Origin: a virus
DNA length: 64,000 bases
Strand: one strand, 5' to 3'
IMG/VR virus record: IMGVR_UViG_3300036985_005327
Location: 24,650 to 88,649 of that record
Below, in pieces: positions 1 through 64,000 of this stretch. The translations under genes were made by a program, and so were the position numbers. The stretch's first letter is position 1. Each line of letters starts with the position of its first letter. The notes below the pieces were generated by a model, which was not told where the DNA came from, did no database searches, and saw only the letters and a program-made list of their open reading frames with translations.

Positions 1-137
1 AGGACGGGAGCCGCGTTGTTTGTTTTCTTCTTCTTGGACTTTTTGTCCTCGGCCTCAGGTTCTGGCTCTGGTTGGTCCATACCTGCGAGGATCTTTTCCT
101 GTTCCAGATCGTCGGGGGTCGTCTCATTGTGTGACAC
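1..137 (-). CDS. Partial hypothetical protein, acidic then lysine-rich
   Basis: The gene runs off the left edge of the window and about 45 N-terminal codons are visible. I start it at a GTG at 135-137 because GGAG lies eight bases upstream on the minus strand; an ATG at 78-80 in the same frame is the alternative. The visible part is acidic (repeated Pro-Glu) and then turns into a Lys-rich KKSKKKK stretch. It follows the 177-407 gene in the same operon. I see no recognisable family. Confidence 0.55.
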   Translation of the reverse strand, partial: MSHNETTPDDLEQEKILAGMDQPEPEPEAEDKKSKKKKTNNAAPV

Positions 138-176
138 GTTCTTTGCTCCTACATCGTCTTTTTTTGTCTGGGTACA

Positions 177-407
177 CTATTCTGATGCCGCAGCTAATTC
201 TGCGAGCACTTCGGACTTATCGATCTGAACCATTTGTAGTCTCTCGGGGGGAACACCTTCTAGGATGTCACCTAAGAGATGAAACAGCTCAGTGGAGCAG
301 AGGAGAAGACTCTTCTCGGAGTTGTACGCTGTCATATATAGCGCGCGAATAGCCTGAACTGTTTTTTCAGGGTCAACTCGTTTTCTCCGTGTCGAATACC
401 GGGTCAT
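177..407 (-). CDS. Hypothetical protein, 76 aa
   Basis: A small gene of unknown function with a basic N-terminus (RRKR) and a helical remainder. Its ATG overlaps the TGA of the upstream gene (ATGA), and GGAG sits eight bases before the start, so it is translationally coupled within the minus-strand operon. No motif is recognised. Confidence 0.7.
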   Translation of the reverse strand: MTRYSTRRKRVDPEKTVQAIRALYMTAYNSEKSLLLCSTELFHLLGDILEGVPPERLQMVQIDKSEVLAELAAASE

Positions 408-568
408 TCAAAAGGCTCCGTGCCGTGCACAGGACACTTCAAAATCCCGCCAGTAGTCGCGGGATTCACGACTACTCGTTGACACCAAGGACAACGACCT
501 TTGTCGTGTTCGTCCTCAGTTCCAACTTTTGTGTGATCCTTCTTCTCCACTACTCCATATTTTTCCAT
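404..568 (-). CDS. Small zinc-ribbon protein, 54 aa
   Basis: The start at 568 is chosen over a longer in-frame start because it follows the previous stop by one base and has AAGG six bases upstream. The protein carries CPWC followed by CPVH about 19 residues later, a plausible C2/CH zinc site. The rest is charged. It probably binds nucleic acid or protein, but nothing in the sequence fixes a function. Confidence 0.7.
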   Translation of the reverse strand: MEKYGVVEKKDHTKVGTEDEHDKGRCPWCQRVVVNPATTGGILKCPVHGTEPFE

Positions 569-569
569 G

Positions 570-986
570 TTACGCCTTCGGGGCAGCAGCTTTCGCGGCT
601 TCCATCTCAGCCTTGGTGCGGCGCTTCTTCTTGGGAGTCTCACCTTCGGGCTTCTCCCCTTCTACCTTCTCGTGCTTGATGCGGAACATGATGTCCTCGA
701 TCAGGTAGTTGACGCGTGACTTGCAGCCTTTGTTGCGCTTACCGTCCAGAGCGCAGAGGTTGTCGAGCGACTCCGTGACGAGTTCGCCGTCTTCGTTCTT
801 GCGCAGAATCATGACGTCTGGGAGATTGGGAACGTCGGCTGTATCGAGGATCATTTTCTTGAGTTCCTCGAGAGCGTTCTTGCGAGCCAGCTCGTCATCG
901 ACCAGGCGGCTAACTTCCTCGAGAGGAAGCTCACGCTCGCTCATACGACCACACCGCTCACACTTCGTTGGCACTTTGATATTCAC
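570..986 (-). CDS. Zinc-motif protein with Lys/Ala-rich tail, 138 aa
   Basis: The start is a GTG at 984-986. A perfect GGAGG formed by the last Trp-Arg codons of the upstream amidase gene lies four bases before it; a TTG start at 1016 would ignore this site. The N-terminus has CERCGRM, and two more cysteines (NLCALD, KGCKSR) could complete a metal site. The last 35 residues (PKKKRRTKAEMEAAKAAAPKA-like) resemble a DNA-binding tail. Unknown function. Confidence 0.7.
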   Translation of the reverse strand: MNIKVPTKCERCGRMSERELPLEEVSRLVDDELARKNALEELKKMILDTADVPNLPDVMILRKNEDGELVTESLDNLCALDGKRNKGCKSRVNYLIEDIMFRIKHEKVEGEKPEGETPKKKRRTKAEMEAAKAAAPKA

Positions 987-987
987 G

Positions 988-2193
988 TTACCTCCAGTTG
1001 ATGTTGTCGATGTCAAACTGCTTGATTGCAGTCAACAAGGCGGTTGTTGTTTTAGGACCAAGAATCCCGTCGACAACCAAGACTTCCTCGGGATGAAGGT
1101 CCATCTTCTTGTGATTCCACGATGCCTGAAACATGGATACTGCTTGCTTAAACGCTGCGTCATAAATCTTTGACGTGCTCGTAAAACCAAGTTTATCCAG
1201 GTGGGGTTTTGCTTCTACCACAGAAAGAACGTGTTTATGAGAATCGGGTTCTTCGTCGTCGTTAGTGGGAATGTTTACGCCGTATTCAGGACTCTCAGAA
1301 TTTTCTTCTGTGATTCCGTGGTGCGCTAAAATAGTCTCAGGCTTGGAAAGAGGTGAATTCTCGAAGTCTTGCACGAACGAAAGTTGCGCTACAGGGAACG
1401 TGCCTTCGGAGAACACGCCACCGTTACAGTCGGCGAAGGGCCACAGAGGACCCATGTCGGACTTACCTTCGCGCCAATCAGAGTGCTGTGACATCCGGAG
1501 AGCGGACATTCTCTCGCCTAACGCCATCTTCACAAGTCTCTTGATCTTGATGTTGTTCACAACTTGGTCGAGTGTGAACGGCTGCATGTACTCGGCTCCC
1601 TTGTAATGGGGCGTAAGCGCCACCGGAGGAAGCTCATCGATCAAGTTCTGCGGAACAGCATTAGCCCAGTAGTGCCATTCGTTTTTGGCGTCTCGGAACA
1701 TCTTGCCTGCGTTAACCATCTCGATGGCTATGGAGTCTTTGTTCTTTCGGGGTTCGTGCCACGCCCCGTTGTGAAGAGCGATGAGATACAGGGGATCTCC
1801 GTGATAGTCCTGAACAAAATGCGTTGATGCGCCGTTGTACTTGTTGTTGGCATTACGGCGTGAACTGAACCAATTCACTGTAGACCATGCGTTGATACCC
1901 GCTGTGAAATGGTCAACCCACCACAGGTCCTCAACCGGCCCAAGTGCTCCCATGTACATCTGCTGGGTCGGAAAGAACTTATCGAGTCCTTTCTCGAGGA
2001 TGCGCTGGTGCGAGTAGATGAACAGGTTATTGAGGGCTTTTTGGGCCTGTTTCTCTGAGAGGACTTTTCCATCTCCGATAGCAGCCCATTCGGCCAAAAA
2101 CATTTCCTTTGCCGCTTTTCCTGTGGCCTTAACCAGCGTCCAGAATTCTTTTTGAGGGAGCTGGTTGTAGTTGACTAGAAACTGGTAATTCAT
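988..2193 (-). CDS. N-acetylmuramoyl-L-alanine amidase with peptidoglycan-binding domain
   Basis: A lysin or virion peptidoglycan hydrolase that would cut between MurNAc and L-Ala. The middle matches Amidase_2 (AmpD-like): HFTAG with zinc ligand His95, an ASTHF strand, WHEPRKN (His146), SIAIEMVNAG, and HSDWREGKSDMGP, which supplies the second zinc His (237) and the catalytic Lys/Asp pair. The last ~70 residues hold VDGILGPKTTTAL, the signature of a PG_binding_1 domain. An N-terminal ~85-residue helical extension is unassigned. I use ATG 2193 (401 aa), which overlaps the upstream TGA and has GAGG six bases before it. There is no signal peptide, so export would need a holin or delivery with the virion. 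Confidence 0.9.
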   Translation of the reverse strand: MNYQFLVNYNQLPQKEFWTLVKATGKAAKEMFLAEWAAIGDGKVLSEKQAQKALNNLFIYSHQRILEKGLDKFFPTQQMYMGALGPVEDLWWVDHFTAGINAWSTVNWFSSRRNANNKYNGASTHFVQDYHGDPLYLIALHNGAWHEPRKNKDSIAIEMVNAGKMFRDAKNEWHYWANAVPQNLIDELPPVALTPHYKGAEYMQPFTLDQVVNNIKIKRLVKMALGERMSALRMSQHSDWREGKSDMGPLWPFADCNGGVFSEGTFPVAQLSFVQDFENSPLSKPETILAHHGITEENSESPEYGVNIPTNDDEEPDSHKHVLSVVEAKPHLDKLGFTSTSKIYDAAFKQAVSMFQASWNHKKMDLHPEEVLVVDGILGPKTTTALLTAIKQFDIDNINWR

Positions 2194-3062
2194 ACTTTGC
2201 CTCGGCATCTTTCGTAGTAACCGCAGAACTTGTGGGTGCAGGCCCACGATGTTGGGTCACACCGTGGAAAGTCACCTTTCTTTACCATGCTGGCCACTTG
2301 TTCTACGTCCTCAATCAGGAGTAACTTGTCTTGCAACGTTCTCACAGATCGTTCTTGTTCGTACCTGGGACCAGCTTTAAGATCAACTAAGAAATCAATT
2401 CTAACCTTATTAGTGTCTTCTGCAAGAGCATAAAAGGTTAACTGGTGGGTATATCGAATTTTTTGTTCCGGCCATTTCTTTGTGGTCGTTTTTAGGTCGG
2501 ATACCACTTCCACCATACGAGGGTTATCAGGGTCGTTTTCCAAAGACATCTCGGTATCTTTGACGCTGTCGATGAGGTCAATAACTCCTCGAACAGGGAC
2601 ACACCCAACTTTAATGGCGAAAGTCTTTTCGGCGTGAATAGGCCGAAGTCGGGGAAGGGCTTGATGGTGATACGCGGCGTAACTAGCAACCGCTTTGTCC
2701 TTGACAACTCCTGGAGCATACCCCTCCCAGTTTTCAATAAACAGTGATTCAGTCGCGAAACAGTCGGCGACAGCCTGCATTGCTTCTTTAACGTCGGGAG
2801 GAGACCCTGTTTCGATCATTCGTCGGTGGGATACCTCTGCGCCCTTGTGGATTGCTGTCCCCTTTACCATGGAGATACCGGGAGCCTCCACGACTTCTTG
2901 GATGTACCTGAACTCAAACTGGCGCGGACACCTCTGGTACATTCCCACCTGTGACGGGGACATCACGCCGCCACGGGGAAGGGCAGGGTCTAGGAATCCT
3001 TCTGGGTAAACGAACACTCGGTCAGACGAACGGACTTCTCTGACATCATCTTCTTCAGACAT
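2190..3062 (-). CDS. PD-(D/E)XK nuclease (RecB/Cas4-like), probable Fe-S
   Basis: The protein matches the PDDEXK_1 superfamily in order: SPSQVGMYQRCPRQFEFRY (Cys45), GTAIHKG (His72), VRGVIDLID (Asp162), SDLKT (Asp189, Lys191) and QLTFYALA (Gln207). Cysteines at 268, 275, 280 and 286 (WACTHKFCGYYERC) together with Cys45 resemble the 4Fe-4S-binding set of AddB/Cas4-like nucleases. In phages such proteins act as recombination exonucleases or in DNA processing. It lies between an SNF2 helicase and the lysin gene in one operon; GGAGG precedes the ATG by six bases. The role in recombination or genome processing is inferred. Confidence 0.87.
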   Translation of the reverse strand: MSEEDDVREVRSSDRVFVYPEGFLDPALPRGGVMSPSQVGMYQRCPRQFEFRYIQEVVEAPGISMVKGTAIHKGAEVSHRRMIETGSPPDVKEAMQAVADCFATESLFIENWEGYAPGVVKDKAVASYAAYHHQALPRLRPIHAEKTFAIKVGCVPVRGVIDLIDSVKDTEMSLENDPDNPRMVEVVSDLKTTTKKWPEQKIRYTHQLTFYALAEDTNKVRIDFLVDLKAGPRYEQERSVRTLQDKLLLIEDVEQVASMVKKGDFPRCDPTSWACTHKFCGYYERCRGKV

Positions 3063-3095
3063 GCCTAACCTCCAGGGGTTTACGGCGTATACCGC

Positions 3096-3542
3096 CTATT
3101 TTCCGAGGGAACGATTAGCGAATTCGACCGGGAACTCAGCAGAAGCTCCAGGATACATGAGCAGTTCGTTGGCGTTGGGATCATCCGGAGCGGGGGGTGG
3201 TTGGCCTTGTAACATCAATTCGTGACTCTTACGAATGATGTCGTCCAGCTCATCTTGGTCTTCGTCGGAGTCAACAACTTCGTTATGCGTAACCGGAATT
3301 GGTGGGACTACCACGTTACGGTTACTCTCGAACATGACCGGAACTCTTGTTTTTGGTGGTGATCCCGAAGCCACAGCTCCAATTTTGGACAAAGACTTGG
3401 CGTCCATACCTGTGATGGTAAACGTCCGGACGTCCCCAGTCATCTCGTCAAAATCAAACACGAGGTCAGCCAGACCGAGAGGGATACCCCATAGCGTAGC
3501 CAACATAGCCACGAACTCTTCTTTACTGAAAGTAATCTGCAT
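3096..3542 (-). CDS. Hypothetical protein, 148 aa
   Basis: The gene starts inside the 3' end of the helicase gene (20-base overlap). I choose ATG 3542 because GGAG lies ten bases upstream; a longer frame exists but has no ribosome site. The N-terminal ~45 residues look folded (helix, then a hydrophobic strand LADLVFDFDEMTG), and the middle and C-terminus are acidic and Pro-rich. The coupling suggests it acts with the helicase or nuclease. No family recognised. Confidence 0.7.
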   Translation of the reverse strand: MQITFSKEEFVAMLATLWGIPLGLADLVFDFDEMTGDVRTFTITGMDAKSLSKIGAVASGSPPKTRVPVMFESNRNVVVPPIPVTHNEVVDSDEDQDELDDIIRKSHELMLQGQPPPAPDDPNANELLMYPGASAEFPVEFANRSLGK

Positions 3543-5670
3543 CTTCGTTTTGCTCCTTAATCGAAGCATATTCCTCCTTGTTAAGATTTTCAATGTAATC
3601 TACCAGAGGAGTCTCACCTATTCCTGGTTGTATAACCTCTGGTTTGGTCATGTACTTTGCCATGCGAGCATCTAGCACACACCCCTCGCACCACGGCGCT
3701 ATTTCTTTTTTCAAGCACGCTTCGTACTCGTCACAGACTACGCACTCCACTCGTTTGGTGAGGACGGTTGCAATATCGTGTCGGTTGTCCAGGGCGATAA
3801 GCTGCTGCCGTTCTACTGAGTAACTCCCCACCAAACGGTACACCACTGTTTTTTGTGTTTGACCGATCCTGAAGTTACGCCCTCGTGATTGGTCCCATGC
3901 GTCTAGAGACCACGCACGACTGTAATAGATTGAGTATTTTGCTGCCGTAAGCGTAACCGCAATCCCGGTGTGGATTTGCCCGAGGTATATGCGACACAAA
4001 GGGTCAGTTTGGAATCTATCTTCATATTTCTTTATGTGCTGAGTATTTGTCCCATCGACACGAACATAGTCAAACTTTAACTTCTTGATAAGATTCTCTA
4101 CGTTATCTAATTCTTCTGTGTAGTTTCCCCAAATAATCACTTTATGCTCAGGGTCTTCGAGGAGGTCTTCCAGTAAGTCTTTGAGAGCCTCTAACTTTGG
4201 ATTCTCTTTGTACCTAACGACCTCGATGATCTTAGCTTCAGCGTTTGAACAGCGGTTTGTTCCGGGTTCGATGTTCTTGGAAACACACTCGAATAAATGT
4301 TCACATGTGTCGCAATAATTTCCCGTGGCGGCTTTGGGTACGTAGTAAAAACCGCTACACATTTGCATCAGCTTAGTTAACCGAATGGCCCCATGTTTAA
4401 AGTCTATACTCTTACCTAAGCCAAGGTGTATCTGGCAGTCTCGTACTGCTACGTTGTAGTCCATTAACTGATTCCCTGTAAGGCTATAACGGATGTCAAT
4501 GTCCTTTCTAGGGGGGAGAGACACACAGTCAGTTAACTTTCTCTCGCTAGAAACTGAATTAACTCTTTCGTTAATTATGTTCATGTTTTTATAACCACGA
4601 ACAATGTGCTTGTTATGTGGCGAGATGTCGCAGAACTTGGGCACAAAGTTATGCCACTCTTCTGGCATCAAAAACGGGGACAGTATCCTGAGCTGGGTAT
4701 AGAAGTCGCGAGGGTCGCCTACCGTAGGCGTACCTGACAGCAAGTACCGCCTGGACGCCCGAGTAGCCAAGGCGTTGATTGCTTTTGTTCGTTGACTGCG
4801 AATATTCTTTACGCGATGAGCTTCGTCCAGGATGAGGGTATCAAACGTTAATCCCGACAAAAAGGGAACTGTGCCGCCGTTGAGTTGGTCAACGAGCTTA
4901 ACGATCTCGTCAGCAGTGGCCTTTCCCGCGTAATATGAAGTCAAAAGAGCGATCTGGTCTTTTGTAGAATGGATCAAAGCCACAGCGTCAAGAACTCTCG
5001 TGTGGTTTTTAGTTGTACCCACTTGAGATTTTTTACGGAGACCTTGCGCTTCGGCACACAGGACGGGAATACTGTACATCCGAGCCGTATCATAAGACAT
5101 AATCACAACGTCGAAGTCTTTGGCTTCTACTAACTTGTTCATCTTCTGTTTGGGTGTCCCAATAATCGCTATAGACGTCAAGGTACCGGCCGAATGAAGA
5201 GCTATCTCACGATGCCACGTATTGATCGCTATGACAGGGCATATGACTATCGTTTTAGTTTTGAGATACGTCAGGGCGTCAACAGCTACTTTAGTTTTCC
5301 CTGTTCCCATTTCCCATCGTAAGTACCATCTGTAATTCGCTAAGAGTTCCGCTGTTCCTTCTTTTTGATGCTCGTAGCTAATGATGTTTCCCGGTGGTGG
5401 GTCCTGTGCATTATGTGCGAGCCAATCTTCTTTTGTTAGTGCCTGGGCATACGCTTCGTTCTTTGTCTCGGCACTTAAGACATTTTCATTGAGTGTGTCG
5501 ATGTCTCGTATTACATTATCTAGGAACGGACGGTACGCTGGACAGACCCAACTACGGAGTTTCTCGACGTACTGAGCCCCAAACACGTGACCCCAGGAGT
5601 CCATTTTGTTTCCAGGAATCAAAAACACAGGGGTTGTTCCAATTTTTACAAGTCTGACTTCGTTAGACAT
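3523..5670 (-). CDS. SNF2-family DNA helicase/translocase
   Basis: A superfamily 2 ATPase of 715 aa. It has motif I MGTGKT (121-126), motif Ia VICPVIAI, motif II DEAH (282-285), motif III LLSGTPT (~311-317), motif IV KVIIWGNY and motif VI QSRGRNFRIGQ (~595-605), the last being the SNF2 Q-x-x-G-R-x-x-R-x-G-Q form. Two cysteine clusters, YCDTC...C in the helicase core and CVVC...C...CEGC near the C-terminus, probably bind zinc. It heads the leftward operon, diverging from the portal gene across a 32-bp gap. Likely roles are replication, recombination or transcription remodelling; none is fixed by the sequence. Confidence 0.9.
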   Translation of the reverse strand: MSNEVRLVKIGTTPVFLIPGNKMDSWGHVFGAQYVEKLRSWVCPAYRPFLDNVIRDIDTLNENVLSAETKNEAYAQALTKEDWLAHNAQDPPPGNIISYEHQKEGTAELLANYRWYLRWEMGTGKTKVAVDALTYLKTKTIVICPVIAINTWHREIALHSAGTLTSIAIIGTPKQKMNKLVEAKDFDVVIMSYDTARMYSIPVLCAEAQGLRKKSQVGTTKNHTRVLDAVALIHSTKDQIALLTSYYAGKATADEIVKLVDQLNGGTVPFLSGLTFDTLILDEAHRVKNIRSQRTKAINALATRASRRYLLSGTPTVGDPRDFYTQLRILSPFLMPEEWHNFVPKFCDISPHNKHIVRGYKNMNIINERVNSVSSERKLTDCVSLPPRKDIDIRYSLTGNQLMDYNVAVRDCQIHLGLGKSIDFKHGAIRLTKLMQMCSGFYYVPKAATGNYCDTCEHLFECVSKNIEPGTNRCSNAEAKIIEVVRYKENPKLEALKDLLEDLLEDPEHKVIIWGNYTEELDNVENLIKKLKFDYVRVDGTNTQHIKKYEDRFQTDPLCRIYLGQIHTGIAVTLTAAKYSIYYSRAWSLDAWDQSRGRNFRIGQTQKTVVYRLVGSYSVERQQLIALDNRHDIATVLTKRVECVVCDEYEACLKKEIAPWCEGCVLDARMAKYMTKPEVIQPGIGETPLVDYIENLNKEEYASIKEQNEDADYFQ

Positions 5671-5702
5671 TTCCTATCCTTTCGTTACTAACTGGAGGAC
5701 AA

Positions 5703-7439
5703 ATGGCAACTGACACGATGCGCCTGTTCGACCCCTATCACGGGGGGATGGATGGTACTCATTCGAATCCGTACTACCAATATTCGCAGCTCTACACGCC
5801 CAAGCGGCTGAAAGAACTGTTCATCTGGTGCGAGTATCTCTTCTACCAAAGTCCACACATTTTTGCGGCTCTGCGTAAGTTCGGGGAATACCCCATCACG
5901 AAAATTACGTACGAGACCGTAAACGAACATCTGAAAACAAAGCATAAAGAACTTCTGGAAAAGACTCTGCGCGTTCGTGAGTTTTTGATTAAGTGCTCGC
6001 TCGACAAGTATGTTTACGGTAACGCATTCGTTTCTATGTATCAACCCTTTGTGCGTTACTTAAAGTGTCCGTCGTGTTCCTCGCTCTCGAACATAAAGAA
6101 CACCACGTACACATTTGATGTTTCTAATCTCAAGTTCACCTACACGTGTCCCTCGTGCAAGAAGAGAGCAGTGGTCGGTGAGGACAACATCGAAGATCGA
6201 AAACTTCTTTTGAGCAAGGGCATCAATTTCATTCGGTGGGACGCCAAGGACCTCGACATCGATCATAATCCTCTCACGGGAGAGTCTACGTACTATTACA
6301 AGATTCCTAATGCCATCGTGTCGCGGGTTAACTCCGGTCACAAGATGCTCATCGACACCATGCCGATTGGCTTCTTAAAGGCCATCAAGGAGCACAAGCC
6401 CTTCAAGTTTGCGCGTGACGCCATCTTCCACATGAAGGTCGGCGCTCCTGCCGGTATCAATCCGCAGTGGGGACTACCGCCAATCTTGGCTGCTCTCGAG
6501 AGGTTCCACTTCACGCAGATTCTTAGGAAGGCCAACGAGGCTATCGCCCTGGACTACCTCGTTCCTTTTCGTATTCTTCACGCCTCTCAGGCTTCTGGGG
6601 TTGCTGACCCGGTTCAGCAAATTAGTCTGGCCAAGTGGAAAGACGAACTCGACATCAACATCAGGTTACACCGTAAAGACCCTCTCCATATCATGTACTC
6701 GCCCATTCCAGTGGGTATGGTTCAGCTCGGAGGACAGGGCAGAGCACTCTTGACGCTGGGAGAGATCCAGGAAGCCGAGAAGAGCATCGTAGCAACCCTA
6801 GGAATTCCCATGGAGTTCTTATACGGCGGGCTCACGGGACGCGGGATGGAAGCTACGCTGCGCATGATCGAGAACCAGCTTTCGACACACATCGCGGACC
6901 TTATCGACCTAATGCAGTGGATGGATGATAAGTGTGCGGAGTTCCTTGGTTGGGAAAAAATAACTCTAGGGCTTACGCCATTTCGAATGGTCGATGACTT
7001 CGAGAAGCAACAGCTCATGTACAGTGTCTGGCAGTCCGGAAAGCAAACGGGTTCTCAGGTCATTTCGGACACTACGATGTGCGAGATTTTTGAGATCGAT
7101 CCTAAACGGGAAGAAGAGCGCATTAAGGACGAAACTCTGCGTGGCTCGCGTATCAGCCAACAGATTCAGGCTGAGATGCAGAAGATGCAGAATAATGTCG
7201 CGCAACAGTCGCAACAGGAAGCGAACTCTGGTCCTAGCAACTACAATCAGCAGCAAGTTATCGCGAATGCTGACGGCATCCTGTCTGAGATTATGAATAT
7301 GGAATACGGCGCGAAGAAGAGCCGCCTGCACCAGTTACAGATGGAAGATTTTGTGCTGTACTCTGTGGTCATTCAGCGAATGAAACTACAGAACACTCAG
7401 ATGCTGCAACAAGACCCCGCGCAAGGACAAATGGGATGA
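5703..7439 (+). CDS. Portal protein with inserted zinc ribbon
   Basis: Likely the dodecameric portal at the capsid vertex. Supporting features are the length (578 aa), an N-terminal wing region, the central segment with GMVQLGGQGRALL, TLGIPMEFLYGGLTGRGMEATLRMIENQL and a helical LMQWMDDKCAEFL, and a Gln-rich C-terminus (QQSQQEANSGPSN). This pattern is typical of phage portal proteins that select a preferred conformation near a G-rich loop. Residues ~120-160 carry two CPSC motifs about 30 residues apart, a zinc ribbon not usual in portals. GGAGG lies four bases before the ATG. The order (portal first, capsid 23 kb later) is loose compared with small phages. Confidence 0.8.
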   Translation: MATDTMRLFDPYHGGMDGTHSNPYYQYSQLYTPKRLKELFIWCEYLFYQSPHIFAALRKFGEYPITKITYETVNEHLKTKHKELLEKTLRVREFLIKCSLDKYVYGNAFVSMYQPFVRYLKCPSCSSLSNIKNTTYTFDVSNLKFTYTCPSCKKRAVVGEDNIEDRKLLLSKGINFIRWDAKDLDIDHNPLTGESTYYYKIPNAIVSRVNSGHKMLIDTMPIGFLKAIKEHKPFKFARDAIFHMKVGAPAGINPQWGLPPILAALERFHFTQILRKANEAIALDYLVPFRILHASQASGVADPVQQISLAKWKDELDINIRLHRKDPLHIMYSPIPVGMVQLGGQGRALLTLGEIQEAEKSIVATLGIPMEFLYGGLTGRGMEATLRMIENQLSTHIADLIDLMQWMDDKCAEFLGWEKITLGLTPFRMVDDFEKQQLMYSVWQSGKQTGSQVISDTTMCEIFEIDPKREEERIKDETLRGSRISQQIQAEMQKMQNNVAQQSQQEANSGPSNYNQQQVIANADGILSEIMNMEYGAKKSRLHQLQMEDFVLYSVVIQRMKLQNTQMLQQDPAQGQMG

Positions 7440-8011
7440 ACGAGTTCAGAGCACAGGTAGAGGACGCACAGAAGTTCGAGTTCACGAACGTCTTTGGCGG
7501 AAACAAAGGGGGGAACCTAGTCACCCCTAAGACTGAATCGAGTCAAATAGCTGACCAGATTAAGGTCATGTATTTCTCGAAGGTGTTTGTGTTGTGGCGT
7601 CCTTACGAAGCCTGTCCAAGGTGCAGCAACGAGTTGAACGCAGGGGAAACGCAGATTCCCATTGAAGGGGATTACACGTGTCCGCATAACGACAACACTG
7701 CGTATGAGGCGGTAGTGAATCTTTGTCTGAGTGGAAAAGCACTCATGCAGAAGCAGGAATTTTTTAACCGCAGGGAAAATGATGCTCGGTGTGTGCACAT
7801 CATGTGGATGATTGCCGACCCCAGGCACATAGCTGAGATTGAAAATAAAAAGAAGGCTAAGGAAAAAGACCAGGTGTACCCCCCAAATCCCAAGAAGGTT
7901 TTTGACGAGGAGTACGACAAAACGCAAAGTGCGGAGCCCCCCAGCGCCGCAGTGAACGTTACAGCCTCGACCTCAGTACTACCTGAACAAGAAGTCCCCA
8001 AAAAGTTGTGA
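7436..8011 (+). CDS. Hypothetical zinc-motif protein, 191 aa
   Basis: The ATG overlaps the portal stop codon (ATGA), so it is made together with the portal. The protein has CPRC followed about 21 residues later by CPHN, with a further Cys/His pair (RCVHIMW), a possible metal site. The C-terminal 55 residues are charged and Pro/Ala-rich, probably disordered. A portal-associated head or packaging role is suggested only by position. Confidence 0.7.
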   Translation: MNEFRAQVEDAQKFEFTNVFGGNKGGNLVTPKTESSQIADQIKVMYFSKVFVLWRPYEACPRCSNELNAGETQIPIEGDYTCPHNDNTAYEAVVNLCLSGKALMQKQEFFNRRENDARCVHIMWMIADPRHIAEIENKKKAKEKDQVYPPNPKKVFDEEYDKTQSAEPPSAAVNVTASTSVLPEQEVPKKL

Positions 8012-8100
8012 TTACCACTAGCTCTCCTTCTCGTGCAGCGGTTAATTACACTGCGTATCCTTATACCTGTAGAGAAAGTATTTTTTGAAAAGGAAACAAA

Positions 8101-11100
8101 ATGACTCAGGATATCCAGCCTTTTTTGGTCAGTGCTGATATAAAACGCGAGCACATCCGCAATAAGGTTGTGGAGGGTATCCAAGAGTCATTCCCTATAA
8201 AGTCGCGCAGCAAGACTATCCACGTAAGCGACATCACTGTTCAGAACAAGGACTACTCTCCGTCTGACCAGAAGACCGCTATCATGGAAGGGAACTCCCT
8301 CTTCGAACACGTCAAGGGGACCATAACCGTTCGGGACAACGCTACGGGTGAAATTTCCGATAAGATAAAGAACTTTACCTTAGCAAAGGTTCCGTGGTTT
8401 ACGCCCCGGCATACGCTGATTGTTGGGGGCAACGAGTACTCTGTCGCGAGCATGGTGCGCCCAAAGACAGGTGTCTACGCGCGCAAACGGGCTAACGGTA
8501 TTCTTGAAGCCAATTTCAACATGCAGGGAGCCTCGAACTTCAACGTGACCATGGACCCCGAACAGGGCGAAATGCAGATCGAGTACGGAGCTTCAAAAAT
8601 TCCTCTGTACCCAATTCTTACGCGAGCAGGATTAACGCACGAAGACATCTCAACGGCTTGGGGAAAAGACCTGGCTGATAAGAACCGGCAGATGGCCCCC
8701 AAGAACGCCAGCGGCGTTGTGGACCGTTTATACAACAAGGTTGTCCCCATCTACGGAAGAGATGTCCTGAAGTTAACGACTCCCGAAGATAAGGTTAAAG
8801 AGATTTTTAACCGCTATTCGAAGGCGACAATGGACCCGGAAGTCAACAAGGTGACTTTGGGTATGCCGTATTCGAGCGTGACTCCGCACGTGATTCTTGA
8901 TGCTTCAAAGAAGGTTCTGAAAATTTTCAAGAACAGCGACGAAGTAGACGACCGCGACAACTTGGACTTTAAAGCTCTCTACGGGATCGACGATTTCTTC
9001 AAAGAGCGCATCAAGCTCGACGCTCGTGACATCGCTCGAAAAGCGTCCATAAAGATCGAGGCAAAGAAAGACCTGAGACACGCGGTCCAATCTGCTCCGT
9101 TTACTCCTGGTCTTTTGAAATTCATTAACACGTCGCGGCTTGTGTCTGTTCCTACGCAGACAAACCCAATGGAGCTCATAGACTCCTCGATGCGTATCAC
9201 CTCTCTTGGTGAGGGCGGCATCAGCTCTGAACGAGCTATCCCCATGGAAGCTCGCATGATTCATCCGACTCAGATCGGTGCCATCGACCCGATGCGTACG
9301 CCTGAATCGTTCCAGGCCGGTGTCGATGTCCGAGCGGCCATGATGCTCCATAAGGATAAGCAGGGGAACATTTACGTTCCCATGTACGACGTCAAGAATG
9401 GGAAGAAGCTCGTCTTTATCCGTGCGGGACAGATTCAAAACAACGTGGTCGCTTTTCCCCAACAGAAGCTCGAGGGTCAAGTAGACGCGTTAGTTAACGG
9501 CGTAACACGGAAGGTATCTGCGTCCACGGTGCAGTACCAGATTCCCCATTCGTCGGTAATGTACAGCCCTGCAACGAACCTTATTCCGTTCATGGAGTCG
9601 AATCAGGGTAACCGAATCATCATGGGGTCTAAGTACCAGACGCAGGCGTTGTCCTTGGTAGACCGCGACGTACCTAACGTACAGTCTATCTCGCAGACGG
9701 GTAAGCCGATGGTCACCGTAATGGCTGAGACCATTAACCCCAAGTCTCCCGTTGACGGACTCATTACGGAGATAGACAAAGACTACATCCGCATTAAGCC
9801 CGATACGGGCAAGGGTGTGGTCAGCGTTCACTACGAAACAAATTTCCCTCTGGCCGCTAAGTCGTTCCTGCACCACACGCTTAACGTACGGGTTGGTGAC
9901 CATGTTAAGCAGGGTCAAATGCTTGCTAACTCGAACTACACCAAAGATGGTCAGCTCGCTCTCGGTAAGAACTTGACCGTTGCATACATGCCTTACCGAG
10001 GTGCCAACTCCAATGACGCGGTTGTTGTGAGTGAAGGGGCTGCTAAGAAGTTAACATCTGAAAAGATGTACAAGATTATAGTAGCGCGCGACGTAGACAT
10101 GACCTTTAACAAGGACAAGCACCAAGTCTACTACGGGCACGAGTACAAGAGAGACCAGTACGGGTTGGTAGACGCTGACGGCGTAGTAAAGAAGGGCGCG
10201 AAGTTGAACGCGGGCGACCCTGTTATTTTTGGGTTACGTCAGTCAACGATGACCCCTGACGACATTTTGCTCGGGCGTCTGCACAAGTCGCTGATAAAGC
10301 CTTTTAGAAACGCCTCAGAGATATGGGACCACAACCATACCGGAGAAGTAGTAGACGTTGTAAAGACGCCCAAGAGAATTGCGATTACGATCAAGGTCAA
10401 AGAGCCTGTTGTCGTCGGAGATAAATTATGTTACGCCGTAAACACGGACATCTTAACTACCACGGGCTGGAAACCTGTAGAGAAGGTAACGGTTAGCGAC
10501 GTATGCTACACGCTGAATACTGAAGGTGTAATCGAGCTACACAATCCTACAAACGTACATGCTTATCCCCATGGGGAAGAGATGTACGAGCTTAAATCGC
10601 AACAAGTAGACCTACGTGTAACAGCTAATCACAGTCTTTTAGTTGAACTTAGAGGCACAAAAACTTTTAATTTAATAGAAGCCAGAGACGTCATTGGAAA
10701 ACGTGTACGGCATCGTAAAGATGGTGTTTGGTCATGTGGGACTACACCAAAGTTCTTTGAACTTCCTATCCTAGAAATTTTAGAAACGGGAAAAGGGTGT
10801 AAAAAGTCGCAAAAAGCAGCTAACCGACATGCTCCTATCCAAATGTTGGACTGGCTTGAATTCCTTGGAATTTATTTAGCTAATGGTTCCACTACTATTT
10901 TTAACCGAAAAGACAGAAATGGAGCTGTGGAACATATTGTACAGTTAAGTAGCGACTACGGTCAAATCCATAGTATTTCGGGAGACCAGTATGCCTGGAT
11001 TCAAGAAGTAATAGAACGCTGTGGGTTTTATTACCAGGCTATCCCAAAGGGGTTCCTTATAAAGTCAAAACAGTTAGCATGTTACCTATCTCAGTTTGGT

Positions 11101-14100
11101 AAAGCCCCTGACAAGTATGTACCCCAAGAGATTTTTACTTATGGAATAGATGCGTCAGACAAGCTTCTTGTAGGGTTGTTGGGATGTGATGGTTCACGCA
11201 CTCCCTCAGGGTCGTTAGTTTATTCGTCTGTGTCCCGTACGCTAATTGATGACGTTCAGAGACTATGTCTTCATCGCGGATGGTCTGCTAACTTTAAGAT
11301 TAGCCCTCGGACCAATTACCCTGAAACCTGGAACACATGTTATCGCGCTCAAGTTGTACAATCAAAAAATAGACCACAGGTAAATCACGGACATAGCAAA
11401 ACGCAAAGTGGTCAATCAGAACGGCTGTTTACATCTGAAGAACCTGTTTATGGTTTGACGATCCCGAACCACACGTTGTATGTGCGGCGTAACGGTAAGC
11501 CTGTCTGGAGCGGTAACAGCGGAAATTTTGGGAACAAGGGGGTTGTTTCTGAAATCATACCTGACGAGCACATGATTAAAGACGAGTCAGGGAAGCCCAT
11601 TGATATCATCGTGACCTCGGCCGGTGTTGTTGGCCGAATCAATCCAGCACAGATCCTCGAGGCTGCTGTCGGTAAAGTGGCAGCGAAGACAGGTAAGCCC
11701 GTCCTAGTAGAAAATTTCTCAAGTAGAGACAACGTCCAGTACGCAAAAGACCTACTGAAGAAACACGGAGTCAAAGACAAAGAGACAGTTTTTGACCCGA
11801 TAACGGGGAAAACTATCCCGAGTGTTTTTGTGGGTAACGGGTATTACTTCAAAGCCTTTAAGAGCACGGACGTCAACTACAGCGCCAGGAACATTGGAAG
11901 CTATGACGCGAATTTACAGCCCACCAAGGGTGGTGACGCGAGCTCTAAAGCTTTGGGTATGATGGAGTTCGGTGCTCTCGTGGGTCATAACGCTCGTAAC
12001 GTTCTGTTGGAGGCGTCTACACTCAAGAGCCAAAAGAATGATGAGTTCTGGCGCGCTCTCCAGATGGGGTACCCTACTCCTCCTCCAAAGACCTCCTTCG
12101 CTGCCGACAAGTTTATGAACATGCTCGTAGGAGCCGGGGTCAAGGTAACGCGTACGGGATCGAAGATTGCTTTGGGTCCGCTCACAGACCACGACACTAT
12201 GAAGATGTCCGCTGGTGAAATCTTGGAGCCCAAGCTTGTTAGGGCTAAGGACCTGAAGCCTGAGAAGGGTGGTCTCTTTGACCCAGGCATTACGGGTGGT
12301 CTCAAGGGAGATCGTTGGGCACACATCGATCTCGCGGAGCCAATTGTAAACCCCATTTTTGAGGAGCCCGTTCGTCGCTTTTTGGGAATGACCGGGACTA
12401 AGCTCACTGAGACTATCCACAATCAAGGTGCTGGTTACCTGAAGACAGAGCTGAACAAAATAGACCTGGATAAGAAACAGGCTGAGCTGGAAGACAAGAG
12501 CAAAAAAGCAAAGGGCTCTGACCTAGACAGCATTGTTAAGCAGCTCAAGTACATCAAGTCTCTCAAGTCGTTGAACCTGATTCCGGGTGACGCGTACATC
12601 ATCTCGAAGATTCCGGTTGTTCCTCCGCTGGTACGCCCTGTCATCCCTGGCAAGGGAGGTCAGGAGCTCATTTACGGTGACATCAATCCTCTCTATAGAG
12701 ATCTTCTTTTCGTGAACAACCAGCTCAAGGAAGTTAAGAAGGCTGGCACGATGCCTTTTGAGGAAGCCAAGCTTCGCCCGATGCTCCACCAAGCTGTTGG
12801 TGCTGTTTACGGAGTAAACGACCCTGTCACCACAAAGTCGTTAGCCCGAGGGCACAAAGGGTTCCTTACGTATATCGCGGGAGCGGGTAGCCCAAAGTAC
12901 GGATACTTCCAGTCTAAGCTGATGAAGAAGACACAAGACGTAGCTGGCCGTGGAACCATTGTCCCGGACAGCAATCTTGGCATAGACGAGGTTGGACTTC
13001 CCGAAGATATGATCTGGACGATGTACGAGAAGTTTTTGATTCGGCGTCTCGTGCAGCAGGGTTACGCACCCCTCGAAGCCCAAGAGATGATTAAGGCGCG
13101 TCATCCGCTAGCCAAAGAAGCGTTTATGCGTGAGATCAAAGAACGCCCTGTGATGATGAATAGAGCTCCCACTCTACACCGTTTTAACATCACTGGTGCT
13201 TTTCCTGTGCCAGTAGCAGGACAGACGATTCGGGTGAATCCGTTTGTTGAGATTGCCCAAAATGGTGACTACGACGGTGATTGCGCTGATTGTACCCTAG
13301 AATATGCTATTTGTATCGCAGGGAAGTATGTGCTACAAAGTCTCCACATTGGGGATTTCCCCCACAACAAGGAGACGAAGAAAGTGACTGGAAACAAAGA
13401 GCTCTACGAAGTCCCGGCGAACACGTTTGTCTTTGGCTACAGCGAGAAGAACCAGAGGGTGCAACTCTGTGAGGTGACGCACTTCTCGGTGCACCATGAC
13501 TTGGAGATGGTGAACGCCACGCTCACCAGTGGGAGGTCCGTGAAGGTTTCTCGCGACCACAGCATGTTCGGCATGAACCCGGAGACAGGTGAGCTGTCGC
13601 GGTTCAAAGCCGAAGAGGGTATTGGTTGGGGCACACCTAAACCACGCCAGTTATTCGTAGAACAAAAACGAGATTATTTAACTGACCACTGTGACGCTCC
13701 TGACCTAGAGAATGTACCGATGGACTTCAACTTAGGTTGGGTACTAGGTGCTTGGGCGGGAGATGGGTGGGTTGGTCACTCAAACGATAGCCCCAACCAA
13801 GTGTGTCTTGCAAAGGTTGACCCGCTAGTTCGGCATACATTTACGCAGCGTATGTTCCGTTATAAGGAGGACGCGAGTTTGCGTGAGTACTCGGCCACGC
13901 ATGATTACGGAGGAGGTGAGTACACTTCTACGAAAATACACATAAATAATACTAAACTGGCTAAGTGGTTTTCAGGTGTCACCGAAGGCATCCGGGGCTC
14001 CCATAACAAAAAGCTTCCTAGTTGGTTTATGCACGGTAAAGAAGATTTCCTTCTCGGTCTTCTCAGTGGATTACTGGACACAGACGGAACAGTATGCAGC

Positions 14101-14991
14101 GTAAAAGCCAAAGCAAAGAACAAGCCCCAGATTATGGCCACGTACCATACCGTATCTCGTAACCTAGCGGTGGACGTATCCACGCTGCTATGCCTTTTGG
14201 GAATCAAGTCCCGGATACACCCCTACACCAAAAAAGAGAGTCCGGGGCAAGAGTATTACAACGTTGTGATATCTGTCCCAGACCTACAAAAGGTTGCAGG
14301 ACAACTCCAGTGCGCTACAGAGTCTAAAGCCCGAGTGCTCAAAGAACTGTCTAACATCACTTTTGACCCGAGTGCTCCTGAGAATGCTCGGTGGGACATG
14401 CTCCCAATCTCTGGAGCTACGATCCAGGCGATTCGCAGTGTACAAATTTTATCGACTAGTTCGTGTGAGTATGTCGCACTAACAAAAGCGGTGAAGCTAA
14501 ATAGAATTTCTCGTGGCGTTTTGAACAAAATACGAGAACAACTCGGAGATGATTTAGTTAAGGACGTCTGTGGTGCTGCGTGGTTTAAGAACGTTACTAA
14601 CGAAAACATCATCTGGGACTTTATCGAAACAGTAGTTCCGCTTGATGAACGACAGACTGCTTGGGACATCACAGTTCCTGATGGCTGTACGTTCATGACC
14701 AGCGAGCAAATCGTTGTTTACGACACCATGATGATTCACACCCCGGTGTCAAACGCGGCGATTGAAGACGTCAAGAAAATGACGCTCTCGAACACGCTGT
14801 ACGGAGACAAATCACACAGCGACCTCTTTGTTGTGCCGCGTCACGAGTCAACAATGGGTATCACGCATGCTAGTGGTTTAGACGACCACAACAAGCCAAT
14901 TCACTTTGCGACACAAGCCGATGCTATGAAGGCGTACCACGACAGTAAAATTACTCTAGGTACCCGCGTAACGATTGGCGAGCAAAAGTGA
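8101..14991 (+). CDS. RNA polymerase beta / beta' N-terminal fusion with two inteins
   Basis: This 2296-codon gene encodes DNA-dependent RNA polymerase subunits. Residues 1-776 and 1140 to about 1350 are beta-like: GDKL/SGNFGNKGVVS equals the bacterial GDKLAGRHGNKGV, and KGGDASSKALGMMEFGAL equals the beta C-terminal GG..F..ME.WAL region. From about 1390 it is beta'-like: GLFDPGI, PVVPPLVRPV, NPLYRDLL, RPVMMNRAPTLHRF and NGDYDGD (1721-1727), the Mg2+ triad of NADFDGD. The beta' Cys4 zinc module after GLF is missing. Inteins occupy 777-1139 and 1728-2208, so the spliced protein is about 1452 aa. There is no stop between the beta and beta' parts. The remaining beta' lies in the gene at 16439. 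A weak AAAGGA precedes the ATG. Distant homology to phage RNAPs is clear; the fused/split arrangement is unusual. Confidence 0.93.
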   Translation: MTQDIQPFLVSADIKREHIRNKVVEGIQESFPIKSRSKTIHVSDITVQNKDYSPSDQKTAIMEGNSLFEHVKGTITVRDNATGEISDKIKNFTLAKVPWFTPRHTLIVGGNEYSVASMVRPKTGVYARKRANGILEANFNMQGASNFNVTMDPEQGEMQIEYGASKIPLYPILTRAGLTHEDISTAWGKDLADKNRQMAPKNASGVVDRLYNKVVPIYGRDVLKLTTPEDKVKEIFNRYSKATMDPEVNKVTLGMPYSSVTPHVILDASKKVLKIFKNSDEVDDRDNLDFKALYGIDDFFKERIKLDARDIARKASIKIEAKKDLRHAVQSAPFTPGLLKFINTSRLVSVPTQTNPMELIDSSMRITSLGEGGISSERAIPMEARMIHPTQIGAIDPMRTPESFQAGVDVRAAMMLHKDKQGNIYVPMYDVKNGKKLVFIRAGQIQNNVVAFPQQKLEGQVDALVNGVTRKVSASTVQYQIPHSSVMYSPATNLIPFMESNQGNRIIMGSKYQTQALSLVDRDVPNVQSISQTGKPMVTVMAETINPKSPVDGLITEIDKDYIRIKPDTGKGVVSVHYETNFPLAAKSFLHHTLNVRVGDHVKQGQMLANSNYTKDGQLALGKNLTVAYMPYRGANSNDAVVVSEGAAKKLTSEKMYKIIVARDVDMTFNKDKHQVYYGHEYKRDQYGLVDADGVVKKGAKLNAGDPVIFGLRQSTMTPDDILLGRLHKSLIKPFRNASEIWDHNHTGEVVDVVKTPKRIAITIKVKEPVVVGDKLCYAVNTDILTTTGWKPVEKVTVSDVCYTLNTEGVIELHNPTNVHAYPHGEEMYELKSQQVDLRVTANHSLLVELRGTKTFNLIEARDVIGKRVRHRKDGVWSCGTTPKFFELPILEILETGKGCKKSQKAANRHAPIQMLDWLEFLGIYLANGSTTIFNRKDRNGAVEHIVQLSSDYGQIHSISGDQYAWIQEVIERCGFYYQAIPKGFLIKSKQLACYLSQFGKAPDKYVPQEIFTYGIDASDKLLVGLLGCDGSRTPSGSLVYSSVSRTLIDDVQRLCLHRGWSANFKISPRTNYPETWNTCYRAQVVQSKNRPQVNHGHSKTQSGQSERLFTSEEPVYGLTIPNHTLYVRRNGKPVWSGNSGNFGNKGVVSEIIPDEHMIKDESGKPIDIIVTSAGVVGRINPAQILEAAVGKVAAKTGKPVLVENFSSRDNVQYAKDLLKKHGVKDKETVFDPITGKTIPSVFVGNGYYFKAFKSTDVNYSARNIGSYDANLQPTKGGDASSKALGMMEFGALVGHNARNVLLEASTLKSQKNDEFWRALQMGYPTPPPKTSFAADKFMNMLVGAGVKVTRTGSKIALGPLTDHDTMKMSAGEILEPKLVRAKDLKPEKGGLFDPGITGGLKGDRWAHIDLAEPIVNPIFEEPVRRFLGMTGTKLTETIHNQGAGYLKTELNKIDLDKKQAELEDKSKKAKGSDLDSIVKQLKYIKSLKSLNLIPGDAYIISKIPVVPPLVRPVIPGKGGQELIYGDINPLYRDLLFVNNQLKEVKKAGTMPFEEAKLRPMLHQAVGAVYGVNDPVTTKSLARGHKGFLTYIAGAGSPKYGYFQSKLMKKTQDVAGRGTIVPDSNLGIDEVGLPEDMIWTMYEKFLIRRLVQQGYAPLEAQEMIKARHPLAKEAFMREIKERPVMMNRAPTLHRFNITGAFPVPVAGQTIRVNPFVEIAQNGDYDGDCADCTLEYAICIAGKYVLQSLHIGDFPHNKETKKVTGNKELYEVPANTFVFGYSEKNQRVQLCEVTHFSVHHDLEMVNATLTSGRSVKVSRDHSMFGMNPETGELSRFKAEEGIGWGTPKPRQLFVEQKRDYLTDHCDAPDLENVPMDFNLGWVLGAWAGDGWVGHSNDSPNQVCLAKVDPLVRHTFTQRMFRYKEDASLREYSATHDYGGGEYTSTKIHINNTKLAKWFSGVTEGIRGSHNKKLPSWFMHGKEDFLLGLLSGLLDTDGTVCSVKAKAKNKPQIMATYHTVSRNLAVDVSTLLCLLGIKSRIHPYTKKESPGQEYYNVVISVPDLQKVAGQLQCATESKARVLKELSNITFDPSAPENARWDMLPISGATIQAIRSVQILSTSSCEYVALTKAVKLNRISRGVLNKIREQLGDDLVKDVCGAAWFKNVTNENIIWDFIETVVPLDERQTAWDITVPDGCTFMTSEQIVVYDTMMIHTPVSNAAIEDVKKMTLSNTLYGDKSHSDLFVVPRHESTMGITHASGLDDHNKPIHFATQADAMKAYHDSKITLGTRVTIGEQK
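10429..11517 (+). other. Intein 1 in RNAP beta (363 aa, LAGLIDADG type)
   Basis: A protein-splicing element inserted between GDKL and SGNFGNKG of beta. It starts with Cys (residue 777) and ends ...KPVWSGN with Ser as the +1 residue. Block B is TANHSLLV (TxxH), and block F is VYGLTIPNHTLYV. Two dodecapeptides are recognisable: LGIYLANGS, with Asn in the usual acidic position, and LLVGLLGCDGS. The homing nuclease may therefore be impaired while splicing stays intact. The element is visibly more AT-rich than the flanking polymerase sequence. Precise excision restores an uninterrupted beta motif, which fixes the borders. Confidence 0.9.
13282..14724 (+). other. Intein 2 in RNAP beta' active site (481 aa, LAGLIDADG type)
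   Basis: The element is inserted directly after the catalytic NGDYDGD motif. Removing it gives DGD-TMMIHTPVS, aligning with bacterial DGD-QMAVHVPLS. It begins with Cys (residue 1728), has SRDHSMF as block B, and complete dodecapeptides LGWVLGAWAGDG and LLSGLLDTDG, so the homing endonuclease looks intact. The C-terminus is unusual: VVYD followed by Thr, instead of the classical VVHN followed by Ser/Thr/Cys. The block F histidine position also reads Cys (PDGCTF). The polymerase cannot work unless this intein splices, because it splits the Mg2+-binding loop. Confidence 0.88.
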
Positions 14992-16439
14992 ACAAGCAAG
15001 ACGTTCTAGACTACTACACTACCCCGCATATTCAGGATGCTTTACTCCGTAATTTTTATGGAGACGAAGCCCTGACGCTCGTGCAGCATGAAGAAGGGAA
15101 ACCTTTTTATCGTAGGAATCTAGACGGGAATCCAATCAAGCTGAACAACCAGGGGCAGCTTAAACGGCTACTGGACCAGCGTACAGTTGAATTTCATCCG
15201 TCGATTGGGAAGACCACGAACGTCGTGTGGGTGGATATCGATCCAGGGAAAGATGTCACAACCCATAATCTTAAACCAATCGTAAAGCAAATCGACACAA
15301 TCCTAAAGGGGATGCCTGAAGTGACACGAACGTCGCTGGCGTTCTCGGGGGGTCGGGGGTTCTATGTTCGAGGTCATCTTAAAGAAGAGATGGCTACGGA
15401 CGAGGTACAGAAACTCCTGGACGAGAAGCTGAAGAAGCTGACCGTGAGTGACCCCAAGTTGGTTATGGCTCCTCCGCAGTCTCTTCAGGTACGTCTCGAC
15501 ACCTCGACGCTTCATAACAAAGGTTCTATTCGTGGTTTGTACTCCTTGAACTCTGAGACAGGATTGGCGTCAGTGCCTCTTAAAAGGCACGAGCTCAATG
15601 ACTTCAATCCAGACACAGACGCTAATCCAAAAAGATTAATGGAAGCGGAGTTCGCTCCAGGGATACCACGTGACAAAAGAACTCATGACATTCCCACCCT
15701 TGCAGGAGCTGCTTGGACCATGTCAGTGCAGCAGCATGACGCGGTTAAAGCGGGTCCTCACTGGGATCTTCGGCTCATTGACCCGGACACGAGTCACGCG
15801 CACTCATGGGCTATCCCAAAAGCAAAGTTTCCTGAAGCAGGAGGAAAACCCCTGCTTGCTATACAGACCCCTACGCACACATCTGATTATGCTCTCCAAT
15901 TTGGAGAGAGCGGGCCTCAGCAAATACATTCGGGATACGGACGTGGCTCTGTTGAGATCAAACACAAAGAACCTATAACGGTTTTGTCGTCTAGGCTAGA
16001 TAGTCTAAAATTCGAACGAACCGTAGGTGATGCTAAAAAAGAGCGGTATGCTCTAGTTCGAACAAACAAGGACAAGTGGCTCATGCGAAATATCACTGAG
16101 AAAGTTGCTTCGTCGTTTTACTGGCAGGGCTACTTTGATACGCTCTACAAGTTAGGTGCTGAAGAGGTGAGCGGTATCGACCAAGGTCAGTCCGGTAACG
16201 CGTCTACTACAGAGTCGGGTCGCCCTATTCCTAGCAACGACGAGAACACAGGTGCGGGACAGTTAGCCGCAGTGTTTAACGAGATGAACGTAGACGGCGA
16301 GGGTGGAGAAGTTCAAGCAGACGGAACGGGCAACAAGGTAGACAAACACCTCGAGCGTCCCTCTGAGTGGGGCAATCCGTTCTCCGTGGGAACCATGAGC
16401 GGGTCTTCACCGATCATTCCGGGTGGCGGCGGTAACTGA
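14988..16439 (+). CDS. AEP primase/polymerase-like domain fused to LigD 3'-phosphoesterase domain
   Basis: The N-terminal ~200 residues carry the archaeo-eukaryotic primase pattern: VDIDP (Asp83, Asp85), SGGRGFYVRGH (120-130), then VRLDTS (Asp171) and SIRGLYSLNSETGL (180-193). This resembles PrimS and the LigD polymerase domain. Residues ~244-345 match the LigD phosphoesterase: VQQHDA (His250), PHWDLRL (His258, Asp260, Arg262), SWAIPK, TPTHTSDY (His297) and GYGRGSVEI, all known active-site positions. A ~95-residue low-complexity tail follows. There is no ligase domain. The start is a GTG overlapping the RNAP stop (GTGA). Expected activities are primer or gap-filling synthesis and 3'-end healing. 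Domain calls are by motif, not by alignment score. Confidence 0.82.
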   Translation: MNKQDVLDYYTTPHIQDALLRNFYGDEALTLVQHEEGKPFYRRNLDGNPIKLNNQGQLKRLLDQRTVEFHPSIGKTTNVVWVDIDPGKDVTTHNLKPIVKQIDTILKGMPEVTRTSLAFSGGRGFYVRGHLKEEMATDEVQKLLDEKLKKLTVSDPKLVMAPPQSLQVRLDTSTLHNKGSIRGLYSLNSETGLASVPLKRHELNDFNPDTDANPKRLMEAEFAPGIPRDKRTHDIPTLAGAAWTMSVQQHDAVKAGPHWDLRLIDPDTSHAHSWAIPKAKFPEAGGKPLLAIQTPTHTSDYALQFGESGPQQIHSGYGRGSVEIKHKEPITVLSSRLDSLKFERTVGDAKKERYALVRTNKDKWLMRNITEKVASSFYWQGYFDTLYKLGAEEVSGIDQGQSGNASTTESGRPIPSNDENTGAGQLAAVFNEMNVDGEGGEVQADGTGNKVDKHLERPSEWGNPFSVGTMSGSSPIIPGGGGN

Positions 16440-18244
16440 TGACAACCGAGGGAACTCCTTTTGGTCAGCATTTGATTAATGAGCTTATGCCTGAAGGGTA
16501 TAAGTTCAAAGGTCAAATAACAGGTAAAGATTTCACGGGAACAATGACCCGGTTATCAAAAACTGACCCGCACACGTACGCTCAAATTGTGGGTAACGTG
16601 AAACGGTTAGGCGACCACCTTGCTACCACGGAAGGTCTCTCGGTTGGGCTTGATGATATCGCTCCTGACTACGCTGAGCGCGCTCCGTTAATGGCTCAGG
16701 TATCTGCAAAGTTCCATAAGGCAAAAACAGATAACGAGAAGCGCACAGTATTAGAAGACGCGCACCAGGGTTTCAAAGATTTGGCTATGCGTCATCCAGG
16801 CACTATGACGCAGCAGGTTGCCTCAGGTTCTCGCGGTAAACCAAACCAGTATATGAAAATCGTAGCTTCTCCTGTGTACGGAAGAGACGGGCGTGGGAGA
16901 GTAGAACCTTGGTTAATCCGTAAGTCCTATTCAGAGGGGATGTCGCCAGCGGACAACTGGGTTGTGAGTAGCGAAGCCATTCTTGATACTATCAAGTCAA
17001 GCACATCAGTGTCTGAACCCGGTGAGCTCTCTAAGATTCTGGTCAGTAACATGAACAACATTCTAATTACTGAGCAGGACTGTGGGACGCATAACGGTAT
17101 ACTGATGGACCCTCGCGACTCAGACGTTGTTGACCGCTATCTGGCGCGTGACGTGGGTGCCTTTAGGCGTAACACCTTGATTACGCCGAACGTGCAGCCT
17201 TCTTTGTCCAAAGCGTCTTCGGGAAAGATCCTGGTTCGTTCTCCTATGACCTGTGAAGCGAGTGACGGCGTTTGCCAACACTGCCAAGGTCTTAACGAGA
17301 AGGGAAGAATGCACGACATCGGGACAAACGTAGGTGTGCGTTCGGCTCAAGCTATGGCTGAGCCACTGACGCAGCTTGCTCTGTCTGCTAAGCACGGAGC
17401 GAACACGGCATCTTCCGGGAGAATGCAGTTGCAAGGACTCTCTGGTTTTCGACAGGCCATCGAGTCTCCCAACCTTTTTATGCACAAGGCCACGCTGTCT
17501 ACTCTTAACGGCCAAGTGACCAAGGTAGAAAAAGCCCCTCAAGGAGGACACTTTGTTCACGTGGGTGACGTGTCCCACTACGCTACTCCAGGTCTGGGCC
17601 TGAAAGTAAAAGTTGGCGATTCCGTTGAACAAGGGGATGCCCTGAGCGACGGGATTCCCAAACCAAACGAGGTAGTCAAGTACAAGGGCCTGGGGGCTGG
17701 TCGAGTTTACATGGTAAATACCCTGCGTGGAATTTACAAAGACCAGGGGATCAATATTGACCAGCGCCACTTTGAGCTATTAGCTCTGGGTGAGTTGAAC
17801 CATGTCCGAATTTTGGACGATCCTGGTAAGAATTTTCTCAAAGGAGACGTTGTTCGCTACAACAACCTGAAGTCTGCGTTGTCTCAAGGGATCAAACAGA
17901 TGAGTCTCTCTGATGCTCTGGGGGAGACGTTAGGTAAAGAGTACTTTCATTTTTCTGTGGGTATGCGCGTAACGTCTTCAATGGTAGATTTTCTTAAAGC
18001 CCACGGAGTTAAGGAAGTTTTTATAGCTCCCAGAGCTCCCCAAGTTGAATTCGTAATGAAGCCAGCTACACGTGCTCCGTTGTACAACCCCGATTGGATG
18101 GCTCGGCTAGCACACAGAAACTTAAAAGTTACACTGCAGCAAGCAGCCCACTTTGGGGAAATATCCGACGTACACGGTTCTTCGCCTATTCCGGCCTATG
18201 TTTTAGGTACTGAATTTGGAAAAGGCGAAAAGGGAAAATACTAA
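16439..18244 (+). CDS. RNA polymerase beta' C-terminal part
   Basis: This supplies the beta' region downstream of the catalytic loop. It has GSRGKPNQYMKIV (bridge-helix approach, bacterial GARG..Q...), SYSEGMSP, and the second beta' zinc site Cys215, Cys272, Cys279, Cys282, with exactly the bacterial C-x6-C-x2-C spacing. VGVRSAQAMAEPLTQLALSAKHGANT equals bacterial [25 protein letters not shown] (trigger-loop region). At 601 aa it is much shorter than the matching bacterial segment, in keeping with phage RNAPs lacking lineage inserts. The ATG overlaps the previous TGA (TGATG). It must assemble with the spliced beta-beta' fusion product; no alpha or omega subunit is visible. Confidence 0.92.
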   Translation: MTTEGTPFGQHLINELMPEGYKFKGQITGKDFTGTMTRLSKTDPHTYAQIVGNVKRLGDHLATTEGLSVGLDDIAPDYAERAPLMAQVSAKFHKAKTDNEKRTVLEDAHQGFKDLAMRHPGTMTQQVASGSRGKPNQYMKIVASPVYGRDGRGRVEPWLIRKSYSEGMSPADNWVVSSEAILDTIKSSTSVSEPGELSKILVSNMNNILITEQDCGTHNGILMDPRDSDVVDRYLARDVGAFRRNTLITPNVQPSLSKASSGKILVRSPMTCEASDGVCQHCQGLNEKGRMHDIGTNVGVRSAQAMAEPLTQLALSAKHGANTASSGRMQLQGLSGFRQAIESPNLFMHKATLSTLNGQVTKVEKAPQGGHFVHVGDVSHYATPGLGLKVKVGDSVEQGDALSDGIPKPNEVVKYKGLGAGRVYMVNTLRGIYKDQGINIDQRHFELLALGELNHVRILDDPGKNFLKGDVVRYNNLKSALSQGIKQMSLSDALGETLGKEYFHFSVGMRVTSSMVDFLKAHGVKEVFIAPRAPQVEFVMKPATRAPLYNPDWMARLAHRNLKVTLQQAAHFGEISDVHGSSPIPAYVLGTEFGKGEKGKY

Positions 18245-18246
18245 AC

Positions 18247-18861
18247 ATGACGCCGTTTGAATCAGGTTGGGACGATGTTATTTCGGCGTTGGGTCTTACT
18301 AAAACAGCGTTGGCTGTACCCCCGGCTGCAGCGTCTCAATTGGCAGGCAAGGCGATGTCTACAGGCGTGAACGCCGCGACTAAGACCCCTTGGTACACTT
18401 CTGTGCGTAAAGGCGCGATAGGAGAACCTATCAACTTTGGTAAAGAATTACTGTCAGGTAAAGCCTTTACGCGCGAAGGTATGATGTACGATGGCTTTCG
18501 AGCTAGGTCCACTATGGACAAAGCATTGCTGTATGGGTTGCCCGCATTCATGGGGTATCAGACCATGAAAAGCGATGCCCCTGATAAAGCGCAACAGATG
18601 GGTGGTTTGGTTGCTTCTACTTTGGGTACGAACGCTCTCTTCCGACCTTTTGGTATGCTCGGAAGTATGTTAGCGTACCCAGCATTAGATAGAATAGGAC
18701 GTGGAGCGGTGAACGTAGCTCAAAAAGCCACGGGAACATTCGGTCAATCCGATGCTCAAAATCCGTACGCTTCATTCCAAAGAAAGCAACAACAACCCCA
18801 GCAACAACAGCAGCAACAACCTCAGCAATTTCAAAGAAGAGACTACGGTAGTCTCACTTGA
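18247..18861 (+). CDS. Hypothetical virion-associated protein with Gln-rich tail
   Basis: A 204-residue protein that starts just after the RNAP gene. The N-terminus (ESGWDDVISALGLTKTALA) fits a short motif, aromatic/Gly plus LxxLGL plus K-x-A, shared with other virion-cassette proteins here. The middle has Gly/Ala-rich hydrophobic stretches that could insert in a membrane, and the end is a Gln/Pro tract (QQQPQQQQQQQPQQF). Function unknown. Confidence 0.7.
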   Translation: MTPFESGWDDVISALGLTKTALAVPPAAASQLAGKAMSTGVNAATKTPWYTSVRKGAIGEPINFGKELLSGKAFTREGMMYDGFRARSTMDKALLYGLPAFMGYQTMKSDAPDKAQQMGGLVASTLGTNALFRPFGMLGSMLAYPALDRIGRGAVNVAQKATGTFGQSDAQNPYASFQRKQQQPQQQQQQQPQQFQRRDYGSLT

Positions 18862-18907
18862 TATTTAGTCGTACACTTGTGAAAGGTACGCTAGGAGGAA
18901 ACGTTTC

Positions 18908-19297
18908 ATGCTCACTGCTCTTATGTTGAAACAAGCCTACGCTCATGGAGCAGCCTCTGCTCTTCGTGAGGTCGGGTATCCGCTACAAACGGCGCATAAC
19001 ATTAGCGTTAAGTTAGCAGAAGAAGCTATGAGCGCCTCCCCGCAACCCGTGATGCCGCAGGAGATGCAACCCGAGATGCAGCCTGGAATGCAGACCGAGG
19101 AAGTGCAGCCCGAGAGACACCTCTTAGGCCCCAACCCCGGAATGCAGGAACAGCAGGAATCTCCTGATGTCGGAAGCCTAGTCGAAAGCGGAGGGTTGGG
19201 CGTTCCTCAATCCCCTGAAATGCAAGAACAAGAAGCCCCTCCTGAGGCGTACGCAGATGCCACCAACGACGACATCTACGGCGCGCTTAGCGAGTAA
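18908..19297 (+). CDS. Hypothetical Met/Gln/Pro/Glu-rich protein, 129 aa
   Basis: A good ribosome site (AGGAGG) sits nine bases before the ATG. The N-terminal 40 residues form a helix (LMLKQAYAHGAASALREVGY, then KLAEEAMSA) carrying the local G..ALREVG..K.A motif. The rest is low-complexity, with repeated EMQPxMQ units. It is probably a small structural or scaffold-type protein by composition and position. No family recognised. Confidence 0.7.
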   Translation: MLTALMLKQAYAHGAASALREVGYPLQTAHNISVKLAEEAMSASPQPVMPQEMQPEMQPGMQTEEVQPERHLLGPNPGMQEQQESPDVGSLVESGGLGVPQSPEMQEQEAPPEAYADATNDDIYGALSE

Positions 19298-19319
19298 CGT
19301 ACTAAAAGGAGTCAACACC

Positions 19320-20240
19320 ATGGGTCTTTTGAAGAGAGCACATGTTCGCGGTCTTAACTTTGGCCTGATGAAGAACGGGCTGGTATCTTACCCGTCTATC
19401 AAGTGGGCTAACGAAGCCGCTGACGCTGTCGCAGACGAAATTCCGGAAGAGGCTGCTCCGGAAGTGACCGATGACGCTGGCATGAGTGCCAACGAAGTCG
19501 CGCCGATCCTCCAGAAACTCGTCGAAGTGGCTCAAGCGATTGCCGCCAAGACCGAAGCCCCAATGGACGAGAACCTGAACAAGGTCTCTGCGGACCAGAG
19601 CCTCGATCTCACGAAGCTGGCGTACGCGATGGCTGAGCGTCTGATCTATAAGGCCGCTCTCGAGTCGGGCACCACGAACCCCGGTTCGGGTCCTGCCACG
19701 CACGAGCAGGTCTTTGTCGAAGGTGAGACCGACGCCGAGAAGAATCCGTCTTCGGCTGTGACGGGTCCGAAGGGTTCTTCGTCCCTCGACACCAGCGCTG
19801 GTGTCGTCGGCGCGCAGACCGTTCGCCCTGACCAACCGGGCACGCAAGATTCCCCGGCTCCGACGACGCTCGCGGATGTGAAGATCTCTTCCTTCCTACA
19901 GAAGCTGTCGAAGGACGGTACGCTTCCCCAGTCGGGTGGTCGTACGGACCTCGCCACGAACGCGAACCTGAAGGGCACCGTGGTTCCCCAGGGCACGACC
20001 AACGCCAAGACGCCGCACACACCTGTCCCGCTCCAGCGGAACCCGGCCGCTCCGCAGCCCCCGGTGAGTAACGAGATTCAGGCGGATGTGAAGAAGACGG
20101 CGGAACAGCTACTCTCGACTGAGGAAGGTCGCCAGATCCTGCTCAACCTTCATGCTCAGCAGCAGAAGCAGGCGAGTCAAGAGGAAGTCGTGGACGTCGC
20201 GACGAATATCCTTTTGAACGCCCTCAAGTCCGTTCGCTGA
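19320..20240 (+). CDS. Hypothetical abundant head protein, 306 aa
   Basis: I start at ATG 19320, which has AAAGGAG eight bases upstream. The protein is mostly hydrophilic, rich in Ala, Pro, Thr and Glu, with several helices holding K-x-A sites (LTKLAYAMAERLIYKAA, SSFLQKLSKDG, VKKTAEQLL, QKQASQEE). Codon use is strongly GC-ending, as in the capsid and sheath genes, which suggests high expression. A scaffold or internal head role is an inference. Confidence 0.72.
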   Translation: MGLLKRAHVRGLNFGLMKNGLVSYPSIKWANEAADAVADEIPEEAAPEVTDDAGMSANEVAPILQKLVEVAQAIAAKTEAPMDENLNKVSADQSLDLTKLAYAMAERLIYKAALESGTTNPGSGPATHEQVFVEGETDAEKNPSSAVTGPKGSSSLDTSAGVVGAQTVRPDQPGTQDSPAPTTLADVKISSFLQKLSKDGTLPQSGGRTDLATNANLKGTVVPQGTTNAKTPHTPVPLQRNPAAPQPPVSNEIQADVKKTAEQLLSTEEGRQILLNLHAQQQKQASQEEVVDVATNILLNALKSVR

Positions 20241-20266
20241 TATTCGTTTCTTCCTTCCGGCAATAA

Positions 20267-20278
20267 TTGACATATAAT
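20267..20278 (+). promoter_or_regulatory. Candidate phage late promoter (TATAAT, -10 only)
   Basis: TATAATTC lies at 20273-20280, about 75 bases before the 20353 gene and in a 112-base gap. It has no -35 box at 16-18 bases; a TTGACA abuts it directly, which is not sigma70 spacing. It matches the TAYAAT elements at 32708, 41958 and 42918. Confidence 0.45.
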
Positions 20279-20352
20279 TCAAGACGAAACCAAATAGAGC
20301 ACGCTTTCGTGTTCTGAGAACTTGGTACTCGTTAACAGGACAGGTTCAAACA

Positions 20353-22998
20353 ATGCCGACACCTATGTCTCCGGATGTTCAAGCGTATGGTCAGCTTCCT
20401 TCCGCTGAACAGGCTGAAGAGCTCTTTAAGCAAAAGTTCTCAAGCATGGCGTACAACGTTATGTTCGCTAAGTTTCCTGACTTAGCTCCACAAATCGTGA
20501 CGTTTAAGCTGCTTGAAACCGACTCTGTAAAAGGGCGCGGTGTCGGTGCATTCATCCTGATGCAAGACAACAAGCCTATCTACATTCCGGTGGTTATGAG
20601 CGACAGCCAGCTTAAGCCACTGGATGTTTTCTATTTCAAGGACCTCAACATTTTCCTTCCCATGAACAAAGAGTGGCTGGAGGAAGTGTCGAAGATGTCG
20701 CTCGAAGAGATGGGTCAGCCCGCTGATATCCCGCAGGGCGTCCCGCGCGACATTGACATCCGTAACGTGGTTATGCCTCCATTTACGTCTTCAGGGCGTG
20801 TGGGTCTCGCTTCCGACATGGGTATCGACTTTCACGCGAAGGCCATGTTCAAAGAAGCCGAAAACAACAACTACGAAGTACACCCTCGGTTCTTGGAGTT
20901 CATTGGTGACGCCGCTCCTCGTTCGGTTCTTGACGGCGTAAAGATTGCGTTTGAGCGTCACCCTGTCCTTCTCCAGAAGCTGGCTCAGTTCCACGGGTCA
21001 ACCGCAGTCGTTAACGCGTTCAAGCGCGGTAACGCCCGCACGGCAACCCAGACTACAGTCCAGACAAAGACTGCTTCTTTGAACAAGGAAGGGTCTGTCC
21101 GTGTCTTTACCAAGACGGCGTCTGCGGCAGAGCTCAAAGAAGCTTTTGGCGAGAAGGCCGCTCAAGCCTATCAGGGTATCCTTCGTAATGGTGTCGCTAC
21201 GCAGGACACCCGCAGAAGTATCGAGAAGGTAGCTCTCAAGATTGAGCACGAGCTCAAGCTCACCGAGCCGGGTCACACGGCTGGGTTCTACCGGCTCTAC
21301 TTCATGGACGCTCCTCCAGACATCTACTACATCATTCCGAAGCCTAAGGGCTCTAGTTGTGACGGCAACAACGCCATTGCGAGTGACGACTACTACAGCT
21401 CTTACGGTGTCAGCCCGCGCCGTAACGCCACCGAATACCTTATCATCAACAAGGATGGTAAGAAGGTGTGGTGCAACACTCACGTTATGGGTGAGCACAT
21501 CCAGGATGATGACTCCTCGCTGAACAGTTACAAGTGGATCAAGACGATCATCCACGGTAACGCTCGTGGCTCGGCACCGTCTGTTCACGACTACGGCTTC
21601 TTCCTTTGCGCCGGTCCTGGTAAGCAGCCCCAGGCTACCAAGCCTTTCTGGGTTCACTCTATCGTTGAGACCAAGGGCATCAAGAAGATCATGGGTGGGT
21701 ACTCGGACGGAACGAAGTACATCATCGATGACAACACGCAGCGCGAAACCATTACGCAGGCTGCTAACGACACACTCATCATTCCGAAAGATGCGAAGTG
21801 GGTCGCTATTCAGACGAACGTCCGCGAAGAGGACAAGTACGAGCTGCGTAACCACAGCCTGAGTAACATCACGGACGACCCGAAGATGGTTACCCATTGG
21901 CTCGACGCGAAACTCCAGGATGCGAAGGCCGAACCTGTCGAGGTTAAGAAGGCAGGCGTCGAGGAGTACTGGGTAGGAAATCATCCTCAAGCTCTTCACT
22001 ACCCGAAGGCTGTTGAGAAGGTAGCGACTACCTACGGCATCTCTGTCGCGGACGCCGCTGGGGTTCTTGTGGAAGTGGAACGCACTCGCTTCCCGTTCAT
22101 GTACGTTCTTCCGATTTCTAAGCTGGCCTCCATCAATGAGATTTTGATGAAGGTTGCTCAGCCGGGAGCGGAAGGACCGATGCAGGGTCAGGGTCCGGCT
22201 CAGGGTGGTCAGCCCCCGATGGCCCCTGAAGGTGGTGGTGGTGCTCCGATGGACCCGTCGCAGCAGGGTATGGACCCATCCATGATGGGTATGGCCCCGC
22301 CGCCCGCACCGTCTCCGATGTCGCCTACTGACCTGGCTATCGCGGAAGCTGTCGATAAGCTGACGCAAGAAAACCAGGTTCGTATGCAGCAACTGCAAGA
22401 CCAGATGCAGCAGCAGCAACAGACGCTGCAGCAGGAGTCGGACCAGAACAACAAGCTGGTTACTCTGCTTCAGCAGATCCAGAGTCGTGCGAGTCAGATC
22501 ACGCAGGCGACAGGCGGAATGATTCCGGCTGGAGCTGAGCAGTCTCCCGCTACGGCCGCAAGGATGCTTGCTCCTGAGCCCGAGCCACAACCTGAGCCTC
22601 CTCCGACTCCGATGATGCCCGAGGGTAATGTGAATCCCCAAGCTGTTGCGGACCAAATCAATCCCAACATGCTTGAGTCTGCCGGTGACCTTGGTAACGC
22701 TGGCGTCTTTGACCTCGCTACGATGTCGATGATGGCTGCGTCTCCTGTTCTCCACGAGATCATCTCGACGTACGTCCCGAACCTCGAGAAGGCAGTTGAT
22801 AACCTCGGTCGTATCCTGCTGACCTTATGGATGCAGGAAGCCGAGGTTAAGCAGATGATTGGTGACCTCGAGTACACCACTCTCGAAGAGCGGCTTCGCA
22901 CCGTCTTCAAGGGTCTCGGCGAGCTCGTCATCAAGATCAACCGAAACGCTGTCAACCCTGGTCAGATGTCGCAACAAGGGATGATGAATCAACAGTGA
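20353..22998 (+). CDS. Large virion protein with coiled coil and Pro/Met/Gly-rich region, 881 aa
   Basis: I do not recognise the family. An N-terminal ~240-residue domain is followed by a K-x-A-rich linker (TKTASLNKEG, FTKTASAAEL, IEKVALKIE) and a large mixed domain with repeated aromatic strands (~270-560). Then comes a low-complexity Pro/Met/Gly/Gln segment, a Gln-rich coiled coil (~680-720), and a helical C-terminus. GC-ending codons and its place among head genes argue for an abundant virion or prohead protein. The K-x-A sites may be protease processing points. It has its own candidate promoter. Confidence 0.75.
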   Translation: MPTPMSPDVQAYGQLPSAEQAEELFKQKFSSMAYNVMFAKFPDLAPQIVTFKLLETDSVKGRGVGAFILMQDNKPIYIPVVMSDSQLKPLDVFYFKDLNIFLPMNKEWLEEVSKMSLEEMGQPADIPQGVPRDIDIRNVVMPPFTSSGRVGLASDMGIDFHAKAMFKEAENNNYEVHPRFLEFIGDAAPRSVLDGVKIAFERHPVLLQKLAQFHGSTAVVNAFKRGNARTATQTTVQTKTASLNKEGSVRVFTKTASAAELKEAFGEKAAQAYQGILRNGVATQDTRRSIEKVALKIEHELKLTEPGHTAGFYRLYFMDAPPDIYYIIPKPKGSSCDGNNAIASDDYYSSYGVSPRRNATEYLIINKDGKKVWCNTHVMGEHIQDDDSSLNSYKWIKTIIHGNARGSAPSVHDYGFFLCAGPGKQPQATKPFWVHSIVETKGIKKIMGGYSDGTKYIIDDNTQRETITQAANDTLIIPKDAKWVAIQTNVREEDKYELRNHSLSNITDDPKMVTHWLDAKLQDAKAEPVEVKKAGVEEYWVGNHPQALHYPKAVEKVATTYGISVADAAGVLVEVERTRFPFMYVLPISKLASINEILMKVAQPGAEGPMQGQGPAQGGQPPMAPEGGGGAPMDPSQQGMDPSMMGMAPPPAPSPMSPTDLAIAEAVDKLTQENQVRMQQLQDQMQQQQQTLQQESDQNNKLVTLLQQIQSRASQITQATGGMIPAGAEQSPATAARMLAPEPEPQPEPPPTPMMPEGNVNPQAVADQINPNMLESAGDLGNAGVFDLATMSMMAASPVLHEIISTYVPNLEKAVDNLGRILLTLWMQEAEVKQMIGDLEYTTLEERLRTVFKGLGELVIKINRNAVNPGQMSQQGMMNQQ

Positions 22999-23708
22999 AA
23001 CACTGTGTCCCAGATCGGCGCTGGAAGCGTCTGAAGTATGCCTTAGCCCAAAAGAATGCGGATTCTATCCGTAACGATTCTTGGCTTTACGGCGTATATG
23101 AGGTGTCTGTTGGGTCTAAAACAGACGACAACGTCCAAGCAGCCTTAGATCTGGGAGACAGCGATTATCACCGAGATTGCATCATGGCTTTCCTGTTAAG
23201 CCGTTCTCCTGTTCAGGAGATATCCAAGTGTCTTGAGATTTCTGCGAGTATCCTCGAGATATTCGAGAAACTTTTCTGTGACAAAAGTGAGATGCGGAAC
23301 AAGTTGGACCACATCTTATTTGCTCGGGAGTACCAGAAGAACGTAGCTCAAGAAGAAGGACGTTGGCTGATTGACACTGGGCTTACGGGAGGACCTACGG
23401 TTCTTCAGGATCGTTTCTTACTAGGTCACGAAGAGCTCAACATAGACGTACGCAGCGTTTCACGTCGCATGATTAACACTGCGTATACTATTGGTATGGT
23501 GGCTCGTGGAAACTCGTTAACGTCAGAGGTATCCAAGCAAGCTCTCAGATGGTTTGATAGCGTAACTAAGTTGCTTTCTGCTCATGAAAAACTGCGTATG
23601 GAAGAGATTGAAGAAAATATCGATGACGCAGTCATCGCGATTAAGCAACAGCAGTTGACGCATACGCCTGAAGAGTTGAAGATACTTCCTGAAAACATCA
23701 TGCATTGA
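22995..23708 (+). CDS. Hypothetical protein with possible helix-turn-helix, 237 aa
   Basis: The GTG start overlaps the preceding TGA (GTGA). Residues ~70-95 (RSPVQEISKCLEISASILEIFEKLFCDK) look like a helix-turn-helix of the kind in small terminase-like or sigma-like phage proteins. The remainder is helical with a long C-terminal amphipathic stretch. No terminase small subunit is seen elsewhere in the window, so that role is possible but unproven. Confidence 0.65.
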   Translation: MKHCVPDRRWKRLKYALAQKNADSIRNDSWLYGVYEVSVGSKTDDNVQAALDLGDSDYHRDCIMAFLLSRSPVQEISKCLEISASILEIFEKLFCDKSEMRNKLDHILFAREYQKNVAQEEGRWLIDTGLTGGPTVLQDRFLLGHEELNIDVRSVSRRMINTAYTIGMVARGNSLTSEVSKQALRWFDSVTKLLSAHEKLRMEEIEENIDDAVIAIKQQQLTHTPEELKILPENIMH

Positions 23709-23717
23709 GAGGCACGC

Positions 23718-24626
23718 ATGTGGACAAGAGCTGAATACGATACCGCAGCGGAACAAATTGGTCGTGATTTTGCCGCTAGCGGCGGGCAATCGCGGATAAA
23801 TGACCTGGCTACGAAAGTGGCTACGGAAAACAACTTGAACCCCGAGGGTATCCAAACGCTGGTTCGCTTGGCGAATGTCGCTGCGTTTCAGGAACTCTTC
23901 ACTAAGCGTGCCGGGTCGAATGACCGCATGATTGAGTTTGAAGTTGGCGATCCTGACTTGGTTGTTAGCAACCTCTATTCCGAGGTCAAACAAGCGGCTG
24001 TTGCACAACAGAAGTACGCGTCTGTGTCTTCGTATGACCGCGCCATGGACTACTACGGGGCTATGACCGTTAAAGTCGCGGAAGACGAGACGGATGAAAC
24101 AGAAGAGCCCGAAGATGACAAAGCGACTCCCGTGTCTGAGGAGGAAACGGTTCTGGGCAAAAAAGTGGATGCACCAGACGCGACTCCGGAAGCGGCTCTT
24201 CTTGACAAGAGGGCTATGGCCAAGTTCAACGTCAAGCGGGCGCAAGAAGCGATTGACGACGAGTCTCGTCGTCTTATGCACGAGTGGGGTATTGCTCTGG
24301 AGAAGGCTGCTCAGTCTGTTCGTGTCGTTTTTGGCAAGCCGACTTTCGACAAGCAAGCTTTTTACGCAGATGTCGTAGCTGACTTGGGTGTCAATGTCAT
24401 TCCAGAGTTGAAGGCAGTCAACATGCTTAACGGCGGTGACGTTGACGAAATCGACAGTGAGAAAATGGCAAGTGCTCCTGAGCATCGCGTTAGTACGCTC
24501 TCGCAGACGAAAGAGACAGCAGATATTCTTGCTTTGGTTAAGCAAGCTTCAGCGGCTCGACAGAAGCGGGAAGGGTACACCGCGTCCTTGACCTGGTTGA
24601 ACGAAAAGATTGCGGAGCTGGCATAA
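23718..24626 (+). CDS. Hypothetical helical head protein, 302 aa
   Basis: GAGG lies five bases before the ATG. The protein is predicted largely helical, Ala/Glu-rich, with an acidic central linker (EDETDETEEPEDD) and many K-x-A sites (LATKVATEN, VKQAAVAQQKYAS, MTVKVAEDE, LEKAAQSV, LVKQASAARQK). It resembles scaffold or prohead-core proteins in composition. No family recognised. Confidence 0.7.
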   Translation: MWTRAEYDTAAEQIGRDFAASGGQSRINDLATKVATENNLNPEGIQTLVRLANVAAFQELFTKRAGSNDRMIEFEVGDPDLVVSNLYSEVKQAAVAQQKYASVSSYDRAMDYYGAMTVKVAEDETDETEEPEDDKATPVSEEETVLGKKVDAPDATPEAALLDKRAMAKFNVKRAQEAIDDESRRLMHEWGIALEKAAQSVRVVFGKPTFDKQAFYADVVADLGVNVIPELKAVNMLNGGDVDEIDSEKMASAPEHRVSTLSQTKETADILALVKQASAARQKREGYTASLTWLNEKIAELA

Positions 24627-24628
24627 TC

Positions 24629-25291
24629 ATGGGCCTCTTAAAAGGAGTCCTAAATTTTCCTCGTAAGCACCCTGTGGCAGCACTAGGTGTCGCGGGTACT
24701 GCAGCATCCTTATCTCCTGTTATGACTGAAGGAGGTAAATTGGAGGAAGAATCAATGAAGGGTTACACCGGTACTCCTGGCGGTAAGTACGTGTACGCCG
24801 AGCTTGAGGCTGTTGAAGAGCGCAAAGCCTTTCTCGAGAAGAAGGTCGCGTTTGAGAAAGACGCATTTACGCCTACTGTACCGAGAACCTTTGGTAGTCA
24901 ACTTACCGAAGGTCTTGGAATGGGCATCGGTAAGTCTGTGGGTCAGGCAGGCGTAGACATTATTCGCGCTCTCGTTACCGGCGTAGGTAACTCTGCTCGT
25001 TTAGGCCCCGCGACGTTGAGCCAGCAACAGAAGATGCTGGTTGCCAGGATCATCCAGAGCGACCCAATGCTCCACACCTTCGACGCTGAGAGTCCGGGTA
25101 CGTTGGAGCACGCATACACCACGATGGTGCGAACCGCTCCGCATGTCTCGGAAGACCCGAACGTAGTGCTCTCGTTCCTGCGTGAAGCTTCTCAGACAGG
25201 TGGTACGATCAACTACATGACCATGAAGCATCTCGCAGAAGCTGAGAAAGCTTTTATGGAAGCACGTAACGCCACGCGCCCGTGGTTCTAA
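24629..25291 (+). CDS. Hypothetical virion protein, 220 aa
   Basis: It follows the previous gene after two bases. A short hydrophobic segment near the N-terminus (HPVAALGVAGTAASLSPV) and a Gly-rich region (~100-125) could interact with a membrane or pack in the capsid. LEKKVAFEKDAF carries the local K-x-A motif. Function unknown. Confidence 0.68.
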   Translation: MGLLKGVLNFPRKHPVAALGVAGTAASLSPVMTEGGKLEEESMKGYTGTPGGKYVYAELEAVEERKAFLEKKVAFEKDAFTPTVPRTFGSQLTEGLGMGIGKSVGQAGVDIIRALVTGVGNSARLGPATLSQQQKMLVARIIQSDPMLHTFDAESPGTLEHAYTTMVRTAPHVSEDPNVVLSFLREASQTGGTINYMTMKHLAEAEKAFMEARNATRPWF

Positions 25292-25302
25292 AAGGTGAAG
25301 TC

Positions 25303-25518
25303 ATGACATACGAAGAACTCGACGCTGTTGTTCCTGAGAATGTGAAGCAGGCATACCTCAATCACCAAGTGCACAAACTTGCTGAGGAGCGTACAGGTCT
25401 GACTGATTTCAGCTTTGGGTCTATCGCTCGTTACATGGGTGAGAAGATTGCTTCTCGCCAGATGAGCCACAGTATCATCCAGGATGGTTTGACGGCACTC
25501 AAGATGCTGCGAGGTTAA
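25303..25518 (+). CDS. Small hypothetical protein, 71 aa
   Basis: The ATG at 25303 has AAAGGTG nearby and is preferred over an upstream in-frame start lying inside the previous gene. The product is a compact, helical, charged protein (VKQAYLNHQVHKLAEERTG). Unknown; part of the head-protein run. Confidence 0.68.
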   Translation: MTYEELDAVVPENVKQAYLNHQVHKLAEERTGLTDFSFGSIARYMGEKIASRQMSHSIIQDGLTALKMLRG

Positions 25519-25520
25519 CT

Positions 25521-25931
25521 ATGCACCTTGAACTCTTTACGCACGAGATTTCCAATGCGGTTAAGAGCCATGGTCTCTACGAAGAGGTCGCGGTTAAGAC
25601 GGCGTCGGAAGAGCAGTGCATCGTTGTGGAAGAAGAGAACCCCAAGATCGCCCACGTCGTTATCGATGCTATCCGAACGGAAGCAAGGGTTCATGGGCAT
25701 ACTGGGGTTCCGGGGGTTGTGGGGTTCGTTACGAAGATGGCAGCGTTTAAGCGTGAAGAGCCTTTGACGAATGTGGAGCAGCTCAAGGTCGCCGCCGCTC
25801 TGACCGTTGACGACGCTCTGACGCAAGCCATTTGCGACGAGAAACTCACTGACAATTCACGGTTGAAGCTCGCGCACACAAGAACGTACGGTAGGGAAGT
25901 TTTCATGGAGATCCTCCGAGGGATTCTCTGA
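25521..25931 (+). CDS. Hypothetical protein, 136 aa
   Basis: It starts two bases after the previous stop, with GAGG upstream. It has alternating strands and helices and K-x-A sites (AVKTASEEQ, TKMAAFKREE, LKVAAALTV). It immediately precedes the prohead protease gene, so it is likely a head-assembly protein. No family recognised. Confidence 0.68.
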   Translation: MHLELFTHEISNAVKSHGLYEEVAVKTASEEQCIVVEEENPKIAHVVIDAIRTEARVHGHTGVPGVVGFVTKMAAFKREEPLTNVEQLKVAAALTVDDALTQAICDEKLTDNSRLKLAHTRTYGREVFMEILRGIL

Positions 25932-25938
25932 GGACTAG

Positions 25939-28900
25939 ATGCAAAAGATCATTCATCTTGACGAGTACTTTGCTACGGGTGAAGCCACAGTACAGCCGGT
26001 GCTATTGTGGGCAAACAACCGAGCTTGCTACGAGAACATAACGAAGCACGCCAGTGTAGGTAACGAGTACTTCAAGACGATTCAGCCGGTTCCGGGTCAC
26101 AGCTTTGTTTATGTTTTGGCTGTGAGCGACTGGGAGCATTACGCTGAGAATCGTAACGGAGACGGATTCCCAAATGCACCATACAAGCCAATGGCGAGTC
26201 CTCCGTGGATCAGCCAGGCTGAGACTCTGTCGAATTGGCATCACACGTTTGAGTCAGGAAACAACTTCAGGCATCACTGCTTTACGGGGGAAACTCCTAT
26301 TTTGATGGGAGATAGAACCCGTAAGCCCATTGAGGACGTCGTAGCTGGTGACACGGTTATGACCCTTGAAGGGGCCAAAAAAGTAGTGGACGTCATGAAG
26401 CGTGAGTACGCTGGAGACGGACTATCAATTCGTTTGCACGGTAATTACACGCGAATTGACTGCACTACAGACCACCCCGTCCTGGTATACCGTCGCGACC
26501 AGGTTCATTGTCTGCATGGGTACCTTCGACTTGGCGGTATCGTCTGTAAGAAAGTATCTTGCCGAGACCTGACTACCGATATCGGTGAACCCAAGTGGAT
26601 TCCTGCGTCTGAAATTATGGTGGGGGATTACGCGGTATTTCCCAAACCAGAATTAGGAACGAAAAAAGTACCGGAGGCGTTTGCTCGTTTGATTGGCTGG
26701 GTAGCGTCTGACGGTTGTCTAGGAAAACACGGAGATATTCAGTTTACGTTTTCTTCGGAAAATACATTCAAGATAGACGCGGTAACTCAGTGTTTAAAAG
26801 ATAACGGACTAGACACAGGAATGTATCCATCAAAACTGTACGAGCGTGTTCTTCTTTCTATAACAAAGAAAGAGGTAGCAGACGAGCTGGCTAAGTATGT
26901 TACAGGCAAGAAGGCAGAGAAGAGACTTACACCTGAAGTATTTAAGCTAGACGCTGAGAGTGTGCTGCATGTCCTAGGGGCATTCTGTGACGGCGACGGT
27001 CACGTAGCGCGTACGAACAGAAATCTGGGGCAGTTGCGTATACGCTCTGCATCAGAAAGTATGTTATACGTTTTGCACGATCTCATTAGAGCCTTAGGTA
27101 TTCCTGCAACGGTACAGTGGGACGGTTTTGCACACGACTTTGAAAGTCCTCTTGAAGGATACGGGACGTACCACAGTGAGGGTTCTGGAGTCGTAGCTGT
27201 GTCGAAGGGCTACGCGGCTGAAGTGTTAGTTAATAGTGATAGGCACAAGAACTTACCTGAGCCAGGACGTAAAAACACAATTCGTATTTCGGGGTCGCAC
27301 TTTTTAGTCCCAGTGACGGACGTGGAAGAAATCACTTTGGATACGGAAGTGTTCAATCTCGAAGTTGAAGACGTGCACCACTACGTCGCCAATGGTATTG
27401 TGGTTCACAATTGTAATAAAGACCCTGAAAAACGCGTAGGCAAAGTGGTCAAGTCGTTTTGGAACGACACCATGCACCGCGTTGAGTTGTTGATTGACCT
27501 CGACAACGAGAAGGCTCCTGACCTTGCCGCCCGTATTGCTGCCGGGGAATTTCCTCCGGTAAGTATGGGTACGAAAGTATCGTGGGACGTTTGTTCTGTG
27601 TGCGGCAACAGAGCCCCTACTCGTGCTCAGTATTGTGACCACCTGCGCTTCCAGATGCGTGGGGTCATAAACGGAGTGAAGGTAGCGGCTCTTAACCCAA
27701 GCCCAAAGTTCTTTGACATCTCTTGGGTTGTGCGCCCAGCCGACCCGACTGCGTATATGATGAAAAAAGTAGCGAATGGCGTTCCATATGAGCTCATTTC
27801 CGGCGTAAAGGCCGGTGAATATTTAGACCTCATGGACGAACGTAAGCTAGCGGCGCACAAAATAGCCGTGATAGATAAGGTCGTCCAAGGAATTTCTTTG
27901 GACGCAAAGACTGAGAATGTAGACCCCACAGAGCTTGGCAACATACAACGTATGCGTAGTCAAGTTCTCGATATGGGTGGAAACGTTCCGGTAATTCCAG
28001 ACGAGACTCTGCATCATCTTTCGAGCTTCCCGTTGGAAAAGACGCTGTCGTCTGCGTTCTCCGGTGGAATGCTCTTGAAGACTCCTGAGTTGACTAAGCT
28101 CGTCTTCTTCAAGTCGTACCCTAAGCATCACCCAGAGGAAAGTTGGATTGATAAGTCCGTAGGGCTACAAGGCCCCATCATGGAGCTCATCTCGGAACAC
28201 CCACAGATTCTCGATTCTTTTGAGAATGCAGACATCTTTAACGTAAACAAAGATTCTGTGGACCCAAAGATTCTTGAGGTCTTATCCCCGTACTTTGAGA
28301 AGACTTCAGGGATGGGTGACTATCTCAAGAGAAACATTGTCCCAGAGAAGTACAGAGACGAAGGAGAGTTCACCACTCCGTTGACGATTACTGACCCAGC
28401 AACGGGCCAGCAGTATCGGACAACACGTGGTGCAGCTATTCGTGCCCATGATGAAGTGGCCAAGAGAAATCTTTACAAGACCGTTGGCGGTGCTGCTCTT
28501 TTGGGCGGTACTTACAAAGTTTTGGGCTCGGGTCTCAGCAGCAAGGGTCTTGGGGCATTAAAGCCTCTTGTTGGAGGTACTTTAGCTGCGGCTGGTCTTT
28601 CTCATCTTCCGTCTATGGGCAACCACTACATGACTGACCAGGGGGTTCCAATCTCCACAGTCACAGAGTTGTCAAAAACCTCGTCATTAGCTCTTCCTCT
28701 GTTTGGTACTTTGGGTCTGATGACGTTGCTCAGCAGCGACTATAAGTCTCGAATGGCTCGTGGTGAACCTGTTGGGCATCCGGGTCTTCCTTTGGGGCGT
28801 CGTCTTTTGGACCAAGCTGGTGAGTTCACAAACGAGCACCCCATTGCAAGTGCTGCAGTTGGTATGGCAGGGCTTCATACTTTAGGTAACAGCTTGGCGG

Positions 28901-29121
28901 GACGCGCGGCCAATAAACAGATTATTGAGCCTGGAGCTAAGTATCTTCGTCAGGGGTCTGAAGCAGCGGGTAACTGGCTCAAGCGTATGGCGGACGGAAC
29001 AACAAAACTTTCGGCTATGCTCGATGACTTGTTACCTCAGCCAACGGACACTGTTATGCTTCCTAGTCTAGACATCGAAAAAATTGCCGAGAGAATCGGT
29101 GAACTCATCGTCGAGGGCTAA
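25939..29121 (+). CDS. Prohead protease-like protein interrupted by an intein
   Basis: Outside the intein the protein resembles assemblin/S78-type head-maturation proteases. It has NRNGDGFPNAPYKPM, WHHTFESGNNFRHH (His112/His113), then after the intein CNKDPEKRVGKVV, MHRVELLIDLD, GEFPPVSMG with candidate nucleophile Ser542, and a CSVCGN...YCDHL metal-like motif followed by FFDISWVVRPADP. The H...SxG arrangement and strand order fit this fold. Residues after ~700 hold Gly/Ala-rich hydrophobic segments and K-x-A sites (LSKTSSL, TTKLSAM, IEKIAERI), so the enzyme may cut itself. Spliced length is about 682 aa. Expected role: cleaving scaffold and capsid proteins during maturation. Confidence 0.78.
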   Translation: MQKIIHLDEYFATGEATVQPVLLWANNRACYENITKHASVGNEYFKTIQPVPGHSFVYVLAVSDWEHYAENRNGDGFPNAPYKPMASPPWISQAETLSNWHHTFESGNNFRHHCFTGETPILMGDRTRKPIEDVVAGDTVMTLEGAKKVVDVMKREYAGDGLSIRLHGNYTRIDCTTDHPVLVYRRDQVHCLHGYLRLGGIVCKKVSCRDLTTDIGEPKWIPASEIMVGDYAVFPKPELGTKKVPEAFARLIGWVASDGCLGKHGDIQFTFSSENTFKIDAVTQCLKDNGLDTGMYPSKLYERVLLSITKKEVADELAKYVTGKKAEKRLTPEVFKLDAESVLHVLGAFCDGDGHVARTNRNLGQLRIRSASESMLYVLHDLIRALGIPATVQWDGFAHDFESPLEGYGTYHSEGSGVVAVSKGYAAEVLVNSDRHKNLPEPGRKNTIRISGSHFLVPVTDVEEITLDTEVFNLEVEDVHHYVANGIVVHNCNKDPEKRVGKVVKSFWNDTMHRVELLIDLDNEKAPDLAARIAAGEFPPVSMGTKVSWDVCSVCGNRAPTRAQYCDHLRFQMRGVINGVKVAALNPSPKFFDISWVVRPADPTAYMMKKVANGVPYELISGVKAGEYLDLMDERKLAAHKIAVIDKVVQGISLDAKTENVDPTELGNIQRMRSQVLDMGGNVPVIPDETLHHLSSFPLEKTLSSAFSGGMLLKTPELTKLVFFKSYPKHHPEESWIDKSVGLQGPIMELISEHPQILDSFENADIFNVNKDSVDPKILEVLSPYFEKTSGMGDYLKRNIVPEKYRDEGEFTTPLTITDPATGQQYRTTRGAAIRAHDEVAKRNLYKTVGGAALLGGTYKVLGSGLSSKGLGALKPLVGGTLAAAGLSHLPSMGNHYMTDQGVPISTVTELSKTSSLALPLFGTLGLMTLLSSDYKSRMARGEPVGHPGLPLGRRLLDQAGEFTNEHPIASAAVGMAGLHTLGNSLAGRAANKQIIEPGAKYLRQGSEAAGNWLKRMADGTTKLSAMLDDLLPQPTDTVMLPSLDIEKIAERIGELIVEG
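26278..27411 (+). other. Intein 3 in prohead protease (378 aa, LAGLIDADG type)
   Basis: A canonical class 1 intein. It begins CFTGETPIL, has GDTVMT, block B IDCTTDHPVLV (TxxH), block F VFNLEVEDVHHYV, and ends IVVHN with Cys as +1 residue. Both endonuclease motifs (LIGWVASDG and VLGAFCDGDG) keep their acidic residues, so homing activity is plausible. It sits directly after the FRHH histidines and before NKDPE, interrupting the protease active-site region. Confidence 0.92.
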
Positions 29122-29186
29122 TCCCTTGATATGAACCCGTAGCCACCCTAGTATTTGGGTTGGCACCTAACAACTGTGAGGAAAAC

Positions 29187-29771
29187 ATGAATTTCGAAAC
29201 ATTGATGCAGCAGGTTAGCGGGACCGCTACCGAGAAAACCGCCAACGATACTTCGGTTCAGACCAGCACGAAAACCGCAACTGAAGCTGCGCAGGAAGCC
29301 CTCAAGGCTTCTCTGCAGCGTGTCATTGCTCAAGAGAAGACCGCGTCGGCTGACTCTGATCCAGTCGAAGCCCTCATCAAGGAAGCGCAGAGACTGGCCG
29401 ACGACGCGAAGACCGGCGAGCTCATGCACATTCGTATGATGGGAACCGCGTTCGCGGACGCCGCTTCTGAGACCTGGAATCGCAACACTACGCAGAAGAT
29501 GGCGTCAGCTCAGCCGGTAGAGAATACCTACGAGAAGACCGCCGCCGAGGAGCAGGCCATGCTGCAGCAAGCTGCGAACAAGGGCTACACCGACACGATG
29601 ACGAAGGTTGCGATGGAAGCCGGTTACAACGCCACGATGGAGAAGGTTGCTGCTGAGCAATACCAGTCTGGTCAGAACGAAGCTCTGGAGCAAGTACGTG
29701 AAGCTGCTGCCCGTGAGTTCTTCAAGGGCGCTCGAGAAGTCGATGTCCTTCTTTCCCAGATGAATCGTTAA
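29187..29771 (+). CDS. Scaffold-like helical protein rich in K-x-A sites, 194 aa
   Basis: ATG 29187 is preceded by GAGGAAAAC. The protein is almost wholly helical, Ala/Glu/Gln-rich, without Cys or Trp-rich cores. It carries at least seven K-[TVM]-A sites (EKTAND, TKTATE, EKTASAD, QKMASAQ, EKTAAEE, TKVAMEA, EKVAAEQ). The gene lies between the protease and the capsid, the usual place of a scaffold or prohead-core gene. The role is inferred from composition and position. Confidence 0.72.
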   Translation: MNFETLMQQVSGTATEKTANDTSVQTSTKTATEAAQEALKASLQRVIAQEKTASADSDPVEALIKEAQRLADDAKTGELMHIRMMGTAFADAASETWNRNTTQKMASAQPVENTYEKTAAEEQAMLQQAANKGYTDTMTKVAMEAGYNATMEKVAAEQYQSGQNEALEQVREAAAREFFKGAREVDVLLSQMNR

Positions 29772-29790
29772 CGTCGAAGGAGGTGTGACA

Positions 29791-29955
29791 ATGTTCTTCG
29801 ACGCCAAGACGAGAACTGAATATGGGATGCTGTTCAAGCAGGCTACAAATACACTCTGTCCTTCTTACGGCGTAAAGAAGGAAGAGGGTCCTTGTAGTAG
29901 CGAAAAGCCGATGAAGAAGGACAAAAAAGATGAGACAGAGCCTGCCAAACGTTGA
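29791..29955 (+). CDS. Small Lys/Glu-rich protein, 54 aa
   Basis: A strong AAGGAGGTG lies seven bases before the ATG. The product starts MFFDAKTRTEYG, has two cysteines and ends in a Lys/Asp/Glu-rich tail. The 3' end overlaps the next start by 26 bases. Unknown. Confidence 0.65.
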   Translation: MFFDAKTRTEYGMLFKQATNTLCPSYGVKKEEGPCSSEKPMKKDKKDETEPAKR

Positions 29956-30154
29956 CGAACTCGTCGCGAATATCCAGCGCCAAGCTTTGGCTGAGTCAGC
30001 CCGTGCTAGCATGGAGAAAGTCGCTGATGAAGAACGCACGATGACCGAAGTAGGTAAGCTCTTGCGCAAACTGGCATCGGACATTCGGAATGAGGACTCC
30101 ACCCAAGTTACGCTCAACGACGTGCTCGACTTCACGAGCCGGTTTGGGAGGTAA
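29930..30154 (+). CDS. Small helical head-region protein, 74 aa
   Basis: The start lies inside the preceding gene, so the two are probably coupled. It is helical and charged with MEKVADEE and LRKLASDI sites of the K-x-A type. Likely one of the scaffold or internal proteins; unknown family. Confidence 0.65.
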   Translation: MRQSLPNVDELVANIQRQALAESARASMEKVADEERTMTEVGKLLRKLASDIRNEDSTQVTLNDVLDFTSRFGR

Positions 30155-30159
30155 TCCCC

Positions 30160-30333
30160 ATGACAAATCCCGCACAGTTTGCTGCAGAGCTTCGGAAGAT
30201 TGCTTCAGAGCTACGAGGTCAGGCTGAAGTCACTGAAAAAGCGAAGACAGAAAAAATCGCAAAAATTTTAGTGGCAGCACGCGGACTTTCAGAACTGAAG
30301 CGTATACTTTCCAGTGAGACGACTGGAAGGTAG
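30160..30333 (+). CDS. Small helical protein, 57 aa
   Basis: GGGAGG lies eight bases before the ATG. It carries LRKIASEL and EKIAKILVAARG, again the K-x-A pattern, and is entirely helical and basic. Position and composition link it to its neighbours. Confidence 0.65.
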   Translation: MTNPAQFAAELRKIASELRGQAEVTEKAKTEKIAKILVAARGLSELKRILSSETTGR

Positions 30334-30343
30334 AGGAAAGAAT

Positions 30344-30682
30344 ATGAATAGGAACCTCATCGCAGATGTTCTCGAGAAAGCCGCGTCGTACTTCGACGAG
30401 GTCAGCCGCGAGCAAGAGAACACCGTCAAAGAGGCTCGTGAGAAAGAGGCTTCTCGGCTTCAGGAGAAGCTGTCGTCTTTCTTAGGTGAGAATATTGACG
30501 TAGCTGTTCTGCGTAAGCTGGCTTCGGCGGGTCCCGAGGTCGCTGGCTTGATCGAGAAAATTGCTGGGTCGGCATTAACGGATAGCCTCGGTGGTCCGGA
30601 CAATACCGTACGCGTTAAGACAGCAAGCACTCACAGTGGTAGCCCCGCTGCGGAGAGCTTTACAAACTGGCTAATGTCCTGA
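30344..30682 (+). CDS. Helical head-assembly protein, 112 aa
   Basis: ATG 30344 has GAGGAAAG just upstream and is preferred over an earlier in-frame ATG that overlaps the previous gene. The protein has a charged helix then LEKAASYF, LRKLASAGPE, IEKIAGSAL and VKTASTHSG. These four K-x-A sites lie just before the capsid genes. Scaffold-like by inference. Confidence 0.7.
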   Translation: MNRNLIADVLEKAASYFDEVSREQENTVKEAREKEASRLQEKLSSFLGENIDVAVLRKLASAGPEVAGLIEKIAGSALTDSLGGPDNTVRVKTASTHSGSPAAESFTNWLMS

Positions 30683-30721
30683 CCCACTAGTGTGGGCAGG
30701 TAGCTTGAAAGGAAAAGAAAG

Positions 30722-31231
30722 ATGACTCTTCTCGCTTCGAAATTCGACATCGTCACGTGCGACCCGCACCCGGCTGCGCTGGCTTCGCTGGGTTTGACCC
30801 TCGACGTGTATGGCGCTCTGGGTCCGGACTCGGAAGGTTCTCCTCGCGCCGGTTCTATCCAGGCGGGCATGATCTGCATTATGGACTCCGCGAACAGCGG
30901 CAAAGCCATCGTTGCAGACAACGACGATGCCAAGACGAACGCTCCTTGCCTGATGTTCATCGCCGTGGACGGCAACGCCGACTACGACGGTAGCTTCACC
31001 GGCAAGTGCACGTTCATCCAGGGTGGCGTTCGCATCAAGGCTCCGTACTACGTCTCCACGTCGTACACCATCGGTGACATCCTCACCTGTGACAACACCA
31101 CGGGTGGCTCCTTCCGCGCTGCGGCTCAGGCGGAAGCCTGTTACGGAGTCGTTGGTCCGCTCGGTCTCGATTCCACTAACGCCGTGCTGGATGTCATCAT
31201 CCCGCAAGGCATTTCGATGCAGCACCCGTAA
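30722..31231 (+). CDS. Probable capsid decoration / minor head protein, 169 aa
   Basis: A beta-rich, Gly/Asp/Thr-rich protein without charged helices. It sits immediately before the major capsid gene with strong GC-ending codon bias and a good AAAGGAAA ribosome region. Small beta-proteins at this position are commonly head-decoration proteins in HK97-type phages. No specific motif is recognised, so the role rests on position, size and composition. Confidence 0.6.
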   Translation: MTLLASKFDIVTCDPHPAALASLGLTLDVYGALGPDSEGSPRAGSIQAGMICIMDSANSGKAIVADNDDAKTNAPCLMFIAVDGNADYDGSFTGKCTFIQGGVRIKAPYYVSTSYTIGDILTCDNTTGGSFRAAAQAEACYGVVGPLGLDSTNAVLDVIIPQGISMQHP

Positions 31232-31272
31232 ACCGGGTTAACTAACTTTTCAAAAAGGAAAGAGGAAATAAA

Positions 31273-32196
31273 ATGAGCGCTACTAGCTACCCGGTTGAGA
31301 ACCCGCACATCACGGCGCAGTTCCTCAACAGCAACTTCATCCGCAAAATCGAGAGCGGCCAGGTCAAAGAGGCTCAGGCTGAGGGCGGTGCCTTCATCCG
31401 TGAGAAGCTGCGCCAGGAAGCGGCCGTCCGTGAGATCATTGTTCCCCAGGGCATCACTGAGGACCAGATCGACCGTACGCTCGACAGCGATCAGCCGATC
31501 AAGATCATCGACAAGGAGCCCGACTCGGTCGCGACCTTCGTCAACTTCCAGGGCACCGGCCAGCGCACGTGGTTCCGTGGCAAGCGCTACGCGGTGAAGT
31601 TCGGCAAGATCGAGAGCCAGCGGTTCACCAAGTCGAAGTTCGAGCTCATGACCTACACGAGCGACATCCGGCAGATCTTGTCGGACAACTCCGTGAAGGA
31701 CATGGCGGACGAGGAAGATCGCAAGTTCTACGAGACCATCCTCGCCATCACGGTTGCGAACCCGAGCGTTCAGCAGACCAACGGTGCCTTCCAGAGCGGT
31801 ACCTTCAAGCTGGCCATGCGCGCCATGCTCGAGCGTCGTCGCCCCGTCGGCAAGATGCTCATGGCGAAGGCCCGGTACCTCGACGCCCTGGACCTCCCGG
31901 CGACCTCCGTCGGCGACGACATCGCGAAGCGCCACTTCGACGAGGGCATCGAGTCCTCGCAGAAGCTTTGGGGCATCCCGGTCGTGACCACGGTTAAGCC
32001 GCAGGTCTACTCGATGAACCACGCGTTCATCTTCGCCCCCCAGAGCCCCAACAACTTCCTCGGGAACTTCTACCTCTTGCAAGATGCGACTCTGTACATC
32101 GAGCAGAAGGCGGACACGATCATGTTCTGGACGTACGAGGCGCTGGGTATCGGCGTTGGTAACTCGCTGTCCATCCAACAGATCATCTTCCCGTGA
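31273..32196 (+). CDS. Major capsid protein (HK97-like)
   Basis: This 307-residue protein shows the expected order: an N-terminal helical arm, a spine-like region, RTWFRGKRYAVKFGKIESQRF resembling an E-loop or P-domain strand set, and the domain ending GIPVVTTVKPQV...LLQDATLYIEQKADTIMFWTYEALGIGVGN. That ending is typical of HK97-fold capsids near the C-terminus. Codon use is the most GC-ending of the window and AAAGAGGAAA precedes the ATG, both fitting very high expression. A strong hairpin terminator follows. There is no large delta domain, so assembly probably uses the separate scaffold-like proteins upstream. Confidence 0.8.
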   Translation: MSATSYPVENPHITAQFLNSNFIRKIESGQVKEAQAEGGAFIREKLRQEAAVREIIVPQGITEDQIDRTLDSDQPIKIIDKEPDSVATFVNFQGTGQRTWFRGKRYAVKFGKIESQRFTKSKFELMTYTSDIRQILSDNSVKDMADEEDRKFYETILAITVANPSVQQTNGAFQSGTFKLAMRAMLERRRPVGKMLMAKARYLDALDLPATSVGDDIAKRHFDEGIESSQKLWGIPVVTTVKPQVYSMNHAFIFAPQSPNNFLGNFYLLQDATLYIEQKADTIMFWTYEALGIGVGNSLSIQQIIFP

Positions 32197-32211
32197 TGTT
32201 GGCCCACTGAT

Positions 32212-32267
32212 GGTTCCCAGCCAGCTAGTTTGCTCCTTTGCTCCCCTATCTGGCTGGGACCTTCTTT
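32212..32267 (+). terminator. Probable terminator after the capsid gene
   Basis: A long stem, GGTTCCCAGCCAG (32212-32224) with CTGGCTGGGACC (32250-32261), encloses a 25-base loop and is followed by TTCTTT. It lies 16 bases after the capsid stop. Confidence 0.65.
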
Positions 32268-32282
32268 CCTAAGGAGACTGTG

Positions 32283-32645
32283 ATGTCACTCGTCAAAATC
32301 AAGAACGTTACGAACGGGAAACTAGTCTTCATGGCTGTTCGCGGCTACGACGATTGTCCCTTGACGCTCGAAGCAGGCGAGGAAAAAGACGTTGTTCCGT
32401 CTATGGCCTCACAGCCGTCGTTACGCGCGGTCATCGGGACCAAGGTAGTGATTCTCGACAGTGGAGCTCCCAAGGTTGAGAAGCCACAAGTGGTTGTAGC
32501 GCCGCCTCCGGTAGTTGAGCACGTTCCTCCAACGTACAAAGCTCCTCCGGAAGTAGAAGTTGTTCCTGCTTCAGAGGCTGCCGATGACGTAGCTCCTGAA
32601 GAGTCTCGCTACCCCAAGCCGTCTCGGAATAAGGGTCGCCGTTAA
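32283..32645 (+). CDS. Hypothetical virion protein with Pro/Val-rich tail, 120 aa
   Basis: ATG 32283 is preceded by AAGGAG with six-base spacing. The first ~60 residues look like a small beta domain (VKIKNVTNGKLVFM, VVILDSG). The rest is Pro/Val/Glu-rich and ends in basic RNKGRR. A head or connector accessory is possible from position. Confidence 0.65.
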   Translation: MSLVKIKNVTNGKLVFMAVRGYDDCPLTLEAGEEKDVVPSMASQPSLRAVIGTKVVILDSGAPKVEKPQVVVAPPPVVEHVPPTYKAPPEVEVVPASEAADDVAPEESRYPKPSRNKGRR

Positions 32646-32707
32646 CCTCCTCCCCCGTTACAACCAAAGCTACCGTGTAGGGTAAGACTGCCCTATCATT
32701 TTGGTGG

Positions 32708-32713
32708 TACAAT
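32708..32713 (+). promoter_or_regulatory. Candidate phage late promoter (TACAAT, -10 only)
   Basis: TACAATTCCC lies 31 bases before the 32745 start in a 99-base gap. It resembles the elements at 20273, 41958 and 42918 and lacks a -35 box. A weak TAGGG/CCCTA hairpin just upstream may end the previous transcript. Confidence 0.4.
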
Positions 32714-32744
32714 TCCCGCATCAACGGCAGGAAGGATTTCTATT

Positions 32745-33014
32745 ATGGCTGTAATGGTAAATCACAACTACCCAGGGGACCTAGACCTACAGGTGCTCGC
32801 ACCAAATGGAGATCCTATTGAAGGCGTAGTCGTCACAGTATTTCCACACACTGAGTACCACGCTGGTATAGTTGACACTTGGATAGGTCAGACAACCACC
32901 GACGGCAATGGTAACTGGGTGGCACCTATTTATCTGGATGAAGACCTGACATACGTCGTGCATTTTGAAAAGCCGACTATGTATGGTCCAGTTGTTCTCG
33001 AAATTACGACGTAA
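32745..33014 (+). CDS. Small beta-sandwich protein, 89 aa
   Basis: The pattern LDLQVLAPNGDPIEGVVVTVF...TTTDGNGNWVAPIYL resembles carboxypeptidase-regulatory/SpaA-like Ig folds, where a G-x-P-I-x-G-V strand precedes T-x-T-D-x-x-G. Such folds are common on phage virions as surface or tail decorations. AGGAAGG lies upstream of the ATG. Fold assignment is by pattern only. Confidence 0.65.
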   Translation: MAVMVNHNYPGDLDLQVLAPNGDPIEGVVVTVFPHTEYHAGIVDTWIGQTTTDGNGNWVAPIYLDEDLTYVVHFEKPTMYGPVVLEITT

Positions 33015-33030
33015 AGCAAATTGAGGGAAA

Positions 33031-33798
33031 ATGCCGAACGACGTACCCAAGCAGTTAGTTTCTTTAGACCCAGTTCCGCCATACGGAGTACCGCGTGCCT
33101 CAAAACCAGCTTCGGCTCTACTGCCGTCAGACGCATACCCTGTTGGTAATAAAACTGATTGGCTTAAAGAAGATATTAAACGACTTGACGACAAGAAGTT
33201 AAGTACTGATGTATTTTCGCAAAAAGAAGAGTCGAATACCCAACGATTCGAAATCATCGAAAAGAAGGTTGACACATTAAAAGGGTGTAGCCGAAACGAG
33301 GAGTTCGAAGATATGAAAAGGGATATAGCGGGATGGCGGAATTTTTTCCGAAGTACCGTAGCTGTCGGGTCTCTTGGAGCCCTGGCAGTAATAGCGGGTT
33401 GGTTGTGGCAGTACTACACACTCACAGCTTCAGTGTCTGATACTAGCGCCTCAATCGGGGTTCTCAAAACCGAAATGAAAGAGGTTGCTAAAGAGATACA
33501 GACGCACAAAGAGCTCTCTCTGGCGTCTCAAATGGAACAGCAAAAGGACCTGGAAGTTCGTTTCAATGAAATGGAATACAGGTTAATGCTGGCCATGTCC
33601 CGAATGTCTCAGGGGCAACAGTTAAACCAGCCATCCCCGGATGCGTATCTTAGATCACGCAGGGACCAACTGACCAATTCGCGTGATGTTGGTTCTGCTG
33701 CCGTGAACGATGACATCCTAAAACAAGAAGTAAAAGCAATCACAGCGTCAGTGCCTACGAGTACTGTTCCGCATAACCCCCCTGCGAGGAATCCATGA
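33031..33798 (+). CDS. Membrane-spanning coiled-coil protein, 255 aa
   Basis: An N-terminal Pro-rich stretch, a coiled coil (~45-95), one transmembrane helix (FFRSTVAVGSLGALAVIAGWLW, quoted in part) and a second coiled coil (~145-190) are visible. The lack of a signal peptide makes the N-terminus cytoplasmic if the helix inserts. A membrane protein inside the virion cassette could be a tape-like or injection protein, or a lysis regulator. Unknown. Confidence 0.65.
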   Translation: MPNDVPKQLVSLDPVPPYGVPRASKPASALLPSDAYPVGNKTDWLKEDIKRLDDKKLSTDVFSQKEESNTQRFEIIEKKVDTLKGCSRNEEFEDMKRDIAGWRNFFRSTVAVGSLGALAVIAGWLWQYYTLTASVSDTSASIGVLKTEMKEVAKEIQTHKELSLASQMEQQKDLEVRFNEMEYRLMLAMSRMSQGQQLNQPSPDAYLRSRRDQLTNSRDVGSAAVNDDILKQEVKAITASVPTSTVPHNPPARNP

Positions 33799-34274
33799 GC
33801 GTTTTGTTTACCACAGGTCCGATTCCAATTGCTGTTCGTCAGGTCTCTGTTGGCGCTATGACAGGCGTTGCTCCGACAAAGACGGTCACGGCGGTCCCTA
33901 CTCTTTGTTACTCCACTGTGCCGGTATACCCTGGTGGGTTGTGGGGTTACGCATTGGCCGCTACACCGACGACGGAAGAAGTCCTTACGGACGGCGGTAT
34001 CTTCAAGCTGTCGGATACGGACCCTGTCCTCGTGCTCGAAGCACATGCTCAAGTAGGTTCGGCTCAGACGTACACTGTTGTTCTCCACAATGACGGCGAT
34101 ACGAGCGGAACGTACGACGTAAATATCATAGCTACTGAAGGCGGTAATAAAACACGTAAGTGCTTTAGCACTCCCATCATCGTGATGCCGTATCAGTCGT
34201 TAAAGGTTACGACTACGGCCGCTGGAGCAATTACGCTTCTAGTAGTTCGTGCCCAAGCAACACATATTCTCTAA
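33795..34274 (+). CDS. Hypothetical beta-rich virion protein, 159 aa
   Basis: ATGA overlap with the preceding gene. It is Thr/Val/Gly-rich with regular short strands (TYTVVLHNDGDTSGTYDVNII), suggesting a beta-sandwich, and has few charged residues. Likely a head or tail surface protein from position and composition. Confidence 0.62.
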   Translation: MSVLFTTGPIPIAVRQVSVGAMTGVAPTKTVTAVPTLCYSTVPVYPGGLWGYALAATPTTEEVLTDGGIFKLSDTDPVLVLEAHAQVGSAQTYTVVLHNDGDTSGTYDVNIIATEGGNKTRKCFSTPIIVMPYQSLKVTTTAAGAITLLVVRAQATHIL

Positions 34275-34282
34275 GAGGTACC

Positions 34283-34750
34283 ATGACCGTTACCCTACCG
34301 CAGAATCAGTTGCCTTTAACCACCGACGACATTCGCTGGTTTTTGCGTGATACTCCGGAGCATAACATCATTCTGCCGGGGGGTATCGAGTTCACGGACG
34401 ACGACATCCAAAGGGCCATTCGTTTTACGACGTCCAAGTACAACGCGATGACCCCTATGACCCAAGTTCCGTCGTCGTCTTTGAACGAGTACATGCTTCT
34501 TTGTGGCGTCTGCGCCATGCTACTTCGCTCTGAGGGTATTCGTCAGAACCGAAATGAGCTCCGTGCTCAGGACGGAAACATCGCGCCAGTAAACCTCGAC
34601 GAAAAGCAGGCCCAGTACTCTGCGTGGGCTGACCGCATGCAGCAAGAGTTTGAAGTACACGCTCGCAACATAAAGACCCAGATCAATATGGAGTCTGTGT
34701 ACGGTCATATCTCCTCGGGCTATCGGTACATTGGTAGGTACACAATATGA
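34283..34750 (+). CDS. Probable head-tail connector protein, 155 aa
   Basis: The pattern TTDDIRWFLRDTPEHN...FTDDDIQRAIRFTTSKYNAM, followed by an internal helix bundle, resembles head-completion/adaptor proteins. In those an N-terminal segment begins with a D-[DE]-I-x-x-F/Y-L pattern and a membrane-free helical core follows. It sits between capsid and sheath genes. AGAGGTACC precedes the ATG. Confidence 0.6.
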   Translation: MTVTLPQNQLPLTTDDIRWFLRDTPEHNIILPGGIEFTDDDIQRAIRFTTSKYNAMTPMTQVPSSSLNEYMLLCGVCAMLLRSEGIRQNRNELRAQDGNIAPVNLDEKQAQYSAWADRMQQEFEVHARNIKTQINMESVYGHISSGYRYIGRYTI

Positions 34751-35682
34751 CATCGGCCAATGCTGTTCCTCTGTCTATGCGCCAAGGGGTGCAGAGTCTA
34801 CCCATTAAGACGTCGAGTCTTCTTGAGATAGAGGTCACACGTGTGTACCCTATGTGGCCAAGACGAGTTTTTGTACAGTGGATACTCCGTAATGTTCCTC
34901 AAGGAGCACCGGACTATCTCTTTAACGTGTACAAATCATCAGGTCCTTCTGGGCCATGGACAACTCTAGCAACTGGGTTGGATAACACGTACTTCTACGT
35001 TGACGAGAGTTTTGGGGCTACGGTTGATAACACGCAACAGAGCCTCTACTCGCTCAAGGTGTCTCTCAACTACAAAATAGAAGTGTTGAGTCCTCCAGAC
35101 CCTCCTGATCTACCTGAAGATCCTCCAGGTGACCCAACGCTCATCACGAGCGTAACAAAGAACCTTGAGCCATGGATGGACCAACGACGTGCGGGCATTG
35201 CCAGAAAGCTTGTGCGGGATTCTCTGATAGCTCTTAAGGCTGTGGGTTTAGAGTGCGCTATCTTGAAGAAGAAGAGCTGGGGAGCTCGGTGTCCATTGTG
35301 CGTAGCTATCGCCAACAAGAGCACACGTACGGCGTGTCCGTCATGTTACGGAACTACCATTGTAGGCGGTTACGAGACTGCCCATTACGGATACGCGATT
35401 CTAACTTCGAACGCTGTGAACACCACGACTCGGATACAAGGCCAAGTAGAGACCAAAGAACGCCAAATCATTATGGCGAACATCCCGCTCATGGACGTAG
35501 ACGATGTCGTCGTGTTTCTCCGGAGTGGTAAACGGTTCATAGTCACGAGAGTTCTTCCGACTACCATTCAAGATACAGACGTACACCAGGAGTTGTCCGT
35601 CAGTGAACTGAATCCGAGTGCTGTCGAGTATGAAATAAACGTCGATCCGTGGCATGAGCCATGCTGGTGGGTTACACCGTAA
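34747..35682 (+). CDS. Virion protein with FnIII-like and zinc-ribbon domains, 311 aa
   Basis: The start overlaps the previous stop (ATGA). Residues ~25-110 look like a fibronectin-III-type domain (VFVQWILRNVPQGAPDYLFNVYKS). After a Pro-rich linker, a helix is followed by SWGARCPLC...ACPSCYGTTIVGGY, a CxxC/CxxC zinc ribbon ending in CYGT.x.GGY. The C-terminal ~90 residues are beta-rich. Proteins with this CxxCYGTG signature occur among head-tail joining or neck proteins of large myoviruses. The call is by motif memory and position. Confidence 0.62.
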   Translation: MTSANAVPLSMRQGVQSLPIKTSSLLEIEVTRVYPMWPRRVFVQWILRNVPQGAPDYLFNVYKSSGPSGPWTTLATGLDNTYFYVDESFGATVDNTQQSLYSLKVSLNYKIEVLSPPDPPDLPEDPPGDPTLITSVTKNLEPWMDQRRAGIARKLVRDSLIALKAVGLECAILKKKSWGARCPLCVAIANKSTRTACPSCYGTTIVGGYETAHYGYAILTSNAVNTTTRIQGQVETKERQIIMANIPLMDVDDVVVFLRSGKRFIVTRVLPTTIQDTDVHQELSVSELNPSAVEYEINVDPWHEPCWWVTP

Positions 35683-36497
35683 TGTCCATTATCGTAACAA
35701 ACAAAAACTATGTCGGTGGAGCTATTCCTAGGTCTGAGGACGAATCTCGCCGCGTAGCTCCAGGTACTCCTTTGGCTCTCGTGGGTCTCTTTATGTTGGC
35801 GATACGCCAGCGCTTTGGCTACAACGCTCTCGCGACTAGCGTAATCGGCGGTGGGAGCATTGGGTTACCCGAAGACAATCAGTACGTAGAGACGCCCGAC
35901 GATGACTCTGAACAACTCCCGTGGGTGTGGGACAACACAATTAGGCCACCAAATGAGTGCCCTCCCCCCGAAAACCCAGACTTGGTGCGCACAAAAATCC
36001 TGATTGACTCTGGGTTCAATATCCACAGGGGTACGCACAACTACCGGCCAGCCATCTACGTGGACCACGGGAATACCATCGCTCAAAAGATCATGGTGGA
36101 TAACCGCGTCGGTAACCATCTTCCCAGCGGACTTGTTGGTTATTACTGCTTAGCTAATACCGAGATGATGATTGAGTGCGACGCAGAGACTCCGGGAGAA
36201 GCTTCAATCCTAGGGGAAACAGTTTGGTTTTTCCTGTTAGCCACGAGGGACATCTTCCGAAAAGATTTTGGGTTACATGACATTTCTGAACCTGTTCTCG
36301 GAAAGACGTTCAACGACAACGAGGACAAAGCAGTTTGGAAGACCCCTATTTCTTTTGGGGTCACTTCAGAGCTTCGTTGGGCTGTTCGACCTGTCAGCCC
36401 TCTCGTAAACGACATCGCCGTATTTATTCAGAAGCAAGGAGTGACTCCAGATACGCTGTACCAGCAGATAGCTTTGCAGACTTCTGTCAGAGAGTAA
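35682..36497 (+). CDS. Probable neck / tail-completion protein, 271 aa
   Basis: I use ATG 35682, which overlaps the previous stop (TAATG). A start at 35661 lies inside the neighbouring gene and has no ribosome site. The protein is mixed alpha/beta with a Pro-rich acidic loop (~80-105). It directly precedes the tail sheath gene, where tail-terminator or neck proteins commonly lie. No diagnostic motif seen. Confidence 0.6.
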   Translation: MSIIVTNKNYVGGAIPRSEDESRRVAPGTPLALVGLFMLAIRQRFGYNALATSVIGGGSIGLPEDNQYVETPDDDSEQLPWVWDNTIRPPNECPPPENPDLVRTKILIDSGFNIHRGTHNYRPAIYVDHGNTIAQKIMVDNRVGNHLPSGLVGYYCLANTEMMIECDAETPGEASILGETVWFFLLATRDIFRKDFGLHDISEPVLGKTFNDNEDKAVWKTPISFGVTSELRWAVRPVSPLVNDIAVFIQKQGVTPDTLYQQIALQTSVRE

Positions 36498-36548
36498 AAA
36501 ACGTATACTTCATCTGAATTGACGCGCACCCTGTAAAGGAGCTAAAAG

Positions 36549-39275
36549 ATGGCCCTCACTAGACCAAATGCGGTTGTTTTCCAAGAGTACAAGGACTTCT
36601 CGGTCACTCCGAGTATCCCTGATCTGAACGTGCTTGTGGTTGGTCCGTGCTACCAAATCCTCGATTACATCGATGATAAAACCGACTGTTACGCCGACAC
36701 GTACGGTAGCGCGGCAGACGCAAATAACCCGATTGTCACGACGACTGACGTTGACATTCTCACCCCTCCAGAGGTTGAGGCCGGTGCGATTCTCAAAGAC
36801 GATAGCGTAAAAATCTTCTTTGATAATTACCGCGTTGCCCTGAAGGAAGTCACGGACTCCAGCGGGCAAGTCGCGGGTCTCGCGAAGTTCTGGTCTGGTG
36901 ACAATCTGTTCCGGGGTGATGACGTTACGTCCACCGTCTACAACATGAACAAGTTGGGCGTCCAAGCAGGCGATAAGCTCATCACCAACCAAGGTAACCC
37001 TGCTTCTGTTTCGGACATCACACGCACTGTCAAAGAGCTCGTGCACATCTTGCGCTCGACAGGGTCTACTCCGGACTATGACTCCATCAGTGCTGACACG
37101 GGCGACATCATCACCATTACCGGGGATACCGCTGGTACTCCGCGTAACGGGACGTATACGGTAAAGAAGAAGTACGTCGAGAACGGCACGTCTATCCCAC
37201 TCGCCATTGAGATCGAACCGGCGGATGCCACGAACTTGATCGGTACCACTGGCAACGTTCACATGGTGGTAACGGCTCCTGACGGCACCGTGAAGTACGA
37301 CTCGGCTACCGTGGACGGCGTTCGCGACGAGTGCTTCATCCGTACGACTGTGGACTTCGCTGCTGCAAACAGCGCAACGGCTGGCTACCGCCTCTGGCGC
37401 ATCGAGCGCGAGCTCAACGACCTGGAGATCCCTGCTGGCAATGTCACGGTAGACGCGGTCACCAAAGTAGTCACTGTTGACGGAGCCCTGACGGACAGTG
37501 TTTTGGTACAAGGCGTTGCCGCCGATTTGCGGATTACGGCCGCGAGCATCTACATGCAGTACCTGGCCCTTCGCCAGGACCTGCAGAACATCACCGACAT
37601 CGAGAACACCCCAGCCCTCACGACGCTGCTGGGCAAGTACGATGCGCGTAACCCGCTGCATGTCGGCGCGTCCGTAGCCAAACAAAACACCACGACCAAG
37701 GTGCGAGTTTACGGCGTAGCGTCTGACGACATCGCAGGGTATGGCGACTTCTTAGATCGCATCAGCGCCGAGCGTTATGTGTACGCTCTCGTGCCGCTGA
37801 CGTACGACACCTCGATTCTCGGTGCGTTCAAGCTCATGGCCGAGAACTACGCCGATCCCACGTACTGTCTGGATAATGGCATCAAGCAGAAGTTCCGGAA
37901 CGTCATCGGCGCAGTCGAGCTCGAGACTCAGAAAGAGGTCATCGCGGCTATCGGCGGCGGCACGGTTTCGAAGCAAGTGGGGAGCACCCCGGCTGGGACG
38001 AAGACGTTCACCGTGACGGCCGACGCGGGTCAGCATTATGACCTCTCAGCGGATAAGGTTCTTCCTGGCGACACCATCACGGTTCTCCATACAACGGGAA
38101 CCGCGACTTACACCGTAGCGCATGTGAATAGCGCGACCGCGTGTGAGATCACGACGTCAGTACTTACGCCGCTTGTGCTGGACGCGTCGAGCAAGCTCAA
38201 CATCTACGTCGGGGCAACGACCGTTAAGCGTATGACCGTGGAGCTGTCCAACGTCGGTACGGGCACTACGTTCTCTATCGCGAACGCCGCGTTGGACGAG
38301 CTGTACACGGTGCTGACTGTTCCCACGGCGAACTTCGCGAACGTGGTTCCCGGTGACATCCTTCAGATCCCCTCGGACCCGGAAGTCAGCACCTGGACGA
38401 CGTACGACTCGTGGATCGTTTCGCTCGTCGAGAGCACCACTCGTCTGCGCGTAGTCAACGAGGGTTCGAACACCGACACCCTGGCGAACGAGCTCCCGCA
38501 TCTCACGAAGCGTACAGCCGCAACTGACCGTGCTGTGACCAGCGGAAGCGTGTACTGCCGCGTTCTGCGCAACATGGACAAGTCGGAACAGGTCACCAAC
38601 ATGCTGGCTACCGCTCAGGGGTTCGCGTCTAAGCGCACGCTCCTCACGTACCCGGCTCTGTGCGATGTCTCTGGCTTGGTCGATGGTAGCCTCGCGCGTA
38701 CCACGTCCACGATAAAAGCCACGGCAGCTAGCCAGCCGGGCTATTATCTGTCGTGCCTTGTCGGTGGCCAGACTGCGGGTCAGCCTTCGCAGCAGGGCTT
38801 CACGAACCTTCCGGGCAATGGTATCTCCCGCGTGTACGGTTCGAACGACTACTTCACCGAGGAGCAGCTCACGGACCTGTCCAATGGTGGTGTGTACGTC
38901 TTCGTCCAGGACACCACTACCTCACTGCCGTACACTATTCATGAGGTCACTACCGATGTGGTTTCACTGGAGACGGGCGAGTACATGGCAGTCAAGAACC
39001 TCGACTTCATTTCGATGATGTTCCTCGATACGCTGCGAGGGTTCTTGGGTCGTTGGAACATCAACACGGACACCATCCGCACGATTCACCAGGCATGTAC
39101 GGCGACCATCACTAACCTGAAGTCGCGTTATGTCGTGAAGATTGGTGCCCCTCTCATCAGCGCGACAATCGATTCGGTTGAAGAGAGTGACATCAGCGAA
39201 GACCGTATCGAAGCGTACATCAGCGTCCTGCAACCCATGACACTCAATGTCATCGGACTTCACCTGGTGGCCTGA
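36549..39275 (+). CDS. Contractile tail sheath protein, 908 aa
   Basis: The N-terminus (MALTRPNAVVFQEYKDFSVT, then LNVLVVGPCY) and the C-terminal region show the phage sheath fold. In the latter a domain with KRTLLTYPALC is followed by NFISMMFLDTLRGFLGRWN-like helices and ends SVLQPMTLNVIGLHLVA. At 908 aa it is larger than T4 gp18, with a middle insertion (~180-560) of strand-rich repeats likely exposed on the tail surface. AAAGGAG lies before the ATG. It defines the phage as a myovirus. Confidence 0.85.
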   Translation: MALTRPNAVVFQEYKDFSVTPSIPDLNVLVVGPCYQILDYIDDKTDCYADTYGSAADANNPIVTTTDVDILTPPEVEAGAILKDDSVKIFFDNYRVALKEVTDSSGQVAGLAKFWSGDNLFRGDDVTSTVYNMNKLGVQAGDKLITNQGNPASVSDITRTVKELVHILRSTGSTPDYDSISADTGDIITITGDTAGTPRNGTYTVKKKYVENGTSIPLAIEIEPADATNLIGTTGNVHMVVTAPDGTVKYDSATVDGVRDECFIRTTVDFAAANSATAGYRLWRIERELNDLEIPAGNVTVDAVTKVVTVDGALTDSVLVQGVAADLRITAASIYMQYLALRQDLQNITDIENTPALTTLLGKYDARNPLHVGASVAKQNTTTKVRVYGVASDDIAGYGDFLDRISAERYVYALVPLTYDTSILGAFKLMAENYADPTYCLDNGIKQKFRNVIGAVELETQKEVIAAIGGGTVSKQVGSTPAGTKTFTVTADAGQHYDLSADKVLPGDTITVLHTTGTATYTVAHVNSATACEITTSVLTPLVLDASSKLNIYVGATTVKRMTVELSNVGTGTTFSIANAALDELYTVLTVPTANFANVVPGDILQIPSDPEVSTWTTYDSWIVSLVESTTRLRVVNEGSNTDTLANELPHLTKRTAATDRAVTSGSVYCRVLRNMDKSEQVTNMLATAQGFASKRTLLTYPALCDVSGLVDGSLARTTSTIKATAASQPGYYLSCLVGGQTAGQPSQQGFTNLPGNGISRVYGSNDYFTEEQLTDLSNGGVYVFVQDTTTSLPYTIHEVTTDVVSLETGEYMAVKNLDFISMMFLDTLRGFLGRWNINTDTIRTIHQACTATITNLKSRYVVKIGAPLISATIDSVEESDISEDRIEAYISVLQPMTLNVIGLHLVA

Positions 39276-39592
39276 TGCATCTTGATTTTGCGAAGCAAGC
39301 GTTCGACCGGGGTTACGAGGATACCCTCGTAGCCCTTGGTCTCTCTTCCATCAAACAAGCTGACCTTCAAAAAGAGGCTATACCGTTCCTAGGAGCATTA
39401 GCCTCTAAAGGTATGGGTCTTCTTGGGAAAGGTGTGAAAGCCGTTGGTGGTATGTTTGGAAATAAGGGCGTTCAACAAGCGGGACAGCAAGCTGCTAAAC
39501 CAACCGGTATGATGGGAAAAGCGTGGGGCGCTTTAACCTCGACACCGGCTCAAGTTGCAATGCTTGGCGCTAGCAGCATTCCGACGAATTAG
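39275..39592 (+). CDS. Small Gly/Ala-rich virion protein, 105 aa
   Basis: The start overlaps the sheath stop by one base (TGATG). The N-terminus (FAKQAFDRGYEDTLVALGLSSIKQADLQKEA) carries the G-Y-x-x-T-L-x-x-L-G-L...K-x-A motif shared with other proteins here. It is followed by Gly/Lys repeats (KGMGLLGKGVKAVGG). Possibly processed or packaged; unknown. Confidence 0.65.
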   Translation: MHLDFAKQAFDRGYEDTLVALGLSSIKQADLQKEAIPFLGALASKGMGLLGKGVKAVGGMFGNKGVQQAGQQAAKPTGMMGKAWGALTSTPAQVAMLGASSIPTN

Positions 39593-39606
39593 AGGAGTCA
39601 CACACC

Positions 39607-40365
39607 ATGGCACTTGGAGTCACTAAAGGAATCGGAACCTGGAAGGCGCAAAAGAATAACGTTGAGCGTCTTATGGATAACTCGGCGTATACCGCCGCGC
39701 ACCCAGATGACACTCTCGTGTTAGCAGGGCCTCCTCGGTTCTCGAGTGTGTCCCTCGATTCAGTCTCTGGCTGGAACAGCGTACTCTCAATCGGTATGCT
39801 TCAGACGTTCCAGATTTCTAGCCAAAAGCCGACACAGCCAATGCAAGCCATTGGTTCGGGTCGTTCCTTCTTCGTTTCGGGGAAGAGCATGACGACTTGG
39901 CGTGTTGGTCGCCTCTTGGCCAATGGCAGAAATCTGTTACGCATCCTCTACCACAACGCGGTAGCTGGTGGCGTAAACGTGGAAGCGTTTGATGACCCGG
40001 CGGTTCCTGAGGGCGGAAAGAACACCACGTTGTTCTTCTGCAACTTGGACTCCGAGCTGTTCTACGTCCCGTTTGGTTTGGGTGTTCTGTTCAAGGACAA
40101 GACCAACTCGACCATCGGCTCGTTCTATGTCGAGCTCTCGATGATTAGCACGTACACTCTAGGCTTCACCTCGGGCCAGAACATGGTCCTTGAAGACGTG
40201 GGCGGTATGTGCGACCGGCTCTTCCCCTTCCACGCAACTACACTTCAGTACGGTAACGTTCCGCGCTCTACGCTGGACGAGGTCATTGGATTCACTACTG
40301 GTCTCGACGGAAACCCAACGCCTCCTGACGGCAGTTGGCAGACGGGATACGACGACAACGTCTAG
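39607..40365 (+). CDS. Probable tail tube protein, 252 aa
   Basis: Placed right after the sheath and before the baseplate spike, as tube genes are in most myoviruses. The protein is beta-rich with few helices, and its size fits a tube subunit with a small insertion. GAGG lies before the ATG. The call rests on order and fold impression rather than a specific motif. Confidence 0.6.
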   Translation: MALGVTKGIGTWKAQKNNVERLMDNSAYTAAHPDDTLVLAGPPRFSSVSLDSVSGWNSVLSIGMLQTFQISSQKPTQPMQAIGSGRSFFVSGKSMTTWRVGRLLANGRNLLRILYHNAVAGGVNVEAFDDPAVPEGGKNTTLFFCNLDSELFYVPFGLGVLFKDKTNSTIGSFYVELSMISTYTLGFTSGQNMVLEDVGGMCDRLFPFHATTLQYGNVPRSTLDEVIGFTTGLDGNPTPPDGSWQTGYDDNV

Positions 40366-40387
40366 CAGCATATGCTATGCTTAAGGC

Positions 40388-41923
40388 ATGGCACAACTCA
40401 ACGCGCAACAATCTGCTCTGCTTAGAGGTACCGGTTATACCAGTAGCCCCTTCCCTATGGGTCAAACCTTAGGGACTATCATAAAGTATGATAGCAATAC
40501 GCACACCTGTGATGTTCGTACTGAAGGACAGAAGCTACCTGGCAGAAAAACTGGAAGTTTTTACAAGAACGTTCCGTTCCAATCTGCGGGTACAGGGATA
40601 TGCTCTGCTCCGGATACCTCTATCCCTGTTGTCGTTGACTTTCAATTAGGTTTCCCCCGCATAGTAGGATCTTTATCTGCCGGTTCTTACACAGGTAATA
40701 TGCCTACAACAGCTCCTACGTTTTCAACCGTGTCATCTGGGAATCAAGCAAGTACCTCCGGGGGGAATAGCACAACGTCGTACACACCTAAGGGTATGGT
40801 CCCCGGTGACCTGGCTCTTGTTAATCCTGATGGAAACTATCTAGCGGCATTACGCGGTAAAATATCAAAGCTATACGGGTCTGAGCGAGCTCAGGTTATG
40901 GCTCTTGGCTACCACGACCTCGTTCGAGTCGTGTCTGAGAACTACGAAAACTTCAATGCCTTTGGGGAGTTGAGGGTTTCTAACAAAAATGGGCGCAGTG
41001 GACTCTCGTTCAAAGGTGGGCCGGACCAGGTTTCCCAGACAGGTGGGGCTCAAAAGAACTGGACCTTCCATGTCGATATTGGTGACGTCGGCAATATGTT
41101 TGATATGAAAGTCACTACTAACGATAACAAGACGATGTCCCAGGCTTTGTTCTCAAGCGACGGTGGCGTCGAGTTTTATGGAGCAAAGAGCATAGGGACA
41201 TTCACGGCAGGAACAGCGTCACACTTTGTAGGTGGTAACCAAACTTACCGCTATGAAGGGGACGTGAGCACTTTTATTGCCGGTACCCACTTTTACACCT
41301 GTGAAGGTGGAGAAGACAAAACGGTTTCGGGTAGCTTTGCTACGACCGTAGGTGTTGACTGCGTCGAGCTTACCAATCGAGACAAGATTATGAACATTGG
41401 CGGGATGTTCAAACAAGTTTTAACTGGTGGCTCTCCCAAAGACGCGTTACCCACCAACATTGCGTATGAGTCTCACATCGTAAACGGAAACGCGACGTTC
41501 ATTGTCGGTGATCCTCGAGACGGAGCTATCCCTACGGCGTTACCGGGGTTCAACATCTTCGCGTACAACGGAGCGATTGTTATCGGCGAGAACTGCCGAG
41601 ACCCTTTGTCTCCCCCCGCAATACAATGCGCTGTGGCCCTCAACACAAAACTTCCCAATTCTATTGGACTGGGCTGCGTACCTATGGGTCCATGGATAAG
41701 CCCTGATGCTGCTGCTAAGAACCCATCGACAGACTTCGCCATGCTCTTCTTGAAGTGGCAGGCATTGATGACCACGCTCATCACACTTCTTGATTCGCAC
41801 ACGCACTCGACAACCTGGGGGCCTTCTGGTCCCGCGATGGCTCCTGCTCCTGCCGGATTTAACACGGCTATTACACCTCTGGTAGTTCCTGTTAAGAGTG
41901 TGCGTGTCTGTATTGGAGCTTAG
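40388..41923 (+). CDS. Baseplate spike / puncturing protein, 511 aa
   Basis: The N-terminal ~95 residues have the OB-fold pattern of gpV/VgrG/gp138-type spikes: TLGTIIKYDSNTHTCDV, NVPFQSAGTGICSAPD, IPVVVDFQLGFPRIVGSL. The middle is Gly/Thr-rich beta-helix-like sequence, and the end has FLKWQALMTTLITLLDSHTHSTTWGPSGP, the H-T-H...GPSGP signature of many baseplate spike proteins. It would form a trimeric needle at the tail tip. Start spacing to AAGG is short; no better ATG is close. Confidence 0.78.
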   Translation: MAQLNAQQSALLRGTGYTSSPFPMGQTLGTIIKYDSNTHTCDVRTEGQKLPGRKTGSFYKNVPFQSAGTGICSAPDTSIPVVVDFQLGFPRIVGSLSAGSYTGNMPTTAPTFSTVSSGNQASTSGGNSTTSYTPKGMVPGDLALVNPDGNYLAALRGKISKLYGSERAQVMALGYHDLVRVVSENYENFNAFGELRVSNKNGRSGLSFKGGPDQVSQTGGAQKNWTFHVDIGDVGNMFDMKVTTNDNKTMSQALFSSDGGVEFYGAKSIGTFTAGTASHFVGGNQTYRYEGDVSTFIAGTHFYTCEGGEDKTVSGSFATTVGVDCVELTNRDKIMNIGGMFKQVLTGGSPKDALPTNIAYESHIVNGNATFIVGDPRDGAIPTALPGFNIFAYNGAIVIGENCRDPLSPPAIQCAVALNTKLPNSIGLGCVPMGPWISPDAAAKNPSTDFAMLFLKWQALMTTLITLLDSHTHSTTWGPSGPAMAPAPAGFNTAITPLVVPVKSVRVCIGA

Positions 41924-41957
41924 TTTGACATGTCTTTTCTTTTGACTACCAACAACC

Positions 41958-42004
41958 TATAATTCATACAACGTGTTAGCACATCTCGGGACGTAGGGTC
42001 CCGA
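41958..42004 (+). promoter_or_regulatory. Candidate late promoter and 5'-UTR hairpin
   Basis: TATAATTC lies at 41958-41965 without a -35 box at 16-18 bases. Downstream, TCGGGAC (41986-41992) pairs with GTCCCGA (41998-42004), a seven-base hairpin in the leader that could stabilise the mRNA. GAGG and an A-rich spacer precede the ATG at 42029. Confidence 0.45.
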
Positions 42005-42028
42005 TAGACAATCAGCGAGGTAAAAAAA

Positions 42029-42880
42029 ATGTTGAAGCTTTCTGTTACTACGCCCGTTGGTGGTGGTCCCGTCTCCATCCAAGACCAGTTCCCGACGGAA
42101 GGCCCCCTCGTTCTCGAGGTCGCCACCAACGCTACGGCAACCATCAACCTGTCGTTTACGCAGCTCGGGCGTATCGCCGCACAGCTTCAAGCACTTCTTG
42201 AGTCGGGCGCGATTACCTTCACGCTGACGGCCATCACGGGTAACCAGACCTGGATTCAGGAATCGGACCTCGCGGGTCTCCCCGAGCTCTATTCCGCGAG
42301 CGAGTCCATCACCATCGGTGGTGAGACCGCCTGTGTTCTCTACGGCTACAACCTCGTCGCTGGCCAGGTGTGCGCGCATGCCGACCTCTTTGTCACGGGC
42401 GCTGCTGCGAACACAGGCGTTGTGGTTCGGGCGATCCTCCCCGGTCAAGACGGCAACGACTACACCGTGACCGCCGTGGACACTACGAGCGGCGGTCTCT
42501 CGGCTATCCTCACGGCCAGTGACCTCCTCGTCAACTTCGGTGGCGCTTCGCACACTGCCACCGAAGTTGCAGCTATCATCAATGGCAGCGTCACTGCTAG
42601 CCCGGTATTCGTCGCTACGGCGGGCGGTAACGGCTCAGGTAACGTCGCTCTCCAGGCTGAGACCGCTCTCGCGGGTGGCACCGGCCAGGGTCTCACGGTC
42701 TCTTGCTGCGGTCTCGCTTGTACCGTCACGGCGCTCGATGTCTCGGCGAGCCCTATCGATAAGCTGACCATCACCACCCCGGACCTCGGTACCCTCGCTG
42801 CCAACAATGGCTACGCGAAGATCAAGGTGCGCTCTGGTGAGAAGAAGACGGACATCACCGTCGTGACGACCTCGGCCTAA
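42029..42880 (+). CDS. Tail-fibre-like virion protein, 283 aa
   Basis: A Thr/Ala/Gly-rich beta protein without Lys-rich helices. Its first ~60 residues (LSVTTP...VSIQDQFPTEGPLVL...FTQLGRIAAQLQALLESGA) are clearly related to the start of the next gene product (L.VTV...VILQDHHPAEGPFVM...DNQFGRIQTDLAALVAAGA). The shared part is probably a virion attachment domain. GC-ending codons suggest an abundant protein. It has its own candidate promoter. Confidence 0.68.
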   Translation: MLKLSVTTPVGGGPVSIQDQFPTEGPLVLEVATNATATINLSFTQLGRIAAQLQALLESGAITFTLTAITGNQTWIQESDLAGLPELYSASESITIGGETACVLYGYNLVAGQVCAHADLFVTGAAANTGVVVRAILPGQDGNDYTVTAVDTTSGGLSAILTASDLLVNFGGASHTATEVAAIINGSVTASPVFVATAGGNGSGNVALQAETALAGGTGQGLTVSCCGLACTVTALDVSASPIDKLTITTPDLGTLAANNGYAKIKVRSGEKKTDITVVTTSA

Positions 42881-42917
42881 TCTGCTCTTCAGCCTTTCAT
42901 TCTTACGCCGTAAACCC

Positions 42918-42923
42918 TACAAT
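42918..42923 (+). promoter_or_regulatory. Candidate phage late promoter (TACAAT, -10 only)
   Basis: TACAATTTG lies 38 bases before the 42961 start in an 80-base gap. No -35 box. It belongs to the same set as 20273, 32708 and 41958. AAGGAGG follows as the ribosome site. Confidence 0.42.
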
Positions 42924-42960
42924 TTGAGGGATTGAACAGATCCTATAAGGAGGACAACGC

Positions 42961-44742
42961 ATGTCTACGATGTATACTCTGGCGGTGACGGTAGCGAGTA
43001 ACAAGGGCACCGTCATTCTTCAAGACCACCACCCAGCTGAGGGTCCGTTTGTAATGACCTGTCTCACAGGCGCTGTGACTACTACGGTCATCACGGACAA
43101 TCAGTTCGGGCGTATCCAAACTGACCTTGCTGCTCTCGTAGCCGCTGGTGCTTGCACGTACGCGATTACGATGACTCCCGCTGACCCGCTGTTCACGGCG
43201 CTCAGCACCGCTATCACCCCCGGCGGCTCGCTGACTTCTCCGCTGCAGTACAAGGGGTCGATTGCGGTTAACACCAGCTTCCCGCTTATCGCGTCTGTTG
43301 CCGCAGGCTGGATGTATCACATCACTGCTGACGTGACGGACAACGCTGGCGCTACCTACACCAACACGAGTGTTGCTTTCCTCGCGGGCGACGAGATCGT
43401 GTGGGATGGTTCTGCCTGGATCAAGACGGGCAGCACGCTCACCAATCCATTCCAGTTCAAAGGCAGTCTTACTGCCGCTAACACGTTCCCTCCCCCGGCT
43501 GCGACGGCTACCACGGGTGTGCGCGACGGCTGGACGTACCGTGTTACCACGGCTTGCACAGACAACGGTGGAGCTGCGTACACGAACACAGGACAAGCTT
43601 TTGTGATCGGTGACATCATCACCTGGCGCACAAACGCTTGGTACAAAATTGGTAGCTTGGTTAACGACGCGGCTGTCGCGTATGAGTTCGGTGATTACCA
43701 AATCCGAACGGGCGCTGGCGCAGCTGACCTAGTCACGGCGGTTACGGAGGTTGTGACTGCTGGTGTCGGCACGGCTATCACTCTTGCTGCTGGCACTGTC
43801 GTCGGCCAGAACAAGATCGTTCGGCTTGCTTCGGTGACCACCCCGCTGGACACGGCGGTTCTGACCATCACGTCTGGCCCCGGTGGGCCGTACACGCTGC
43901 GCAAGGCGGGTGATTTCATCCATGTGAAGTGGAATGGCGCAACATGGGGCATGGTTAATCAGTGCCCGGCTGTCAACACACTAGTGGACCGTGGTGCCAT
44001 CACCATCAACACGGACTTCCCGCCTCCGACCGGTAATCTCCTCGGAGACTGCTACCGCGTCCTCGCCGACGTGATCGACAACGGCGGTGCGAGCTATACC
44101 AACACAGGTAAGGTTTGCACCGAAGGCGACCACATCATGTGGGACGGTGTCTCTGCTTGGGTCACCCTAGGCAAGAGCTACATTATGGTTGAGAAGGGTG
44201 CCGTATCCCTGGCTACGCATTTCCCACTCATCGCTTTCGTGAAGCGTGGGTATGTGTACCGCATCACAGGTAACGTCACTGACAATGCGGGCGCTACCTA
44301 CACGAACTCTTTGCAGACGTTCGTCGCGGGCGACTGCGTGGTATGGAACGGTACGAACTGGACGATCATCGGTAACTCCGGTGGCCGCGTGTTCAACAAC
44401 ATTCACACGCAAGCTGTCGCCGCCACGGCAACAGTTACGCAGTTCATCGCTCCCGCTGCTGGCCGCATCATCGGTGTTTACGCCAAGAGCGATGTGACTG
44501 CCGAAACCACAGAGAGCATGACCTTCGATGTTCACATCGATGCCCAGACTACGCTGACGGGTGACATCTCGATTGCCGCAGCGCAGACGACGGTCCCGGT
44601 GGCGGGCGTCATCGATACCGGCTCGAGTCACAACGTGTTCGCGGCCGGTCAGGTCATCACGATCATCCGTACCTACACGGCTGGTTCGGGAACTCCTGCG
44701 ATGGTTGCGACCCACGTATCGATCTTCGCTGAGCTGACCTGA
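42961..44742 (+). CDS. Fibre/receptor-binding-like protein with four internal repeats, 593 aa
   Basis: After the N-terminal domain shared with the previous gene, four repeats of about 60 residues are visible. Each has G-x-[IL]-x-x-x-T-x-F-P, a Y-R/H-[IV] strand, D-N-[AG]-G-A-x-Y-T-N, a G-D-x-[IV]-x-W motif and W-x-x-[IL]-G. The first two are adjacent; the third and fourth follow a different central domain. The last ~120 residues are a distinct beta domain. The gene ends the virion cassette just before a strong terminator, as receptor-binding genes often do. Confidence 0.72.
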   Translation: MSTMYTLAVTVASNKGTVILQDHHPAEGPFVMTCLTGAVTTTVITDNQFGRIQTDLAALVAAGACTYAITMTPADPLFTALSTAITPGGSLTSPLQYKGSIAVNTSFPLIASVAAGWMYHITADVTDNAGATYTNTSVAFLAGDEIVWDGSAWIKTGSTLTNPFQFKGSLTAANTFPPPAATATTGVRDGWTYRVTTACTDNGGAAYTNTGQAFVIGDIITWRTNAWYKIGSLVNDAAVAYEFGDYQIRTGAGAADLVTAVTEVVTAGVGTAITLAAGTVVGQNKIVRLASVTTPLDTAVLTITSGPGGPYTLRKAGDFIHVKWNGATWGMVNQCPAVNTLVDRGAITINTDFPPPTGNLLGDCYRVLADVIDNGGASYTNTGKVCTEGDHIMWDGVSAWVTLGKSYIMVEKGAVSLATHFPLIAFVKRGYVYRITGNVTDNAGATYTNSLQTFVAGDCVVWNGTNWTIIGNSGGRVFNNIHTQAVAATATVTQFIAPAAGRIIGVYAKSDVTAETTESMTFDVHIDAQTTLTGDISIAAAQTTVPVAGVIDTGSSHNVFAAGQVITIIRTYTAGSGTPAMVATHVSIFAELT

Positions 44743-44756
44743 TAGCAAAAGAAAAG

Positions 44757-44820
44757 GCACCCACCTGCCGTTAAGCAGTGGACTCCCTCACCGTCTGATA
44801 ACGGCAGGCAGGTGTCTGTT
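44757..44820 (+). terminator. Strong terminator hairpin between convergent genes
   Basis: CCTGCCGTTA (44764-44773) pairs with TAACGGCAGG (44799-44808), extended by GCACC...GGTGT. It lies between the convergent ends at 44742 and 44826 and may stop transcription in both directions. Confidence 0.7.
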
Positions 44821-44825
44821 CAAAT

Positions 44826-45509
44826 TCAGAGATAACCGCGTCGGCGAGACTCTACACGAAAGTCGTCGAGCTTCTCTTTTGCTCGGCTAGCTTTGACGAC
44901 CAACGCGTTTTCGGGGAACAGTATGATCTCGTTTGTGGGTGCAAGGATATCGCGAATCCAAGCGAGGTCCGTGGGTATCTTTCTGAAATTGGCGTTACAT
45001 ATTGCCAGTAGCGTAATTTTGAATTCAGCGTCATCGAGTTTCTTTAATGAAACAATTTCTCCTTTGCAATTGCACCATTTAGAAATGGCGTCAATCCATT
45101 CCCATTTCGAACTTACCTTGTGAACTTTTCCGACAGCGACAGTAGGCATTGTGGGTTTTGGCATTTCGACTGTGGGAGTCTGCTTCATCTTTTTGTACAG
45201 GTCCCACTGCGTTACTTTACACTTCTTGTCGGGGAGCTCGGTGGGCTTGAGAAATACTTGCTCGGGCATAACCAGGTTTCGAATCTCGTAAATGCTTGTA
45301 CCTTTGAGCAGCTTGTTCTTTGCGTCTTCGGCCATCTTTTTGTGTGTGGGGTCGTCACAGATCGGAATGTAATAGGCGCTGCCGTCCTTTAGTTCTACAA
45401 CCACCTCCTCTCGGGCATCGCGCCAACATGCGTGATGTGACTTTTCAGTTGGAATACAGCACACCTCAAACTTCCCCAACGCCAATGGAATTAGGCACAG
45501 TGGTGACAT
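44826..45509 (-). CDS. Hypothetical protein, 227 aa
   Basis: GGGAG lies four bases before the ATG. An N-terminal beta-like domain (~1-55) with two Cys is followed by a linker and a helical C-terminal half with two Cys (KWCNCKG). Not recognised. It starts the leftward end of the minus-strand block facing the fibre genes. Confidence 0.7.
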   Translation of the reverse strand: MSPLCLIPLALGKFEVCCIPTEKSHHACWRDAREEVVVELKDGSAYYIPICDDPTHKKMAEDAKNKLLKGTSIYEIRNLVMPEQVFLKPTELPDKKCKVTQWDLYKKMKQTPTVEMPKPTMPTVAVGKVHKVSSKWEWIDAISKWCNCKGEIVSLKKLDDAEFKITLLAICNANFRKIPTDLAWIRDILAPTNEIILFPENALVVKASRAKEKLDDFRVESRRRGYL

Positions 45510-45572
45510 TTTGCTCCCTCTTTTCGAGACGTTTATTAAGCACTAACAGAATATTACAGGGATGTCAAAACT

Positions 45573-46415
45573 TTAAAGCGGGGTAATGCTTTTCGCCACA
45601 AGGTCTAAGACTTCTTCTAAGGGTAAGCGGTACTGGGTTTTAGCTAAAGAGCCATCTCTATGCGTGAATATAATTCCGGGGACACCGGATATCTTTGTAA
45701 AGTCTACGCGGGTGTTTCCGCCAAAACGGTATAACGACCAGCCCGCACCTCGGTTATCCCAGGATACAGACGCGATAGCTGTTGGGTGTGCTCTGTTTCT
45801 AAACTCTTGTGACGCCGTAATGTCTGAGGTCTTGAGGTGTAATACGGTCTCACCGTTTACGCGAAGAACGTCACAAACTCTATTTAGGTGTGCGAGTTGT
45901 TCCGAGAACTTGTTAGCGGACTCGAGTATCTGTTTACCCAAGAACAGGAGTATACGTGTGAACTCTTCAGGTACTTCTCCGTGGTATGAACCAAAAGCCT
46001 GGTTCAACGATAACCCAAAGGGGTCCACTAATTCAAAAGGAAACCTGCCAATACCTAAAGCTCTTGCTGTGTAATGGGGTCCTTGTGAATCCAATAACAC
46101 TGTGGGGTAGTACCATCTTTGGAGTTCGAATACCGTGTCTAGTCTTCGAGCCTTAACATACAAAGAAAACGCACACTCAATTACGTGCTCTTCAGTGAAT
46201 TGGTGGTGGTCGAAATTGTTCGAATTAGGTTCATGTTTTTCACCGACGTCTAGTACTAATGTAAACGGACTGAGCAGCTCCTCTTCTGTTGGAAGTCTTC
46301 GGTACACCGGGCACATGCCCTCGATAGCTAAAGCGACAGCCACGGAGAGGACGTCATCCCGATGTGCTATTCCTGGGTGTACGACAATAGAATTTACGCT
46401 GTAATTTGGACCCAT
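45573..46415 (-). CDS. MYG1-like (UPF0160) DHH-superfamily hydrolase
   Basis: The N-terminus has VVHPGIAHRDDVLSVAVAL (His13, His18, Asp20), then LVLDVGEKH (Asp56) and NFDHHQF (Asp69-His70-His71). This matches MYG1-type metal hydrolases (H-x-G-x-x-H-x-D, DVG, FDHHQ). Cellular MYG1 is reported as a 3'-5' RNA exonuclease of the DHH superfamily. The protein is 280 aa, slightly short for the family. A nuclease or phosphoesterase role in nucleotide turnover is likely; the substrate is not known. Confidence 0.82.
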   Translation of the reverse strand: MGPNYSVNSIVVHPGIAHRDDVLSVAVALAIEGMCPVYRRLPTEEELLSPFTLVLDVGEKHEPNSNNFDHHQFTEEHVIECAFSLYVKARRLDTVFELQRWYYPTVLLDSQGPHYTARALGIGRFPFELVDPFGLSLNQAFGSYHGEVPEEFTRILLFLGKQILESANKFSEQLAHLNRVCDVLRVNGETVLHLKTSDITASQEFRNRAHPTAIASVSWDNRGAGWSLYRFGGNTRVDFTKISGVPGIIFTHRDGSLAKTQYRLPLEEVLDLVAKSITPL

Positions 46416-46424
46416 AACTCGCCT

Positions 46425-47036
46425 TTACACGTGACACTTAGTTAAAACTTCATGCTGTTTCGTTACGCTCATTTCAGGGTGGTTAACGTCCAAGAGAATA
46501 TGCCCCAGCTCGTGCCGTAGCATATTTCGCATAGCCGTGTGGTCTTCGCTTATCCACGCCACCTGTATTTTGTTTTCATATAATAAACCCCCAACCTTTT
46601 TAAGCCTATCTCTGTGCGACCCTTGTACTAACCCTTGAGGACAAAACTCAATGCTTAAGTTGACACGGTCAAACCCTCGGTTGATAACGCAGTCTGTATG
46701 CATAGACAAGTGGAGTACGATTGCGTCTTCAACTTGTTCTAAGTGGTAGTTGGACAAGAAGGGTATCAAGCCAACAGGGACGCGGGGATAAGAACTGTGA
46801 TACGTAATTTCTGTGTTGGACGTCCGAAGTAGTACACGCTTGTTCCTCAGAAAAAAAGCATGAATAAGCATGGTGGGTATGAGGCAAATAGTGATAAGCG
46901 TAACTGTTGTGAAGTACAAACTTAGGCTATATAGCGTAATCGCTTTGAACAAGCTGTATGCCGCAAGGGTTATGAGGGCTATGAGGGCTGCTATAGGCAA
47001 AGCCAACTGCATAAAGGACTTTGTGACCATGTTCAT
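46425..47036 (-). CDS. Membrane-anchored zinc metalloprotease-like protein, 203 aa
   Basis: Two hydrophobic helices lie at the N-terminus (~10-33 and ~38-62). The C-terminal part contains RHELGHILLD, a HExxH zincin motif, with His/Glu residues downstream (NHPEMS) that could give the third ligand. Its start overlaps the previous stop by one base. It sits beside the two spanin-like genes. Substrate unknown. Confidence 0.72.
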   Translation of the reverse strand: MNMVTKSFMQLALPIAALIALITLAAYSLFKAITLYSLSLYFTTVTLITICLIPTMLIHAFFLRNKRVLLRTSNTEITYHSSYPRVPVGLIPFLSNYHLEQVEDAIVLHLSMHTDCVINRGFDRVNLSIEFCPQGLVQGSHRDRLKKVGGLLYENKIQVAWISEDHTAMRNMLRHELGHILLDVNHPEMSVTKQHEVLTKCHV

Positions 47037-47533
47037 TATTTTACTGCCGCAGTTATAGCGAGAGCCACTAGCCCTACCATCTCAATTCCAGCAACAATCT
47101 TCCAACCCAAAGAAGTTCTTTCAGGCTGGTTTTGCAGCGTGATTATGTATTTCTTGTCCATGGCCATCTGTTGAATCATTTGCGTTCGGTCATTCTTTAA
47201 GTACGTAACCTGCTCTCGAAAATTTTCTATACGGGTATCGTACACCTGACCCATCAGCTTAAACGTCTCGATGAGAACTTCGCTGTCTACACGCCAGTCA
47301 TAGAGAGCTTGGTAATCATTCGCGTACAACAGCAGGCTCTGGTACTCCTTTGTCGAAAAGCACTTGTAGTCCTGCTTGTCTATACGGTAGTCCATTCCCT
47401 CAGGTAAACGGAGCTTCGCTTGTATCGGAGTCTTTGACGGGAGCTCAGTCCACTCAGGAAAGTCTTCTTGTGCGAACACGATGCTCGCGAAAAAGAACAC
47501 AAGACTAAAGCTTAAACTTTTTACAAAGTTCAT
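47036..47533 (-). CDS. Secreted/anchored coiled-coil protein (possible spanin component), 165 aa
   Basis: A clear signal peptide (NFVKSLSFSLVFFFASIVFA, no lipobox Cys), a periplasmic coiled-coil region (~60-125), then a C-terminal hydrophobic helix (IVAGIEMVGLVALAITAAV). It overlaps the end of the next gene by 29 bases. The layout is reminiscent of spanin pairs, but with a C-terminal membrane helix instead of a lipoprotein anchor. Role inferred. Confidence 0.62.
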   Translation of the reverse strand: MNFVKSLSFSLVFFFASIVFAQEDFPEWTELPSKTPIQAKLRLPEGMDYRIDKQDYKCFSTKEYQSLLLYANDYQALYDWRVDSEVLIETFKLMGQVYDTRIENFREQVTYLKNDRTQMIQQMAMDKKYIITLQNQPERTSLGWKIVAGIEMVGLVALAITAAVK

Positions 47534-47888
47534 TTAGTTCCTCCATAGTCAGTGCTTTCGACAAAGAATCTTCTTGTTCTGCGTACGTAGCTAGACGGTC
47601 ACTACGCGCCTTAAGCTGACCGATCAACTGTTTTTTTAACCCATCAAGTTTTTCTGCGTTTGTAACCTCCTCCTCGTCGTTGGGGGCAGTGGGATTTGCT
47701 GGGGGAACTGTCGGCATGGTGTCTGGTTCATACTCTTTTGGAACTCCGCGAGCAATGAACCGGAGCAGGAAAAGAAATACAATGGCAACGACAACTCCGA
47801 TACCTAATAACCTGATGTACCAAGGCTTTGAAAGATACCATTTAGTGATTCGGTCATACCAGGTGTCCAGGATTGTTTCATTTGTCAT
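47505..47888 (-). CDS. Type II membrane protein with coiled coil (possible i-spanin), 127 aa
   Basis: I start at ATG 47888, which has a perfect GGAGG five bases upstream; the longer frame does not. One transmembrane helix (LLGIGVVVAIVFLFLLRFIA) is followed by a Pro-rich linker and a helical charged domain. Together with the overlapping signal-peptide protein it may form a spanin-like lysis pair. Confidence 0.65.
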   Translation of the reverse strand: MTNETILDTWYDRITKWYLSKPWYIRLLGIGVVVAIVFLFLLRFIARGVPKEYEPDTMPTVPPANPTAPNDEEEVTNAEKLDGLKKQLIGQLKARSDRLATYAEQEDSLSKALTMEELNELCKKFKL

Positions 47889-48017
47889 GGGGACCTCCGC
47901 GTTAAGTATAACAGTGTTCACAGTACGAGGAATACCTTTTGTAGAGTACTCCTCGTACTGGAAACCCTGAAGTTTGCACCTATGACCGAACCTTGAAAAG
48001 AGCATTTCTTTGAAAGG

Positions 48018-48167
48018 TTATCGGGTCCGCACCTCATTGGGAAACAACACAGTTACTGCGTCGCCCTCTGGTCGTTCGGGGTTCCGTGCAAACTTTTTGG
48101 AACAGAGTTGAACTACTTTTGACGGAAGAGCTGCGAGGAGGGTGTACGTCGGCTCTGTGACGTACAC
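48018..48167 (-). CDS. Small hypothetical protein, GTG start, 49 aa
   Basis: An open frame with protein-like composition (YVTEPTYTLLAALPSKVVQL...) starts at GTG 48165-48167 and ends at TAA 48018-48020. There is no good ribosome site, and the frame is closed just upstream. It could be a real small gene or the remnant of a longer one. Confidence 0.4.
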   Translation of the reverse strand: MYVTEPTYTLLAALPSKVVQLCSKKFARNPERPEGDAVTVLFPNEVRTR

Positions 48168-48211
48168 TACATCGAAGCTCTAACCTTAACTAAACTACCC
48201 ATTAGCCTTGT

Positions 48212-48358
48212 GACAGAGTTACTCTGTCCATTGGTGGAAAGCAGCTAGTTCAACTCATTAGGGAAAACAGAGCACCACTTTGAGGGGATTTCGGTTCAGA
48301 CGTAAGCGAACCTAAATCTCTCGTCCACACCAGTTAACCGTGACGAAGTTACTTCGTC
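48212..48358. repeat. Two near-identical stem-loops in a non-coding gap
   Basis: GACAGAG-TTA-CTCTGTC (48212-48228) and GACGAAG-TTA-CTTCGTC (48342-48358) are perfect seven-base stems with the same three-base loop, 130 bases apart, each preceded by GT. In the second, the loop is the TAA stop codon of the 48349 gene on the minus strand. I see no gene in 48168-48348. Confidence 0.55.
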
Positions 48359-48552
48359 TTCTCACTACGAGCGAGTACCTGATGCTCTGTTTTGTATTCT
48401 TTGTACGCGTGGTCAAGCCAAACGAGGTCCGCGTCGGATATCACTTTCTGTTCATGTTTATGCCGTAAAGTACGGAGCATAGTCTTTTGGAAATCATCCT
48501 TTGCGCCTGTCTCGAGGGCACCAAGGATGCGGAGAACACGGGGCTTTGTCAT
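48349..48552 (-). CDS. Small hypothetical protein, 67 aa
   Basis: Starts at ATG 48552 (MTKPRVLRILGALETG) and is helical and basic. The stop codon forms the loop of a stem-loop. Ribosome site weak (GGTAC). Unknown function. Confidence 0.6.
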   Translation of the reverse strand: MTKPRVLRILGALETGAKDDFQKTMLRTLRHKHEQKVISDADLVWLDHAYKEYKTEHQVLARSEKTK

Positions 48553-48568
48553 GTAGTTGTACCAACTA

Positions 48569-48691
48569 TTACTTGGGTTTTTTGTGCGGCGAGGGCTTGT
48601 TGACCTTCTTGTACTTCTCGAGGTCACGCTCTTTGGGCTTAACCGGAGGAAGGCTTGTTCCCGGCTGCGGGTATACAGCAGGGTGTCCCAT
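48569..48691 (-). CDS. Small Pro/Lys-rich protein, 40 aa
   Basis: ATG overlaps the upstream TGA (ATGA), with a G-rich stretch nine bases upstream. Sequence MGHPAVYPQPGTSLPPVKPK and a basic tail. Likely unstructured; unknown. Confidence 0.5.
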   Translation of the reverse strand: MGHPAVYPQPGTSLPPVKPKERDLEKYKKVNKPSPHKKPK

Positions 48692-49236
48692 CAGTAGAAA
48701 CCCCCACCCATGGCTTCGGATGGCACTGACCCTGGACCCGCATGGAAGCCAGCGTGGTCGAGGTTGTGTTGGCCACCCTGCTCCAGGATGATGGCTCTCT
48801 CAGCCGGGGTGAGGTTCTCCAGTGCCTGTTGCAGCTTCAGCTTTTGCCGCTCATCTTGCCTTGCCGTGTTTGCTGCGATGGAGCCAACCACCAGAGCAGA
48901 CAGCGCGCCAATCAACCACGGAGAAACCTTTGCGGCTCCTTGCATGGCGGGCTCCACAAAAGCTTTACCGGCCGCGAAGCCACCGACGCCTGCACCCAGA
49001 CCTAAGAGAGCGGCGCGAGCGTCAAGAGCAGCAATTTTTGGTTTTGGCATCTCCGCTTTTATAGCAGCTCCCGGCTGTAGCGACTTCGGAGTTGAGATAG
49101 CAGGCAGTGAAGGCTGCGCAGGTCCCTTAGCAACACTGGCCATGTTGGGAGCGTTAACCCCCATGGGAGATTTGGGAGCAGCTGCGGCTACAGGAACACC
49201 CGCGAGCTTCACAAGGATATCAAAAGAAGTAACCAT
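48691..49236 (-). CDS. Ala/Gly-rich membrane-like virion protein, 181 aa
   Basis: Starts at ATG 49236 with AGGGG five bases upstream. It begins VTSFDILVKLAGVPVA, then has a Pro/Ala linker, two hydrophobic helices (~72-95 and ~103-120) and a charged helix ending Gly-rich. It resembles the C-terminal part of the prohead protease protein and the next gene in composition. Virion protein by inference. Confidence 0.62.
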   Translation of the reverse strand: MVTSFDILVKLAGVPVAAAAPKSPMGVNAPNMASVAKGPAQPSLPAISTPKSLQPGAAIKAEMPKPKIAALDARAALLGLGAGVGGFAAGKAFVEPAMQGAAKVSPWLIGALSALVVGSIAANTARQDERQKLKLQQALENLTPAERAIILEQGGQHNLDHAGFHAGPGSVPSEAMGGGFY

Positions 49237-49238
49237 GT

Positions 49239-49928
49239 TCACCCCTGACTCGAGGTCACGACGTGTGGGATGGGCTCTTTAGCCGCTGAGGATTCGTGCA
49301 TTGCGTTTGGATGATGCTGGAGCAACGACGGGTCTTGCGCCCGCTGCTTCAAGTAGTCATGGGCCTTCATAACGTTGACGTCGCTGAGGAGCTGGTCGTT
49401 GTGCAGGCTGCGAGCTGCTTCGTACGTCTCGTGTTGCCGCTGGGGTTTGTGCTCCGACCAACGGTTTGCGCCGTAATAGGCTCCACCAAGAGCACCGGCT
49501 GCAGCGAGAGCCTTCATCGAAGTCGGAAGCTTCGCGAGCTGCTTCACTACCCCCGAGGCGTTCTCTTTTAAACCAGCCTCAGCTCCTGCGGGCATGAGTC
49601 CGGATGTAGCGATGTCTTTCAGCGGTTGGACCGCTGCTTCGCCACCCACCAAGCGACCAAGCATCCCACCGCCAACGAGACCAGCGCCTGCACCAGTAAG
49701 GACGTTTCGCCCAAGGTCTTGTTCTCCCTCAGACTTCATCATGACATCGACAGGGACTCCTGCGTGCATACCGGCAGAAATACGCTCCATGCGCTCACGT
49801 GGAGCCCACGTATCCATACCCTGCAAGCGCTCTCGGGGGTCCATCTGGCCGGGCAACGAGAAAGGAGTTCCTGGGACCCTAGTCCAAACGGGCAGAAAAG
49901 CGTTCTTCAATAGACCTTCACGTGGCAT
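49239..49928 (-). CDS. Gly/Ala-rich virion-like protein, 229 aa
   Basis: GAGG lies six bases before the ATG. The first 65 residues are basic and Pro-rich. A Gly-rich hydrophobic region (~73-150) and a charged helical tail follow. The composition matches the neighbouring 48691 gene and suggests membrane association, possibly an ejection protein. Unknown family. Confidence 0.62.
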   Translation of the reverse strand: MPREGLLKNAFLPVWTRVPGTPFSLPGQMDPRERLQGMDTWAPRERMERISAGMHAGVPVDVMMKSEGEQDLGRNVLTGAGAGLVGGGMLGRLVGGEAAVQPLKDIATSGLMPAGAEAGLKENASGVVKQLAKLPTSMKALAAAGALGGAYYGANRWSEHKPQRQHETYEAARSLHNDQLLSDVNVMKAHDYLKQRAQDPSLLQHHPNAMHESSAAKEPIPHVVTSSQG

Positions 49929-50019
49929 TGGTTCACCTCAGGTAGACAGTAAAAATATAGGCTTTCCTGTGGTATGAGTCCATGACGCAATCTACAACGT
50001 TTTATGAAGGGAGAACCCG

Positions 50020-50307
50020 TTGAAACAACTCATACTAATCGTCAGCCAAGCCCTCTGGTCAGAACTGAAAAAACCATTTTTTCTTGGAACTGCTAGTTAC
50101 CACCAACGCAACGACACTGTAGCTCTTTGTTGGGAAGGATACCGCGTCCCGGATGATTTTCATACGTGGTGGGAATCTTTGGGGCTCGAGTGCTCTGAGT
50201 TTTTGATCATCTCCCACGACGGAACAGAAGAAGGAAAAGAGACGTACGGGTGCTACCACGATCATCCGTTCAAGCTCAGCCAATCCCTTAAGGTGTGGAT
50301 TGACTAA
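50020..50307 (+). CDS. Hypothetical protein, TTG start, 95 aa
   Basis: The start is TTG with AGGGAG six bases upstream; the only nearby ATG is out of frame. It is a compact mixed alpha/beta protein rich in Trp, His and Cys. It diverges from the 49928 gene across a 90-base promoter gap. Unknown. Confidence 0.65.
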   Translation: MKQLILIVSQALWSELKKPFFLGTASYHQRNDTVALCWEGYRVPDDFHTWWESLGLECSEFLIISHDGTEEGKETYGCYHDHPFKLSQSLKVWID

Positions 50308-50315
50308 GGAGAGGA

Positions 50316-50567
50316 ATGAAACCAGGAACAAGGCCAGGCATATTCACAATAATGCACAACGTAGTCATATGGCGCTGCCCATGCTGTATGACAGACCAGT
50401 GGGCACAATGGGAAAGAAGAAGTCGTTCGGAACAAAGGGTCGCTCTCATCGAGCGCATATTAAACTACCCGCTTTGTGTAGGGTGTGAAAACCTTCAACG
50501 GTATGGAGAGGAGCTAGCTAACCAATGCCAGAAATCGAAATCGACAGCAACTCAGTATCCGTCTTAG
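50316..50567 (+). CDS. Small zinc-motif protein, 83 aa
   Basis: AGGAGAGGA abuts the ATG region. RCPCC and LCVGC, about 30 residues apart, form a likely Cys4 zinc site. The gene overlaps the next one by 43 bases. Unknown. Confidence 0.6.
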   Translation: MKPGTRPGIFTIMHNVVIWRCPCCMTDQWAQWERRSRSEQRVALIERILNYPLCVGCENLQRYGEELANQCQKSKSTATQYPS

Positions 50568-51358
50568 CTGCTATTCGCGACGGTTCTATCGACGGTATAA
50601 AATTCTGCTTCAACTCTGGTATGTTCCCCAACGCAACGGACCCCGACAGCGAGACCAAGAATAGTTTACACTGTATGTGCGGACTCGCTGCCTCGGGCAA
50701 CAACCCTGATATGCTTGCTTTTCTGTTGCGGGAGTGTGTCCTTAAGCACGAGAAGGTAGAGGACATCGTCTTCAAGAGTGCTGAGGCTATCGTAAAAGCC
50801 AACAACCCCCTGATGAACCAGGTGCTACTGGATTGCACGGTCGAGTTCTTTGGTACGACCAAGCTCCCGCTTGATACGTTCTCAGCCCGGTGCATGCGCG
50901 AGTATTCGCAGGATGCAGCTCTTGCAAAAAACTGGGACATGCTTCGAATTTTGTGGGAAGCCCGAGACAAATTCCCAATCCCCATGCAGTACGACGATGT
51001 TGAAAAGAGGAACATCGGCAAAGACAAAGAGCTGCTCCCCGCATTGGTTACTGGCGCTATCTTCTACGACAACCTGGCGATGATCGAATACGCAATGAAC
51101 CTCCCAGATAAGTGGGAAGAGTATACGCGTCAGTGTCTCGGGACCTGGTTTCGAATGGCCATGGAAGGTCACGCGTACTCTGTCGCGCGCTATTTATTCC
51201 CCCTCATCCGGAAAAACATTATCTCGGACGCTGAGTACGCCGCGACAATTCTCAAGGATAGTCTACGCACAGGATGTTATGAGCTGCACCTGGACATTAA
51301 CCAGATCCTCATAGCCCTGCAGGGTAAGCCAAACAGCGAAGAAGAAAATACGCCGTAA
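50525..51358 (+). CDS. Ankyrin-like hypothetical protein, 277 aa
   Basis: The N-terminal third resembles ankyrin-type helical repeats (VLAAIRDGSIDGIKFCFNSG, then HCMCGLAASGNNPDMLAFLL), and similar helical pairs recur at ~175-235. GAGGAG lies eleven bases before the ATG. It may bind a host protein. Repeat assignment is by eye. Confidence 0.6.
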   Translation: MPEIEIDSNSVSVLAAIRDGSIDGIKFCFNSGMFPNATDPDSETKNSLHCMCGLAASGNNPDMLAFLLRECVLKHEKVEDIVFKSAEAIVKANNPLMNQVLLDCTVEFFGTTKLPLDTFSARCMREYSQDAALAKNWDMLRILWEARDKFPIPMQYDDVEKRNIGKDKELLPALVTGAIFYDNLAMIEYAMNLPDKWEEYTRQCLGTWFRMAMEGHAYSVARYLFPLIRKNIISDAEYAATILKDSLRTGCYELHLDINQILIALQGKPNSEEENTP

Positions 51359-51386
51359 AGTTCTTCGTCCTGTTTACCCCACCCTT

Positions 51387-51437
51387 GGAGGGGAGAGTGG
51401 AACGCTGTCTGCGTTTTACTCTCCTCTCCGTCTTTCT
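51387..51437 (+). terminator. Long hairpin terminator
   Basis: GGAGGGGAGAGT pairs with ACTCTCCTCTCC across an inner AACGC/GCGTT stem, followed by GTCTTTCT. It ends the 50020-51358 transcript. Confidence 0.75.
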
Positions 51438-51472
51438 AGCAAAACAAAGTAAAACAACGGAAAGTTAGTACC

Positions 51473-51811
51473 GTGAGAGAAAAACAACTGCCTCCAACGA
51501 TCTACTATGGCGTAGAGCGCTGTGCCGATTACGACATGCCCCAGACGAGAATTCGCCTATTCCGAAACATAAGGAATGCACAGAAGTGGTTTGAAGGCGA
51601 TTCTCGTATCGACTACTTCAAAGACAACTCACAGTGTTATCCCTTTTACAAAATAGTGTACCAAATGCCCTGGCATTTCAGGTTCACTTATAGATGGAAG
51701 CTCGATGCGTGGATCGAGGACAACCGGCCCTCGCGCAAAGATTGGTGGAGCGCGGATGACGTTCGTGGGGAGATCATCAAAGACTGTGGAAAAGCCATTC
51801 GGTTGTGCTAG
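51473..51811 (+). CDS. Hypothetical protein, GTG start, 112 aa
   Basis: GTG start with GGAAAG eight bases upstream. The product is rich in Trp, Tyr, Arg and Asp and probably a compact alpha/beta domain. Not recognised. Confidence 0.62.
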   Translation: MREKQLPPTIYYGVERCADYDMPQTRIRLFRNIRNAQKWFEGDSRIDYFKDNSQCYPFYKIVYQMPWHFRFTYRWKLDAWIEDNRPSRKDWWSADDVRGEIIKDCGKAIRLC

Positions 51812-51820
51812 CATCGACCC

Positions 51821-52141
51821 ATGCGAAAGTCGTTACTACATACCAACCACACCCTGCTACTGAGCCTCGAGATCGCTGTCAATATCGCGCTACAACACTG
51901 CTGTGACGAAGAACGCAACGACATGCACGACGCTCTCTTCTGGATCAGAAATTTGAGACAGGAGCTGGACGAACCTCTTCTGAAAGTGTGCAAGCTTTCC
52001 CAGATTTTGAAGTGTTCCAATGAGTACTTTGAAATCTGCGATGAGAAAGAAGAACTACGTAAGGAGCTGTTAGAAGCAAAAAACAAAGTGAATATTCTGT
52101 TGGTTGCAATGACGGCCAGTAAGTTACAAGCTCTGGCCTAG
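51821..52141 (+). CDS. Helical hypothetical protein, 106 aa
   Basis: Almost entirely helical, with a Glu/Lys-rich coiled-coil end. It follows the previous gene after nine bases and is closed by a strong terminator. Unknown. Confidence 0.62.
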   Translation: MRKSLLHTNHTLLLSLEIAVNIALQHCCDEERNDMHDALFWIRNLRQELDEPLLKVCKLSQILKCSNEYFEICDEKEELRKELLEAKNKVNILLVAMTASKLQALA

Positions 52142-52374
52142 ACTAAAGAGGTCTTCCGCTGCGATTTGCGGGGGCCTCTTTTTTGCTTTTGCCCTCCTAC
52201 GTACCACGCGTGAAGAGTCTTTCCGTAAAACCTAAAGCCACACTCGAAGCACACAATAAGGTCTGTGTTTAACAGCGTATTATCTGTGTGAGTTATTACT
52301 ACGTACACATCCGGGTTATAGCATTCGATGCAGCGCCAGAACTCATAAGGAATGTGGACTTCATTCGGGGGCAT
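52138..52374 (-). CDS. Small Cys4 zinc protein, 78 aa
   Basis: ATG 52374 is inside the end of the 52361 gene (14-base overlap) with AAGG upstream. CIEC and CFEC, about 25 residues apart, form a zinc ribbon; the tail is basic (KQKRGPRKSQRK). Unknown role. Confidence 0.6.
   Translation of the reverse strand: MPPNEVHIPYEFWRCIECYNPDVYVVITHTDNTLLNTDLIVCFECGFRFYGKTLHAWYVGGQKQKRGPRKSQRKTSLV
52147..52184 (+). terminator. Rho-independent terminator
   Basis: AGAGGTCTTCCGC pairs (with G-T wobbles) with GCGGGGGCCTCT and runs into TTTTTT. It overlaps the end of the convergent 52138 gene. Confidence 0.85.
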
Positions 52375-52642
52375 AGACCTTAGCGGGTCTGGGAGACGAG
52401 CAACCAGCAGGACCCGACATAACTTTCGTGGGCGGCCGGTTAGCCTCGACGCATCCACCCGCAGTTCTCGCGCGAGAACCGGGGTATACGGGAACAATTT
52501 CCTTGAGGGTTGTTGTTGCCCGCACGAATACACGCGAGGACGTAGCGCCACAGTCAGGACACGGGTGCTCTTTTGTTCCCATATCAACCATTTCTTCAAA
52601 AATACTTCCACACTGAGGGCATTCGAAATCATAAATGACCAT
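52361..52642 (-). CDS. FmdB-like zinc-ribbon protein, 93 aa
   Basis: MVIYDFECPQCGSIFEEMV followed by CPDCG and S-R-V matches the FmdB/regulatory zinc-ribbon pattern (Y-x-C-xx-C...C-xx-C, then R). GGAGG lies six bases before the ATG. Members are common in phages and bacteria; their function is poorly known. Confidence 0.78.
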   Translation of the reverse strand: MVIYDFECPQCGSIFEEMVDMGTKEHPCPDCGATSSRVFVRATTTLKEIVPVYPGSRARTAGGCVEANRPPTKVMSGPAGCSSPRPAKVYAPE

Positions 52643-52737
52643 TTAGTTCCTCCGTTGGTAAACTATAAACGCTCGAACATCTTGGTACAAGTACTCGTAA
52701 GAATTAGTGAGAATGTTTCCCAGGAAAGGAGGGTACC

Positions 52738-52770
52738 ATGGAGACAATTCCCTTTGTTAGCTTTGGCTAA
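52738..52770 (+). CDS. Possible 10-codon micro-ORF
   Basis: A strong AAAGGAGG lies five bases before ATG 52738, giving METIPFVSFG and TAA. It stands alone before a stable hairpin. It could be a leader peptide or chance. Confidence 0.2.
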   Translation: METIPFVSFG

Positions 52771-52810
52771 TAAAAAGAGTTGTAGGCTCCTGCCCTTCGG
52801 GGCGGGAGCC
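52769..52810 (-). terminator. Terminator for the 52821-55610 operon
   Basis: On the minus strand, GGCTCCCGCCC-CGAA-GGGCAGGAGCC is followed by an ACAACTC stretch and TTTTTATT. The stem has eleven paired bases with a stable tetraloop and lies directly after the 52821 stop. Confidence 0.72.
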
Positions 52811-52820
52811 GGTGATTTTG

Positions 52821-54665
52821 CTATAGGGGAAACAGATTAGGTCCAAAGGCTACGATAGGAGCTGTTGGGCGGTCACATAGAACTAATCCGCTCAGGGTAT
52901 CCGACTTGGGAGCTAGCGTCGGGTCTTCGTCTACACCTGTGATGGCTTCTTCAATTAACGTTCCTTGGTCTCTTAAGCTATCCATAAGTTCTTTTTTCTG
53001 TGCGGAGAGACTGTCTTCCCCGCTACCAAAAAGAAGCTCGAGCAGTGGCTTGGCTGCTTCTACGTTGGCCTTTGCTCCACCAGCCAATAACACGACACCT
53101 GTGACAAACTCGTTGCCGTTAAAGAAGGGTGGTGCATTTGGATAACCTCTGGACATGGACTTGTACAGCTCTTGCATAAAGTAAGAGTTTCCACCCTGGC
53201 CTGAGAATGTCCTAGCGTACAACCCCCCTATCGAGGTGATGTTCAGAAGTTTTAGCAGAGCCATTACCTCGTCTAGAATACGCGTGACAATCCGTTCGTA
53301 CCTTTGGATTTCACTCCGCATAAACTCGATGTATTTGCGGAAGTGCTCCAACGCTGTCGGTATGTAACTCGCGAAGTACTCTATGAGAGCAACTATCTGT
53401 TTGATGAGCCACGCTAACGGAGGAAGAACGTCAGCTATAGAAGGAGTGCGTACCCAGTCGGGAGGCGTTCCTGACGAAGCAGTCTGTATCGGCGTTACGC
53501 GTGCTGCGTTCGAAAGGTACCAGTAACCGAGGTCGTTTCCTTTTGCTTTTGCAAAATCCTCAGTTTGGTTAAACCCACGCAGGAACCACGCAATATAAAA
53601 ATGCCAGACGTCATCACGCGTTGTCTTGAGTTCGGGAGCCACGAACATGGTCTCCCCGGCAATGAACCTTCGCTCCTCTATAACAGTAGCCCCACCGACA
53701 GTCATCCCCTTGGTGATGTCGCGCGTACCAAACATCTGCATCACATTGCTGCTAGGAATCTTTCCCAAGTCATTCTTGAGAGCAATCACAGCCATTCGTG
53801 ACGGAAGCACAATTACGCCCCCTAAGTCTGGGAGCGTATGGATGGGTAGCTTCATGCTGTCCCAAGTTAGCAGAGCCTGGAATGACCCTTCTACACCATG
53901 AGGTCTACTGCCTGGTCCGAGAATGACTTCCGCTTTCAAGTTAGTGGGCTTTGGGAAATCAGGCATGCCGTCAGACTGTGCAAACAAATCCCCAAAGAGC
54001 CCTTTGAACCGCCATAGCGCGTCTAAGAAACCAAAGGGGTCAAAGTCAGAACCCATCACCATGACGCCACCAGCGATGTAGTCGTCGCTACTCATAAACT
54101 GGGGTCGGCAGTGGTCCCTAGAATCATTGAGAGACCCGGCTACGGTACGCAAGAAACCAGCGTTTCCTCCGCGCCCTTCGTTGACCTGAACACGCATAGC
54201 GCGTTCGTCCTCAGTCATGTTTGGGTCGTCAAGAGCACCGCTAGGGTTAAAGAACGAAACGCTCGTGTCGCTGCCCCCGTTTCCGACTACGGGCTTCTTG
54301 AAGTTCCAGCTGAAGTTACCTGTGAGGTCCTTTGACGTACCTCCCGCTGAGTACATCATCCTCTTAGCGAAGGGAACGTACATCGCGTAGAGGCCCGCAT
54401 CTTCCAAGTACTTCTCGAGGAGCTGGCGTATCTGGTCCAAGATAGCGCGAATGAGTGCCGCTAGGGGGTCGGCTAAAGCAGACAAGAAGTTCAGTATCAT
54501 ATCTACTAAGCCTGTAATAAGCTCGATAACCGCCTTTAGCTTCTCCACAAAAGATTGAATCTTTTTGAGGATGGGCTCCAAGTTTGGCATTGGTATTTCG
54601 AGCTTACGCCACGGGGGTGGCTGGGCACCTTGTGCATCATTCGTTATGTCTGTTAGGCTGGGCAT
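52821..54665 (-). CDS. Large probable virion/baseplate protein, 614 aa
   Basis: The N-terminal ~100 residues are amphipathic helices (IQSFVEKLKAVIELITGLVD). The centre is beta-rich with repeated Gly-x-x-V strands, and a second long helical region (~430-500) follows. It heads no recognised family. Its size and organisation suggest a tail or baseplate structural protein, outside the main cassette. Confidence 0.65.
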   Translation of the reverse strand: MPSLTDITNDAQGAQPPPWRKLEIPMPNLEPILKKIQSFVEKLKAVIELITGLVDMILNFLSALADPLAALIRAILDQIRQLLEKYLEDAGLYAMYVPFAKRMMYSAGGTSKDLTGNFSWNFKKPVVGNGGSDTSVSFFNPSGALDDPNMTEDERAMRVQVNEGRGGNAGFLRTVAGSLNDSRDHCRPQFMSSDDYIAGGVMVMGSDFDPFGFLDALWRFKGLFGDLFAQSDGMPDFPKPTNLKAEVILGPGSRPHGVEGSFQALLTWDSMKLPIHTLPDLGGVIVLPSRMAVIALKNDLGKIPSSNVMQMFGTRDITKGMTVGGATVIEERRFIAGETMFVAPELKTTRDDVWHFYIAWFLRGFNQTEDFAKAKGNDLGYWYLSNAARVTPIQTASSGTPPDWVRTPSIADVLPPLAWLIKQIVALIEYFASYIPTALEHFRKYIEFMRSEIQRYERIVTRILDEVMALLKLLNITSIGGLYARTFSGQGGNSYFMQELYKSMSRGYPNAPPFFNGNEFVTGVVLLAGGAKANVEAAKPLLELLFGSGEDSLSAQKKELMDSLRDQGTLIEEAITGVDEDPTLAPKSDTLSGLVLCDRPTAPIVAFGPNLFPL

Positions 54666-54666
54666 G

Positions 54667-55350
54667 CTATATCCGTCCCATAAGCCGCTTTGATGGGAGC
54701 GGCTCTATGCCAAATCCGTTTGAGTACAGCCGCCCTTTTAGTTTGGCGAGTTGCGCTACAAATTCTAATTCAAAGAGTACGTACTTTTTGAGTTGTAAAT
54801 TGGACAGCGTACCGAGCGCGCTCTTTCGAGCGGAGACCACGTCGGTTAAATGACTCCAAACGTTTGATATGTGCGTTGAGTTTATCTCTGCTTCAGACAT
54901 CAGCGAATCAAAGTTGAGATCACCCAGAGCAGTGCGGGCATACGCACAGCGCCAGAAATCTTCAGTAGGCGTAGGAAACCACTTTGAGTAGCTGTTCTTT
55001 ATCTGGCGTGCATCTTGGTTGAGCGTTTTGCTAAACACGTATGCAGACATCTCAGGGTCTACGAGGGCTGCGGGGGCTACGCCACAGTCCGTTGCTGCCG
55101 TTGAGTTATTGCGAAACATTCCGTACGTACCTGCTATCAAGGGGTTCTCAGTAGCTGAAGGCATTGGAGGAGCAGGCAACATATCTGGGTTAACACGAAC
55201 AAGATGTGCAAAAAAGAAAGCATTCGGGATGTCCATACAGTACTGCGCCGCAAGGGTTGCTAGGTTTTTTTGGGCTGCACTAAAGCGCGCCCCATTGATT
55301 TTCGCTAGCGCGATGGCTGCTGTGAGCCCTGTCTCTTTGGTGTATGCCAT
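54667..55350 (-). CDS. Hypothetical protein, 227 aa
   Basis: Helical N-terminus, Pro/Met-rich centre and helical C-terminus. It is separated by one base from the 52821 gene and two bases from the 55353 gene, so it is co-translated with them. Likely a structural partner of the 614-aa protein. Unknown. Confidence 0.65.
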   Translation of the reverse strand: MAYTKETGLTAAIALAKINGARFSAAQKNLATLAAQYCMDIPNAFFFAHLVRVNPDMLPAPPMPSATENPLIAGTYGMFRNNSTAATDCGVAPAALVDPEMSAYVFSKTLNQDARQIKNSYSKWFPTPTEDFWRCAYARTALGDLNFDSLMSEAEINSTHISNVWSHLTDVVSARKSALGTLSNLQLKKYVLFELEFVAQLAKLKGRLYSNGFGIEPLPSKRLMGRI

Positions 55351-55352
55351 AC

Positions 55353-55610
55353 TTAAAAGTCCTTGGTTAATTCTACGTGCTCAACCAGCGGGGGCGTTTT
55401 CACCCCGAGGGAGTGTGCTGCCTCTTTCGCGGCCTTTACACTGTAAAGTGCATACTCTTTTGCTATGTTTGCTGTGGGGATTCCTTCAGCGCGTAACTGC
55501 GCGTCTAAGCGCTGAAGCTGCTTGTGCACCATGAGCCTGCCTAGCTGTGTGGCAAGCAACGTGAGCTGACACAAGTTGTCTAGATTGGCTGGTTGATTAG
55601 AATTCCACAT
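55353..55610 (-). CDS. Small helical protein, 85 aa
   Basis: First gene of the leftward operon. Predicted fully helical (LCQLTLLATQLGRLMVHKQL). The ribosome site is weak (GGGG touching the ATG), so the start is the least certain part. Unknown. Confidence 0.6.
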   Translation of the reverse strand: MWNSNQPANLDNLCQLTLLATQLGRLMVHKQLQRLDAQLRAEGIPTANIAKEYALYSVKAAKEAAHSLGVKTPPLVEHVELTKDF

Positions 55611-55671
55611 CCCCAGAATATACAGCAGTAAATCAGAAAAGTCAGTGTTTGTGGGTATAAGAACGTGGGAA

Positions 55672-55837
55672 GAAAGTAAACTGGTTCTCTCAATACTTTC
55701 TTTTTAGCCACACCATCTGTGGAGAGAACAGCCAGGCGATATTCGTACTCCTGGAGTTGCGCCGGGTCCTTAAGGGTCGAAAGATCCCTAAGGTGGTGTT
55801 GCGAGAGATTGCGGGGCTCGACCCGCTTTCTTTTTTT
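55672..55837 (+). ncRNA. Structured RNA with two terminators and possible switch
   Basis: GAAAGTA (55672-55678) pairs with TACTTTC (55694-55700) and is followed by TTTTT, a small terminator. GTTCTCT in its loop (55684-55690) can pair with AGAGAAC (55723-55729), which brackets a CCACA/TGTGG hairpin. Further hairpins are CCAGG/CCTGG (55732-55754), CCTTA.GGGTC-GAAA-GATCCC.TAAGG (55768-55793) and GCGGG/CCCGC (55811-55826) with a T-tract to 55837. The loop pairing looks like an attenuator or anti-terminator. No ORF occurs here, and no known riboswitch was recognised. Confidence 0.55.
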
Positions 55838-55851
55838 ATTAAGTCTTGACG

Positions 55852-55892
55852 TTAACGGTGGTGGCCGTTAATGTTAATGGGTTCGAGAGAAC
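55852..55892 (+). ncRNA. Two small hairpins leading into the tRNA-like element
   Basis: TTAACGG-TGGTGG-CCGTTAA (55852-55871) and GTTC-GAGA-GAAC (55881-55892), the second capped by a GNRA tetraloop that would stack on the following helix. Just upstream, TTGACG and GTTAAT at 16-base spacing might be a host-type promoter. Confidence 0.4.
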
Positions 55893-55966
55893 GGTCCTGG
55901 CTTGGCCGATTGGGAGGCAAAATCCTGCAGGTTACAAATGTCGGTTCGAATCCGGCAGCCAGGATC
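55893..55966 (+). ncRNA. tRNA-like element without an anticodon stem
   Basis: GGTCCTGGCT pairs with AGCCAGGATC, a ten-base acceptor-like helix (tRNAs have seven). A D-arm GCC-loop-GGC has the A...GG...A loop residues, and a perfect T-arm GTCGG-TTCGAAT-CCGGC follows. The middle segment has CT-GCA-G at the right place for a Cys anticodon with U33, but its flanks cannot form a stem and the segment is short. It is either a decayed tRNA-Cys or a tRNA mimic inside a longer RNA. Confidence 0.6.
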
Positions 55967-55977
55967 AAGAAGGAAGG

Positions 55978-56212
55978 TATCCAATACGCATACCCACATG
56001 AGTGGGCCGGTGACTGACTAGTGCAGAGCCTATGCGTGGATAGACTTCTAACCCACAACCGAGTGCTTCACATCGGCGGGTTGGAGACAGTGTTACATGC
56101 AGCACTGTTCTCGGCATTTTGATAAGCATGTGCGTCCCTTTTAGGACATGGCTATTTGTAAGTCCGAATCAGCGAGGGGTTGGCCACCCGTGAAGTCTCG
56201 TTGAGGTTTTTT
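55978..56212 (+). ncRNA. Structured non-coding RNA ending in a terminator
   Basis: A long-range helix TATCC...ACGCATA (55978-55992) pairs with TATGCGT-GGATA (56031-56042) around a CCCAC-ATGA-GTGGG hairpin. Then come AACCC..CCGA/TCGG..GGGTT (56050-56082), GAG-ACAGTG/CACTGT-T-CTC (56084-56112) and finally CAGCGAG (56170-56176) with CTCGTTG (56197-56203), enclosing GGGT/ACCC, then AGGTTTTTT. The last hairpin is a terminator five bases before the tmRNA. No ORF. The RNA class is not recognised; it may form one transcript with the tRNA-like element. Confidence 0.5.
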
Positions 56213-56217
56213 AATTC

Positions 56218-56565
56218 GGGGATGACAGGCTTAGACGGTACAACTGAAGCTATGCTCGCACGCCCCAGATGACGCTTACTGGGTAAAGAAGCGTCAACGT
56301 ACAAATGCCGAACCGCAAGAGTACCTGAAAGCGGCGTGAGCCGTTCTCCGTCACCCAGTCTCTTCCCCCTGTAGGGGCTGACGTGGCGTAATTAACCAGG
56401 GCGCTCTGACCAAAGGACCTCAGTATGGTCAGCTAAGCTACGAGGTTACGACGACCGCCTGCAGCTCGTGCTGGGCACTCGGTCGCAGAATCGACAGCAT
56501 CAAGCGTGTGGACGAGGGTGTAGAAGACGATGTATCGGACCCGGTTTCGATTACCGGCATCTCCA
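56218..56565 (+). ncRNA. ssrA: tmRNA (phage-encoded), tag AEPQEYLKAA
   Basis: Transfer-messenger RNA for ribosome rescue and peptide tagging. The 5' GGGGATG pairs with CATCTCC (56558-56564), including the G3-U70 wobble that AlaRS needs, and the discriminator is A. The T-arm is CCGGT-TTCGATT-ACCGG (56541-56557). The 5' segment AGGCTTAGACGG matches the conserved GGNTTCGACGG region. PK1 is a perfect H-type pseudoknot: CCCAG (56264-56268)/CTGGG (56279-56283) interlocked with GACGCTT (56271-56277)/AAGCGTC (56289-56295). Eleven bases after it a GCC resume codon (56307) opens AEPQEYLKAA, then TGA (56337-56339). CTCG and CACG pair with CGAG and CGTG to form P2. CCA is not encoded (CTA). Confidence 0.93.
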
Positions 56566-56576
56566 CTAAATTAATG

Positions 56577-56582
56577 TACAAT
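56577..56582 (+). promoter_or_regulatory. Candidate promoter TACAATAGG
   Basis: A -10-like TACAATAGG lies just after the tmRNA and 10 bases before the HNH gene start. It matches TATAATAGG (57342) and TACAATAAG (58441). No -35 box. Confidence 0.4.
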
Positions 56583-56592
56583 AGGATATTAC

Positions 56593-56979
56593 ATGGGATA
56601 CGGAGTGTGTAAAAAGCAACGGGACTATCAACGAGAATGGATTAAAAAAAGACGCGACGCTTGGATGCAAGACCATCCGGTATGCGTGTGGTGCGGCTCA
56701 AACATAAATCTACTAGTACACCATTTAAACCCTGACCTTAAAGTGGACCATAAAGTATGGTCTTGGGCAAAGAAACGCCGGGATGAAGAACTAGCTAAAT
56801 GCATAGTCATATGTACCGCATGTCACAACAGAGAACACCATAAGCCTAAATGCGATTTAGAAATGTCACATGGAACTCTAGCAGGGTATAAGACACACGA
56901 TTGTCGTTGTGTGCTGTGCCGACAAGCAAACAGGGATTACGAAATGATCCGTAGAATGCGAAAAGGAGAAAACGGATGA
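56593..56979 (+). CDS. HNH endonuclease, 128 aa
   Basis: HNH core: CVWC (31-34), LLVHHLNPD (His43-His44), a KRRDEELAKC helix, then VICTACHNREH (Cys74, Cys77, His78, His82). Two CxxC pairs hold the structural zinc. The C-terminus has HGTLAGYKTHDCRCVLC, a small Cys/His module often found near phage HNH proteins. It is free-standing, not inside an intron, and lies next to the tmRNA. It may be a homing endonuclease or a packaging-type nuclease. AGGA precedes the ATG. Confidence 0.85.
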   Translation: MGYGVCKKQRDYQREWIKKRRDAWMQDHPVCVWCGSNINLLVHHLNPDLKVDHKVWSWAKKRRDEELAKCIVICTACHNREHHKPKCDLEMSHGTLAGYKTHDCRCVLCRQANRDYEMIRRMRKGENG

Positions 56980-57254
56980 CCGAAAAGACCCTCAACAACA
57001 CCAATATGACTGACCTCGCCAATAACGTCTCGGACGTTCAACTCCACGGCGACCCCGGTGCCTGGGTGTGCGTGTGCAAGGCTTCGAGCAAAGAGCAAGG
57101 CTGGATGAAGAGCACCAAGGCCATGAACATCCAAGGTCTCGGCGTCCTTGTGCAGGTGAGCACCCAGCAGGGTAATGAAGTCGCCGAGGCGCTGACGTTC
57201 ATTCCCCGCGCGCAAATCTACGTGTTGGATGGGAACGTCACCATTCGTGAGTAG
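56976..57254 (+). CDS. Hypothetical protein, 92 aa
   Basis: ATGA overlap with the HNH gene. A small alpha/beta protein (WVCVCKASSKEQGWMKSTKAM, partial) ending in beta strands. GC-ending codons, unlike the HNH gene before it. Unknown. Confidence 0.65.
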   Translation: MTEKTLNNTNMTDLANNVSDVQLHGDPGAWVCVCKASSKEQGWMKSTKAMNIQGLGVLVQVSTQQGNEVAEALTFIPRAQIYVLDGNVTIRE

Positions 57255-57341
57255 TCGGGGAACCAGTGAGAGCATGCCTCACCCCCATATGGCTAGGGTA
57301 TGCAGGGGTTTATGCTTGACCTTCATTGCAAGCTGACCAGG

Positions 57342-57347
57342 TATAAT
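57342..57347 (+). promoter_or_regulatory. Candidate promoter TATAATAGG for a small RNA
   Basis: TATAAT at 57342-57347, expected start about 57354. A TTGACC lies 20 bases upstream, too far for usual sigma70 spacing. It bounds the RNA that ends at 57492. Confidence 0.5.
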
Positions 57348-57353
57348 AGGACC

Positions 57354-57492
57354 CTGGGGAGCGGATGGGAGCTCCGCGTTATTCAGTTTAACCAGTTGGC
57401 AGCTGGTCAGCGGCCTGAGTACGCCGCTTTAAAACTGCTTACCCCAACAGCCTTAAATACTTTGAGCGGTACTAGGGTTGTTGGGGTTTTTT
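57354..57492 (+). ncRNA. Small structured RNA with own promoter and terminator
   Basis: After a GCGGA/TCCGC hairpin (57361-57377) there is a three-way junction: CAGTTT (57384-57389)/AAACTG (57432-57437) enclosing ACCAG/CTGGT (57391-57407) and GCGGC/GCCGC (57410-57427). It ends with CCCCAACA/TGTTGGGG (57442-57486) and TTTTTT. The tRNA-Leu starts three bases later. A 69-codon frame crosses it but has no ribosome site. Function unknown. Confidence 0.6.
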
Positions 57493-57494
57493 AT

Positions 57495-57578
57495 GCGCTC
57501 GTGGCGTAATGGGTAGACGCCTCAGGTTTAAGCCCTGAGGTCCGTAAGGACGTGTCAGTTCGAGCCTGACCGAGCGTA
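57495..57578 (+). tRNA. tRNA-Leu(TAA)
   Basis: A class II tRNA of 84 bases. The acceptor is GCGCTCG/CGAGCGT (first pair G-T), the D-stem GCG/CGC with a GGG-containing loop, and the anticodon stem TCAGG/CCTGA with loop TTTAAGC (anticodon TAA). The long variable arm is TCC-GTAA-GGA, and the T-arm GTCAG-TTCGAGC-CTGAC. Discriminator A; CCA not encoded. It would read UUA/UUG, useful for the AT-rich accessory genes downstream. Confidence 0.93.
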
Positions 57579-57605
57579 CTGGCCTCTCGTATGTAGCCTA
57601 GAAGG

Positions 57606-57640
57606 CCCCAATGGCACTAATGCTGTTGGGGTTTTCTTTT
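57606..57640 (+). terminator. Rho-independent terminator after tRNA-Leu
   Basis: CCCCAATGGCA (57606-57616) pairs over eleven bases with TGCTGTTGGGG (57621-57631), loop CTAA, then GTTTTCTTTT. Confidence 0.88.
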
Positions 57641-57695
57641 GCCCATAAGCAAAAGGAAGGCGCAGGTGCGCCTGGGGAGGTGGGGGAGGCTGGGG

Positions 57696-57887
57696 TTACT
57701 TTTTGTTCCATATTCTCTTTGCGCTGAGAATACTTGCGGCGTTAGGGATCATTTCACCGGAACCACAGTTTGGACATTTCCACCACCAGCGATCATCAAC
57801 TTCAGTGTCGTGCACATCTACCTCACGCTGGTCGAGTACGAATACGACTTCTCCACCACAGAATGGACATGGTTTGTTTTTGGGCAT
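57696..57887 (-). CDS. Lar-like zinc-ribbon protein, 63 aa
   Basis: MPKNKPCPFCGG...WWWKCPNCGS followed by A...W-N-K matches the Lar/restriction-alleviation family pattern (CPFCG, CxxCG, A-x-x-x-W-N). AAGGAG lies six bases before the ATG. It is a single minus-strand gene among plus-strand genes. Lar relieves type I restriction in E. coli; many phage members are untested. Confidence 0.75.
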   Translation of the reverse strand: MPKNKPCPFCGGEVVFVLDQREVDVHDTEVDDRWWWKCPNCGSGEMIPNAASILSAKRIWNKK

Positions 57888-58103
57888 TTTGCACTCCTTG
57901 TTTGGTTCAGAGCCCTTTACCCTGAATCGCTTACTTATACCGTTATGTTGTAGGGGTTTCTGGAATGGGTGTCAGACCTCCGTATATCGGGCCGTCTCTT
58001 GGTATAAGAACGCGTAGGAGTTTAAGGACTTCTGCACCACCCCTATTAAAAGGGGATTGGCATCCTCACATTTCGTGGGGCAGCACACAACAAGGAGTCA
58101 GCC
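57888..58103. other. 216-base gap without a convincing gene
   Basis: It holds the upstream region of the Lar-like gene (minus) and of the 58104 gene (plus). A CCCCT-ATTAAA-AGGGG hairpin is visible near 58047. A plus-strand frame crosses the gap but has no ribosome site and Pro/Arg-rich composition. I see nothing else in it. Confidence 0.4.
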
Positions 58104-58397
58104 ATGAAGGCTATCGTAAACAACGAAGTTCGGTCCGCATGCATCGGGCACGTTCACCCCCAGGGGTTTCGGCTCCTATCGGGGGTAGAGCTCCAGCTTT
58201 GCCTCACGCATACCCCCGTTCCCCCTCCCAGGGGAAACCACGTCTACGGTGCCCCCACCCACCTCCACATGTGGAGGTCTGAGTGTGGGCGCGTATACGG
58301 AGAGGCGTCCTACCAGGACGCGTTGATTTGTACCTACAAGGATGACGTCATCTGCTCTCCCGGACCCTCGGTGGTTCTCGAGTTTATCGAGGACTAG
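58104..58397 (+). CDS. Hypothetical protein, 97 aa
   Basis: AAGGAG lies six bases before the ATG. Rich in His, Pro and Cys with mixed strands. It is closed by a terminator immediately downstream. Unknown. Confidence 0.6.
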   Translation: MKAIVNNEVRSACIGHVHPQGFRLLSGVELQLCLTHTPVPPPRGNHVYGAPTHLHMWRSECGRVYGEASYQDALICTYKDDVICSPGPSVVLEFIED

Positions 58398-58401
58398 TCT
58401 C

Positions 58402-58425
58402 GCCCCACATCTGGGGCATTTCTTT
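58402..58425 (+). terminator. Rho-independent terminator
   Basis: GCCCC-ACATCT-GGGGC followed by ATTTCTTTT, five bases after the 58104 gene. Confidence 0.78.
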
Positions 58426-58440
58426 TGCCTTTAGCCCTCT

Positions 58441-58474
58441 TACAATAAGCCCCTTTTTTGCGGTAAAAGGGCTT
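58441..58474 (+). promoter_or_regulatory. Candidate promoter TACAATAAG and leader hairpin
   Basis: TACAATAAG begins at 58441, followed by AAGCCCcTTTT (58447-58457) pairing with AAAAGGGCTT (58465-58474). No -35 box at proper spacing. It precedes the AT-rich gene at 58516. Confidence 0.42.
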
Positions 58475-58515
58475 GGTAAACCTAAACAAAAGTGTTCAAC
58501 ACAAAGGAGAAAAAA

Positions 58516-59370
58516 ATGAAGTCTATTGCAACTTTCGCTGAATTTCTTGGCGGGGTAAATCCTATCGGTTTGGCCGTTACGCTGTTTAGCCGTGGGATAC
58601 CAATTAACCAGTACACAGGAGAATACGACGAAACAGTATTAGGTAGTAAGGGTGGAGCCTCCCTTATCCTAGACATAGCATGCGCTAGAGAAAAAGAAGA
58701 ACAAACGCCAGAAAAAAAGGAGGAAGAAGAAGGAACTAAAGAAGAGGAACCAGCCGCAGAAAAGATAATAGATCCTTGGGAAGAGGTAGAAAACGAGTTT
58801 AAGAATAGACAGCTAGCTAATAATTCTACAAGTATCTATCACCAAGTAAAAGATAATAGAGGAAGAGATATAAAGCGGATAGCCCCTTCTGCTTATGAGA
58901 ACTGCTCGCGTAAAATGCAGTCGGCGTTACACGACCACGGTGTAATTTTTATGAAAGACAACAAAATGATGATGGACCGTAAACGTAATACTGGCCATTT
59001 TTATTTGGAAAGTAATAACCGTAAACGCGGAATACGGTCTGTTATAACAGTATCAAGTTCTAAATACACAAGTCCACCCACTACATACGTAGACACAGAT
59101 ACAGGAGCAAATATTATTGTACCTTCAGAAGCGGCTTGTAGATTAGCAATACGCGTACCCACACAAAAGATTAATTGGGAATGGTGTATAGCCTACATAA
59201 CTGGCTGGGATAAGATACTATTGTTTAAAGCTAATTGCTTTGCGTGGGAAGCAGACTATGAAAAGAAGAAGAACCATTATACTTCTAAAGCTATAAAAGA
59301 AAGTGCCACTGAATTCTTCTTTGACACCAATATCAATCTCTTAATCGCTGAACTACAAGCATTACGTTAA
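58516..59370 (+). CDS. AT-rich orphan protein, 284 aa
   Basis: ATG 58516 has AAAGGAG upstream and is preferred to an earlier in-frame ATG. Base and codon use are much more AT-rich than the neighbours (many AAA, ATA, TTA codons). The N-terminus is hydrophobic, a Glu/Lys-rich linker follows (~60-95), and the C-terminal ~180 residues look folded with many Trp/Tyr. No family recognised. The composition suggests recent acquisition. Confidence 0.65.
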   Translation: MKSIATFAEFLGGVNPIGLAVTLFSRGIPINQYTGEYDETVLGSKGGASLILDIACAREKEEQTPEKKEEEEGTKEEEPAAEKIIDPWEEVENEFKNRQLANNSTSIYHQVKDNRGRDIKRIAPSAYENCSRKMQSALHDHGVIFMKDNKMMMDRKRNTGHFYLESNNRKRGIRSVITVSSSKYTSPPTTYVDTDTGANIIVPSEAACRLAIRVPTQKINWEWCIAYITGWDKILLFKANCFAWEADYEKKKNHYTSKAIKESATEFFFDTNINLLIAELQALR

Positions 59371-59385
59371 AAGGAGCGCTCTCAA

Positions 59386-59673
59386 ATGGTATGGTTGATT
59401 GTTGTGGCAATCATATTGGGCTGGGTATTTCTGGTGATACTAATCGAAAACCTCAAACGTCACACAGAAGGAATTATCCTATACAACCAAGGGATGAACG
59501 TCCTCACAAAACACGCACACGAGCTAACGAAAGACCAGCTTGAATTCACGGCAACGTCCGTGGCGAAACTGCGACAGTATAAACGTTTTGCTATCATTGA
59601 CGTGATTGCTATTGTGATCTCACTCACGGCCTTGCTATGGAATATGTACAGCCTAGCTAAACGATTGAGCTAA
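59386..59673 (+). CDS. Small two-helix membrane protein, 95 aa
   Basis: Transmembrane helices at the N-terminus (~2-22) and C-terminus (~66-88), with a charged cytoplasmic or periplasmic loop of about 40 residues between them. AAAGGAG lies nine bases before the ATG. Holin-like topology is possible but nothing else supports it. Confidence 0.62.
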   Translation: MVWLIVVAIILGWVFLVILIENLKRHTEGIILYNQGMNVLTKHAHELTKDQLEFTATSVAKLRQYKRFAIIDVIAIVISLTALLWNMYSLAKRLS

Positions 59674-59685
59674 AGGAGAAACGCA

Positions 59686-59841
59686 ATGAAGATTTGGGGA
59701 AAGTACGTACCGACAGGAAAGGTCGAGTTAATCGACACGTGTGACAAGAAGGACGCGTGGAAAATAATTCGTGAATACCTCATGGCTTTTGGGGGTGGTT
59801 GGGTTATTTGGGCTGGACTCAAAAGGGATGAACCAAAATGA
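59686..59841 (+). CDS. Small hypothetical protein, 51 aa
   Basis: AAAGGAG lies seven bases before the ATG, and the TGA overlaps the next ATG. Sequence begins MKIWGKYVPTGKVELID and contains a Gly/Trp-rich end. Unknown. Confidence 0.62.
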   Translation: MKIWGKYVPTGKVELIDTCDKKDAWKIIREYLMAFGGGWVIWAGLKRDEPK

Positions 59842-60086
59842 AAAACAAAGCCAACATCCTGCGAGAGTACGACTCCAAGAGGGATCTCCGTAGGCAGATA
59901 ATCGAGGACCTAGCTATCTATAAGACCGGAGTCGAAGAGTGTGTACGGCACGCGGCTAAGGCCCAGCGTGAACTCGAAGAAGCTCAGGAGCGTTTAACCC
60001 GAATCATGGAGTACGAGGAACGCAACCGCAAAGAGATCGACGAGCTGTGGAACCAGCTAGTTAATGAGGAAGGAGTGCACATATGA
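59838..60086 (+). CDS. Coiled-coil protein, 82 aa
   Basis: ATGA-coupled to both neighbours. Highly charged, helical throughout with heptad-like spacing (AQRELEEAQERLTRIMEYEER). Unknown. Confidence 0.62.
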   Translation: MKNKANILREYDSKRDLRRQIIEDLAIYKTGVEECVRHAAKAQRELEEAQERLTRIMEYEERNRKEIDELWNQLVNEEGVHI

Positions 60087-61429
60087 GGGACATCCATCCA
60101 GAAATCTTAGACCGGCTCGATACCCAAAAATCAGACACAGTAACGGTTTGGCAGGCGTCAGACGACGACAAGGTTGTACAGGCTGTAAAACAACTATCAG
60201 AGAATCCCATAGGCCACGTAAGCAACTTACGGTGGAAATCGCGGTTAACCATGTACTACGCGTGGGTGTTAACCGTCGTAAAGAGTGGAAAGCTTTCTAA
60301 GGACGCCGCTGTCCAATTTATGTCCCAGTCCTTTGACCCACCGTTTAGAGAGATAGTTGAGAAATGTAAGTACCAGTACTCGTACCACATGCTCACACGC
60401 ATGGAAGAGTACTCGGATATGTGCAGCACCGTGTCTCGTTTTATGACCGGGGATGTTGATGGCCCTCCTAGCACGATGATTATAGAGGCCATACAGACGC
60501 ACAACATCGCTAGGTTTTCGCACCTGACGTGGAAAAAGGCCGGGAAGAAAACGTACGTAGTCGCGCCAAAGTTAGCGGAGGCCCTTAAAGCCACCAAGCT
60601 GAGTAAGTACCCTGCCGACCTTCTACGTGCGCCAGCCCAGTCATGCTATGTAGAGTTCCCTCCCGGTGCTTTTGTGTTTACGACGTATTCTGACTCGGTT
60701 ACGCCGTCTTCTACTGGGTATGTCTCTCTGCCTGTTGAGGGCGCGTACATCTTAGAAGACACAAGCCCTATCGGACTTAGGTTGTGGCGCGTAGTGGTTA
60801 TCTGTCAGTACAAAGATAAACCGTCCGACAACGTACATATAAACCATTACTACATCCCTCTTAAAGAAGGTGTGTCTGTTGATTCATGTCTCGACGAAGC
60901 TGTCGGGATGATGAAGGGTGAAACAGAGTATGCCATAACAGTTCCTGACGAAGGGAGCGTAGGGAAGATTGGTGGCATAAACTTCAACAACGTGAGTTGG
61001 GATGACCGCATCGTTAACAGCGCCAAAGACATATTCAAGTTCTTAATGAACGTGGTTATCTACGTAACCAGAGCTGACGCAGACGCTACATTCGTGCACG
61101 TCTCTCCTGAGTACGAGAGTTTTAAGGCTCGCATGCTGAAGGCTCAAGGAAAGAAGCGTGAGGACCTAAAGGAGCGCATTCGTAAACTGAATCCCGGTAC
61201 TCGGGTGTTACTCGGTAAAAGCTACACCATCAAACGCTGGGATGACAAAACAGCGGCACAGTCGCCAGGGGAAGGACGCCACATCACCGTGCGTACACTA
61301 GTGTCCGGTCACTGGCGTAACCAGGCGTGTGGCGTAGGCAAGCTCGAGCACAAGACCATTTGGATCGAACCATTTTGGCGTGGCCCTGAGGCTGCGCCCC
61401 TAACAGCAAAGAGAGCCGTAGTAAAATGA
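60083..61429 (+). CDS. Hypothetical 448-aa protein with GHWRNQ motif
   Basis: A large accessory protein. The N-terminal ~160 residues are helical, the centre (~170-330) is mixed, and the C-terminal ~90 residues hold H-I-T-V-R-T-L-V-S-GHWRNQACG...KTIWIEPFWRG. This VRGHWR...G...IWIEP-x-WRG signature recurs in many phage and plasmid proteins. Some of these have been linked to the AcrVA2-like family, but I recall this only loosely and cannot verify it. Coupled on both sides by ATGA overlaps. Confidence 0.65.
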   Translation: MRDIHPEILDRLDTQKSDTVTVWQASDDDKVVQAVKQLSENPIGHVSNLRWKSRLTMYYAWVLTVVKSGKLSKDAAVQFMSQSFDPPFREIVEKCKYQYSYHMLTRMEEYSDMCSTVSRFMTGDVDGPPSTMIIEAIQTHNIARFSHLTWKKAGKKTYVVAPKLAEALKATKLSKYPADLLRAPAQSCYVEFPPGAFVFTTYSDSVTPSSTGYVSLPVEGAYILEDTSPIGLRLWRVVVICQYKDKPSDNVHINHYYIPLKEGVSVDSCLDEAVGMMKGETEYAITVPDEGSVGKIGGINFNNVSWDDRIVNSAKDIFKFLMNVVIYVTRADADATFVHVSPEYESFKARMLKAQGKKREDLKERIRKLNPGTRVLLGKSYTIKRWDDKTAAQSPGEGRHITVRTLVSGHWRNQACGVGKLEHKTIWIEPFWRGPEAAPLTAKRAVVK

Positions 61430-61953
61430 CAGACCAGTCGTGTTCGGAATGTGGGTCACATGTCTTCCTTGCCGTGGGCAAGGTATCCATTACACGGGTA
61501 ATTACCCTCGATAAACAGAAGTGTACCGTGTCTGATGTCTGCGAATCCAAGGCTATGCCGGTGGATGGTTCCTTTAGCCTGCGGTGTGCGGCCTGTAATA
61601 AACTGCATGACATGCGCACGGAACGCAAAAGGTTCGCGGTAATTGCTGGGCGGGAGCTGACCGAAGAAGAGTTCGATGATGGTAACGCCCCTAAGAAACC
61701 AACACTCCCTCGCGTAGTCGAGGAGAAAGTGGAGGAGACTGGTTTACCGCGTAAACACGTAAAGAAGGACGTATCCCAGCTCATACGTGTAACAGCGACT
61801 CCTTTGCGTCAGCCCGACAGAAAGAAAGGATGGAGGGTGGGAGATGACTACTTTGGCTGTGGTAAAGTGGTTGATTCCAATGCTGATGGGTTGTCCATCG
61901 AACAAGCGGATGGCCAGATAAAGCTGCTGCCGTGGACGAGCAGTAAAAAATGA
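61426..61953 (+). CDS. Zinc-motif hypothetical protein, 175 aa
   Basis: ATGA overlap with the 448-aa gene. CSECG at the N-terminus and CAAC around residue 54 form a likely zinc ribbon. A linker with Pro/Glu follows, and the C-terminal ~60 residues look like a small SH3/KOW-like beta domain (WRVGDDYFGCGKVVD...IKLLPW). Unknown. Confidence 0.62.
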   Translation: MTDQSCSECGSHVFLAVGKVSITRVITLDKQKCTVSDVCESKAMPVDGSFSLRCAACNKLHDMRTERKRFAVIAGRELTEEEFDDGNAPKKPTLPRVVEEKVEETGLPRKHVKKDVSQLIRVTATPLRQPDRKKGWRVGDDYFGCGKVVDSNADGLSIEQADGQIKLLPWTSSKK

Positions 61954-62123
61954 GAATTTACACAGCGAAAGAGGTAGCCAGGAAGCTACACATGGGACTA
62001 AAAAAACTGGGTGAGAATGTAAAGAAGGGGCGAATACCTGGATACCTAGGGGGTATTCCGTGGCAGTTTGACGCTGATGCGGTAGACGCGTGGTTGCGTA
62101 GCCCACAAGGATGGAAGCACTAG
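61950..62123 (+). CDS. Excisionase/MerR-like HTH protein, 57 aa
   Basis: YTAKEVARKLHMGLKKLGENVKKGRIPGYLGGIPWQF followed by DADAVDAWLR (quoted in two parts, first part as pattern) is the HTH_17 pattern: [YT]-x-x-E-[VA]-A-x-x-L, then G-[KR]-[IL]-P-G-x-x-x-G, then F-x-x-x-x-x-x-x-W-L. Such proteins bind DNA as excisionases or regulators. ATGA overlap with the previous gene. No integrase is in the window. Confidence 0.75.
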   Translation: MRIYTAKEVARKLHMGLKKLGENVKKGRIPGYLGGIPWQFDADAVDAWLRSPQGWKH

Positions 62124-62133
62124 AGGTGATAAT

Positions 62134-62205
62134 ATGGCTAGAAAGAAAGATATCAAAAGACCAAAAGAAACGAAGCGCATCAAGATAATAGGAGTACACA
62201 AATGA
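62134..62205 (+). CDS. Tiny basic peptide, 23 aa
   Basis: GAGGTGAT lies before the ATG. Lys/Arg-rich (MARKKDIKRPKETKRIKIIG). Its stop overlaps the next ATG. Possibly expressed; unknown. Confidence 0.45.
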   Translation: MARKKDIKRPKETKRIKIIGVHK

Positions 62206-62288
62206 GCGGCGGCTCCTCTCACAGAGAAGAGGGCTATGGTGAAATGAGAACACACAAAGAGCGCGTCATCAATAAGGAGCAGCCATGA
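62202..62288 (+). CDS. Tiny peptide, 28 aa
   Basis: AGGAG upstream, ATGA-coupled at both ends. Ser/Gly start and charged rest. It may mainly pass ribosomes to the next gene. Confidence 0.42.
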   Translation: MSGGSSHREEGYGEMRTHKERVINKEQP

Positions 62289-62545
62289 ATAGGAACACGG
62301 GGTTGACGGCCCTACTCACCATCGAGATCGTTACGGTGTTAGTGGCTGGTATCTGGGTGAACACACGCGATTTAAACGACTACAAGGAGTTTAGACATCA
62401 AATCGTTACTCTACAAGAACGCCTCACCGTGATGAAAAAACGCATCGCGAAGGCTGAGGAATCACTGGACGAGTGTCAGCAGGACTTGGTGGACCAGGGG
62501 GGCATGATACGCAGGATGCTCATGAAGGAGAAGGTGCAGCCATGA
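62285..62545 (+). CDS. Membrane coiled-coil protein, 86 aa
   Basis: AAGGAG before the ATG. One N-terminal transmembrane helix (~8-26) followed by a coiled coil (LQERLTVMKKRIAKAEESLDE, partial). This is the i-spanin-type layout, though short. Confidence 0.62.
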   Translation: MNRNTGLTALLTIEIVTVLVAGIWVNTRDLNDYKEFRHQIVTLQERLTVMKKRIAKAEESLDECQQDLVDQGGMIRRMLMKEKVQP

Positions 62546-62895
62546 TGGGACCAGGGTTTGCAGCTCATGTGATGTCAGATTCAATCAAGAGAGTACTGCT
62601 CAAAATGACCATGACTACAGGGATTATTGCAGCCTTGGGTTTTTTATTCTGGATAGTATATCGACCCATTACTGAGGCTGAAGAGCTACGCACGGAAAAC
62701 AGAGGGCTCCAAGCGGTAGATAAACTGCAACAAGTATACATAGACGAGCTCGAGGCGGATAACGCCAAACTCTGTAAAGACTTTTGCCAAGAGGCAAAGC
62801 GGCTACAGGAATGTCAGCTCAATCTCCCGAGTGAGGACGCCGAGAGGCAGCTCTCGGTGGAGAGTATCGACAAGATCATAGGGGTTCACCAATGA
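62542..62895 (+). CDS. Membrane coiled-coil protein, 117 aa
   Basis: ATG 62542 overlaps the previous stop. An N-terminal helix, one transmembrane segment (~27-45, TGIIAALGFLFWIVY) and a coiled coil with three cysteines follow. With the preceding gene it could form a membrane pair. Role unknown. Confidence 0.6.
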   Translation: MMGPGFAAHVMSDSIKRVLLKMTMTTGIIAALGFLFWIVYRPITEAEELRTENRGLQAVDKLQQVYIDELEADNAKLCKDFCQEAKRLQECQLNLPSEDAERQLSVESIDKIIGVHQ

Positions 62896-63266
62896 AACCA
62901 ACCAAACCCCTCAAAGATTGCTTCTTGTGCAGCATCTGCAAAGAAGCCCCAGGGTTCTTACCCCCGTGGGATTCTTGGGTACCGGGCTCTCAAGACGTCA
63001 GAAGCGAGGTAACACAGCCCTTGATGTGCAAGAGGTGTATCAAGGCTTTTGCGCGTGTTAAGAGCCACAGCGGCGCACACGTCGAAGGGCTACACACAAT
63101 GTTGGCTTGGGCAGCCAAGCGCGCTCGAGAAGCGGAGCATAGGAGGATGGCTGATAAAGTAAACGTGCTTGAGTACAAGCTCCAGAAAGAAATCGCAACA
63201 ACAAACGGTATCATACGAAAGTACGGAACCACAACCACAGAGATAGGAGACATGAATGCCAAGTAA
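62892..63266 (+). CDS. Zinc-motif hypothetical protein, 124 aa
   Basis: CFLCSIC and CKRC form a likely Cys4 zinc site in the first 50 residues; a charged helix and Thr-rich tail follow. ATGA overlap with the previous gene. Unknown. Confidence 0.6.
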   Translation: MKPTKPLKDCFLCSICKEAPGFLPPWDSWVPGSQDVRSEVTQPLMCKRCIKAFARVKSHSGAHVEGLHTMLAWAAKRAREAEHRRMADKVNVLEYKLQKEIATTNGIIRKYGTTTTEIGDMNAK

Positions 63267-63492
63267 TGTTTATGACCTCAAGGGCGAGCTGCCCACCGCA
63301 GAAGAAAAGCGTGATTGGATATTCACCTTTGGGTGCGGGCAGCCTTATGCTGGACGTTACTGCGTAATCCACGGGACCTTTAATGCGGCCCGTGAGGAGA
63401 TGTTCCGTCGTCATGGGCAGATGTGGTCTATGCAGTACAGAACGCCAGAAGACGCGGGGGTGGAGACGTATGGACTCAAAGAACTCAAGTAA
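63256..63492 (+). CDS. Hypothetical protein, 78 aa
   Basis: Overlaps both neighbours by 11 and 23 bases. Small alpha/beta protein rich in aromatic residues (WIFTFGCGQPYAGRYCVIHG). Unknown. Confidence 0.58.
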   Translation: MPSNVYDLKGELPTAEEKRDWIFTFGCGQPYAGRYCVIHGTFNAAREEMFRRHGQMWSMQYRTPEDAGVETYGLKELK

Positions 63493-64000
63493 ACGTCTAA
63501 GGGTGAGAATAGGTCCTGAAAATTTGCGTGGGTATCGTCAACATTGTGATGTCCAAGAAAGGATACCTCTCAATATAGTTGAGATAGCTGATGCTAAACT
63601 TCAACTAGAAAAAACGGGAGGACTAGGAGTAAAGGCATCACTTAACCGTTACTATGAATTAGTAACAGAGAATATCATCGAGCAGTATCACTGCCACAAG
63701 TGTTCTGTGCAAGAACCCCACTTTAAGCATGAGTTCACTGGTAATAACTATGAGAAAGTTATGAAGCTATTTGACGGAGTAAAACAGCTTCCGACCCAGT
63801 GGTTAAAAGCCTATTTTGAGTATAAGCCCCTCCCGGACGCTGGTTTTGGGTTTACGGCGCTACGCTCTATGAGTTTTCCACAAATCTCAACAACAGGCGT
63901 TAATACATGCTTAGATAAGATACGGGGTGGCTTAAGCGCTGAATGTGTGTACCCGACAAACACACACGAAATTCTGTACCAGTATGTAATGTGCGCATTC
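63470..64000 (+). CDS. Partial hypothetical protein, at least 177 aa
   Basis: Opens at ATG 63470 inside the end of the previous gene and stays open to the right edge of the window. It contains YHCHKC and further Cys/His residues, and is more AT-rich than the genes before it. Not recognised. Confidence 0.62.
   Translation, partial: MDSKNSSKRLRVRIGPENLRGYRQHCDVQERIPLNIVEIADAKLQLEKTGGLGVKASLNRYYELVTENIIEQYHCHKCSVQEPHFKHEFTGNNYEKVMKLFDGVKQLPTQWLKAYFEYKPLPDAGFGFTALRSMSFPQISTTGVNTCLDKIRGGLSAECVYPTNTHEILYQYVMCAF

Follow-up and report, generated by a model that had tools for sequence, protein, structure and literature searches.

The virus-derived window analysed here (64,000 nucleotides, bases 24650-88649 of an 88,649-base (88.6-kb) IMG/VR phage record, alias G000 in our genome comparison) encodes a one-piece tmRNA (ssrA) at 56218-56565 on the plus strand, which is not a chance match and which, judged by its fold and its conservation, is probably a functional tmRNA. 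Its tag, AEPQEYLKAA, has a rare Lys at position -3, and the reading that we hold to be probable is ordinary trans-translation by this phage RNA with host SmpB and host ClpXP. Phage tmRNAs are an established kind of gene: they occur in 402 of about 18,000 phage genomes, with 133 unique tmRNAs (PMC9004378), are encoded by mycobacteriophages and phage G (PMC4131195) and are found together with SmpB in huge phages (PMC7162821). The gene described here is a new one of this kind with a rare tag end.

ARAGORN predicts a tmRNA (56218-56566, +) whose tag is AEPQEYLKAA*, and Rfam model RF00023 matches over its full length (model positions 1-374) with a score of 101 bits (gathering score 47; E value 2.7e-38). 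A sequence-only reading of this DNA had proposed a tmRNA that is encoded by the phage and complete in its landmarks, and had suggested a search with the Rfam covariance models; the score is not a background score, and the G3-U70 pair, PK1, the 11-nt gap and the end at 56565, which is the discriminator base, are all as that reading had them. The 5' strand of the acceptor stem (GGGGAUG, 56218-56224, +) contains G3 of the AlaRS G3-U70 pair and pairs with 56558-56564, and the conserved T-arm, the 3' acceptor strand CAUCUCC and the discriminator A occupy 56541-56565 (+). The genome reads CUA after discriminator A 56565 and thus does not encode the CCA tail; the interval given is that of the mature RNA without it. 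Between the acceptor strands lie a long P2, PK1 (CCCAG/CUGGG and GACGCUU/AAGCGUC; 56264-56295), the tag frame with its stop UGA (56307-56339), H5 and the PK2 region (56327-56388), PK3 (56406-56446) and PK4 (56452-56500), all on the plus strand. The resume codon GCC (56307-56309) stands 11 nt past PK1 and opens the frame GCC GAA CCG CAA GAG TAC CTG AAA GCG GCG TGA, which ends at 56339. A scan for sigma-70 promoters and terminators around the tmRNA gave no more hits than shuffled sequence.

Two further virus contigs, both incomplete like the window record, carry related tmRNAs. A degenerate DNA pattern built on the tag found one other virus contig with the identical tag (L016, called G002 in the genome comparison; 95.5 kb), and a T-arm pattern retrieved a second contig (L149, or G003; 64.9 kb) with the tag AEPQEMLKAA; the two tmRNAs score 103.3 and 89.1 bits against RF00023. 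Long syntenic blocks, in which aligned DNA is approximately 64-76% identical, connect the window record with L016, and the similarity to L149 is weaker; on this sequence comparison, the three belong to one phage lineage, all with a tmRNA. Phage RNA polymerase, helicase and endolysin-type genes are present on the window record, and the carrier is a tailed-phage lineage. The tmRNA is among the best-conserved DNA of the lineage (87% identity between window and L016, whose neighbouring genes reach approximately 64-76%; 81% between window and L149; 89% between L016 and L149), and it keeps its place in a common gene order of a tRNA-like gene, the tmRNA and an ORF beginning MTEKT, followed in two of the three by tRNA-Leu(UAA), which ARAGORN places at 57495-57579 (+) in the window and which is also present in L016. 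Among phage isolates, neither blastn with the tmRNA nor megablast with 25 kb of the genome as query gave a match. A further relative (G001, 143.9 kb) lacks a tmRNA, which says nothing because its contig breaks off at the position corresponding to window 43126, and two contigs that share the T-arm motif (L147 and L148) had no complete tmRNA by ARAGORN or Rfam in the stretch examined. Peptide patterns for the upstream ORF at 52821-54665 gave no viral-contig relatives, yet L016 and L149 both have it.

Selection on the RNA can be read from the three copies, for which we compared 77 named pairs in 12 helices and checked PK4 separately. No named pair is broken and 100% of the 230 cells are paired, with nine two-sided compensatory pairs distributed over the acceptor (one, pair 5-343), PK1 (one, A50-U63 to U50-A63 in L149), the PK2 region (three, pairs 136-167, 137-166 and 151-158 in L149) and PK3 (four). 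Neither the pairing nor the compensatory count was matched in any of 500 shuffles, and structures slid along the alignment were 32-44% paired with no compensatory pairs, a comparison in which the named structure, drawn partly by eye from the same sequences, is favoured on percentage paired; the double changes, by contrast, do not rest solely on how the structure was drawn. The G3-U70 pair is kept in all three copies, the T-stem is fully paired, and at PK4 the sequence is largely replaced in the window while both helices, fully paired in each copy, and the H-type arrangement are retained. Nine compensatory pairs and none of 77 broken thus argue that the tmRNA is under selection. They also bear on the view that the gene is a passenger, a host ssrA fragment acquired at an attachment site and functionless in the phage. 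Phages often integrate at ssrA, and fragments of the gene do occur in viral contigs (PMC9004378), but here a full-length gene stands in three diverged members of the lineage with its compensatory changes, and a search for the tag with the -4 and -3 residues left free matched nothing in a collection of one genome for each of 84,980 species, so that no host ssrA donor was identified. We regard this view as largely refuted already and its probability as very low.

The three copies form a mosaic. From column 79 to column 175 (97 columns covering spacer, tag, H5 and PK2; window 56296-56392) the window does not differ from L016 at all, which is far above the genome background, and L016 is identical to L149 at PK4 (columns 231-286; window 56448-56503). 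Recombination inside the tmRNA gene, possibly recent, would likely explain this pattern, and because of it the shared tag of the window and L016 gives little independent support. L149 is the informative copy for the tag: relative to the window, CAA has become CAG and GCG has become GCU, both at the third position only, and Tyr has become Met with LKAA kept. Two codons changed at the third position only, together with one residue, support the tag reading frame.

The sequence-only reading had also called the -3 residue unusual, and the survey bears this out. We collected viral contigs with a generic tmRNA 3' motif, a set that mixes true phage genes, host ssrA and some miscalls, and obtained at least 48 loci with a standard-form tmRNA. 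Only standard-form calls were counted because some ARAGORN tags, mostly of the permuted form, look like miscalls; the calls counted still include a few doubtful ones. Among the matches listed, 34 of the 48 standard-form tmRNAs have Leu at -3, one has Arg (L079, GNTQPQLRAA, 134 bits) and one has Lys (L104). The L104 tmRNA (345-730, minus strand; tag ANSDLNSEPLRKAA, Rfam 81 bits) lies inside a tRNA array. Its contig has no similarity to the window lineage, which makes it a second, independent Lys at -3. Lys at this position is rare, then, but not unique, and phages with atypical tag ends were known before, given ALV in Nappy and QVA in phage G.

What Lys at -3 does to tagged proteins is where our reading parts from the earlier one, which had suggested that it might change their fate, a step that the evidence here does not support. 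With the charged Ala, the appended peptide would be AAEPQEYLKAA, 11 residues long like the E. coli tag AANDENYALAA, with Tyr7, Ala10 and Ala11 kept, Asn3 replaced by Glu and Ala8-Leu9 by Leu-Lys. Asn3 is reportedly an SspB contact, and Ala8-Leu9 are reportedly part of the ClpA determinants (Flynn et al.). E. coli-type SspB tethering is perhaps absent for AAEPQEYLKAA. By cryo-EM, ClpX mostly reads the final Ala-Ala-COO-, and changing Leu at -3 raises KM only modestly (PMC7652416). Known ClpXP C-motif-1 ends are LAA, NAA, PAA and EAA, and C-motif-2 substrates have Lys at -3 (MuA RRKKAI, YbaQ RAKKVA, PncB HIKKAS and PaaA HARKVA; PMC9775585). Compared with C-motif 1, in which Leu or another uncharged residue usually precedes the C-terminal Ala-Ala carboxylate, LKAA has the Ala-Ala, and its Lys departs from LAA within the known range of ClpXP substrates; a tagged product would most likely still be a host ClpXP substrate, with affinity perhaps modestly altered.

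A phage protease or another adaptor had been suggested as well. Profile searches that detected their positive controls found neither ClpP nor SspB on the three contigs, and a survey of the larger ORFs gave no degradative protease, only a weak head-maturation-protease match; these absences, like that of SmpB below, are weak because the contigs are incomplete. The conserved, rare Lys could nevertheless mean a changed use of the tag: tagged proteins might escape degradation, decay slowly or pass to a different protease or adaptor, and the phage would then rescue ribosomes while avoiding both the loss of partial proteins and the feeding of ClpXP. All three copies keep LKAA although Tyr at -5 became Met in L149, the one unrelated Lys among the matches listed is that of L104, and the Nappy and phage G tags depart from LAA too. 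Against this stand the retained Ala-Ala, the occurrence of E, P, N or K at -3 in known ClpXP substrates (PMC9775585) and the lack of either ClpP or SspB on the contigs, and we judge an altered degron unlikely, with a small chance of being right.

SmpB was likewise not found on the three incomplete contigs by profile searches whose positive controls were detected, so host SmpB would serve. This finding also fits a decoy or inhibitor, a phage RNA that competes with the host tmRNA for SmpB or ribosomes and has a precedent in the tRNA-like-domain-only RNA of phage DS6A (PMC11915505, PMC4131195). A decoy would not need an mRNA-like domain, a tag frame, a stop and four pseudoknots, all maintained here by compensatory change, and we think it very improbable. 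For ordinary trans-translation, we infer that the gene is expressed and that host RNase P, 3'-processing enzymes and CCA addition would mature the transcript, which host AlaRS would charge through G3-U70. Host SmpB and EF-Tu would then deliver it to ribosomes that have stalled on cleaved or nonstop mRNAs, the supply of which should be plentiful in infection; the ribosome would append Ala and AEPQEYLKAA and be released at UGA, and the AAEPQEYLKAA-tagged product would go to host ClpXP for degradation. By analogy with other phage tmRNAs, for which it has already been proposed, recycling of ribosomes in infection is a plausible role.

The tRNA-like gene 5' of the tmRNA (55896-55964, +) is more unusual than the tmRNA itself. 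It matches RF00005 at 39 bits and has relatives in L016 (5594-5661, minus strand, 40 bits) and L149 (1054-1122, plus strand, 26 bits, below the cut-off of 29), where only a few bases separate its end from the tmRNA. Acceptor, D-arm and T-arm are present; the acceptor is paired at 7 of 7 positions in all three copies despite different letters, and the T-stem is fully paired in two of them. An anticodon stem in canonical register is missing from every copy, and CCTGCAGGTT, which is invariant, stands there instead. ARAGORN did not call the gene, and its pattern matched nothing in the one-genome-per-species collection. It may be a relative of tRNA that no longer decodes and acts as a decoy or in processing; alternatively, it may be a tRNA in which one arm is strongly altered. 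A bolder proposal joins it to the tmRNA in a phage-specific rescue unit, in which LKAA would steer products away from, or differently through, host ssrA degradation and the tRNA-like RNA, lacking an anticodon stem, would be a non-decoding partner (processing guide or decoy); we consider this improbable.

Directly 3' of the tmRNA lies a free-standing HNH endonuclease gene (56593-56979, +; PHROG 4234, E value 2.7e-28). At this site L016 and L149 have no HNH gene and instead have the first approximately 66 codons of the downstream ORF, and the HNH gene is possibly a homing element able to spread the tmRNA segment. The following 92-aa ORF (56976-57254, +) matches the C-terminal part of a 158-160-aa ORF in L016 (4734-5012, minus strand) and L149 (1625-2107, plus strand) and is unusually conserved, with 91% and 87% amino acid identity, respectively, compared with mostly 30-60% for other syntenic genes. 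Family searches assigned it no family, and the idea that it is a small SmpB substitute is unsupported: its AlphaFold model is beta-rich but of low confidence (pLDDT 59.7) and has no PDB fold match. Elsewhere in the window, a 1060-aa ORF (25939-29121, +) has an intein splicing domain and a LAGLIDADG signal and weakly matches a head maturation protease family too. LigD-type primase-polymerase/3'-phosphoesterase signals (14988-16439 and 16439-18244, +) adjoin a fragment of a multisubunit RNA polymerase large subunit, for which the nearest isolates are Vibrio phages D181, D148 and D69 and Salmonella phage Arash at approximately 30-33% identity.

Set beside known systems, the RNA resembles the standard one-piece bacterial tmRNA (RF00023) in G3-U70, T-arm, long P2, PK1-PK4, an Ala resume codon and a 10-codon tag ending in Ala-Ala before UGA; it differs in that the tag ends in LKAA, where ALAA or VAA is common, and in that CCA is not encoded. 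The Bxz1/Nappy type, Bacillus phage G and Streptomyces phages also have a complete one-piece tmRNA in a large tailed-phage genome, and tRNA genes lie near the tmRNA in Nappy, phage G and Annadreamy, as they do in the window. Non-standard ends occur in Nappy (Bxz1 group; ...EEAAALV) and phage G (...ELQVA), whereas the Streptomyces phage tags keep ALAA and the window lineage has Lys at -3; it differs from the tmRNAs of isolated phages in lineage, in tag and in the tRNA-like gene without an anticodon stem that precedes the tmRNA. In the marine methylophage Melnitz, ssrA is virus-encoded too, and its proposed role is to keep the hijacked translation machinery running or to recycle host proteins, but it is a permuted two-piece form with a glutamine riboswitch (PMC9004378); the window has a one-piece form, and an all-Rfam scan of the tmRNA region gave no riboswitch match.

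The gene bears on the question of why a phage should keep a tmRNA of its own when its host already has one. A lineage that keeps both the fold and LKAA makes it testable whether the benefit is ribosome rescue alone or an altered fate of proteins, and LKAA itself is a rare natural degron variant for studying recognition by ClpX and its adaptors.
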